This document shows positions 1 through 40,496 of a DNA stretch of 40,496 bases, one piece after another. Source of the DNA: an uncultured cyanobacterium (lineage in GTDB: Bacteria > Cyanobacteriota > Cyanobacteriia > PCC-6307 > Cyanobiaceae); contig CAIOCZ010000021.1 of NCBI GenBank assembly GCA_903856805.1, positions 1-40,496 on the forward strand. The letters are read 5' to 3'. The notes beneath the pieces are model-generated. The model worked only from the letters and a program-made list of their open reading frames with translations, had not been told where the DNA came from and did not search any database. The position numbers were made by a program, and so were the translations under genes. Positions within the stretch are counted from its first letter, which is position 1. Each line of letters starts with the position of its first letter.

Positions 1-34
1 AAGCGTTAATCTTCACATACTCAACCCCTTCACC

Positions 35-670
35 GTGGCCGAGATTGTTTACATCCTGACCAATGAAGCGATGCCTGGCCTTGTCAAGGTCGGGAGAACC
101 GAAGATCTTTCCACGCGGATCTCGAGCCTCAACTCGTCAACAGGTGTCCATCTACCCTTTGAGTGCTACTTCGCGGCTGAGGTCGATGACTGCGTGAAGC
201 TGGAAAAAATCCTACATCAACTGTTCTCGGAAAACCGAATTAACCCGAAGCGAGAGTTCTTCAAGGTAGAACCCGAGCGGGTGATCCTTGCCATCAGCAT
301 CGGCAACTTTAAGGAAGTCAAGCCAGGCCTCCCTGAGGTCGACAAGGACGAACAAGTCGCCTTGGATAAGATCAAATCGCGTCGCCCCAGAATCAAGCTG
401 GAGTCATTGGGAATCAAGCCTGGAGACACGCTCACCTTCTCACGCGACGAGAACATTACTGCCGTTGTCTCTGAGGGTGGAAAGATTATCTATCAGGGTG
501 ATGTCCTCAGCCCGTCCTTAGCAGCATTGAGGGTCCTTCACTCGCTGGGCTACCAGACGCCAGCAGCAAGCGGGTCCGAATACTGGATGTTTGATGGAGA
601 ACTTCTCGACGAGCGTCGGAGGAAGATGGAAGCTCAGCAGTTTGAACAAGGCTCCGAGAGTGACGCCTAA
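35..670 (+). CDS. GIY-YIG / T5orf172-type nuclease-like protein with DUF4357-like tail
   Basis: The N-terminus has the VYILTNEAMPGLVKVGRT signature of the T5orf172 branch of the GIY-YIG superfamily, with VYIL standing for GIY and VKVGRT for YIG, followed by a region rich in conserved charged residues up to about residue 75. The C-terminal part (about 125-200) has a GDTLTFSRDE segment, a YQGDVLSPSLAALRVL helix and an EYWMFDGELL ending, which resembles the DUF4357 domain often attached to restriction or nuclease proteins. The call uses a GTG start at 35. The frame stays open upstream to the window edge, so a few residues could be missing. Base composition is clearly lower in GC than the purF region to its right, which suggests transfer. 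No partner gene is visible. Family members are predicted nucleases, but the substrate here is unknown. Confidence 0.75.
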   Translation: MAEIVYILTNEAMPGLVKVGRTEDLSTRISSLNSSTGVHLPFECYFAAEVDDCVKLEKILHQLFSENRINPKREFFKVEPERVILAISIGNFKEVKPGLPEVDKDEQVALDKIKSRRPRIKLESLGIKPGDTLTFSRDENITAVVSEGGKIIYQGDVLSPSLAALRVLHSLGYQTPAASGSEYWMFDGELLDERRRKMEAQQFEQGSESDA

Positions 671-937
671 CCAGCCCCTCGAGTGAACATGCCGCCATCA
701 AATCATTGCTCCGCTGCCGCAGGCTTCTTGCCTGCCACTATGGAATAGCATTTCTAGTCCTAATGAACACCCCACAATGTGATTCGCCTTATCATCAACG
801 TCCTTATGGACTTCGGAGCCATACCTCCACTTGAAAAGGCAGATATCTAGAACGGACGATTCCTTCATGAGTGATTCCATCGCGAATGCACTGGTTCGAG
901 CATGCAGATTGACAACTGCCTCTGCCAATACCCTGCT
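671..937. other. Lower-GC intergenic stretch with a weak minus-strand ORF
   Basis: This gap separates the nuclease-like gene from the end of purF. It shares the lower GC of the left edge. A 76-codon minus-strand ORF (698-928) fills most of it and contains protein-like stretches such as LDICLFKWRYGSEVHKDV, but it has no ribosome site, no recognisable domain and begins next to the purF stop. It may be a remnant of a decayed gene. No convincing terminator or RNA gene was seen. Confidence 0.3.
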
Positions 938-2494
938 TCAGCCCTTAGCCGCCAACCCTGCCGGTTCCAGCATCAACTTGCTGCGCCGCACCTCCTCATC
1001 CATGGCGATGGGGTAATCCCCATCGAAGCAGGCCGTACAGAAGTTTCCCGCCTGGGTCTGGGCGGCTTCCACCATGCCGGTCCTGGTGAGATAGGCCAAG
1101 GAATCCACGCCCAGGTGCTGTTCAATTTCGGCCAGGGTCAACCGGGCGGCAATCAGGTGATCCTGGGTGTCGGTGTCGATGCCATAAAAACAAGGATGGG
1201 TCACCGGGGGCGAACTGATCCGCATGTGCACCTCACTGGCCCCGGCATCCCGCAGGGCCTGAACCAATTTGCGGCTGGTGGTGCCACGAACGATGGAATC
1301 ATCGATCACAACCACTCGCTTACCCGCCAGCACATCGGGGAGGGGATTGAGCTTCACCCGGATCCCCGCCTCCCGCATCGCCTGGGTGGGCTGAATGAAC
1401 GTACGTCCAACATAGCGATTCTTGATCAAGCCATCCGCATAGGGAATACCACTAGCCTGGGAATAACCAATCGCCGCCGGGATTCCCGAATCCGGAACTC
1501 CGATCACCAAATCAGCCGCCACGGGAGTTTCACGGGCCAGCACCTCCCCGATGCGAACGCGATAGCTATAGAGCGATTCACCAAAAAACCGACTATCTGG
1601 ACGGGCAAAATAAATCATCTCAAACACACACAGCTTGGGTGGTTCTTCACACCAACGCTGCCGATCCAACTCGGGATCGCGCGCACGGAAATGAATTAAC
1701 TCACCAGGTTGAACATCATCGAGATAGCGAGCACCAATAATATCTAGACCGCAACTTTCGCTGCTCACCACCCACTGCCCCTGCTCCGGATCACCCAGTT
1801 GCCCAAACACCAAAGGGCGAATGCCGTGGCCATCCCGCAGGGCAAACAAGCCGGCGGTGGTTCCGATCACCAAACTGAACGCCCCGCGGCACTGACCGGC
1901 CGCCGCACGAATCGCAGCATTCCAATCCAGCCCCCCCTCCACCGCCTGCTGCAGCGCAAAGGCGATCAACTCCGAATCGGTGGTTGAAGTGAATTCCCCC
2001 GCCAGGTGGTCCAGGGCCAGGCGCAGTTCGGCGGCATTCACCAGGTTGCCGTTATGGGCCAGGGCAAAAGGTCCCAGGCGCGTCATCAACACCACCGGCT
2101 GGGCATTGCACACCTTGCTGCTGCCGGTGGTGGAATAGCGATTGTGACCAATGGCCAGCTGGCCGGGCATCCGCTCCAACACCGCCTGGTCAAACACCTG
2201 ACTCACCAGGCCCATGTCCTTGTGCAGCCGCACCTTGCGGTCATCGAACACGGCGATGCCGGCCGACTCCTGGCCGCGGTGCTGCAGGGCATAGAGGCCG
2301 AAATAGGTCAGATTGGCCACGGCCTGGTCCGGCGCCAGCACGCCATACACGCCACAAGCCTCCTCGGGTTTATCCGGGCGCTCACTCAAGCTCTCCGGGG
2401 AGGGGCCTGCGGCGGGGGCGGCGTCAGCCGGAAACACGGGCTCAGCCATCGGCACGGAGCAGGCCACCGTCGGGGAGTCCTGATCCTGACGCAT
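938..2494 (-). CDS. purF: Amidophosphoribosyltransferase
   Basis: Catalyses the first committed step of purine synthesis, PRPP plus glutamine to phosphoribosylamine, in the cytoplasm. The N-terminal Ntn glutaminase begins at the ACGVYGV motif; the Cys (residue 47 from this start) would become the catalytic N-terminus after propeptide cleavage. The C-terminal phosphoribosyltransferase domain carries the PRPP loop VVVIDDSIVRGTTS (about 394-407). Cysteines in KLCVFEMIYFARP, HPCFYGI and NFCTAC (about 289, 435, 486, 489) match the 4Fe-4S ligands of the Bacillus-type enzyme. The start is uncertain: ATG 2494 lies 7 bases after the purL stop, while ATG 2449 would give a shorter leader; a longer frame also opens inside purL. 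Either choice gives an unusually long pre-Cys leader. Directly follows purL on the same strand, so co-transcription is likely. Confidence 0.96.
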   Translation of the reverse strand: MRQDQDSPTVACSVPMAEPVFPADAAPAAGPSPESLSERPDKPEEACGVYGVLAPDQAVANLTYFGLYALQHRGQESAGIAVFDDRKVRLHKDMGLVSQVFDQAVLERMPGQLAIGHNRYSTTGSSKVCNAQPVVLMTRLGPFALAHNGNLVNAAELRLALDHLAGEFTSTTDSELIAFALQQAVEGGLDWNAAIRAAAGQCRGAFSLVIGTTAGLFALRDGHGIRPLVFGQLGDPEQGQWVVSSESCGLDIIGARYLDDVQPGELIHFRARDPELDRQRWCEEPPKLCVFEMIYFARPDSRFFGESLYSYRVRIGEVLARETPVAADLVIGVPDSGIPAAIGYSQASGIPYADGLIKNRYVGRTFIQPTQAMREAGIRVKLNPLPDVLAGKRVVVIDDSIVRGTTSRKLVQALRDAGASEVHMRISSPPVTHPCFYGIDTDTQDHLIAARLTLAEIEQHLGVDSLAYLTRTGMVEAAQTQAGNFCTACFDGDYPIAMDEEVRRSKLMLEPAGLAAKG

Positions 2495-2501
2495 CGAAGG
2501 C

Positions 2502-4904
2502 TCAAGCCTGGGGGGGAAGGCCGCCCTGGGCCAGGCGGCGGGGGATCCCCTGCTCAAAGGCCCCCGCCAGCCGATCCACGGACACCTCCAACACAGGGCT
2601 TTGGCCTTGGCTCACCCGTAGCTGCGGCTCCGCCACCACCACCCCCAACGGGCTCGCGGGCACGGCCGCCGCCACCAGGGCCCGCTGCCAGGCCTCCGCC
2701 TGGGCCGCTGCCACGGTCACCAGCACCCGGGCCCCTCCCTCCCCAAACAAGCGCCGATCCAGGCGACCCTCACCCGCGGGCAGCTCCAGATGGGCCCCCA
2801 AACCCGAGGCGATCGCACTTTCCGCCACCGCCACCAGCAGGCCACCGTCGCTCAAATCATGGGCCGACTCCACCAGACCCGACCCGATGGCCTGGCGCAG
2901 AAACGCCTGCACCTGCCGTTCCAATGCCAGATCCACCAGCGGCGGACGGCCCGTGACCAGGCCATGCAGCACCGCCAGATAGCTGCTGCCGGCCAACGTC
3001 ACCCGATCGTCCGGCGGCGCCTCCCCCGCCTCCAAGGGCACCCCCAGCAGCCAGAGCGCCGCCCCGGGTTGGCGCCAGGCCAGACCCACCATCCGCTCCA
3101 GGTCGTGCACCAACCCGACCATGCCGACCACCGGCGTGGGCTGAATCGGTTGCATGGTTCCATCCGGAAGCCGCGTTTCGTTGTAGAGCGAAACGTTGCC
3201 GCCGGTCACCGGGGTCTCCAACACCCGGCAGGCCTCGGCCAATCCCCGGCAGGCCAGGGCGAGCTGCCAATAGCCCGTCGCGGTGTCGGGGGACGGAAAA
3301 TTGAGGTTGTCGGTGACGGCCAAAGGCTCGGCCCCCACACAACTGAGATTGCGGGCCGCCTCGGCCACCGCCGCCATCGCCCCCCGCTCCGGATCCAGCG
3401 CCACCCAACGGTTGGGGCAATCCACCACCGCCGCCACCCCCCGCCGGGACGGCTGGAGGGAGCCCTCCCCCTGCTGGGGCCGCAGCCGCACCACCGCCGC
3501 ATCCGCCCCGCCAGGGAGCACCACCGTGTTGGCCTGCACCTGGTGGTCGTACTGCCGCCACACCCAGCGCTTGCTGGCAATCGTGGGGTCATCCAGGAGG
3601 CGCAACAGCACCTCCGCCCAGCCCAGGCACCCCTCCGGCCCCGGGAGGCCCTCCGGCCCGACCGCCGGCAGCTCCGCCTCCCGCCAGCGCCAGTGGGCCT
3701 GAATCGGCTCCGGGGGCTCACTGATCAGGTGGTGCTCGTTGATCGGGGTGTCATCGGCCAGCGCACTGGCGGGCACCTCCGCCACCACCTGGCCGTGCTG
3801 CAGCACCCGCACCACGTTCTCCTCCAGCACCCGACCCACCACCGCCGCCTGCAGGCCCCAGCGCCGGAAGCGGGCCATCAACGCCTCCTCCCGGCCCGGC
3901 TTCACCACAAACAACATCCGCTCCTGGGATTCCGACAACAGGAATTCGTAGGCCGTCATGCCCTGCTCCCGGGCGGGCACCCGATCGAGGTCGAGCTCCA
4001 CCCCCACGCCACCCTTGGCCGCCATCTCCGAACAGCTGCAGGTGAGACCGGCGGCCCCCATGTCCTGAGCCGCCACCACATCCCCGCTCTGAAACGCCTC
4101 CAGGCAGGCCTCAATCAACCCCTTCTCCAGAAATGGGTCCCCCACCTGCACGGCCGGCCGGTTGTCGAGGGAGGCCTCGGTGAGCTCGGCCGAGGCAAAG
4201 CTGGCGCCACCCATGCCATCGCGGCCCGTGGTGCTGCCCACGTACACCACCGGATTGCCCACCCCTTCGGCGCCAGCACGCACAATCTCCTCGGTTTCCA
4301 TCAACCCCAAGGCCATGGCATTCACCAGGGGATTGCCGGAATAGCTGGGATCAAATGCCACCTCACCGCCCACGGTGGGAACCCCCACGCAATTGCCGTA
4401 GTGGGCGATGCCGGCCACCACCCCCTCCATCAACCCCACGTTGCGCTCGTCCTCCAACGGCCCGAAGCGCAGGGCATTGAGCAGGGCAATCGGGCGGGCT
4501 CCCATCGTGAAGATGTCCCGCAAAATGCCCCCCACCCCGGTGGCTGCCCCCTGGAACGGCTCCACCGCGGAGGGATGGTTATGGCTCTCAATCTTGAACG
4601 CCAGCCGCTGGCCCTCCCCCAGATCCACCACGCCCGCGTTCTCGCCGGGTCCCACCAAAATGCGCGGTCCAGTGGTGGGAAATCCCTGCAGCAGCGGCCG
4701 TGAATTGCGATAACAGCAATGCTCCGACCACATCACACCGAACATGCCGAGTTCGGCCCGGTTGGGCGTCCGGCCCAGGCGGCGACAGATCTCGTCGTAG
4801 TCCGCCTGGCTCAGCCCCTCCTTGCGCAAGGCCTCAGCAACCGGGAAGGACGGGCTAGGGGAGAGGGCCACCGAAGCGCCACGGCAAGAGCTTCCAGTAT
4901 CCAA
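2502..4904 (-). CDS. purL: Phosphoribosylformylglycinamidine synthase subunit PurL
   Basis: Synthesises FGAM from FGAR, ATP and ammonia, the fourth step of purine synthesis. At about 800 residues, and lacking a glutaminase domain, it is the small PurL type that works with separate PurQ and PurS; neither is in this window. Recognisable parts are the [19 protein letters not shown]-terminal segment, [20 protein letters not shown] (ATP/metal site), and the second AIR-synthase-like half with [12 protein letters not shown] and [22 protein letters not shown] 4904 is used; a GTG 33 bases further in is also possible because the first dozen residues look unconserved. A GATC-dense tandem repeat lies immediately upstream. 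purF follows 7 bases after the stop and the PRC-barrel gene ends 69 bases before the start, so the genes may form one unit with dnaN. Confidence 0.96.
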
Positions 4905-4990
4905 CTCCGATCCGATCCGTGAGATCCGATGCGATCAGATCCGATCAGTGAGATCCGATGCAATGGGATCAGCTCAGATCCAGGGATCCT
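4905..4990. repeat. 29-base tandem repeat, GATC-dense, upstream of purL
   Basis: Two adjacent 29-base copies (4914-4942 and 4943-4971) match at 24 of 29 positions; both contain TGAGATCCGATGC. GATC occurs at 4909, 4914, 4923, 4933, 4938, 4943, 4952, 4967, 4977 and 4985, ten times in 80 bases. The array covers the 69-base gap between the PRC-barrel gene and purL and runs a few bases into the 3' end of the PRC-barrel gene. It could be a protein-binding array, a methylation-sensitive control site, or a neutral slippage product. Confidence 0.8.
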
Positions 4991-5777
4991 CGCCGGCATC
5001 GCGCCCCCGCGGGCCTTCCCGGGGCCGGGCCGGCGGCGGCTGAGGCGGGGGATCGGGGCGATCCCAGTCGTCGAGGGGATCGGGGCGATCCTCCGGCCAG
5101 CGTTGCCGCCGCGACTCCGGGGCCTCCCCCTCCCACGGCGGCTCCTCCAACCATCCCTCGATCTTCTCCTCAAAGCGGCCCCCCGCCTGCTGCACCTGCT
5201 GGCGCAGCCGTGCCGTCTCCTCCCCCACCTGGTCCCGCCAACGGCGGGAGCGGCGCAGGAATTCCTGCCGCACACTGGCCCGCACCAGGGGCAGATCATC
5301 CAACTGCTCCAGGGCCGTCTCCACCCGACCGGGCTGTTGATCCAGGATCCGATCCGGACTGAGCCGCCAGCGGCTGCTGCCGGGCAGGCGCGGATCACTG
5401 CGGGCTACGAGGTAGTGGAGGATGCGGCCACTGCGGAGCTCCACCGCCGCATCCACAACGCTGCCGAGGGGAATCCCACCCACTCCAAGCAAGCTGGCCT
5501 CCATCAACGTGGGCAACCGCTCCAGGGTGGCGGGATCGGTGGACTCCGGTTCGCCCCGCACGAAGGCCTCCACCTCACTCAGTCCCCGCAGCTGATCCAG
5601 GCGCCACACCAACCGGCCAGGGGCGAAGGCGGAGGGCTTGGAGACCCACCCCAACAGGCGGTGAACGGGGGGATGCATCCAACCCATCACACCGGCCCCA
5701 TGGTCCAGTCCCTGATCGCAGCGCACCCGCAGGCGCAGCAGATCACTCAGCAGCAGCTGCTCCGGCAGGGCCGCCAT
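4974..5777 (-). CDS. PRC-barrel domain-like protein
   Basis: A 267-residue soluble protein. Two barrel-like segments are visible: LLGWVSKPSAFAPGRLVWRL around residues 41-61, and IPLGSVVDAAVELRSGRILH around 101-121, the latter followed by RWRLSPDRIL. This pattern resembles the PRC-barrel fold. A charged, probably helical region with QEFLRRSRRWRDQV and ARLRQQVQQAGGRF follows (about 165-205), and the C-terminal 60 residues are rich in proline, arginine and aspartate and probably disordered. Its ATG is one base after the dnaN stop, so it is almost certainly co-transcribed with dnaN and lies between dnaN and purL, an order I recall as typical of picocyanobacteria. The biochemical role is unknown; the domain call is moderate. 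Confidence 0.75.
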   Translation of the reverse strand: MAALPEQLLLSDLLRLRVRCDQGLDHGAGVMGWMHPPVHRLLGWVSKPSAFAPGRLVWRLDQLRGLSEVEAFVRGEPESTDPATLERLPTLMEASLLGVGGIPLGSVVDAAVELRSGRILHYLVARSDPRLPGSSRWRLSPDRILDQQPGRVETALEQLDDLPLVRASVRQEFLRRSRRWRDQVGEETARLRQQVQQAGGRFEEKIEGWLEEPPWEGEAPESRRQRWPEDRPDPLDDWDRPDPPPQPPPARPREGPRGRDAGEDPWI

Positions 5778-5778
5778 C

Positions 5779-6954
5779 TCAACTGCGGATCTGAACCGGC
5801 ATCACCAGGTAGGTGAAGGCGGATTCGTCACCGAAGGGCACCAGCACGGCGGGGGTGGTGGGGGCATTGCACTGCAGCACCACCTGCTCGGCCGCCATGG
5901 CTTTCAAACCATCCAGCAAGTAGCGCACGTTGAAGGCGATCTCAATCGCCTCCCCCTCCAAGGTGGCCGCCAGGGATTCGGACCCACGGCCCACATCCTG
6001 GGCATCGGCCCGGACCTGCACCTTGCCGGTGGCCGGATCACTGGAGAGTTTGACCACGTTGTTGTGCTGGTCCGCCAGCACCGCCACCCGCTCTAGCGCC
6101 GCCACAAAGGCCCGACGATCCAGGCTGATGCGCCGATTGAAGGCCTCCGGAATCAACTGCTGGTAGCCGGGATAGGTGCCATCCAAACTGCGACTGGTGA
6201 GCACCTGATCCGCCCAGAGCACCACCACCTGACCCCGCTCACAGAACAGGCTGAGCGGTTCCGCGGAGGGCCGACCGGACAGCAGCCGCTCCAGCTCCCG
6301 CAGGGACCGGGCCGGCACGGTGACCGCAAAGGGCTCGCCATCCACGTTGGTGGACTCCTGGCTGGACGCCTTGGGGGCCTCCCCAGCTAGCTGATGGCTC
6401 AGCCGCAGGACCGCCAGACGGTGGCCATCGGTGGCGGCGCATTCGAGGCCGTTGCCATCGAGGCGAAGGTGGACGCCGGTGAGGAGTTGCTTGGCCTCAT
6501 CGGCACTGCTGGCGAACAGGGTGGCCCTCAGGCCCCGCACCAGGGCATCGGCATCGAGACGGATCGGCACGCCGCTCTGGACCAGTGGCAGATCCGGAAA
6601 GTCCTCGGCGGGCATGCCACGCATCTGGTAGCTGCCGGACAGGCTGGTGAGCTCCACCTGCTCCTCCCCGGGCGGGCAATCGAGGGTGACCGGGCTGTCG
6701 GAGGAGAGGCGGCTGACGATGTCGCTGAACAGGCGCGCCGGCAGGGTGATCGCACCGCTGCGCTCCACGGCGGCCGGCAGGTTGGTCTGGATGCCAAGGC
6801 TGAGATCGAAGCCGGTGAGGCTGAGCCGGCCGGTGCCCGCATCGGCGGTGAGCAACACATTGGCCAGCACCGGATGGGTGGGGCGACCCGCCACAGCACG
6901 GCTCACCAGCTGGAGGCTGGCGTTCAGTTCGGCCTGGGAGCAGACCAGCTTCAT
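5779..6954 (-). CDS. dnaN: DNA polymerase III beta subunit (sliding clamp)
   Basis: The beta clamp encircles DNA and tethers polymerase III for processive replication. The 391-residue product starts MKLVCSQAELNASLQLVSRA and contains PTHPVLANVLL in domain I, the RGLRATLFASSADEAKQLLTGV segment in domain II and a LVMPVQIRS C-terminus, close to the canonical clamp end. Length is slightly above the Escherichia coli protein (366), with small insertions such as PKASSQES in domain II. The frame is open up to 7017, but ATG 6954 gives the conserved N-terminus. It heads the series with the PRC-barrel gene, purL and purF. The gene-free region upstream has features of a replication origin, which in many bacteria lies next to dnaN. 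Confidence 0.97.
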   Translation of the reverse strand: MKLVCSQAELNASLQLVSRAVAGRPTHPVLANVLLTADAGTGRLSLTGFDLSLGIQTNLPAAVERSGAITLPARLFSDIVSRLSSDSPVTLDCPPGEEQVELTSLSGSYQMRGMPAEDFPDLPLVQSGVPIRLDADALVRGLRATLFASSADEAKQLLTGVHLRLDGNGLECAATDGHRLAVLRLSHQLAGEAPKASSQESTNVDGEPFAVTVPARSLRELERLLSGRPSAEPLSLFCERGQVVVLWADQVLTSRSLDGTYPGYQQLIPEAFNRRISLDRRAFVAALERVAVLADQHNNVVKLSSDPATGKVQVRADAQDVGRGSESLAATLEGEAIEIAFNVRYLLDGLKAMAAEQVVLQCNAPTTPAVLVPFGDESAFTYLVMPVQIRS

Positions 6955-7373
6955 GGGTGGGGCCTGGAGGGGAGGGGAGGGGATGGCGCCGGCCCACCGT
7001 TTCACAGGGCGGGACAAAGCGCAACGGGCCCCTGAATGTTTTCCCGCTCCCGTCCACGAAAGGATTGAAAAGTCTTGAAGAAAGAAGAAAAGCTCGTCGT
7101 CGTAGAGGCGGGGGAAACCGGGGAAAACCCCGCAGAGGTCCGGTGATCACAGCTTGGGCGGCCGTTCAGCCCTGGGGAGTGGGTTGGGGCAAATGGGGAG
7201 AAGCAACGGTTTTCCATGGTTTCCCGGCCCTGGGGAAAACGATGGCTCCGGAGAGGGTGCCGTTCTCCCCCGACGACCCCAGGGCTTTCCCCAGCTTTTT
7301 CATCGGCTGCACGGTGGACGCTTTGGTGGCTGTCCTGGCGGTGAGGGGTGGGTTCGGGGTGGCGCCGGCCATC
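6955..7373. other. Candidate replication origin region upstream of dnaN
   Basis: No convincing gene lies between dnaN and the thrC terminator. TTTTCC cores occur at 7039-7044 and 7210-7215 on the plus strand and at 7122-7127 and 7234-7239 on the minus strand. Related TTTCCC cores lie at 7113-7118 (minus), 7220-7225 and 7286-7291 (plus). These resemble the first six bases of the cyanobacterial DnaA box TTTTCCACA, but no perfect box is present. A purine-rich, AT-richer patch at about 7058-7092 could be an unwinding element. The position next to dnaN supports the idea; function is inferred only. The dnaN promoter must also lie here. Confidence 0.45.
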
Positions 7374-7401
7374 AAAAAAGCCCCGAACCGGAGTTCGGGG
7401 C
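7374..7401 (-). terminator. Rho-independent terminator after thrC
   Basis: Perfect 9-base-pair stem (7380-7388 with 7393-7401, GCCCCGAAC/GTTCGGGGC) with a 4-base loop, followed on the minus strand by six T residues (7374-7379). It lies about 40 bases past the thrC stop and closes the ABC1 kinase - DUF1400 - thrC series. Confidence 0.9.
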
Positions 7402-7442
7402 CGATGGATGGTGGGGGTCGCCCGAGCCGGTGGGGCTTGGTC

Positions 7443-8546
7443 TCAGAAGCCCATCACTCGGGCCACCGTGGCGGTGTCCGGATCCAGCCCGGTGTGGAAG
7501 TGGGAGTCGTTGTGTTCGATGGCGGTGCTCGGGTCCTTCAGGCCATTGCCGGTGAGGACACACACCACCGTGGCGCCCTGGGGCACCTCCTCCCGGCGTT
7601 TGAGCAGGCCGGCCACGGAGGCCGCGCTGGCGGGTTCGCAGAACACCCCTTCGCCGCTGCCCAGCAGCTTGTAGGCCTCGATGATCTCCGCATCGGTGAC
7701 GGCCATGAAGTCGCCCTTGCTCTCGTTGCGGGCCTTGAGGGCGTTCTCCTTGTTCACCGGATTGCCGATGCGGATCGCCGTGGCGATGGTGTCCGGATTG
7801 TCCACGGTGTGGCCCAGCACCAGGGGGGCAGCGCCGGCCGCCTGGAAGCCCATCATCCGAGGCAGCACCTTGCTGTGGCCGGCTGCTTTGTATTCATTGA
7901 AGCCCATCCAGTAGGCGCTGATATTGCCGGCGTTGCCCACGGGGATGCAGAGCCAGTCGGGGGCTTCCCCCAGCGCATCCACCACCTCAAAGGCCGCCGT
8001 TTTCTGACCCTGCAGCCGGTAGGGATTGAGGGAGTTCACCAGGGTGACCGGATAGCGATCCGCCACATCGCGCACGATCGCCAGGGCCCGGTCGAAATTG
8101 CCCTGCACCGCCAACACTTCAGCGCCGTAGAGCAGGGCCTGGGCCAGCTTGCCCTGGGCCACGTAGCCATCGGGAATCAGCACGAAGGCCCGCATGCCGC
8201 CCCGGCGGGCGTAGGCGGCGGCGGCCGCTGAGGTGTTCCCCGTGCTCGCGCAGATCACGGCCTCGGAGCCCGCTTCCTTGGCCTTGCTGATCGCCATCGT
8301 CATGCCCCGATCCTTGAAGGAGCCGGTGGGATTGAGGCCGTCGTATTTGAGCAACACCTTCACGCCCCGGCCAATCCGTTCGCTGATCACCGGGGCGGGG
8401 ATCAGGGGGGTGGCTCCTTCCCGCAGGGTGATCACCGGCGTGGCCTTGGAAACCGGCAGCCAGCGGCGATAGGCGTTGATCAGCCCTGGCCAGTCCTGCA
8501 GGGTGGGCTGCGGGCCCAGGCGCCGCAGAACGTCGAGCAGGGGCAC
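7443..8546 (-). CDS. thrC: Threonine synthase
   Basis: PLP enzyme converting O-phosphohomoserine to threonine and phosphate, the last step of threonine synthesis. The 367-residue product is of the short bacterial class. The PLP-binding lysine lies in LNPTGSFKDRGM, the phosphate-binding serine/threonine loop is STGNTSAAAAAYA, and PVGNAGNISAYW and CVLTGNGLKDP are typical of the family. The start is GTG 8546; no in-frame ATG is available immediately upstream. It follows the DUF1400 gene by 43 bases on the same strand and has its own terminator downstream. Confidence 0.96.
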   Translation of the reverse strand: MPLLDVLRRLGPQPTLQDWPGLINAYRRWLPVSKATPVITLREGATPLIPAPVISERIGRGVKVLLKYDGLNPTGSFKDRGMTMAISKAKEAGSEAVICASTGNTSAAAAAYARRGGMRAFVLIPDGYVAQGKLAQALLYGAEVLAVQGNFDRALAIVRDVADRYPVTLVNSLNPYRLQGQKTAAFEVVDALGEAPDWLCIPVGNAGNISAYWMGFNEYKAAGHSKVLPRMMGFQAAGAAPLVLGHTVDNPDTIATAIRIGNPVNKENALKARNESKGDFMAVTDAEIIEAYKLLGSGEGVFCEPASAASVAGLLKRREEVPQGATVVCVLTGNGLKDPSTAIEHNDSHFHTGLDPDTATVARVMGF

Positions 8547-8589
8547 GGCAACAGGGCTAGGGCTGCCTTGAATTTACGCTGCGCCCCGG

Positions 8590-9168
8590 TCAGGGCTTGG
8601 GTGGCGTGGTGCCCCGCAGGCCATCCAGGGGGGATTCGGAGAAGAAACGCACCAGATCGGAGATCGAGCTGGCTTTCTGCATCAACGCCATCAGCGCGGG
8701 AATGCTCACCTCAATGTTGTCGTTTGGATAGGCCCGTAGGAAGGACATCGCCGAGAGGGACCCCTTCCCGTCCACGATCCCGATCACCATGGCTGAGCGC
8801 AGGGCGGGGATGCCCACCGAGGGGGTGTTCAGAGGAAAGATCACCCGGGCCAGCCGTTCCAGGATCGCTTCGCCGATGCGGGTGTTGAGCAAGCGGCTCA
8901 CCAGGGCCACCGGCAGGGGGATCTTTTCGTTCAGCATCCTGGCCACCTCCGTGGGGTTCTGCTTGCCGAGGGCCAGGCCCTGGGCCAGCAACCCCCTGGC
9001 CTGGCCCGTGGTGGCCAGGTACTCCAGGTCGGCTACCGGCAGGGAGCGGCGGAAGGCCCCGCTCACGAAAACGAGATTCTCAGCGGCCTGGGAGGCGGGT
9101 GCTCCAAGGCCCAGCCCTAGGCCGAGGGTGATTGCCAGAAGCCGTTGCCGCTTGCTCCTTTGCTTCAC
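8590..9168 (-). CDS. Exported DUF1400-domain protein, short form
   Basis: A 192-residue protein with a Sec signal peptide (RLLAITLGLGLGLGAPASQA, cleavage probably after AQA-like ASQA near residue 29). The mature part, with ENLVFVSGAFRRSLPVADLEYLATTG, LARVIFPLNTPSVGIPALRSA and IEVSIPALMALM, resembles DUF1400, a domain found at the N-terminus of cyanobacterial alpha/beta hydrolases. Here the hydrolase itself is absent: no G-x-S-x-G motif follows. The 17.2-kb gene in this window has the domain together with a hydrolase. The start is GTG 9168. It sits 43 bases after the ABC1 kinase gene and 43 bases before thrC, so the three may be co-transcribed. Function unknown; a periplasmic or thylakoid-lumen location is inferred from the signal peptide. 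Confidence 0.78.
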   Translation of the reverse strand: MKQRSKRQRLLAITLGLGLGLGAPASQAAENLVFVSGAFRRSLPVADLEYLATTGQARGLLAQGLALGKQNPTEVARMLNEKIPLPVALVSRLLNTRIGEAILERLARVIFPLNTPSVGIPALRSAMVIGIVDGKGSLSAMSFLRAYPNDNIEVSIPALMALMQKASSISDLVRFFSESPLDGLRGTTPPKP

Positions 9169-9211
9169 CGGCGGGATTGGGTGGAAGGTGAGTGGGGACT
9201 GTAGGCCGGGG

Positions 9212-11260
9212 TCAGGGGGACCTGAGCAGCGCAGGGGAGACCAGGAGGTCGCGCACCAGGTGGACCATGCTGCGTTCGGCGAGGCCCCGGGCCACCTCCA
9301 GGCCCATGCGGCGTAGTTCCGGTTCCCCCAGCACCCGCGGCAGACGCTTGAACAGCAGTTGGGGCTGGAAACCTGGAAGGTTTTTCAAGATCGCTACCAG
9401 CTGACGGATCGGTTCGAGGTCCATCAGGGGGCCGGTGTTGAGTGGTTGGGGCCGTTCCCTCAGCCCCGGTGGCAGAAGGCGTTGCGGCATCTGTCGGCCC
9501 AGGCGCAGGGTGGTGCGCCAGGCCAGATCGTCCATGCGTTTCACCACGGCATCCACCAATTGCTGACGCAGCAGGCCGCCCTTGGGGGAGAACAGGAACT
9601 CCAGCACCTGATCCAGCAGGCCATCGAGATCCAGTTGGTCCTGCAGGGAGGCACTGCCGATCAGGCTCTCCAGCCGCTCCCAGCGGAATTCATCGCCGTC
9701 GTAGAGCATTTCCCGCAGGCTTTGGCGCAGTTCAGGATCGGGATCTTCCATCAGACGCCGGGCGAAATAGGGATAGGCTGCCCCCAGGATCTTGAAGTTG
9801 GGATCCACACTTAAGGCAATGCCTTCAAGGGTGACCAGTGAACGAATGATCAGGGCGTAGTAGGGGGGGACGCGAAAGGGAAACCGATACATCACCCCAG
9901 AAAGATCATCCGTGACCGCTTTGAAGTCCATCCGGCTGACCCCCATCTCCAGGGCTTGGCCAAACACCCCTTCGAAGGCGGGCACGATCGGCTCCAGATT
10001 CACCTGTTCACTCAAGAAGCCAAGCTTGACGAAGTCTTGGGAGAGGGAGGTGAAGTCACGATTCACTAGATGGACCACCGCCTGGATCAGGCCGGTGCGG
10101 GACTCGCGACTCACCTCACTCATCATGCCGAAATCCAGGTAGGCCAACCTGCCATCGGCTAGGGCAAGTAGGTTGCCGGGGTGGGGATCGGCATGGAAGA
10201 AGCCATGCTCCAGCAGTTGTTGAAGGCTGCAGTTGACCCCCACCTGAACCATGTCATCTGGATCAACACCGATGGCGCGAACTTTTTCAAGATTGGTGAG
10301 TTTCACCCCATCAATCCATTCCATCGTCAGCACCCTGCGACTGGTGGCTTGATGGTGAATTTTGGGAACGGCGATGCGTGGGTTGTGGCGATGGAGCTCG
10401 GCGAATTTTTCGGCGTTAGCGGCTTCGTTGAGATAATCCATCTCTTCGAAAACTCGTTTTCCGAGTTCGTCAATCAAGGCCACTAGGTCGCTGCGAATCA
10501 GGCCTACATTTTTGTTAAGCCAGGCGGCGATGTTGCGCACGATATAGAGATCGAGCGTGATTTGTTCCCGCAGGCCTGGCCGCTGCACTTTCACGGCTAC
10601 CCTCTGGCCGTCGGGCAACACCCCCCGATGGACCTGCCCTAGGGAGGCCGCCGAGATCGGCTCCCGCTCCAGGGCGGCGTAGATCTCGTCCACGGGGGCC
10701 CCCAGGTCCTCCTCGATGCAGGCCATGGCCAGGCCGGAATCAAAGCCGGGAAGCTGATCCTGCAGCTGGGCCAGCTCCTCGAGCAGGACGGGCGGAATGA
10801 TGTCCGGGCGGGTGGACAGGGCCTGGCCGGCCTTGATGAACGCCGGACCCAGCTGGGCCAGGAGTTCGGCGCATTCCCGCGCCCGGGCCCGGGCCCGCTC
10901 CGGCTCCTTCAGGCGACCCAGGAACCGATCCACGCCCACACCCACCAGATAGAGGCTGATCGGGATCAGGGTTTGCCGGAGGCGTCGCGCCAGCCGTTGG
11001 GGATGGCCGGCATAGATGCGGGTGATGGCCGCCGGGTCGTACTCCAGCAGGCCAGCGGCCTCGAGGAAGTCGTTGAGCTCGGTGGGATTGGCGCTGGGAC
11101 TGGCGTTCACTGGGGCTTGCGGATCGCTTGGTGCCTGGATCGAGGGTTCGGTCGGGGCGGGCGGCGCCATGGGGTCGGAGCCGAACACGGCAGCCCGCAT
11201 GGCGGCTAGGGCGTGCTCGGCGGCGGTGGAACGGGTGACCTCGGAAGCAACGGGGGGCAT
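9212..11260 (-). CDS. ABC1/UbiB-family atypical kinase
   Basis: A 682-residue member of the ABC1 (AarF/UbiB) family of atypical protein-kinase-like ATPases linked to prenyl-lipid and quinone metabolism. Family marks are the KAGQ motif of the N-terminal extension (143-146), the alanine-rich nucleotide loop SAASLGQV (203-210), the VAVKVQRPG lysine (K224), the catalytic loop HADPHPGN (356-363) and the metal-binding YLDFG (374-378). All key residues are present. The first 60 residues are rich in alanine and proline and probably disordered. Bacterial homologues occur in several copies in cyanobacteria, so I do not assign a specific symbol. It diverges from recN across 136 bases and heads the series with the DUF1400 gene and thrC. 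The middle of the gene (about 10200-10580) is visibly lower in GC than the rest. Confidence 0.92.
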   Translation of the reverse strand: MPPVASEVTRSTAAEHALAAMRAAVFGSDPMAPPAPTEPSIQAPSDPQAPVNASPSANPTELNDFLEAAGLLEYDPAAITRIYAGHPQRLARRLRQTLIPISLYLVGVGVDRFLGRLKEPERARARARECAELLAQLGPAFIKAGQALSTRPDIIPPVLLEELAQLQDQLPGFDSGLAMACIEEDLGAPVDEIYAALEREPISAASLGQVHRGVLPDGQRVAVKVQRPGLREQITLDLYIVRNIAAWLNKNVGLIRSDLVALIDELGKRVFEEMDYLNEAANAEKFAELHRHNPRIAVPKIHHQATSRRVLTMEWIDGVKLTNLEKVRAIGVDPDDMVQVGVNCSLQQLLEHGFFHADPHPGNLLALADGRLAYLDFGMMSEVSRESRTGLIQAVVHLVNRDFTSLSQDFVKLGFLSEQVNLEPIVPAFEGVFGQALEMGVSRMDFKAVTDDLSGVMYRFPFRVPPYYALIIRSLVTLEGIALSVDPNFKILGAAYPYFARRLMEDPDPELRQSLREMLYDGDEFRWERLESLIGSASLQDQLDLDGLLDQVLEFLFSPKGGLLRQQLVDAVVKRMDDLAWRTTLRLGRQMPQRLLPPGLRERPQPLNTGPLMDLEPIRQLVAILKNLPGFQPQLLFKRLPRVLGEPELRRMGLEVARGLAERSMVHLVRDLLVSPALLRSP

Positions 11261-11386
11261 CGGCGTTGGTTCCGGATCCAGGGATGGGGCGGCGACGATT
11301 CTGTCTTGGCGTTGCTGGGGCTGCGGCCCCCCTGTTGGATTGGGTCCGCAGCCGCTACGGTCGGGCCTTGCATGTCAACGCTCGCC

Positions 11387-11391
11387 GGAGG
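11387..11391 (+). promoter_or_regulatory. Shine-Dalgarno site setting the recN GTG start
   Basis: GGAGG lies 5 bases before GTG 11397. The frame extends upstream to 11016 without a stop, so this site, together with the conserved TGLRLENIALIEQLEL beginning, decides the start. Confidence 0.7.
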
Positions 11392-11396
11392 CAGGG

Positions 11397-13094
11397 GTGC
11401 TCACGGGTCTGCGCCTCGAGAACATTGCCCTGATCGAGCAGCTGGAGCTGACTTTTGAGGTCGGCTTCACCGTGCTGACCGGCGAAACCGGCGCCGGTAA
11501 ATCGATCCTGCTGGATGCCCTCGATGCCCTGTTGGGGGGCGCCCAGGGGGCCCAAGGGGCGCGACTGTTGCGGCGCGGCCGTGAACGGGGGCGGATCGAA
11601 GCCAGTTTTTCCCTCACCCCGCCGGTGCTGGCCTGGTTGGAGCTCCAGCAGTTGGACGCCGAAGAGGAGGGGCTGGTGCTGAGTCGGGATTGGCGCCTGC
11701 AGGAGGGCCGCCCGGTCAGTCGCCATCGCCTCAATGGCGTGGTGATCAGCCGAGCCCAAGTGGTGGAGCTGCGCCCTTTATTGCTGGATCTCACCGTGCA
11801 GGGCCAGACCCAGCACCTAGGGCGTCCGGGCCAGCAGCGCCGTTGGTTGGATCGCTTCGCGGGCTCCGCCCAGCTGCCGCTTTTGGAGGCAGCCTCCCAG
11901 GCCTGGAGGAGCTGGAGGCAGGCCGCCAAGGCCCTGGCCGCCGCCCGCTCCGATCTGGCCCGGGTGGAGCAGGAGCGCCAGCGCCAGGAGCAGTTGCTGG
12001 AGGATCTGGAGGCGGCGGTTCTGGAGGATCCGGAGGAGCGCCAGCACCTGCAGATTGAGCAGGATCGGCTGGCCCATGGCGTCCGGTTGCAACAGGGGGT
12101 CACGGTGCTGCTGGGGCGGTTGCTGGAGGGCCAGGAGGCGGCGCCGGCGGCGTTGGATCACCTGGCGGCCTGTGTCCAGGAACTGGGGCAGATGGCGGCC
12201 CTCGATCCTTCCGTGGCCCCCTTGGCGGAGGCTTGTGGGGGGGCGTTCACCGCGGTGCAGGAGCTGGCCCGGGACCTCGATCGCTATGGCGCCTCGTTGG
12301 AGAGTGATCCCCAGTCCCTGGCGGTCTTCCAGGAGCGCATGGCCCAGCTCAAGGCGCTGGAACGCCGCCATGGGCTGGAGTTAGCCGATTTGATTGCCCT
12401 GCGCGATCGGCTGCGGGAGCAGCTGGCCCCCGGGGGCTTGGAGGCCTCGCTGGCGGCCCTGGAACGGGCTGAAATCGCTGCGCGCCGAGACCGGGAACGG
12501 GTCCATGGGGCCCTGCGCGAGGCCCGCACCGTGGCGGCCCGGCGGTTGGAGGAGCAGTTGATGGAGGCGTTGCGGCCGATGGGCTTGGCCCAGGTGCGCT
12601 TTGCGGTGGAGATTGCGCCGGCGGAGCCCGGTGAGGAGGGGTCGGATGCCGTGCGCTTTTTGTTCTCCGCCAATCCGGGCCAGCCGTTGGCGCCTCTGGT
12701 GGAGGTGGCGTCTGGTGGTGAGATGAGCCGCTTCCTCTTGGCGCTGAAAACCTGCCTGGCCGCCGCCGATCCCCACGTCACCCTGGTATTTGATGAGATC
12801 GACAGTGGTGTGAGCGGCCGCGTCAGTGGGGCGATGGCGGAACTGTTGAAGCGCCTGTCGAGCTGCCGTCAGGTGTTCTGCGTCACCCATCAACCGCTGG
12901 TGGCGGCCGCCGCTGATCACCATTTCCGGGTGGCTAAGGCGGTGGACAACGGCCAGACCCATGCCCAGGTGTCCCACCTGCGGGACACTCAGGCTCGCCA
13001 GGCTGAGCTGGCGGAACTGGCTGGTGGGGACAGCGGAGAAGCCCGTAGCTATGCCGCTAGTTTGCTGGGACAGGAGTTCCCGAGGCTGGCATGA
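11397..13094 (+). CDS. recN: DNA repair protein RecN
   Basis: SMC-like ATPase acting in double-strand break repair. The 565-residue product begins with LRLENIALIEQLEL, the typical RecN first strand, followed by Walker A TGETGAGKSIL (about 27-37). A long helical, coiled-coil-type middle region rich in Glu, Gln, Arg and Ala separates this from the ABC signature VASGGEMSRFLLALK and Walker B VTLVFDEIDSGVSGR, then FCVTHQPLVAAAADHHF (H-loop). Length and architecture are normal for the family. GTG 11397 is chosen for the GGAGG site and the conserved beginning. The stop overlaps the ATG of the next gene by four bases, which implies translational coupling with the membrane protein. Confidence 0.95.
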   Translation: MLTGLRLENIALIEQLELTFEVGFTVLTGETGAGKSILLDALDALLGGAQGAQGARLLRRGRERGRIEASFSLTPPVLAWLELQQLDAEEEGLVLSRDWRLQEGRPVSRHRLNGVVISRAQVVELRPLLLDLTVQGQTQHLGRPGQQRRWLDRFAGSAQLPLLEAASQAWRSWRQAAKALAAARSDLARVEQERQRQEQLLEDLEAAVLEDPEERQHLQIEQDRLAHGVRLQQGVTVLLGRLLEGQEAAPAALDHLAACVQELGQMAALDPSVAPLAEACGGAFTAVQELARDLDRYGASLESDPQSLAVFQERMAQLKALERRHGLELADLIALRDRLREQLAPGGLEASLAALERAEIAARRDRERVHGALREARTVAARRLEEQLMEALRPMGLAQVRFAVEIAPAEPGEEGSDAVRFLFSANPGQPLAPLVEVASGGEMSRFLLALKTCLAAADPHVTLVFDEIDSGVSGRVSGAMAELLKRLSSCRQVFCVTHQPLVAAAADHHFRVAKAVDNGQTHAQVSHLRDTQARQAELAELAGGDSGEARSYAASLLGQEFPRLA

Positions 13095-13816
13095 GCGGCC
13101 GTGCCCAGGTGGATATTCCTGCCCGAATCTGTCGGCCTTACATCCTGGCTTTGCTGCTGGCTGCCCTGATCAATGGGGCGCTTCGAATCCAGATAGCGAT
13201 CCACTATTGGCGCCATGCTTATTACGCTGGTTTCGGCTTTGATCTAGTTCGTAATAGTTTAGCCCTGGTTTTTTCCCTGTTGCTAATCGCTTTTTTGGTT
13301 CGATTGATTTCCCTGGTGCCCCGCTTGTGGTGGACGCGTCAGCCGATCGCCAGTGGGGAGTTGTTTTGGCTGGGCCTGATTTCCACGTTGCAACTCACGC
13401 TGAACCTAGTATCGGTTAATGTTACCATTTATCGACTTAAAATAGCGTCCTATGAATTACTTGCCGAATCGATAGCGTTATATTCTGCTATTAATTTAAT
13501 TTTTTTGTTTTGGTATTGGTATGCTGATTATCCCCTGCGCGGTCGTCAGGCAATTGGTACTGGTCGGGCGGGGGTTCCCCTTGGCATTCTTTTTCCAGAG
13601 GAAGAAAGGGAGAAGTTTTTTATGAATACCGAGACCTGGATTCCCAAGCCAATCGATTACTTTTATTTTACAATTCTCTCCAGCAACTGTTTTGGTTCTC
13701 CCGAGGGGCATTGTGTGATTGGCTCTCGCTTAAAATTGATTCAGATTGTTCATACTGTTTTTATGATTTTTGTGTTCATTATTATTGTTGCCCGCGCCAT
13801 CAACACCCTGGCCTAA
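13091..13816 (+). CDS. AT-rich integral membrane protein with ion-channel-like C-terminus
   Basis: A 241-residue protein with about five membrane segments (roughly 17-33, 50-76, 88-112, 124-146 and 215-240). Between the last two, a soluble loop leads into DYFYFTILSSNCFGSPEGH and then KLIQIVHTVFMIFVFIIIV, ending ARAINTLA. This layout (pore helix, filter-like turn, final helix) recalls the pore module of two-transmembrane potassium channels, but the TVGYG filter is replaced by SSNCFG, so ion conduction is doubtful. The ATG overlaps the recN stop (ATGA). Its GC content, especially 13200-13800, is far below that of recN and uvrA, suggesting a separate origin or relaxed codon use. No function is assigned; the family relation is inferred from pattern only. 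Confidence 0.75.
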   Translation: MSGRAQVDIPARICRPYILALLLAALINGALRIQIAIHYWRHAYYAGFGFDLVRNSLALVFSLLLIAFLVRLISLVPRLWWTRQPIASGELFWLGLISTLQLTLNLVSVNVTIYRLKIASYELLAESIALYSAINLIFLFWYWYADYPLRGRQAIGTGRAGVPLGILFPEEEREKFFMNTETWIPKPIDYFYFTILSSNCFGSPEGHCVIGSRLKLIQIVHTVFMIFVFIIIVARAINTLA

Positions 13817-14127
13817 CACGGTAGATCCCGTGGGGGCGGAGGCCAAGGCCCCGGCGCGCCAGAGGCTGATTCGCCGGACCGAGTGGCCGGGGATCCTCCG
13901 GCAGGCCACGGCGATCATGCCGGCCCTTTCTGCTGGGAGGCGGCCTTTGGGTTTGAGGTGGCCTCCAAGGCGATCCATTCCAAACGGTTCCCCGAGGCTG
14001 GGGCCACCAGTGTTCTGGATCTGCAACGCCCAGCAGCGCCAGGCCGAGGTTGCCGCCTGGTGCGTCCAGGGGCTGCCCCATCGGGGTGGGCACCCCCCGT
14101 AGAATCCATCACTGCCGTAGGCCCCCC
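13817..14127. other. 311-base gap before uvrA with possible -10 element
   Basis: GC-rich region without a convincing gene; short ORFs on both strands are compositional. TAGAAT at 14100-14105, 22 bases before the uvrA ATG, is a fair -10 hexamer, but no clear -35 is present. A small CCCC/GGGG hairpin lies near 14077-14086. No terminator with a T-tract follows the membrane-protein gene. Confidence 0.35.
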
Positions 14128-17112
14128 ATGCCCCGCGCCAGCGCCGGGTCTTCCGCTCCGATCCCGGCCTCTTGCAACGGCAAGCTCGACCAAGCCCTCA
14201 CCGGGGGCAGTCTTGAGGATGTGATTCGCGTGCGTGGCGCGCGTCAGCACAACCTGCGCAACGTTGATCTCACGATTCCGCGCAACAAGCTGGTGGTGTT
14301 CACCGGCGTGAGTGGTAGCGGCAAGAGTTCCCTGGCCTTCGACACCATTTTCGCCGAGGGACAGCGGCGCTATGTCGAGAGCCTGTCGGCCTATGCCCGC
14401 CAGTTTCTTGGCCAGGTGGACAAGCCCGATGTGGACGCGATCGAAGGGTTGTCCCCGGCGATTTCGATCGATCAGAAATCCACGAGTCACAACCCCCGCT
14501 CCACGGTCGGCACGGTCACCGAGATCCAGGACTACCTGCGGTTGCTCTATGGCCGCGCCGGGGAGCCCCACTGCCCCCAGTGCGAGCGTTCGATCCGTCC
14601 CCAGACCATCGATGAGATGGTCGATCAGATCCTCACGCTCCCGGAGGGGACCCGCTATCAGCTGCTGGCGCCGGTGGTGCGCGGCAAGAAGGGCACCCAC
14701 GTGAAGTTGTTGTCCGGGTTGGTGGCCGAGGGGTTTGCCCGGGTTCGCATCGACGGCGAGGTGCGGGAACTGGCCGACAACATCGAGCTCGATAAGAACC
14801 ACGCCCACAACATCGAGGTGGTGGTGGATCGGCTGGTGGCCCGCGAGGGCATCCAGGAGCGGCTCAATGATTCGCTGCGCACCGCCCTGAAGCGGGGCGA
14901 GGGCCTGGCCCTGGTGGAGGTGGTGCCCAAGGCCGGCGAGCCCCTGCCGGAGGGGGTGGAGCGGGAACGGCTGTTCTCGGAGAACTTCGCCTGTCCGGTG
15001 CATGGGGCGGTGATGGAGGAGCTGTCGCCGCGCCTGTTTTCGTTTAACAGCCCCTATGGTGCCTGCCCCGATTGCCATGGCATCGGCCATCTGCGGAAGT
15101 TCACCCAGGAGCGGGTGATCCCCGATCCCGGCCTGCCGGTGTATGCCGCCATTGCCCCCTGGAGTGATAAGGATAATTCCTACTACTTCTCCCTCCTTTA
15201 TAGTGTTGGTGAGGCGTTTGGGTTTGAATTAAAAACACCCTGGAACCAGTTGGCCGAGGAGCAGCGTCAGGTATTGCTGCATGGCAGTAAGGAACCAATC
15301 ACGATCCAGGCGGATAGCCGCTACCGCAAGAGCGAGGGTTACACCCGGCCGTTTGAAGGAATTCTCCCCATTCTGGAACGGCAATTGCGCGATGCCAGTG
15401 GCGAATCCATTCGTCAGAAGCTGGAGAAGTTCCTGGAGTTGGTGCCCTGTGCCAGTTGCCATGGCCTGAGGTTGCGGCCCGAGGCCCTAGCGGTGAAGGT
15501 GGGTCCTTACACCATCAATCAGCTCACGGCGGTGAGCGTCGCCGAAACCCTTCAGCGGATCGAGGCCCTGATGGGGGTGGGGGCCAGCGAGGGCCAGGAG
15601 CCCCTGCTCAGCCCACGCCAGATTCAGATCGGCGATCTGGTGCTGCGGGAGATCCGGATGCGGCTGCGGTTCCTGCTGGATGTGGGCCTCGACTACCTCA
15701 GCCTCGATCGCCCCGCCATGACCCTCTCCGGCGGGGAGGCGCAGCGGATCCGATTGGCCACCCAGATCGGCGCCGGCCTGACCGGGGTGCTCTACGTGTT
15801 GGATGAACCGAGCATCGGGCTGCATCAGCGCGACAACGATCGCCTGCTCGCCACCCTGATCAAATTGCGGGATCTGGGCAACACCCTGATTGTGGTGGAG
15901 CACGACGAGGACACAATCAGGGCCGCCGACCATCTGGTGGATATCGGTCCCGGCGCCGGCGTCCATGGGGGCCACATCGTGGCGGAGGGCTCCCTGGCCA
16001 ATCTGCTCGCCGCCGAGGACTCCCTCACCGGCGCGTACCTGAGCGGTCGCCGCTCCATCCCCACTCCGGCGGAGCGTCGCGATGCGGGCAGTCGCCGGCT
16101 CACCTTGGTGAACTGCCACCGCAACAATCTGCAGGGCATTGATCTGGAGATTCCCTTGGGGCGCTTGGTGTGCGTCACCGGCGTGAGTGGCAGTGGCAAG
16201 AGCACGTTGGTGAATGAGCTGCTCCACCCTGCCTTGGAACACAAGCTGGGGATGAAGGTGCCCTTTCCATCCGGATTGGATGAACTGAGGGGCATCAAGG
16301 CGATCGATAAGGTGATTGTGATTGATCAATCGCCGATCGGTCGTACACCCCGCTCCAATCCCGCCACCTACACCGGTGCCTTCGATCCGATTCGCCAGGT
16401 GTTTGCCGCCACCGTGGAGGCCAAGGCGCGGGGCTATCAGGTGGGCCAGTTCAGTTTCAATGTCAAGGGGGGGCGCTGCGAGGCCTGCAGTGGTCAGGGG
16501 GTGAACGTGATCGAGATGAACTTCCTGCCCGATGTGTATGTGCAGTGTGATGTTTGCAAGGGTGCGCGTTATAACCGCGAAACCCTGCAGGTCACCTATC
16601 GCGGCCACACCATTGCCGATGTGCTGGAGATGACGGTGGAGCAGGCCGCCGAGACGTTTTCGGCCATCCCCCAGGCCGCCGATCGGTTGCGCACCCTGGT
16701 GGATGTGGGCCTGGGCTACATCAAGCTCGGCCAGTCGGCTCCCACCCTCTCCGGCGGCGAGGCCCAGCGGGTGAAGTTGGCCACGGAACTATCCAAGCGG
16801 GCCACCGGCAAAACCCTCTACTTGATCGATGAGCCCACCACCGGTCTCAGTTTCTACGACGTGCACAAGCTGATGGAGGTGATGCAGCGGCTGGTGGATA
16901 AGGGCAATTCAATCCTGGTGATTGAGCACAATCTTGATGTGATCCGCTGTGCCGATTGGCTAATTGATCTCGGTCCCGATGGCGGCGATAAGGGTGGTGA
17001 GATCGTGGTGTGCGGCACCCCTGAGGAGGTGGCGGAGCATGCCACCAGCCACACGGGCCGCTATCTCAAGCAGGTGTTGGCCCAGCATCCGCCGGAGCTG
17101 GTGGCGGCCTGA
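14128..17112 (+). CDS. uvrA: Excinuclease ABC subunit UvrA
   Basis: Damage-recognition ATPase of nucleotide excision repair, forming the UvrA2-UvrB complex. The 994-residue product has two ABC modules: Walker A FTGVSGSGKSSLAF (about 57-70) with signature LSGGEAQRIRLA (about 532), and Walker A VTGVSGSGKSTLVNE (about 683) with signature LSGGEAQRVKLA (about 873). Zinc-binding cysteines occur in GACPDCHGIGH and GGRCEACSGQG with VQCDVCKGARYN. VDAIEGLSPAISIDQK and SPIGRTPRSNPATYTG are family hallmarks. ATG 14128 is used; the frame is open upstream to 14050, and the about 25 residues before LEDVIRVRGARQHNL are unconserved, so a later start is possible. A DNA-repair neighbour of recN. Confidence 0.97.
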   Translation: MPRASAGSSAPIPASCNGKLDQALTGGSLEDVIRVRGARQHNLRNVDLTIPRNKLVVFTGVSGSGKSSLAFDTIFAEGQRRYVESLSAYARQFLGQVDKPDVDAIEGLSPAISIDQKSTSHNPRSTVGTVTEIQDYLRLLYGRAGEPHCPQCERSIRPQTIDEMVDQILTLPEGTRYQLLAPVVRGKKGTHVKLLSGLVAEGFARVRIDGEVRELADNIELDKNHAHNIEVVVDRLVAREGIQERLNDSLRTALKRGEGLALVEVVPKAGEPLPEGVERERLFSENFACPVHGAVMEELSPRLFSFNSPYGACPDCHGIGHLRKFTQERVIPDPGLPVYAAIAPWSDKDNSYYFSLLYSVGEAFGFELKTPWNQLAEEQRQVLLHGSKEPITIQADSRYRKSEGYTRPFEGILPILERQLRDASGESIRQKLEKFLELVPCASCHGLRLRPEALAVKVGPYTINQLTAVSVAETLQRIEALMGVGASEGQEPLLSPRQIQIGDLVLREIRMRLRFLLDVGLDYLSLDRPAMTLSGGEAQRIRLATQIGAGLTGVLYVLDEPSIGLHQRDNDRLLATLIKLRDLGNTLIVVEHDEDTIRAADHLVDIGPGAGVHGGHIVAEGSLANLLAAEDSLTGAYLSGRRSIPTPAERRDAGSRRLTLVNCHRNNLQGIDLEIPLGRLVCVTGVSGSGKSTLVNELLHPALEHKLGMKVPFPSGLDELRGIKAIDKVIVIDQSPIGRTPRSNPATYTGAFDPIRQVFAATVEAKARGYQVGQFSFNVKGGRCEACSGQGVNVIEMNFLPDVYVQCDVCKGARYNRETLQVTYRGHTIADVLEMTVEQAAETFSAIPQAADRLRTLVDVGLGYIKLGQSAPTLSGGEAQRVKLATELSKRATGKTLYLIDEPTTGLSFYDVHKLMEVMQRLVDKGNSILVIEHNLDVIRCADWLIDLGPDGGDKGGEIVVCGTPEEVAEHATSHTGRYLKQVLAQHPPELVAA

Positions 17113-17159
17113 CCGAATCGGCCTCCCCTGCATCCGGCAAACTGGGGGCCCTCCGCCCG

Positions 17160-18731
17160 ATGGCTCAGCCCGTGTCCTGCCGCCGTCTGTCGACCTCCCG
17201 CTCACCATTTGCCCTGTCGTGCCTAGCCGGGGGCCTGGTGCTGACGGCCCTGGCGGCCCCCCGGCCCGCCGCCGCCATCGAAACCCTGGAGCTGCGCCTG
17301 TTTGACCTCTCCTTCACCGTGAAGGTGGAGGAACTGGCCAACCCCGAGGCCCTGTTCAGTGGCAAGAGCGATCTGGCCGACCTGGATCGCGCTGTCCATG
17401 GCGCCCTCGGCAAGCGCATCGGCGAACTGTTCCTCACCCCCCTGCCGGTTCAGACCAGTTCGATGGTGCGCCAGTCGATCGGCACCCCGCTGGTGGAGCA
17501 GGCGCTGTTAATGGCTTCTTCCCTCACCAGCGTTGACGGCAAGCCTCCACGCCTCATCACCAGTGATCCCACCTTGGAGCAGGCCCTGCGACAGGCCGCC
17601 GAAAAGAACAACCTCACCCTGCTGAGTTTGATGCGGTCCCTGCCGGGTCGCTCCGCCTCCATCGATCTTGAGCGCGGCATCAGCGGTCTGCGGCGGGTCC
17701 AGAACCAGCAGCGCCATGGCCTGGAGATCGTCAGCAGCCGGCCCGCCGTGGCCAGCTCCGCCCTCCTCTCCCAGCCCGGACCGGTCCCTACCCAGCGCCT
17801 GGAGGCCAGTCTGGCCGTGCCCCATCGCCCCAAACCCCTGATGGTGGTGGTGATTCGTCCGGTTCAAGGTGGCAACGGCCATCTGGTGGTGATTTCCCAC
17901 GGCCTCTGGGATGGGCCGGAGAGCTTTGAGGGTTGGGCCCAGCACCTGGCCAGCCATGGCTACACCGTGGTGCTGCCCGTCCATCCCGGCAGCGATAGCA
18001 ATCAGCAGCGGGCGATGCTCTCCGGGGAGGTGCCGCCCCCGGGGCCGGCGGAACTGCGCCTGCGGCCCCTGGATGTCACTGCGGTCCTCAATGGCATCAC
18101 CGCCGGCGCCGTGCCCTCCCTGGGCCCGGTGGCCACCGATCGGGTGGTGGTGGTGGGCCATTCCTGGGGCGCCACCACGGCCCTGCAGCTGGCCGGTGCT
18201 CGCCCCAGCTCCGGCCGCCTGATGCAGCGTTGCACCAACGTCAATGATCCCGACCGCAACCTCAGCTGGGTGCTGCAGTGCAGTTTCCTGGACAGTGCCG
18301 ATCAAGCAGCCCTGAGCGATCCCCGCGTGATTGCGGTGGCTGCCGTGAGTCCGCCGCTGAACCTGCTCTTTGATTTCGGTTCCGCCGATGGCATGCAGGC
18401 GCGGGCGCTGTTGGTCACGGGCAGTCGGGATTGGGTGGTGACCTCCGGTCCGGAGGCGATCGACCGCTTCGGCCCCGTTTCTCTCCTGGGCCACAAGCTG
18501 GTGGTGGCAAAGGGCGGCGACCATTTCAACCTGCGCGGCCCCACCGCCACCGCCGGTGGTCCCCTGCGGGCCCTGTTGCTCGGCTGGGCCGATGGGGCCT
18601 TCGCCGCCGGGGCTGGCAGCCGCCCCTCCTCCGGAGCGCCGGCCCTGTTGCCCCCCAGCGGCTGGGGAGACGCGTCCATTCCCCTGGTGGACGCCACCAC
18701 CGCCAGCCCCACACCCCGCCCAACCCCCTGA
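17160..18731 (+). CDS. Exported alpha/beta hydrolase with N-terminal DUF1400
   Basis: A 523-residue protein. A signal peptide covers about residues 1-40 (FALSCLAGGLVLTALAAP, cleavage after AAA near 40). A DUF1400-like region follows (about 40-170; ETLELRLFDLSFTVKVEEL, PLPVQTSSMVRQSIGTPLV). The hydrolase domain has the oxyanion segment VVISHGLWDGPESF (about 243-256), nucleophile elbow VGHSWGATT (about 330), a candidate acid in TGSRDWVV (about 422) and the catalytic histidine in GGDHFNL (about 456). The C-terminal tail is Pro/Ala/Ser-rich. Substrate is unknown; cyanobacterial relatives are annotated only as hydrolases. It lies 47 bases after uvrA on the same strand, so read-through is possible. 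Location outside the cytoplasm is inferred from the signal peptide. Confidence 0.85.
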   Translation: MAQPVSCRRLSTSRSPFALSCLAGGLVLTALAAPRPAAAIETLELRLFDLSFTVKVEELANPEALFSGKSDLADLDRAVHGALGKRIGELFLTPLPVQTSSMVRQSIGTPLVEQALLMASSLTSVDGKPPRLITSDPTLEQALRQAAEKNNLTLLSLMRSLPGRSASIDLERGISGLRRVQNQQRHGLEIVSSRPAVASSALLSQPGPVPTQRLEASLAVPHRPKPLMVVVIRPVQGGNGHLVVISHGLWDGPESFEGWAQHLASHGYTVVLPVHPGSDSNQQRAMLSGEVPPPGPAELRLRPLDVTAVLNGITAGAVPSLGPVATDRVVVVGHSWGATTALQLAGARPSSGRLMQRCTNVNDPDRNLSWVLQCSFLDSADQAALSDPRVIAVAAVSPPLNLLFDFGSADGMQARALLVTGSRDWVVTSGPEAIDRFGPVSLLGHKLVVAKGGDHFNLRGPTATAGGPLRALLLGWADGAFAAGAGSRPSSGAPALLPPSGWGDASIPLVDATTASPTPRPTP

Positions 18732-18833
18732 CGGGCCCCCTGGCAGGCCTGCCTTCCAAACCCTTCCGCATCGGGGGTTCGGTTCCCCTCCTGCCCCCGT
18801 CACAAGCAACACCCCCCGACCCCGCTAGGGAAG

Positions 18834-18855
18834 GGGGAACCCTCCCGGGTTCCCC
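18834..18855 (+). promoter_or_regulatory. Perfect hairpin abutting the sucrose-phosphate synthase start codon
   Basis: A perfect 9-base-pair inverted repeat (18834-18842 GGGGAACCC with 18847-18855 GGGTTCCCC, loop TCCC) ends on the base before TTG 18856. The G-rich run at 18833-18837, the only ribosome-site-like sequence nearby, lies in its 5' arm. It has no T-tract, so it is unlikely to be a simple terminator. In RNA it could hide the translation start, or the DNA palindrome could be an operator. Confidence 0.6.
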
Positions 18856-21051
18856 TTGGGTCTATACCTTCTCCACCTCCACCTCCATGGCCTGTTTCGT
18901 GGCCATGACCTGGAGCTCGGCCGTGATCCCGACACCGGCGGCCAGACCATCTATGTCCTGGAGTTGGCCCGTAGCTTGGCCGCCCGTCCGGAGGTGGAGC
19001 GGGTTGAGGTGGTCACCCGGTTGATCCATGATCGCCGTGTTTCCAGCGACTACGCCCAGACCCTGGAGCGGGTGGAACCCGATCTGACCATCCGTCGGTT
19101 TCCCTTCGGTCCGCGCCGCTATCTGCGCAAGGAACTGCTCTGGCCCTACTTGGAGGAATTGGCCGACACCCTGGCCGAATCCCTGCTGGCCCAGTCGCGC
19201 CTTCCCGATTGGATCCATGCCCACTACGCCGATGCGGGCTTCGTCGGCGCCCTCCTGCGCCGTCGTCTCGGCCTTCCCCTGGTGTTCACCGGCCATTCCC
19301 TGGGGCGGGAGAAGCGTCGTCGCCTGTTGGCTTCCGGTCTGGATCTCCGCCAGATCGATCAGCAATCCGCCATGGCGCGGCGCATCGACGCCGAGGAACT
19401 CGCCCTCGCCCACGCCCACCTGGTGGTCACCAGCACGCGTCAGGAACTGGAGCATCAATACGCTCGCTACGGCCGCTTTCGGGTGGCCCAGGCCCGGGTG
19501 ATTCCCCCCGGCGTGGATGCCCATCAGTTCCATCCGCCCAAAGCGGACAGCGATCCGGACAGCGACGAAACCGCCATCGAAGCGCTGCTGCAGCCGTTTC
19601 TGCGCGATGCCACCAAGCCGCCGGTGCTGGCGATCTGTCGCGCCGACCACCGCAAGAACATCCCTGCCCTGGTGGAAGTGTTCGGCCGTTCGGACTATCT
19701 CCGCCAGCACCACAACCTGGTGTTGGTGCTGGGCTGCCGGGAGGACCCCAGCCAGTTGGACCGTCCCCAGCGGGAGGTGTTCCAACAAGTGTTCGAGCTG
19801 GTGGATCGGTTTGATCTCTACGGCCAGGTGGCCTACCCGAAGCAACATCAGCGCAGCCAGATTGCGGCGCTCTACCGCTGGGCCGCCCGGCGTCAGGGCG
19901 TGTTCGTCAATCCAGCCCTCACGGAGCCCTTCGGTCTCACTCTGCTGGAGGCGGCCGCCTGCGGGCTGCCGGTGGTGGCCACCGATGATGGTGGCCCCCA
20001 GGACATCCTGCGCCGCTGTGACAACGGCCTGTTGGTCGATGTCTCCGATCTCGATGCCCTACAGCAGGCGATTGAGGAAAGCCTGCGCGATCCCCCCCGC
20101 TGGGCCCGCTGGAGTGACAACGGTGTTGAGGCCGTGAGTCGTCACTTCAGCTGGGATGCCCATGTCTGCCAGTACCTGGGGGAGGCGGGGACGAGCACCC
20201 GCGAGGCCTTGGCCAGTTCCCCCAGCCTTTGGTTCCGCCATGGGGCCGATGCGGCCCCAGCGGCCGCCGCGGCCCGGCCCAGGTTGCTGGTGCTGGATCT
20301 CGATGCCTGCCTGGCCCATCCCGATCTCGCCAGCCTGGCCGAGTTGCGGCGCCGCCTGCAGTCCGATGGCGAGCTGGCCATCGGGGTCTGCACCGGTCGG
20401 GCCTTCAAGGCCGCCCGTCTGCGCTATGGCGACTTGCGTCTGCCGGACCCGGTGCTGTGGATCACCCGCACCGGTACCGAGATCCATTACGGCGGCCCCC
20501 TCGATCGCGCCCGGCCGGGCGCTGATCCCCAGGAGCCTGATTACCACTCGGATCAGCACTGGCAGGCCCACATCGCGCGTCGCTGGAATCGTGCCGAGGT
20601 TCAGGCGGCGATGGCGTCGTTACAGCCCCGGTTGCGGCCCCAGGGGGAGCTCGATCAAGGCCCCTACAAGGTGAGCTATCGATTGGAGGAACCGGACCAC
20701 GCCATTCTCCCGGTGGTGCGTCAAATTCTCCAGAGCCATGGGCTCCATGCCAGGCCCCATTTGTTTCAGCACTGGTATCTGGATGTGCTTCCCCTGGCCG
20801 CCTCCAAAAACGAGGCTATTCGCTATGTGGCTCTCCGCTGGAATCTGCCGCTGCACAGAATCCTGGTGGAAGCCAGCCAACAGGGGGACAGCGAATTATT
20901 GCGGGGGCTGCCCCTTGGGGTCGTGCCGGACGACCACGATCCGGCTCTGGAGACCCTGCGCGGCCATCGTCGGGTGTTTTTTTCCTCCCGTCCCCAGGCC
21001 TGGGGTCTGATCGAGGGCCTGGATCACCACCGCTTCCTCCGGAACGGCTGA
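18856..21051 (+). CDS. sps: Sucrose-phosphate synthase with C-terminal phosphatase-like domain
   Basis: Transfers glucose from a nucleotide sugar to fructose 6-phosphate, giving sucrose 6-phosphate; sucrose is an osmolyte in cyanobacteria. The 731-residue product has a GT-B glycosyltransferase (about 1-460) with LYLLHLHLHGLFRGHDLELG and DPDTGGQTIYVLELA at the N-terminus, GHSLGREKRRRLLASG, and the E-x7-E motif in EPFGLTLLEAAACGLPVV (about 357). The second domain (about 475-731) resembles the HAD sucrose-phosphate phosphatase: motif I is DLDACL instead of the usual D-x-D-x-T/V, followed by VCTGRAF, YKVSY and GDSELLRG. Both aspartates remain, so activity cannot be excluded. The start must be TTG 18856: a stop lies at 18826 in frame and no ATG gives the conserved beginning. 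A perfect hairpin precedes the start. Confidence 0.95.
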   Translation: MGLYLLHLHLHGLFRGHDLELGRDPDTGGQTIYVLELARSLAARPEVERVEVVTRLIHDRRVSSDYAQTLERVEPDLTIRRFPFGPRRYLRKELLWPYLEELADTLAESLLAQSRLPDWIHAHYADAGFVGALLRRRLGLPLVFTGHSLGREKRRRLLASGLDLRQIDQQSAMARRIDAEELALAHAHLVVTSTRQELEHQYARYGRFRVAQARVIPPGVDAHQFHPPKADSDPDSDETAIEALLQPFLRDATKPPVLAICRADHRKNIPALVEVFGRSDYLRQHHNLVLVLGCREDPSQLDRPQREVFQQVFELVDRFDLYGQVAYPKQHQRSQIAALYRWAARRQGVFVNPALTEPFGLTLLEAAACGLPVVATDDGGPQDILRRCDNGLLVDVSDLDALQQAIEESLRDPPRWARWSDNGVEAVSRHFSWDAHVCQYLGEAGTSTREALASSPSLWFRHGADAAPAAAAARPRLLVLDLDACLAHPDLASLAELRRRLQSDGELAIGVCTGRAFKAARLRYGDLRLPDPVLWITRTGTEIHYGGPLDRARPGADPQEPDYHSDQHWQAHIARRWNRAEVQAAMASLQPRLRPQGELDQGPYKVSYRLEEPDHAILPVVRQILQSHGLHARPHLFQHWYLDVLPLAASKNEAIRYVALRWNLPLHRILVEASQQGDSELLRGLPLGVVPDDHDPALETLRGHRRVFFSSRPQAWGLIEGLDHHRFLRNG

Positions 21052-21069
21052 GCCCAGGCGGCCACGGGA

Positions 21070-22074
21070 TCAGGGACGGGGGTCCTCGCCGCCGGCGGGG
21101 TGATCGTGGTTGGAGGACGGCATCCAGTAGCTGAGATCGTCCTGCCAATAGGCCCGCCCCGGTAGCCGTTCGGTGCTGAGCTTGGTGTGGGCCATGGTGG
21201 ACACCAGCTGGGTGAGTTCGATCGGGCTCAGGTCCGTGAGGATGTCATCCCCAAGGATCTGCATCAACTCCGGCAGTTTGGTGAGTGTGGCCGGCTGGGC
21301 CAGCTTGGCGAACACCTGCCCCAACACCAGCCGTTGCCGCTCCATCCGCCCCAGATCCCCCATGGCGTCGTGGCGAAAGCGCAGGAATCCCTCCAGGTCG
21401 TTCCCCTTGAGCACTTGGCGGCCTGGGTAGAGGTCGATGTAGAGCCCTTGGGCGTTGTCCACGTAATACATCCGCTTGGGGACGTCGATGTCGATGCCGC
21501 CAAGCACATCCGCCACCTTGGCCACGGCGTGGAGGTTCACCTTTACGTAGCGATCGACCGGCGTCCCCACCAGCCGGCTCACCTCCGACTGGGCCGCATC
21601 AAAGCCCCCCATGGCATAGAGGGAATTGGCCTTGATCACCCCGTACGCCTTGGAGTCGATGAAGGTGTCGCGGGGGACCTGGGTGATCCGGGTGATGCCG
21701 TCTCGGATCTTGACGGTGAACATCACATCGGTGTTGTCCCCCACCGAATCTCGGCCCATCACCAGCACTTGGCGTTTGTTCAGCCCCAGGGGGTCCACCA
21801 GGGAGGCGATGTGCTGAGGCGCCTGGATCAGGGCCGCCAACAACGGGCCTATCTGGCGCTGAAGCGGCCCCGCGACGGCCAGGCCCAGGCCCAGGCCGAG
21901 GCCGAAGGCCAGGACGGGGATGCGGGGGCGGCCCGAGGCTGGGTCGGGCTGGGGCGCCTGGCGGCGATTGAGCAGATCCGGCACCGTGGTCGCCGAAGGC
22001 TCGGTTCGGGTCCTGCCGCTTCGCCCTCGCTGACGCCGCGGCGGCGGTGGCGAATGGGAGTGGGCCTGACTCAT
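21070..22074 (-). CDS. LytR-CpsA-Psr (LCP) family protein
   Basis: LCP proteins transfer lipid-linked glycopolymers to peptidoglycan at the outer face of the membrane. The product (334 residues from ATG 22074; TTG 22107 is an alternative) has a basic, proline-rich cytoplasmic tail, one signal-anchor helix (IPVLAFGLGLGLGLAVAG, about 52-69) and an extracytoplasmic LCP domain. Domain marks are VLVMGRDSVGDNTDVMFTV (the usual G-x-D dinucleotide replaced by GRD), ITQVPRDTFID, KANSLYAMGG, VDVLGGIDIDVPK-like ADVLGGIDIDV and GFLRFRHDAMGDLGRMERQ with the conserved arginines. It is convergent with the sucrose-phosphate synthase gene (18-base gap) and lies downstream of purT on the same strand. The glycopolymer it handles is not known. 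Confidence 0.9.
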   Translation of the reverse strand: MSQAHSHSPPPPRRQRGRSGRTRTEPSATTVPDLLNRRQAPQPDPASGRPRIPVLAFGLGLGLGLAVAGPLQRQIGPLLAALIQAPQHIASLVDPLGLNKRQVLVMGRDSVGDNTDVMFTVKIRDGITRITQVPRDTFIDSKAYGVIKANSLYAMGGFDAAQSEVSRLVGTPVDRYVKVNLHAVAKVADVLGGIDIDVPKRMYYVDNAQGLYIDLYPGRQVLKGNDLEGFLRFRHDAMGDLGRMERQRLVLGQVFAKLAQPATLTKLPELMQILGDDILTDLSPIELTQLVSTMAHTKLSTERLPGRAYWQDDLSYWMPSSNHDHPAGGEDPRP

Positions 22075-22136
22075 GGGAATGGTTGCTGGGCGCACCTTAA
22101 GGCCCAACTTGCCAGTCAGCCAGGGGGCTTGCCGGA

Positions 22137-23330
22137 TTACGGGCTGACCCGCACCCGCACGGCAGCGGCGGCCGCATCGGCCCGCTGGCGGGCCTGCGCC
22201 AGATCCGCTCCCCGGGCCAGGGCCACGCCAAGACGCCGCTGGGGCCTGGCCTCGGGCTTGCCGAACAGCAGCACTTGGGTGTCCGGTGTGGCTAGGGCCT
22301 GCTCCAGGCCCTCGAACTGCACTGTGGTGCCGTGCTCCTGGGCCAGGATGACGCGGGATGCGGCCGGCCCCAGCGCCTCAATGGCGGGGATCGGCAGTCC
22401 CAGCACCGCCCGCAGGTGCAGTTCGAATTCACTCAGGTTCTGCCCCACCAAGGTCACCAGGCCGGTGTCATGGGGCCGCGGCGACAGTTCCGAAAACACC
22501 ACCTCCTCCTGGCCCGGTGCGCCGCAGAGGAAAAACTCCACCCCAAACAGCCCCGCGCCCCCGAGGTTGTCCGTCACCGTGCGGGCCATGGCCTGGGCGG
22601 TGGCCAGGGCCTCCGCCCCCAGCACCACCGGTTGCCAACTGCATTGGTAATCGCCCCGTTCCTGCAGGTGGCCGATCGGTGGGCAGAAGAGGGTGGGTCC
22701 CTGCCACTGGCGCACTGTCAGCAGGGTGATCTCCAGGTCAAAGCGCAGGAACTCCTCAACGATCACCCGGGCCCCGGCGCCGCGCGCCCCCGCCATCGCA
22801 GCCTCCCAGGCCGCCGCCAATCCTTCTGGAGCGGTCACCACGCTCTGGCCCTTGCCGGAGGAGCTCATCACCGGTTTCACCACCACGGGCCAGCCCAGGG
22901 GGGCGGCGGCGGCGGCCAGATCCTCCGCCCGGCTGGCGTAGGCATAGCGGGCGGTGCGCAGGCCCAGCTCCCCAGCCGCCAGATTGCGGATCCGATCACG
23001 GTTCATCGTCACTGCCGTTGCCCGGGCGGTGGGGATGATGGTGAGGCCTTCCGCCTCCAGCTCCGCCAGGGCGTCCACCGCGAGGGCTTCGATTTCCGGA
23101 ATCACCACATCCGGTTGGTGGCGCCGGACCACGGCGCGCAGGGCATCGGCGTCGGCCATCGCCACCACCTCGCGCACCTGGGCCACCTGCATCGCCGGGG
23201 CATCGGCATAGCGATCGACGGCGATCACCCGGCAGCCCAGCCGCTGGGCGGCGATGGCCACCTCCTTGCCCAATTCGCCGCTGCCCAGCAGCATCACGGT
23301 GCGGGGAAAGGGGGCCGTCACGGACGCCAT
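22137..23330 (-). CDS. purT: Formate-dependent phosphoribosylglycinamide formyltransferase
   Basis: ATP-grasp enzyme making formyl-GAR from GAR, ATP and formate, an alternative to folate-dependent PurN. The product (397 residues from ATG 23330) aligns along its length with Escherichia coli PurT: VMLLGSGELGKEVAIAAQRLG, AVDRYADAPAMQVA, VIPEIEA, VVVKPVMSSSGKGQSVV (ATP-grasp), IGHLQERGDYQCSWQP, VVFSELSPRPHDTGLVTL and LFGKPEARPQRRLGVALA. A frame extension up to 23387 exists but adds unconserved residues. Divergent from the small membrane-protein gene at 23416. PurU, encoded at 34.5 kb, produces formate and would feed this enzyme. Confidence 0.96.
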   Translation of the reverse strand: MASVTAPFPRTVMLLGSGELGKEVAIAAQRLGCRVIAVDRYADAPAMQVAQVREVVAMADADALRAVVRRHQPDVVIPEIEALAVDALAELEAEGLTIIPTARATAVTMNRDRIRNLAAGELGLRTARYAYASRAEDLAAAAAPLGWPVVVKPVMSSSGKGQSVVTAPEGLAAAWEAAMAGARGAGARVIVEEFLRFDLEITLLTVRQWQGPTLFCPPIGHLQERGDYQCSWQPVVLGAEALATAQAMARTVTDNLGGAGLFGVEFFLCGAPGQEEVVFSELSPRPHDTGLVTLVGQNLSEFELHLRAVLGLPIPAIEALGPAASRVILAQEHGTTVQFEGLEQALATPDTQVLLFGKPEARPQRRLGVALARGADLAQARQRADAAAAAVRVRVSP

Positions 23331-23415
23331 GGCGCGGGGGAGGCGAGGGAGCTGGGGTGATCCTGGCCGGTCAGGGTCGCTGGCCATCTTGGCAACGTTC
23401 GCTTACCGTGCCGCC

Positions 23416-23589
23416 ATGATCGCCAGTTCGGCCCTGCCCCTCGCCCTTATGACCGCCGGTGAGGCGGCTGATGTGCAGCTGCCTTTCGGCCTGGACATGG
23501 CGAGTGCCCAGCAGTGGACGCTCATCTACCTGGGGTTGTCGTCCCTGGGCTTCGTGGTGGTGTGGTTCGTGGGCTACCTGCGCCGCTGA
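23416..23589 (+). CDS. Small single-helix membrane protein, 57 residues
   Basis: The ORF begins at an ATG and encodes a short N-terminal hydrophobic stretch (ALPLALMTA), a polar part (ADVQLPFGLDMASAQQW), then one clear transmembrane helix (TLIYLGLSSLGFVVVWFVGY) and a basic end LRR. It resembles the small one-helix proteins common in cyanobacterial membranes, but I do not recognise it. It is divergent from purT (85 bases) and its stop lies 9 bases from the end of the convergent next gene. The frame is open upstream, but the upstream portion is antisense to purT. Moderate confidence that it is real, based on the composition of the peptide and its place between divergent and convergent genes. 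Confidence 0.6.
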   Translation: MIASSALPLALMTAGEAADVQLPFGLDMASAQQWTLIYLGLSSLGFVVVWFVGYLRR

Positions 23590-23598
23590 GGATCTTGG

Positions 23599-23856
23599 TC
23601 AGACGGAACCCTCTGAGGCCTCCTGGCGCCGGGTCAGTTGCCCTTCCGGCGGTTCCTCGCTGATGAAGCCATAGGCCTCGAACACGGTCGGATCGGGGTG
23701 GGTGATCCGCTGGCCCTCCGGGTGGCGTTCCACCTGGAATCCCTCCTTCGCCATGCGGCGCATCAGGGCTGCCGCCTCTTCAAAGCGGGCGGCCATGGCG
23801 TCAAGACTGGCGCAGTCGGCCGTCAAGCCCGTTTCCCTCCAGGTGAAATAGGCCAT
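23599..23856 (-). CDS. Conserved-looking hypothetical protein, 85 residues
   Basis: Small soluble protein beginning MAYFTWRETGL, with a helical region ASLDAMAARFEEAAALMRRM (about 19-38), a strand-like GFQVERHPEGQRITH (about 42-56) and an acidic, Gln/Arg-rich tail. I do not recognise a named family; the composition and amphipathic helix are protein-like. ATG 23856 is used; TTG 23886 would add ten residues. It follows mraY on the same strand (54 bases after its stop) and is convergent with the small membrane protein gene. No function assigned. Confidence 0.65.
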   Translation of the reverse strand: MAYFTWRETGLTADCASLDAMAARFEEAAALMRRMAKEGFQVERHPEGQRITHPDPTVFEAYGFISEEPPEGQLTRRQEASEGSV

Positions 23857-23910
23857 GGCAAGGGGGGATGTTGTCAGGGTGGGCAAGGGGCTGCCCGGGC
23901 TTGGAGCGGC

Positions 23911-24987
23911 TCAGGGCAGCAGCACCAGTCCCAGCAGCACCAGTATCAGGCTGACGCCCCAGAAGGCGAGCACCACCTGCTGTTCGCTGAGTCCTTCCAG
24001 TTCGAAATGATGGTGGAGGGGGGCCATGCGGAACAGGCGTCGGCCCTGGCCATCCGGCCCTTTGGTGGCCTTGAACACCCACACCTGCAGGATCACCGAG
24101 AGCGATTCAGCCAGAAACACTCCCCCCATGAGCAAGAGGGGCCAGAGGCTGTCGCTGAGCAGGGCCACGGCGGTGAGGGCCGCCCCCATGGCCAGGGAAC
24201 CGGTGTCGCCCATGAACACCCGGGCCGGATTGCGGTTCTGGCTGAGGAAACCCAGCCAGCAGCCGGCCATCGCGGTGCAGAAGGCCGCCAGGGCCGGATC
24301 ACCGCCGTGGCCGCGCAGCATCAGCTGCAGGCCCATGCCGGTGAACACCAGGGCCCCGCAGCCAGCGGCCAGGCCATCGAGGCCATCGGTGAGGTTGGTG
24401 GCGTTGCTCTCGGCCATGAACACAAACAGGCCCAGGGGCCAGATCAGCAGACCGAGGGGCAGCATCCAGCCCATGGGCAGGGCCACGCTGCCGGGAGTTT
24501 GGCCACCGAGCCAGTGGCCGGCGGCGGCCCAGACCAGGAACAGCAGGGCGGCTCCGGCCTGGAGCAGCAACTTGCCGCGGGGGCTGAGGCCCGTGTTGGT
24601 GCGCTTGGTGAGGCTGCGCCAGTCGTCTACGGCGCCGATCGCCATGAAGGCCAGGGTGACGGCTCCCGTCGCCAGCAGGCGGGGATCGCTGGGACTGGCC
24701 AGGCCAGCCACCACCACGGCCACCGGGACCACCAGCAGGCCACCCATGGTGGGGGTGCCGGCTTTGGCCTGGTGGGCCTGGGGACCCTCGACCCGAATCA
24801 CCTGACCCAACTTGAGCTGGCGCAGCCTGGGAACCCCCCAGGCGGCTGTGCCAGCACTGATCAGGGCTGACACCACCAGGGGCAGGGTCAGCATGGAATT
24901 GGCCACTAAGGCATCGCTGAGCCCACAGCCCATCAGAACCAACAGGCTGAGCAGGGCAGCGGGGAGCCTGCCGTCGCGAGGAATCAT
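23911..24987 (-). CDS. mraY: Phospho-N-acetylmuramoyl-pentapeptide-transferase
   Basis: Membrane enzyme making lipid I from UDP-MurNAc-pentapeptide and undecaprenyl phosphate, the first membrane step of peptidoglycan synthesis. The product is about 358 residues with some ten hydrophobic segments. Catalytic marks are KAGTPTMGG, the aspartate pair in [32 protein letters not shown] and the [10 protein letters not shown] histidine motif. Start ATG 24987 (a TTG lies directly before it). No good ribosome site. The DUF3134 gene ends 13 bases upstream on the same strand, so both are probably co-transcribed. Confidence 0.96.
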
Positions 24988-25000
24988 CAAAGGAGGGGGG

Positions 25001-25282
25001 TCAGTCTTCCCAGTCTTCTTCAGATTGCTCGTCGGCCTGGTTGTAATCCTCTTTCTCTCCCATCAGCGCCGAGAGTTCTTCCTCTTCCACGGTGCTCACG
25101 TCCGTGCTGGCGGTTTCCTCATCCGCCACGAGGCGACCGCTGGCCTCCAGCAGGGTGAGCAGATCGGGCTCGTCCCGCAGGGGCAGCACGGGTGCCGGTT
25201 CATTCCGCCCGTAGCGGGTCAGGGAAGGATTGATCGTGTCCAGAAGACTGGCCCCCGGAGGGGTATTGGCAAGGCTGCTCAT
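25001..25282 (-). CDS. DUF3134 family protein
   Basis: A 93-residue acidic soluble protein. [20 protein letters not shown] and [16 protein letters not shown] (about 18-60) match what I recall of DUF3134, a cyanobacterial family of unknown function. The last 35 residues are strongly acidic ([20 protein letters not shown]). It sits directly upstream of mraY and divergent from the DUF3188-argG pair across 190 bases that must hold promoters for both directions. Confidence 0.8.
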
Positions 25283-25472
25283 CCGCGGCTGCTGAGGGCT
25301 TGGATTGGGGTGGGTGTTCTTTCGGATCGACGGTGGTCGGATCGGCTGCGGGGGGGGAGGGGCGCAGCGGCGATGGTGAAGCGCCAGCCTTGGAGTTCAC
25401 GCTCCTGCCTGTAGGTCCAGGCGAAGGCGGCGGCTGATCAAGGACAATGGTCCATCTTAGCTGCCCGCCCGA

Positions 25473-25751
25473 ATGGGGTCCTCCAAGCTGCGTCAGATCG
25501 GAGGGTTGTGGGCCCTGGCCCTCCTCGGCAGCGCGTTGCTTGTGGCGGCGGGCCGCCACTGGCCCGATCCCTTGCCGCCCCGCCTGGACCTGGTGTGGAG
25601 CTTGGTGGTCCTGCCCCCCTTGGTGCTGGGGGTGTGGTTACTGGTGGGTTGGCGACTGCCAGACACGGACGACGTGGCAGATGACGGGGGAGAATCCCTC
25701 CGCGGGACAGAATCAGTCCCCAAGGAACCCCCTTTCCCACAGGAGCGGTAG
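25473..25751 (+). CDS. DUF3188-like small membrane protein
   Basis: A 92-residue protein with two transmembrane helices ([16 protein letters not shown] about 10-25; [21 protein letters not shown] about 40-60) separated by a short loop, and a polar C-terminal tail. The two-helix pattern fits DUF3188, which I recall as a cyanobacterial family of unknown role. Its stop overlaps the region of the argG start (ATG two bases later), so it is coupled with argG. The argG ribosome site AGGAG lies inside its last codons. Confidence 0.75.
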
Positions 25752-25753
25752 TG

Positions 25754-26971
<1,218 letters not shown>

Positions 26972-27571
26972 GGCGGTTTCGACCCCGTTCCAGGGCCTGG
27001 CGCAGGCCTGATTTGAGGGAGCGCCAGCGGGAGGGCGGTTGGGGCGTGGTGGACGGCAGGAGCAGGGGCTGGCGCTCAGGCGCCGTGGCCCCATGGCCCC
27101 CCAGGGCATAGAGACGTTGATGGAGTTCGATGTTGTCGGCTAGCAGCTTGCGGTGCTGGGCGAGCACCCCTTCCAGCCGCTGCCGGAATTTGCGCTCGAA
27201 GATTTCCGTGAGGTCTTCGAGCATTTCCTGAAGAACCCGCACCTCTTCCTGGCTGGCCTCGAGTTCGTCGTGCAACCGTTGGGTCGAGGCCGAATGACCA
27301 ATCGACACCCCGGGGTAGGGCACTGAGGGGTGGATCGGCCCGGGGAGGGAATCAAACCGCCAGCGCAGATTCACCGGTGTGGTGCCCAGGCCAGGGGCGA
27401 GGGAGGGTAGGGATGGGGGCACGGCCGGAGGTCGCAGCCGATTCAACTGGTCGTTGAGTTGGGCATTGACGTTGGCTGGCTTGTCACTTGGATCGGCCAT
27501 CAACGCCGCGCCATGGTCATCCACGACTGTACTTCCGTGCCCAAGCCCGTACAAGGGCTTCGTTTGTCACC

Positions 27572-27598
27572 AAAAAAACGGGCTGCCTTAGCAGCCCG
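27572..27598 (-). terminator. Rho-independent terminator after rpsF
   Basis: Perfect 8-base-pair stem (27579-27586 CGGGCTGC with 27591-27598 GCAGCCCG), 4-base loop, then seven T residues on the minus strand (27572-27578). It lies about 40 bases past the rpsF stop. Confidence 0.92.
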
Positions 27599-27640
27599 GG
27601 TCCTGGAACGGATGATTTGGCTTGGTTCCCTACCGCGGGA

Positions 27641-28021
27641 TCAGGCGGGGACAGCCGCCTCGGCGGCCGGTTCGGTGGCAGCGGCGGCTTCCGTGCCGCT
27701 GGTGGGCATGGTGCGCGGTGCCGGCATCGGCCCATCCTGCTTGACGGTGAGGTAGCGGATCACATCCTCGGAAAGGCGCATGGCCCGCTCCAGGGGTGCC
27801 ACCTGCTGGCCGTCACCGTTGTGGTTCAGCTGCACGTAGATGCCCTCGCGGTGCTTAGCGATCGAATAGGCCAGACGGCGCTTGCCGCGCATCTGGCTGT
27901 CGAGCACCTCACCACCGGATTCGATCACCAGATCGCGGTATTTGTTCACGTGCGTTTCGACTTCCTCCTCCGGAATGTCCGGACGAAGGATGTACATGGT
28001 TTCGTAATAGGGCTGCGTCAT
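27641..28021 (-). CDS. rpsF: 30S ribosomal protein S6
   Basis: Small-subunit ribosomal protein that pairs with S18. The 126-residue product begins [20 protein letters not shown] and continues [20 protein letters not shown] and [14 protein letters not shown], with [13 protein letters not shown], the typical S6 fold order. The C-terminal 30 residues are an Ala/Glu/Pro-rich tail, longer than the Escherichia coli protein core. ATG 28021 gives the conserved start. Single-gene unit here with its own terminator; rpsR and rplI are not adjacent. Confidence 0.96.
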
Positions 28022-28145
28022 GGTCGCCTGTTGGGGGGACGGTGCCGTCACCGCCGACGGATGGGGTGGATCGGCCAGGGGCTGGGGAGCGTAGGGCCCA
28101 CCAGCGACGGATCCATGAACCTATCGCAACGCTCGTCCCGACCCC

Positions 28146-28613
28146 TCAGAGCAGCTGCATCCGCACCGCTTCCGACACCGTGGGAATGTCCGCCTCTTCA
28201 CCGCGCAGGCACTGGACCACCGCGTAACCGACCAGCAGCAGCACCCCCAGGAACACGGTGTTGGACAGGGTGCGCAGCACCAAGCCGGTGCCGAGCGGGG
28301 CCAGCAGGGTGTCGAAGGCCAGGGTCAGCAGCATCAGCACGATGTCGATCAGGATCGCCTGGAGCACGTTGAAACGGATCAGGTACGGCACCTGTGGGTT
28401 GCGGGCCACCGCCAGGAACAGCACGAAGAACACCAGCAAGCTGCCAAAGGGAATGGCCTGCTGCAGGGTCATCAGGGGCAGGGCCGGCAGGGCGGTCCAG
28501 TTCAGGACCGGGAACTGGCTGAACAGCCAGCGGCCATAGGGCAGGGCGTCGGACCAGGGCAACAGATAGGCCAGGGCCGCCAGCAACCGCTGCCAGAACG
28601 GGGGGCCTTGCAT
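28146..28613 (-). CDS. Tic20-family membrane protein
   Basis: A 155-residue protein with four predicted membrane helices. The beginning WQRLLAALAYLLPWSDALPYG, the segment QVPYLIRFNVLQAILIDIV and a final helix VFLGVLLLVGYAVVQCLRG match the cyanobacterial relatives of the chloroplast import protein Tic20. In cyanobacteria the role is not well settled. ATG 28613 is used (TTG 28625 is an alternative). It follows aroE by 25 bases on the same strand and precedes rpsF by 124 bases without a clear terminator. Confidence 0.88.
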   Translation of the reverse strand: MQGPPFWQRLLAALAYLLPWSDALPYGRWLFSQFPVLNWTALPALPLMTLQQAIPFGSLLVFFVLFLAVARNPQVPYLIRFNVLQAILIDIVLMLLTLAFDTLLAPLGTGLVLRTLSNTVFLGVLLLVGYAVVQCLRGEEADIPTVSEAVRMQLL

Positions 28614-28638
28614 GGAGGGGGACAACTAAGGGGTGATC

Positions 28639-29571
28639 TCACGCTAGGGCGCCGGTCAGGGCCGCCAGGGCGGCGCGGCGCATGGCGTCCACCGGCACCT
28701 CGCTCAGGCCACTCCACAGGCGCAGGGCGGCGGCCCCTTGGTGCACCAGCATCTCCAAGCCATCGATGCCGTGGCAGCCCTGGTCGGTGGCACGGCGCAG
28801 CAGGGTGGTGGGCCGTGGCGTGTAGATCAGGTCGTAGACGGTGCAACCGGGCCGGAGCCGCTCCAGTTCCGCCGGGGTCAGGGGCAGGCGCTCCACCGCC
28901 GTCGGATCGCCCGTGGAGGCCATCCCCACCGGGGTGGTGTTCACCACCAGGTCGGCGCTAGCTAGGGCCTCCGCCAGGGGGGCCTCCCCCAGGCTGGACT
29001 CTGGCGCGCCCCAGGCCAGTCCCGTCAGTCCTTCGGCCCAGGCGCCACAGTCCGCCAGGAAGGTCCGCAGCCGCTGGCCATCTCGGCCCACCACCGTCAG
29101 CCGCGCCAGCCCCAGCTCAGCCAGGCCGGCCACCACGGCCCGGGCACTGCCGCCGCAGCCCAGCACCAGGGCCTGGCCGCCCCGCCAGCGCTGGGGATCC
29201 GGCGTCCGCAGCGGGGTCAGGAACCCCTCCACATCGGTGTTGGTGCCATACCAGCCGCCCTGGGGGCGGCGCACCAGGGTGTTCACGGCGCCCAGCCGCT
29301 CCGCCAGGGGGCTGAGCTCGGCCGCCAGGGCGGCCACGGCCTGCTTATGGGGAAGGGTCACGTTGAGGCCGCGGCAATCGAGGGCCTCCAGGGCCGTCAA
29401 CACCGTGGCCAGGGCGGTGGCGGGGGTGGGCAGGGCCAGGTAGGCCCAGTCGAGACCGAGCTCCCGCAGGGCGGCGTTGTGCATCGCCGGCGAGAGGGAA
29501 TGGCGTACCGGATCGCCGAGGACCCCCACCAGGGCGGTGAGGCCGGAGAGCGGGCGGGCAGGGCTGGTCAT
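28639..29571 (-). CDS. aroE: Shikimate dehydrogenase
   Basis: NADPH-dependent reduction of 3-dehydroshikimate to shikimate in aromatic amino-acid synthesis. The 310-residue product shows GDPVRHSLSPAMHNAAL (substrate serines), NVTLPHKQAV (catalytic lysine), YGTNTDVEGF (catalytic aspartate), the NADP loop VLGCGGSARAVVAGL, NTTPVGM and GLEMLVHQGAAALRLWSG. Slightly longer than the Escherichia coli enzyme. Start ATG 29571. It is divergent from dnaK across 152 bases and upstream of tic20. Confidence 0.96.
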   Translation of the reverse strand: MTSPARPLSGLTALVGVLGDPVRHSLSPAMHNAALRELGLDWAYLALPTPATALATVLTALEALDCRGLNVTLPHKQAVAALAAELSPLAERLGAVNTLVRRPQGGWYGTNTDVEGFLTPLRTPDPQRWRGGQALVLGCGGSARAVVAGLAELGLARLTVVGRDGQRLRTFLADCGAWAEGLTGLAWGAPESSLGEAPLAEALASADLVVNTTPVGMASTGDPTAVERLPLTPAELERLRPGCTVYDLIYTPRPTTLLRRATDQGCHGIDGLEMLVHQGAAALRLWSGLSEVPVDAMRRAALAALTGALA

Positions 29572-29708
29572 GGGGGCAACGGGGCGCTGGCGCGCGGTGG
29601 ATTCAGGGCGGATGGAGCGGGACCGGACCGCTCCGGTTCGGGAACCACGCCTCGCCGGGGGAGAGGGGGCCTGCGGAAGATGCTCTCAGTCCGATTTTCA
29701 TCCACTCC

Positions 29709-29715
29709 AGGAGGT
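29709..29715 (+). promoter_or_regulatory. Strong Shine-Dalgarno site of dnaK
   Basis: AGGAGGT lies 8 bases before ATG 29724, a near-perfect complement to the 16S tail and the strongest ribosome site in the window. Upstream, GGTTC/GAACC (29635-29646) and GAGCGG/CCGCTC (29615-29633) form small inverted repeats; neither resembles the CIRCE element of HrcA-controlled heat-shock genes. Confidence 0.75.
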
Positions 29716-29723
29716 GGTAATCC

Positions 29724-31634
29724 ATGGGAAAGGTCGTCGGTATTGACCTCGGCACCACGAACAGCTGCGTCGCCGTGATGGAGGGTGGCAAGCCCACGGT
29801 CATCGCTAACGCTGAGGGGTTCCGCACGACCCCCTCGGTTGTGGCTTACACCAAAAATCAGGACAAGTTGGTCGGTCAGATCGCCAAACGGCAGGCGGTC
29901 ATGAACCCTGAGAACACCTTCTATTCCGTCAAGCGTTTCATCGGTCGTCGGGTCGATGAGGTGAATGAGGAGTCGAAGGAAGTTAGCTATTCCGTTGAAA
30001 AAGCTGGCTCCAACGTCAAGATCAAATCACCGGTGCTGAACAAGCAGTTCGCCCCCGAGGAGATCTCCGCTGAGGTGCTGCGGAAGTTGGCTGCTGATGC
30101 CGGCAAGTATCTGGGCGAAACCGTGACCCAGGCCGTGATCACGGTTCCCGCCTACTTCAACGATTCCCAGCGCCAAGCCACCAAAGATGCCGGCAAGATC
30201 GCCGGCCTTGAGGTGTTGCGCATCATCAACGAGCCCACCGCCGCCGCCCTGGCCTACGGCCTCGATAAAAAGAGCAATGAGCGCATCCTGGTGTTCGACC
30301 TAGGGGGCGGCACCTTCGACGTGTCCGTGCTTGAGGTGGGCGATGGGGTGTTCGAGGTGCTCTCCACCTCGGGCGATACCCACCTGGGCGGCGATGACTT
30401 CGACAAGGTGATCGTCGATTATCTGGCCGATAGCTTCAAGTCCAACGAGGGCATTGATCTCCGTCAGGACAAGCAGGCCCTGCAACGGCTCACCGAGGCG
30501 GCCGAGAAGGCCAAGATCGAACTCTCCAGTGCTACCGAGAGCCAGATCAATCTGCCCTTCATCACCGCGACGCCGGAGGGTCCGAAGCACCTCGATGTCA
30601 CCCTGAAACTGGCCGATTTCGAAAAGCTGGCCAGCAAGCTGATCGACCGTTGCCGGGTGCCGGTGGAGCAGGCCCTTAAGGACGCCAAGCTCTCCACCAG
30701 CGAGCTCGATGAGGTCGTGATGGTGGGGGGCTCCACCCGCATCCCCGCCGTGCTCAAGCTGGTCAAGGATGTCACCGGCAAGGATCCCAACCAGACGGTG
30801 AACCCCGATGAAGTGGTGGCCGTCGGGGCGGCCATCCAGGGCGGCGTGCTGGCTGGTGAGGTCAAGGACATCCTGCTGCTGGATGTCACCCCCCTCTCCC
30901 TGGGGGTGGAAACCCTGGGCGGAGTGATGACCAAGATGATTGGTCGCAACACCACCATCCCCACCAAGAAAACGGAGGTGTATTCCACCGCCGTGGATGG
31001 TCAAACCAACGTGGAAATTCACGTGCTCCAAGGGGAGCGCGAGATGGCCAGCGACAACAAGAGTCTGGGCACCTTCCGCCTCGATGGCATTCCCCCCTCC
31101 CCCCGTGGTGTGCCTCAGATCGAGGTGACCTTCGATATCGATGCCAACGGCATCCTCAGCGTCAACGCCAAGGACAAGGGCAGCGGCAAGGAGCAGAGCA
31201 TCTCGATCACGGGTGCCTCCACCCTCAGCGACACTGAGGTGGACAAGATGGTGCGGGATGCCGAGGCCAATTCCGCCGCCGACAAGGAGAGGCGCGAGAA
31301 GATTGATCTCAAGAATCAGGCCGAAACCCTGATCTATCAATCCGAGAAGCAACTCTCTGAGCTGGGCGACAAGGTGGGGGCCGAGGACAAGGCCAAGGTG
31401 GAGGGCTTCGTCAAGGAGCTCAAGCTGGCCGTCGAAAAGGACGACAGCGCCACGATCAAGACCACCCTGGAACAGCTGCAGCAGGCCCTCTATGCCGCCG
31501 GTGCCGCGGTGTACCAGCAGGCGGGTGCTGAGGGGGCCGGTGCGGCTCCGGGCGGCAACGGCAACGGCTCCTCCGCCGGTGCCTCCAGCTCGGCCGAGGA
31601 CGTGATCGACGCCGAATTCACCGAGAGCAAGTGA
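29724..31634 (+). CDS. dnaK: Chaperone DnaK (Hsp70)
   Basis: ATP-driven Hsp70 chaperone that works with DnaJ and GrpE. The 636-residue product has the signatures [19 protein letters not shown] (residues 3-21), [19 protein letters not shown] (about 191-209) and [17 protein letters not shown] (about 332-348), the linker with [11 protein letters not shown] and the Gly/Ser-rich tail ending [11 protein letters not shown]. Length is normal. It has a very strong ribosome site and a terminator. Cyanobacteria usually have several dnaK copies; the EEKR-type conserved C-terminus DVIDAEF suggests the canonical DnaK2-like housekeeping form, but this is inference. dnaJ and grpE are not next to it. Confidence 0.97.
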
Positions 31635-31663
31635 GGCCGGGGGCCCTGGCCCCCATTCACCAC

Positions 31664-31691
31664 AAAGGGCCCCCGACAGGGGGCCTTTTTT
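31664..31691 (+). terminator. Rho-independent terminator after dnaK
   Basis: Seven-base-pair stem (31668-31674 GGCCCCC with 31679-31685 GGGGGCC), loop GACA, followed by six T residues (31686-31691), 30 bases past the dnaK stop. An A-run on the other side could let it also work weakly for pstS. Confidence 0.9.
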
Positions 31692-31737
31692 AATGGAGGG
31701 GAACGGTTCTGAACCCGTTCCCCGGCCAGCTGGGGCC

Positions 31738-32727
31738 TTACTTGCTCAGCCCCTGAACCGCCGTGCGACCCAGGCTCAGCACCGCCTCCGGCAGGGGCAC
31801 GTAGCTCAGGGGGCCGGCTCCTTCCTGGGCTTTCGCCGAGAGGGTGTAGTCAAACAACTTTTGGAGTCCCTCCAGCTTGGTGCCATTGCCCGTTTTGTAG
31901 AGCAGGACCCAGGAGAAACTGACGATGGGATAGCCGGCTTTGGGATTGGGGTCGCTGCCGATCAGGTCCGGGCCCAGATCAATCGACGCCAGGGCCGCCG
32001 CTGCGGCGTCCGGGGTGGGCTTGAGGACTTGGCCACTGGCATTGGTGAGGGCCGCGGCTTGTAGGGGCTCGCGCACATAGGCGGTTTCCACGTAGCCAAT
32101 ACCACCATCCAATTTGGTCAGCTGGGCGGCCACCCCCTCATTGCCCTTCGCCCCCACGCCCGTGGGCCAATTCAGGGTTTTGCCCTGGCCGGGGCCGTTC
32201 TTCCATTCGGGACTGATGGCGGCGAGGTGGGCGCTGAAATTGGCGGTGGTGCCGGAACCATCCGAGCGGAAGACCACCTTGATCGGCTTGGCAGCACAGC
32301 CCAGGGCGCTGTAGTCCTTGATTTTGCCAAGGAAGATGTCGGTCAGTTGACCCTGGTTGAGCTTGAGATCGCAGCCTTTGTGGTTGTAAGCAACGGCGAT
32401 GGCGCCTGCGGTCATCGGCACCTGCACCACGCCCTTGGTCACCTTGCTCACCTCCTCGGCCTTCATCGGCACGTCGGTGGCGCCGAAGTCAACGGTGCCC
32501 GCCATGAACTGGCGCACTCCCGCCCCGGATCCCACGGATTGATAGTTCACCCGCACCCCCTGGCTGGACAGCTCCTGGAACCAGCGCTGGTAGATGGAGG
32601 CGGGGAAGGAGGCTCCAGCGCCGTTAAGGGTGGTGCTGCCGCCGCCGCAACTGCTCAGCAGTAGGGCGCTGCCACTGACGGCAAGGGCGATGGTGGAGCG
32701 GCGCAGGCGGGGTGTCTGGCGAGCCAT
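31738..32727 (-). CDS. pstS: Phosphate ABC transporter substrate-binding lipoprotein PstS
   Basis: High-affinity phosphate-binding protein of the Pst importer. The 329-residue product has a lipoprotein signal with lipobox LLSSC (Cys 27). Ligand-binding marks are GAGASFPASIYQRW, SVGSGAGVRQFMAGTVDFGATDVPM and RSDGSGTTANFSAHL, followed by GNEGVAAQL and GGIGYVE. pstC, pstA and pstB are not adjacent, as is common for extra pstS copies in picocyanobacteria. It starts 18 bases after the stop of the FAD-oxidase gene, so either it is co-transcribed or its promoter lies in the 3' end of that gene, where TTGACC occurs on the minus strand around 32758-32763. No clear Pho box was seen. Confidence 0.95.
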   Translation of the reverse strand: MARQTPRLRRSTIALAVSGSALLLSSCGGGSTTLNGAGASFPASIYQRWFQELSSQGVRVNYQSVGSGAGVRQFMAGTVDFGATDVPMKAEEVSKVTKGVVQVPMTAGAIAVAYNHKGCDLKLNQGQLTDIFLGKIKDYSALGCAAKPIKVVFRSDGSGTTANFSAHLAAISPEWKNGPGQGKTLNWPTGVGAKGNEGVAAQLTKLDGGIGYVETAYVREPLQAAALTNASGQVLKPTPDAAAAALASIDLGPDLIGSDPNPKAGYPIVSFSWVLLYKTGNGTKLEGLQKLFDYTLSAKAQEGAGPLSYVPLPEAVLSLGRTAVQGLSK

Positions 32728-32745
32728 GGGGATCGGTGATCGTCG

Positions 32746-33888
32746 TTACATATTGGGGTCAAAAGGCATGGCTTGGCTGCATCGCGGCTTACCTTCCACC
32801 TGCTCCACCGCCCATGTAGCGCTGGCCGGGGCCAGCAGCACCCCATTGCGGTAGTGGCCCCCCGCCAGCAGCAGCCCTGGGGCGATCGGCTCCAGCAGGG
32901 GCGCCGGCCGCCCGTCGGGGCGGGCGCGCAGACCCTGCCAGTGCGCCACCGGCACGGCGGCCTTGAGCCAGGCGGGGGCGTGGCCGCCAAGGCTGCGCAG
33001 CGGATCCAGGGCGGCGCCATCGGCCTCGCGGCCCGGTTCGAGCGTGGCCCCCAGCCACAGCCGCCGCCCCCCGGGACGATCCGGGCGGGGGATCAGGTTG
33101 ATGCCCTCCCACACCACGGCCCCCGGCCATGGCCGCCAGCCGTTGGCGGGCTCTGCCGGCAGCTCCAGCTCCAGGGCCTGCCCCAGCACCGGCTGCATCG
33201 GCCAGGTGGTTGCCAGGGTGCCGCCATCGCCAAGCCTGGCCAGCAGCGCGGGGGTGGCGGCACCGGCGGCCAGCACCACCCACTCCGCTTCAGCAACATG
33301 ACCGGCTTCGCCCTGCAGTCGCCAGCCGCCCGCTGCTCCTGTCAGGGGCTCCAGGGCCACGGCCCTGTCCGCCAGCTGCCCCAGGCCGGCGGCGTTGGCA
33401 TCGGCGAGCAGGGCGTCCAGGGCCTGGCCGGGATCAAGTTGGCCGTCGTCGGGGGAGAACAGCCCCCCCAGGGCCGCGGCCGGCACGACCGGGTCCAGCT
33501 CCGCCACCCGCTCGCGGCTCCACAGCTCCAGGGGCAGGCCGCGCCGCTGCCGTTCCAGGGCCAGCCGTTGCTGGTGCTCCAGTTGGTTGCCGCTGGCGGC
33601 CAGCATCAGCAGGCCAGGGCGATAGGCGATCGGATAGCCGCGGCGGGCGAGGTCGGCCCGCCAGCTCCGCCAGAGGGCCAGGCTCTGTTGCCGCAGCCGC
33701 CAGCCCCTGCCGCTGCCCCGATGGGCCACCTGCCCCATCAACACCCCCAGGGCCGCCCGGCTGCCGTTGCGCAACATTGCGTCGGGTGGTCCGGCCAGGG
33801 CCGGATCCACCAGCAGCACCCGGTGGCCGCGGCGCTGCAGCAGCCAGGCGCAGGCCACGCCAACAAGCCCTGCCCCCAGCACCATCAC
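32746..33888 (-). CDS. FAD-dependent glycine/D-amino-acid oxidase-like protein
   Basis: A DAO-family flavoenzyme of about 380 residues. The Rossmann FAD motif VLGAGLVGVACAWLLQRRG lies at residues 3-21, followed by VLLVDP. Further family marks are the YRPGLLMLAAS strand, ELDPVVPAAALGGLFSPDDG, WVVLAAGAATPALL and the closing motif GLLLAGGHYRNGVLLAP. It could be the ThiO glycine oxidase of thiamine synthesis, but other thi genes are absent here, so the symbol is withheld. Start is GTG 33888 followed at once by ATG 33885; the frame is open upstream into psbQ, and a few residues more at the N-terminus are possible. The last about 15 residues after ATWAVEQVEG look unconserved. It lies between psbQ and pstS on the same strand. 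Confidence 0.85.
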   Translation of the reverse strand: MMVLGAGLVGVACAWLLQRRGHRVLLVDPALAGPPDAMLRNGSRAALGVLMGQVAHRGSGRGWRLRQQSLALWRSWRADLARRGYPIAYRPGLLMLAASGNQLEHQQRLALERQRRGLPLELWSRERVAELDPVVPAAALGGLFSPDDGQLDPGQALDALLADANAAGLGQLADRAVALEPLTGAAGGWRLQGEAGHVAEAEWVVLAAGAATPALLARLGDGGTLATTWPMQPVLGQALELELPAEPANGWRPWPGAVVWEGINLIPRPDRPGGRRLWLGATLEPGREADGAALDPLRSLGGHAPAWLKAAVPVAHWQGLRARPDGRPAPLLEPIAPGLLLAGGHYRNGVLLAPASATWAVEQVEGKPRCSQAMPFDPNM

Positions 33889-33908
33889 CGTGCGGGGAGC
33901 AGTGGTGG

Positions 33909-34406
33909 TCAGACCTGCTTGAGGGCCACTTTCACGGACTCGGGCAGCACCTGGGCGTACTTGCCGAAGCCGCTGGCCACCTTGATGTACGACTTGCGCA
34001 GGTTGTCGCCGTCCTGGAGACGGGCGGCTTCATCCAGCTCGGCCATGGCGGTTTTGAGCTGGGTGGCCAGGGCATTCGCTTCGGGGCGCTCGACCGCTGG
34101 CAGCAACTTGTTGATGTACAGCATCTCGCGGCCCACTTCCTGCATGGGGCCGTGGATCAGGTTGCGGGTGAAGGTCCAGTCGCGGGCATTCACCAGGGCA
34201 GCCAGCTCGGGCAGCCGATCCCGGGCGGAGAGGAAGCCCTCGGCCTGGCGGGTGATGGTGGCCAGATCTTCCGGGCTGATGCCCGGAACCTTGGCCTGGG
34301 CACCGCCGCAGGCGGCCAGGGAAACGCTCAGGACCACCACCAGGGCCACCATCACCAGCCGGCGCAGGCTGTGGACCAGGGTGGAGAGGGTCGACGCAAC
34401 GGCCAT
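33909..34406 (-). CDS. psbQ: Photosystem II protein PsbQ (CyanoQ lipoprotein)
   Basis: Lumenal extrinsic subunit that stabilises the oxygen-evolving side of photosystem II. The 165-residue product has a lipoprotein signal with lipobox SLAAC (Cys 33) and then a helical bundle: EDLATITRQAEGFLSARDRL, LAALVNARDWTFTRNLIHGP, MQEVGREMLYINKLLP and YIKVASGFGKYAQVLP, the PsbQ pattern. This is firm evidence for an oxygenic cyanobacterium. Start ATG 34406. It is divergent from purU (131 bases) and lies upstream of the FAD-oxidase gene with a 20-base gap. Confidence 0.92.
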   Translation of the reverse strand: MAVASTLSTLVHSLRRLVMVALVVVLSVSLAACGGAQAKVPGISPEDLATITRQAEGFLSARDRLPELAALVNARDWTFTRNLIHGPMQEVGREMLYINKLLPAVERPEANALATQLKTAMAELDEAARLQDGDNLRKSYIKVASGFGKYAQVLPESVKVALKQV

Positions 34407-34537
34407 GGGGCTCTGTGGCGAGGCAGGAGGCCCGAATCTATCGGCGGATGCCGCCGTTGCTGTTCTGGGATGGGGGCGCTGTAACCCTGTGCCATGGCCG
34501 CCCCGCTCGGCACAATGCGGACCAAGGTGTTGGCGCC

Positions 34538-35407
34538 ATGCGTTCTCCCACGGCCATCCTGCAGCTGATTTGCCCGGACCGGCCCGCTCTGGTGAGTGAG
34601 CTGTCCGGTTGGGTGGCGGCTAACGGGGGCAATATTCGCCACGCGGATCACCACACCGATGCGGATGCTGGGCTGTTCCTGAGTCGGATCGAGTGGGAGC
34701 TGGAGGGTTTCGGCCTGCCGCGGGAGGCGATTGCGCCGGCCGTGCGTGCCCTGGCCACCCGCCTCGGCGGCGAGGGGCAGCTCCATCTCTCCGATGTCAC
34801 CACCACCGCGGCGATTTTCGTGAGTCGCCAGGACCATGCCTTGGTGGATCTGCTCTGGCGCACCCGCGCGGGAGAACTGCCGATGCGGGTGCCGTTGGTG
34901 GTGGCCAATCATCCCCAGCTTCAGGCGGTGGCCGAGGGCTTCGGCGCCCGTTTCGTCCATGTGCCGATTGGTCCGGACAATCGGGCCGAGGCGGAGGACA
35001 GGCAGCTGGAGCTCCTGGCCGAGCACGGCATTGAGTTGGTGGTGTTGGCCAAGTACATGCAGGTGGTGACCCCCCGTTTTCTGGAGCGGGTCAACGCCGG
35101 CGGGCCCCACCGGGTGATCAACATCCATCACTCCTTCCTGCCCGCCTTCCAGGGGGCCCAGCCCTACCACCGGGCCTGGGAGCGGGGCGTGAAGCTGATC
35201 GGCGCCACCGCCCACTACGTCACCGAGGAGCTGGATGCGGGGCCGATCATCGAGCAGGCCACCGTGCATGTGAGCCATCGCGATGAGGTGGACGACCTGA
35301 TCCGCAAGGGTCGGGACACCGAACGGCTGGCCCTCTCCCGGGCCGTGCGCCTGCATCTTCGTCGCCAGGTGATGGTTTACCGCGGTCGAACGGCGGTGTT
35401 TGATTGA
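34538..35407 (+). CDS. purU: Formyltetrahydrofolate deformylase
   Basis: Hydrolyses 10-formyl-tetrahydrofolate to tetrahydrofolate and formate. The 289-residue product has an N-terminal ACT domain (about 1-85; ILQLICPDRPALVSELSGWV, NGGNIRHADHHTD) and a C-terminal formyltransferase-like domain with VVLAKYMQVVTPRFLERV, NIHHSFLPAFQGAQPYHRAW, GVKLIGATAHYVTEELDAGP and the active-site Asn/His/Asp set, including VINIHH and the D of ELDAGP. Start ATG 34538; the frame is open upstream but unconserved. The formate formed could supply PurT in this genome. The following membrane-protein gene begins 35 bases downstream. Confidence 0.96.
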   Translation: MRSPTAILQLICPDRPALVSELSGWVAANGGNIRHADHHTDADAGLFLSRIEWELEGFGLPREAIAPAVRALATRLGGEGQLHLSDVTTTAAIFVSRQDHALVDLLWRTRAGELPMRVPLVVANHPQLQAVAEGFGARFVHVPIGPDNRAEAEDRQLELLAEHGIELVVLAKYMQVVTPRFLERVNAGGPHRVINIHHSFLPAFQGAQPYHRAWERGVKLIGATAHYVTEELDAGPIIEQATVHVSHRDEVDDLIRKGRDTERLALSRAVRLHLRRQVMVYRGRTAVFD

Positions 35408-35442
35408 GGCTTCTCGGCGGGCGTGGCTCGCACGGTCTGCGG

Positions 35443-36711
35443 ATGCGTCTCGCCGCCCTCGATCAGCGTCTGTTGGCCCATCGGCCACCCGACGCCTCGC
35501 CCCTGGGATGGCGTTGTTTTCAGTTGGGCCTGGGCCTGCTGGCCAGCAGTGCCTTCCTGGCGGCGCTGCTGCTGTTGGTGGCCCTGATCCTGGGCAGTCT
35601 GCGGCGGCGTCCGCCCCTGGCCGACCGCGCCAATGGGGTATTGCTTGGGGTGGCGGGGTTGATGGTGCTGGGCTGCTTCGGGGCCACGAGCGGCTGGCTG
35701 GCCTGGGTGGGCCTAGGGAATTGGTTGCCCTTTTTCTGGGCGTTCTGGGGATTTCAGCCCTATCTCCGTGGGGATGCCGCCCGGCGGCGGGCGGCCCTGG
35801 CGCTGCTGGCCGGCACCGTGCCGGTGATCCTGACCGGCCTGGGCCAGCTGTGGTGGGGTTGGCAGGGCCCGTTCCAGATCTTCGGCGGCCTGGTGATCTG
35901 GCACCTCAAGGCGGGGGGCAGCCCGCACGGGCGCCTGGCGGGCCTGTTCGATTACGCCAACATCGCCGCCGCCTGGTTGGCCCTGGCCTGGCCCCTAGCC
36001 CTGGCGGCCCTGTTTCAGCCTCGCCTGGATGGCCGTCGCCGGGGCGCGGCCCTTGGGATCGCCGCATCCCTGGCGGTGGCCACCTATCTCACGGAATCGC
36101 GCAATGCCTGGGGCGCGATGTTGCTGGCCCTGCCGCTGGTGGCGGGCCCGGCCCGTTGGGTCTGGTTGCTGCCGTTGGTGGTGGGGGGCTTGCTGGTGAT
36201 CGGTCTGGCGTCCCTGCCTGGGGTGCCGTCCCTGCTGCAGCATCCGGCGCGGCAGGTGGTGCCGGAGGCGATCTGGTCCCGGCTGAGCGATCTCAAGTAC
36301 GGCGCCGATCGCCCCCTGGCCTCCACCCGGCTGGCCCAGTGGCAGGTGGCCGTGGGGATGATCGCCGAGCGGCCCTGGCTGGGGTGGGGTGCGGCGGCCT
36401 TCAGCGTGATCTACCCGCTGCGCACCGGCCATTGGCACGGCCATCCCCACAACCTGCCGATCGATCTGGCCCTGAGCCATGGCCTGCCGGTGGCGGTGCT
36501 GCTGGTGGGCTTTGTGCTGTGGCTGCTGATCCGGGCCGCCCGCCATGGCATGGCCCAGGGTGCCCTGTTCGATCGGGCCTGGTGGGCCTCGGCCCTGATC
36601 CTGGTGACCCTGCACGCCACCGATATCCCCTATTTCGATAGCCGGCTGAACGTGGCGGGCTGGGTGTTGCTGGCCGGGCTGCGCTGCGTCGGTCCCGCTT
36701 CTGAGGCCTGA
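35443..36711 (+). CDS. O-antigen ligase (Wzy_C) family membrane protein
   Basis: A 422-residue protein with about ten membrane helices. The Wzy_C part shows a large extracytoplasmic loop with WSRLSDLKYGADRPLASTRL, then QWQVAVGMIAERPWLGWGAA and HGHPHNLPIDLALSHGLPVA, typical of O-antigen ligases and polymerases; TESRNAWGAMLLALPL is another family mark. Such proteins join polysaccharide chains or glycans to acceptors at the outer membrane face; in cyanobacteria the family also includes IctB-like proteins of unclear role, so the substrate is unknown. ATG 35443 is used; TTG 35404 overlaps the purU stop and would add 13 residues. It is convergent with the radical SAM gene (3-base gap). Confidence 0.85.
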   Translation: MRLAALDQRLLAHRPPDASPLGWRCFQLGLGLLASSAFLAALLLLVALILGSLRRRPPLADRANGVLLGVAGLMVLGCFGATSGWLAWVGLGNWLPFFWAFWGFQPYLRGDAARRRAALALLAGTVPVILTGLGQLWWGWQGPFQIFGGLVIWHLKAGGSPHGRLAGLFDYANIAAAWLALAWPLALAALFQPRLDGRRRGAALGIAASLAVATYLTESRNAWGAMLLALPLVAGPARWVWLLPLVVGGLLVIGLASLPGVPSLLQHPARQVVPEAIWSRLSDLKYGADRPLASTRLAQWQVAVGMIAERPWLGWGAAAFSVIYPLRTGHWHGHPHNLPIDLALSHGLPVAVLLVGFVLWLLIRAARHGMAQGALFDRAWWASALILVTLHATDIPYFDSRLNVAGWVLLAGLRCVGPASEA

Positions 36712-36714
36712 GGG

Positions 36715-38361
36715 TCAGGGGGTGGCCTGCGTCAGCGCTTCGCGGCGGTGGCCCGCCAGGGTGGCCTTGGGCAGGGGGCCCTCTAGGTGGTCCCAGGGCA
36801 GGCGGCGCCCCTCGCTCCAGGTGCTGTGCACCACCTCCTCCCAGGCGGGGGGATCCGGCAGGGAGGGCGGGGTGGCTTCGGGTCGTTCCCCGGCCAGCAC
36901 CGCGCGATAGGCCTGTTTCCAGCCGCCGAGGCTGTCATGGCGACCGCGGGCCGCGGCGATCACCGGCGCCAGGCGGCGATCACTGCGGGAGATCAGGGCC
37001 TGGATCACGCTCCAGGCATAGCTCTCGGGGCGCACGTCGATGCCCTTGGGTTTGAGGAGCTTCGCCAGGTGTTTCAGGCGCTTGTCGGCCTCCGGCCGCA
37101 CCCCTTCCCACTGGAAGGGGGTGTGGGCCTTGGGCACGAAGGTGCTCACCCCCAGGCTGAGGCGCAGGCCCGGGGTGGCCTTTTTCAGGGCCAGCAGCAG
37201 CTGGGCGGTGGCGTCCACATCGGCCGGGTCTTCGCTGGGCAGGCCGGCCATGCCATAGAGCTTGAGGCTGCTCAAGCCCCCGTCTCGGGCGTGGCGGGCG
37301 GCGGCGAAGATCGCCTCGGTGTCGAGCTTTTTGTTCACCACGCGGCGGAGGCGTTCGCTCCCGCTTTCGATGGCGATGGTGAGGGATTTGCTGCCCCGTT
37401 TGGCCAGGATTCGCCCCAGCTCTGGCGTCACCGTGGCGGCCCGCACCGAGCTGACGCTGAGGCGCACCCCCTCGAAGCGATCCTGATCGAGCCAGCCCAG
37501 CAGGTCGTCGAACTGGGGATGCTGGGTCACCGAGGCCCCCAGCAGTCCGAGGCGCTGGGTGGCCCCCAGGCCCTTCTCCACCGCTGGGATCAGGCCGTCA
37601 TCAAGGGAGGCGCTGCGGAAGGGCAGGGTGAGGTAACTGGCCAGGCAGAAGCGGCAGAGTTCCGGGCAACTGCGCACCACCTCCACCAGATGGATGGAGG
37701 GCCAGGCCGCCTCCGGGGTGATCACGGTGGAGTGGCTGAGGGTGTTGCCCCGCCAGGTCTGCTTGGCCACCGTGGCCGGGATGCCGGCGTCGCTGGGGTC
37801 CACCCGCAGCAGGGCGCCAGCGGCGTCGTAGTGGGGGGTGTAGAGGCTGGGAACGTAGACCCCGGGCACCTGGGCCAGGGCCCGCAGCCGTTGCTGGCGG
37901 GGGGCGTCCCGGCTGGCGGCCACGGCGTCCACGAAGGCCGGCAGCAGCAGCTCGCCATCGCCGAGCAGCACCACATCGAGAAAGGGAGCCAGCGGTTCCG
38001 GGTTGGCGGTGAGCACCGGACCGCCCCCGAACACCAGCGGATCGTCCTCGCCACGCTGGTGGCTCCAGAGGGGAATGCGTTGCTGTTCGAGCAGATCCAG
38101 TAACACCGGACCATCCAGCTCCCAGCTCAGGGAGAGGCCGAACAGGTCGAGGTCGGGCCCCCATCCGCGCTGCCCACTGCGCTGCCCACCGCGCTGCCCT
38201 GCATGGGGGGGGTCCCCCTGGTCGGTGAACAGCCGGCGGACGTCCAGATCGCTGCGCTGGGCGAGGGTGGCCCAGACCACCTGATAGCCCAGGCTGGTGA
38301 TGCCGACGGCATAGGTGCTGGGGAAGGCCAGCACCGCGCGCAGGGCGTTGGCCGCCGGCAC
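36715..38361 (-). CDS. B12-binding-domain-like radical SAM protein
   Basis: A protein of about 548 residues. The N-terminal half (about 1-190) resembles a B12-binding-like domain (LAFPSTYAVGITSLGYQVVW, LVFGGGPVLTANPEPLAPFL, DVVLLGDGELLL). The radical SAM cluster motif is CPELCRFC (C-x3-C-x2-C, about 229-236), followed by LLGASVTQHPQFDDL, LTIAIESGSERLRRVVNKK and SLKLYGMAGLPSED, typical of this class. The closest recalled family is the conserved cyanobacterial 'B12-binding radical SAM' group of unknown substrate. The start is uncertain: GTG 38361 is used, but the upstream frame encodes plausible residues (NQETLLFTPA) with no ATG, so a rare start is possible. Residues 54-65 contain a GQR repeat. 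Downstream of the lipoprotein gene. Confidence 0.88.
   Translation of the reverse strand: MPAANALRAVLAFPSTYAVGITSLGYQVVWATLAQRSDLDVRRLFTDQGDPPHAGQRGGQRSGQRGWGPDLDLFGLSLSWELDGPVLLDLLEQQRIPLWSHQRGEDDPLVFGGGPVLTANPEPLAPFLDVVLLGDGELLLPAFVDAVAASRDAPRQQRLRALAQVPGVYVPSLYTPHYDAAGALLRVDPSDAGIPATVAKQTWRGNTLSHSTVITPEAAWPSIHLVEVVRSCPELCRFCLASYLTLPFRSASLDDGLIPAVEKGLGATQRLGLLGASVTQHPQFDDLLGWLDQDRFEGVRLSVSSVRAATVTPELGRILAKRGSKSLTIAIESGSERLRRVVNKKLDTEAIFAAARHARDGGLSSLKLYGMAGLPSEDPADVDATAQLLLALKKATPGLRLSLGVSTFVPKAHTPFQWEGVRPEADKRLKHLAKLLKPKGIDVRPESYAWSVIQALISRSDRRLAPVIAAARGRHDSLGGWKQAYRAVLAGERPEATPPSLPDPPAWEEVVHSTWSEGRRLPWDHLEGPLPKATLAGHRREALTQATP
38168..38198. repeat. 12-base tandem repeat, about 2.5 copies, inside the radical SAM gene
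   Basis: CGCTGCCCACTG, CGCTGCCCACCG and CGCTGCCCTGCA follow each other, encoding GQR-G-GQR-S-GQR on the minus strand. It is an in-frame microsatellite that makes a small insertion in the N-terminal domain. Confidence 0.75.
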
Positions 38362-38446
38362 GGCCGGTGTAAACAGCAGGGTTTCCTGGTTCAGGAGGGG
38401 GCGGATGGCAATCTTTAGTTTGGGCTGCCAGCCGCCCCGGCTGGGT

Positions 38447-38947
38447 TTATTTGCCCAGCAGACCCTGGAGGGGGCCCATCAGCCCGGTGATCGCTGAGCC
38501 GGCGGCCGCGGCATCGGGCTTGGCGCCGCCCCCGAAGGTGCTGATGGCGGTTTTGGCGGCCATTTCCACGGCGGGCCACTTGTCACCGGCCAGGGGCTGG
38601 ATCACCGGGGAGGCCTTGTCCCAGAGGGCTTGGAAACCGCCCATGGTGGCCACGGCGCCCGCCAGGTTGCCGGCCTTCACTTCGCCTTCGCCTTTTTTCA
38701 GCAGATCGAGCACCGGGCCGATGGCGGGGGCGAGGGCGGTCTGGGCGGCGCCGGTGGCGGCCGTCTTGGCGGCGTCACCGGTGGCGGAGGCGGCGTCTTT
38801 GGCCGCATCGCCCACGCCGGTGGCGGCGGTTTTGGCGGCATCACCGACCCCGGTGGCGGCCTCCTTGGTCTGGGAGCAGCCGGTGAGGCTGAGGGTCCCG
38901 GCGACGGCCAGGGCCAGGCTGGCGCTGAGGAGGCGTTCGATCCGCAT
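38447..38947 (-). CDS. Repeat-bearing lipoprotein of unknown function
   Basis: A 166-residue lipoprotein with a signal sequence and lipobox SLTGC (Cys 24). Residues 30-62 hold three 11-residue repeats of the type AATGVGDAAKT, with a partial fourth (AATGAAQTA). They form an amphipathic, alanine-rich helix similar to LEA or apolipoprotein-like 11-mers. The C-terminal half (about 75-166) is a second helical part: PVLDLLKKGEGEVKAGN, WDKASPVIQPLAGDKWPAV and ITGLMGPLQGLLGK. I do not recognise the family. It lies upstream of the radical SAM gene, with a 7-bp stem (38428-38444) in the gap; no T-tract follows. Confidence 0.78.
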   Translation of the reverse strand: MRIERLLSASLALAVAGTLSLTGCSQTKEAATGVGDAAKTAATGVGDAAKDAASATGDAAKTAATGAAQTALAPAIGPVLDLLKKGEGEVKAGNLAGAVATMGGFQALWDKASPVIQPLAGDKWPAVEMAAKTAISTFGGGAKPDAAAAGSAITGLMGPLQGLLGK

Positions 38948-39286
38948 GGGGAAGGACAGGTGAATTTCGGCTGAACCGTAGAGATCCCTGGCCTGGATTC
39001 CCGTATTTACGGAATTTTGTAAGCGTTGTTACCGAATCCCCACAGACTTGGGTCCAGGGGCGAGGCCCGAGGACGCAAGCCCGGACGATCGACGATCACG
39101 CAGGGTCGTGTTGTTTGGATTGCAGAGCCGTTCATGAACGCTTGGCTTGGCAGCACGTCCACAACCTGAACCCCGGCGTGTGAATCGCTCAATGGGTCCT
39201 TCGGGATTGGCTTTGCTGGCTCGGGGCCGCACTGTCTTGTCAGGATGGAGTTTCTACATCGTTTTCTCCGTCCGCCCCCTTTCGCT
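38948..39286. other. Gap of about 300 bases before hsdM
   Basis: Lower GC than either flank, particularly 38990-39030. An imperfect inverted repeat (TTCCCGTA/TACGGAA, 38995-39013) is followed by TTTTGT. A 100-codon minus-strand ORF (39007-39309) crosses the hsdM start but has no recognisable motif and is probably chance. The promoters of the lipoprotein and hsdM genes must be here. No RNA gene or attachment site recognised. Confidence 0.4.
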
Positions 39287-40492
39287 ATGTCCGGCAGCCC
39301 CGCTCCCATCCCCGATCAGGAGGCGCTGCACGAGGAGTTCTTCGGCGCCCTGGAAGCCCTGGGCGGTTCAGCGGGGAACGGCAAGATGCGGGAGCTGTTG
39401 GGCTGGGATGAGGCCACCTATGAAGCCGTGAAGGCGTCCTTGCTGGCCTCGGGGCAGCTGCGCCCGGGCCGGGGACGGGGCGGTTCGGTGAGCCTGGCGG
39501 AGGGCTCCGGTGAGGAAGCTGGCCAAGATCCGGCTCGCTCGGTGCCCCCCAAGGACCCTGGCCACCCTGCCGCTGGCCCGGTCCCCCTGGGCCCCCAGCC
39601 CAGCGGCAAGCAGAACCTCTCGGCCTTCATCTGGAGCGTGGCCGACCTGCTGCGGGGCGACTACAAACAGAGCGACTACGGCAAGGTGATCCTGCCGTTC
39701 ACGGTGCTGCGCCGGCTCGACTGCGTGCTGGAGCCCAGCAAGGAGGCGGTGCTGGCCGAAAAGGAGCTGCGCGAAGGCCAGGGGCTCGATCCCGAACCCT
39801 TCCTGCTGCGGGTGGCGGGCCAGGCCTTCTGCAACACCTCAGCCCTGGGCATGAAGCGGCTGATGGGCGATCAGGACAACATCGGCGAGAACCTGCGGAG
39901 CTATATCCAGGCGTTCACGCCAGAAGTGCGGGACATCTTTGAGAGTTTTGAGTTCCACCTGCAGGTGGACAAGCTTGACAAGGCTGGGCTGCTTTACATG
40001 GTGTGCGAGCGTTTCGCTCAGTTCGATCTGCACCCGGACACGGTGAGCAATGCCGAGATGGGGCAAGTGTTCGAGGAGTTGATTCGCAAGTTCGCGGAAT
40101 TGTCGAACGAGACAGCCGGGGAGCATTTCACGCCCCGGGAAATCATCCGCCTGATGGTGAATCTGATTTTCATCGAAGACCATGACGCCCTCACCAAGCC
40201 GGGTATCGTTCGCACCCTCTACGACCCAACCCCGGGCACCGGCGGGATGCTGAGCGTGGGTGAGGAACACCTGCTGGCCCATAACCCCCTGGCCAGGTTG
40301 GTGATGTACGGCCAGGAGCTCAATCCGGAGAGCTACGCGATCTGCAAGGCGGATCTTTTGATCAAGGGGCAGGACATTCGCAACATCGTTTTCGGCAACA
40401 CCCTGAGCAATGATGGCCTGAGGGGCTGTTCTTTGATTACATGCTCTCCAATCCTCCCTTTGGAGTGGATTGGAAAAAGATCGAGAAGATGA
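39287..40492 (+). CDS. hsdM: Type I restriction-modification methyltransferase subunit, frameshifted and cut by the window end
   Basis: HsdM methylates adenine in the target of a type I system. An N-terminal winged-helix-like part (about 1-85; [20 protein letters not shown]) precedes the HsdM_N helical domain ([38 protein letters not shown]). The catalytic domain begins at [20 protein letters not shown] and has the SAM motif [11 protein letters not shown] (about 313-323) and [18 protein letters not shown]. The reading frame then goes wrong: after [11 protein letters not shown] the frame gives [10 protein letters not shown] and stops at 40492, whereas the +1-base frame reads [17 protein letters not shown], the expected catalytic motif. 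One missing G in the GGGG run at 40422-40425 explains this. ATG 39245 is an alternative start. hsdS and hsdR lie outside the window. Confidence 0.85.
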
Positions 40493-40496
40493 TCCG

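Follow-up and report, generated by a model that had tools for sequence, protein, structure and literature searches.

In CNG channels and in NaK, the T-x-G half of the K+-channel selectivity filter is kept and the outer half is changed, and a filter that has lost the Tyr-Gly carbonyl cage should no longer select for K+. CNG channels are described as non-selective for cations in a passage of PMC13088309, and the glutamate-receptor pore (GluR0-type) is described in part of PMC6385376 as inverted, with its pore loop facing the cytoplasm. In cyanobacteria, one passage of a survey of repair genes reports uvr genes clustered with recN in some genomes (PMC5101192), so that a gene immediately behind recN, as analyzed here, can find itself between two repair genes. 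Among the matches listed in literature searches on K+-channel filters, cyanobacterial recN, CNG/NaK, GluR0, and DUF1345, no title or abstract beginning described the family to which this gene belongs.

The gene between recN and uvrA

The window is a 40,496-nucleotide stretch of DNA from an uncultured cyanobacterium of the Cyanobiaceae, and the 241-aa gene under study (ORF 13091-13816, + strand) was confirmed to be present in it. The genes and their junction are as follows:

11433..13094, + strand: recN, the upstream gene (Pfam SMC_N and AAA matches; start approximate)
13091..13816, + strand: channel-like gene, 241 aa plus stop (ORF; relatives found)
13091..13094, + strand: ATGA, the channel start codon overlapping the recN stop (sequence)
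14128..17112, + strand: uvrA, the next gene downstream (Pfam UvrA domains; start approximate)

A sequence-only reading had drawn attention to the ATGA overlap with recN, to a GC content far lower than that of either neighbor, and to SSNCFG at the place of the TVGYG filter, and each of these observations held. The channel ATG lies within the recN stop at 13091-13094, and SSNCFGSPEGH occupies residues 197-207 of the protein. GC at the three codon positions of the channel gene is 0.50/0.40/0.50; its GC3 of 0.50 compares with 0.81 for recN and 0.80 for uvrA and is the lowest among 30 window ORFs (29 from a simple picker, with the channel ORF added by hand), the next lowest being 0.64. Around the gene there are a promoter-like site and two terminator-like ones, no more than expected by chance.

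Relatives behind recN, behind other genes, and in other lineages

Matches at E 0.001 were found in 23 of 60 related genomes (the window's own included), and all 23 belong to the window's own genus. The closest relatives, which we call group A, have in common the motif SSNCFG[SA]PEGH. Relatives 52-54% identical to the window protein stand right behind recN in eight congeners, and one that is 44% identical does so in another; a group A copy directly 3′ of recN was thus present in 9 of the 36 congeners searched, or 10 of 37 when the window genome is included. RecN itself was detected in 38 of the 42 genomes of the genus. Thirty recN loci were examined: 5 had the channel gene behind recN, 24 did not, and 1 ended at the contig edge; the five further recN-linked copies are in other loci, outside this set. 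This survey of recN neighbors extends the pairing beyond the window genome, to 14 distinct genomes with the window's included (10 of the genus plus L069, L070, L074, and L076; 8 of the 12 named recN-linked loci duplicate earlier genomes). In several genomes the channel gene is found between recN and uvrA. Gene turnover behind recN is high in the genus (L033-L061), where uvrA, a dehydrogenase-like gene (judged by eye), or others follow.

The starts of the recN-linked copies overlap recN by 4 nt in 3 of 13 measured copies and lie 1-4 nt past the recN stop in the other 10, distances that depend on start codons (many of them GTG) chosen by the analyst. GC3 of recN-linked copies ranges from 0.41 (L069) to 0.89 (G020), and it is about 0.9 in the copies from Acidimicrobiia described below; low GC is not a general trait of the recN-linked copies. 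Diverged recN-linked copies (window, L004-L011, and L069) have a GC3 of 0.41-0.50 despite neighbors at about 0.8.

Several individual loci deserve mention. The window's genome (G000) encodes two more family members, at C79:4192-4836 (group B, see below) and C26:23458-23937 (distant), and G020 encodes three distant copies besides its recN-linked one. The recN-linked copy at L076:5749-6390 is without the N-terminal helices and is probably decaying, and a cyanobacterial family member in L112 (G101 contig C88:11144-11410) contains an in-frame TAG and is probably a broken copy. Locus L064 is titled Bifidobacterium breve but shares 74% identity in recN and 93% in uvrA with the window, and it is evidently a mislabeled metagenome-assembled genome (MAG).

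A scan of named genomes gave 37 loci, mostly from MAGs titled Cyanobium, Synechococcus, Synechococcaceae, or cyanobacterium. The gene upstream is recN in 12 of them, phoH (PIN/PhoH ATPase) in 5, and an RNA pseudouridine-synthase gene in 2, these counts being made by similarity, with Pfam names for two phoH and both pseudouridine-synthase loci. In at least 12 of the 37, none of the queried neighbor genes lies beside the channel relative. Of the junctions worked out with genes other than recN, three are tight, with a 4-nt overlap (L079), 5 nt (L085), and 14 nt (L077), and one is about 190 nt (L078). In L091, minD, minE, and a luxR-type gene are upstream of the relative, not closely, and in L093 the relative ends at the contig end with uvrA downstream, and this locus may be another piece of one of the 14 recN-linked genomes. 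Genes of ∼420-aa proteins lie 0.7-1.7 kb downstream of a group B member in L097 and L092: the one at L097:1674-2933 (+) matches Neur_chan_memb below the cut-off (E 1e-4) and in this resembles pentameric ligand-gated channels, and the one at L092:2731-3984 (+) is a 79% identical relative of it.

Two MAGs of the Acidimicrobiia encode group-A-like genes (L072:5956-6678 and L075:3984-4709, both with SSNCFGPPEGH) away from recN; in L072 the neighbor is an F420-dependent quinone reductase, and a near-identical protein is found in L075. In the tree both are within group A, the group having support of 96/92 with weak inner branches, and this position suggests gene transfer between phyla, cyanobacteria and actinobacteria, in either direction. 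None of 42 stretches of viral contigs with a pattern encodes a relative, no relative was matched among plasmids and phages, PADLOC gave no match, and a single one of 33 rows matched PHROGs, at E 0.004.

Two alignments were used for profile comparisons. A3 has 33 rows, the window and 32 of the 37 named loci, drawn from group A and its sister group B with no distant row; L076 (N terminus missing), L090 and L093 (contig end), and L082 and L094 (start unclear) were omitted. A2 has 17 rows, three of them distant cyanobacterial. The window protein has no match in Pfam or NCBIfam, and none of the 17 rows of A2, the three distant rows included, matches DUF1345 (Pfam PF07077) or Ion_trans_2 (Pfam PF07885). 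The best NCBIfam value among these rows was E 0.008, with a family differing nearly row by row, and was taken as chance. Against PDB chains, A2 returned nothing up to E 10.

A distant group with the motif ATAFSPT[DG] is reached in congeners by the window protein alone, with E values down to 2.5e-8, and the A2 profile matches it in other cyanobacteria (10 of the 291 genomes in the class, two being from the window's genus) and in 41 of 198 Acidimicrobiia genomes. Compared with a profile of 11 Acidimicrobiia relatives, A3 gave a probability of 99.0 and P 5e-18, and the reversed control P 0.32. All nine of these 11 relatives that were scanned match DUF1345 (E 1.3e-7 to 1.8e-4), one of them passing the cut-off (31.9 vs. 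31.8 bits). Three of the nine also match Ion_trans_2, at E 7e-4, 0.029, and 0.071, all below the cut-off (best 19.8 vs. 22.5 bits), in a region that starts ahead of the filter and runs through the inner helix to its end.

The sequence-only reading had proposed a profile search for distant channel relatives, and the weak Ion_trans_2 matches are in favor of a pore module; direct comparison with canonical channels was not significant. Profiles set against 25 canonical pores (from 30 loci, five without a TVGYG-like string being dropped) gave probabilities of 0.5, 0.6, 0.7, 0.9, and 1.7%, and reversed profiles gave 0.7, 0.4, 0.5, 0.1, and 0.4%. For A3 the reversed control outscored the forward profile, although all four of the forward alignments shown lie at the pore. 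A3 against three DUF1345 proteins gave a probability of 19% and P 0.0012; three DUF1345 proteins, of which one was short and one had an internal stop, gave P 0.46 against the canonical pores. The window protein probably belongs to a divergent branch of a broad, uncharacterized pore-loop-like family that appears to be remotely related to DUF1345 and Ion_trans_2.

Predicted fold, filter-equivalent loop, and orientation

An AlphaFold2 model built from 33 family sequences (pLDDT 89.0, pTM 0.88) begins with four long helices; then come a linker that includes a short helix, the pore helix, a loop, and the last of the five long helices:

13121..13213, + strand: membrane helix 1, residues 11-41 (predicted model)
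13232..13336, + strand: membrane helix 2, residues 48-82 (predicted model)
13352..13438, + strand: membrane helix 3, residues 88-116 (predicted model)
13448..13552, + strand: membrane helix 4, residues 120-154, outer helix of the predicted pore module (predicted model, structure overlay)
13553..13648, + strand: linker leading into the pore helix, residues 155-186, FP conserved at 168-169 (alignment, predicted model)
13649..13690, + strand: predicted pore helix, residues 187-200 (predicted model)
13685..13711, + strand: filter-equivalent loop NCFGSPEGH, residues 199-207 (alignment A3)
13724..13810, + strand: membrane helix 5, residues 212-240, inner helix of the predicted pore module, ending ARAINTL (alignment, model, overlay)

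The C terminus, in which the shape of a K+-channel pore had been seen from the sequence, is predicted to fold as TM-pore helix-TM, and a fold devoid of a pore module did not emerge from this single-chain prediction. In a Foldseek search of the PDB, 44 of the 50 best rows are pore-loop cation channels by title; none reached E 0.001, the best being GIRK2 (E 0.23, probability 0.99). A second structure aligner placed residues ∼112-241 on Kir6.2, Kir2.2, and GIRK2 with an rmsd of 2.3-2.8 Å over 94-106 residues and Z 7.3-8.2, values near 8 being in the range that this aligner calls common by chance for helical proteins; its 50 best rows comprise 44 titled pore-loop channels, 1 untitled, and 5 others, including the top two. 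A library of viral structures returned nothing at E 0.001 and two viral K+-channel-like proteins at probabilities of 0.66 and 0.69. A group B model from 18 rows (pLDDT 76.7) has the same helix order, its fold search was led by unrelated helical bundles, and channels make up 11 of its 50 best Foldseek rows, all at E above 1. Taken with the channel matches of the window-group model, this leaves the predicted pore fold fairly well supported for the window's group and less so for its sister.

The loop at the place of the filter is among the most conserved stretches of the protein: S198, N199, P204, E205, and H207 are invariant in 33/33 rows of A3, and the same is true of FWYW at 140-143 and of R, A, N, and T at 235-239. 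Neither GYG nor GFG is present in any of the 33 rows. In an alignment made by eye and anchored on the Asp that opens the pore helix, the T-[VI]-G-[YF]-G-[DE] of K+ channels matches C-F-G-S-P-E in the window protein, T-L-G-P-P-E in most of group B, A-F-S-P-T-D in the distant group, and T-F-Q-V-S-D in one DUF1345 protein (alignment programs put the distant group one column shorter). In most A3 rows the first half of the filter is [T/C]-[LFM]-G at the spacing of K+ channels, and the outer half is [PSA]-P-E, not Y-G-D. With its outer filter half replaced, such a pore should not be K+-selective, and judging from the loop residues, cation passage is most likely weak or unselective, as in CNG or NaK channels.

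Comparison with the named systems gives likenesses and differences for each. As in Ion_trans_2 channels, the window family has a predicted TM-pore helix-TM arrangement that overlays Kir pores and the [T/C]-x-G first half of the filter; it differs in having no Pfam match, no GYG, three extra N-terminal helices, and positive charges on the pore-loop side. Two canonical Ion_trans_2 members are encoded elsewhere in the window's genome. With CNG and NaK it shares the retained [T/C]-x-G half and the altered outer half, whereas its filter sequence is another one and the 241 residues of the window protein include no cyclic-nucleotide domain. By eye, the DUF1345 protein of L154 has FP plus acidic residues, D[FY]xYF, and then an equally spaced loop, MTFQVSD where the window protein has NCFGSPE; the window protein itself has no PF07077 match. 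A cytoplasmic pore loop, if the charge rule holds, would be a likeness to GluR0-type pores, which differ in that the window protein has no ligand-binding domain, its 241 residues being nearly all predicted membrane helices, pore loop, and short linker.

This last likeness comes from charge distribution. The positive charges of 25/25 canonical channels are on the cytoplasmic flanks, as delimited by fixed distances from the filter. In A3 the short loops on the pore-loop side are more positive than those on the other side in 29 of 33 rows and less so in 1, and once the linker and pre-helix residues are added the pore-loop side is the more positive in 33/33, counts that are not independent because the rows are related. 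The bias is weaker in the distant group (8 more, 3 equal, and 2 fewer of 13, one of the 13 being a fragment). If the charge rule holds, the pore loop would be cytoplasmic, the reverse of K+ channels, in which it enters from outside. A rather unlikely and bold proposal is then an inverted five-helix cation channel, its pore like that of glutamate receptors, with N terminus, pore loop, and linker in the cytoplasm, a filter of the form [T/C]-x-G-[PSA]-P-E followed by a conserved His, and no ligand-binding domain, persisting behind core genes.

Age at recN and competing explanations

Across nine pairs of family members, none including the window's own copy, dN/dS is 0.09-0.42, showing purifying selection on the relatives. 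These low values, together with the relatives behind recN in congeners, identify the channel ORF as a real gene rather than a chance frame. A recN tree of 21 rows (14 recN-linked and 7 of the recN loci without the gene; the L063 and L067 recN sequences are partial) spreads the recN-linked genomes over three positions: eight form one clade (100/99), five form another (100/98), and the window takes the third, its two nearest recN rows having no channel copy behind recN. Tree distances of recN and of the channel protein agree (r 0.72 over 13 genomes, reached by 0/2000 permutations), also within the clade of eight (r 0.59, 14/2000 permutations), and this agreement speaks for common inheritance only. 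The simplest reading is long residence behind recN followed by several losses; a less economical alternative is that the gene arrived at this spot more than once.

The account that we prefer, at a probability of roughly one half, is that the gene encodes a weakly or non-selective pore-loop channel settled behind core genes, recN giving it expression and not function. A pore-loop module of the kind found in K+ channels would be made up of the model's last two helices and the re-entrant segment between them, with presumably four copies around one pore, and cation conduction would be weak or unselective. The gene would be found behind recN because an ancestor settled at the recN 3′ end, where translation by coupling to recN may be possible, and relatives would have settled behind other core genes as hitch-hikers. 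Since relatives stand behind other core genes, recN would supply expression rather than function, and since those genes are quite different ones, the tie to repair would be a matter of place.

A pore-shaped protein that does not conduct, having kept the TM-P-TM arrangement and lost the filter, might instead act as a sensor, scaffold, or regulator of another membrane complex. Such a role would suit the lack of the K+ signature in all 33 A3 rows, filter substitutes that differ between related groups, and the unknown function of DUF1345, to which the distant relatives are closest among named families. We nevertheless regard it as doubtful, the five loop residues invariant in every A3 row being expected of a working pore lining; FWYW at 140-143 is equally strict, so this invariance is not decisive. 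The sequence-only reading had thought of a link between membrane state and DNA damage, and a channel that altered membrane potential or ion content upon DNA damage could be co-expressed with recN as its functional partner. The tight junctions in 13/13 measured copies, the matching tree distances, and the place between recN and uvrA in several genomes would fit such a partnership. The idea was not borne out and we consider it very unlikely: family members elsewhere follow phoH or a pseudouridine-synthase gene, no copy follows recN at 24 of the 30 loci examined or in the window's two nearest recN relatives, the Acidimicrobiia copies are off recN, and the tree agreement reflects common inheritance only.

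An unrelated insertion, the other possibility raised from the sequence, fits better than a repair link, provided that it is an old, selected, and retained one. As a recent AT-rich foreign insertion or a decaying gene, functionless in the window genome, it could account for a GC3 of 0.50 against ∼0.8 around it, and the recN-linked copy of L076 has in fact lost its N-terminal helices. It is at odds with the intact frame, with the presence of relatives at this position in 13 further genomes, with the low dN/dS of family members, and with a GC3 that is also low in nine other recN-linked copies in which about half of the residues differ, and high in others; of the explanations weighed here, it is the one to which we give least credence.

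If the preferred account is correct and the protein conducts, the family would be a natural experiment on a K+-channel-type pore with the outer half of its filter replaced, in which related groups carry different filter substitutes at about the same spacing. If the pore is inverted, it would also bear on the origin of glutamate-receptor pores from K+-channel pores. For the genomes that carry it, the gene would be an accessory membrane gene long kept in tight contact with a core gene, and a warning that a tight gene pair is no safe guide to function.
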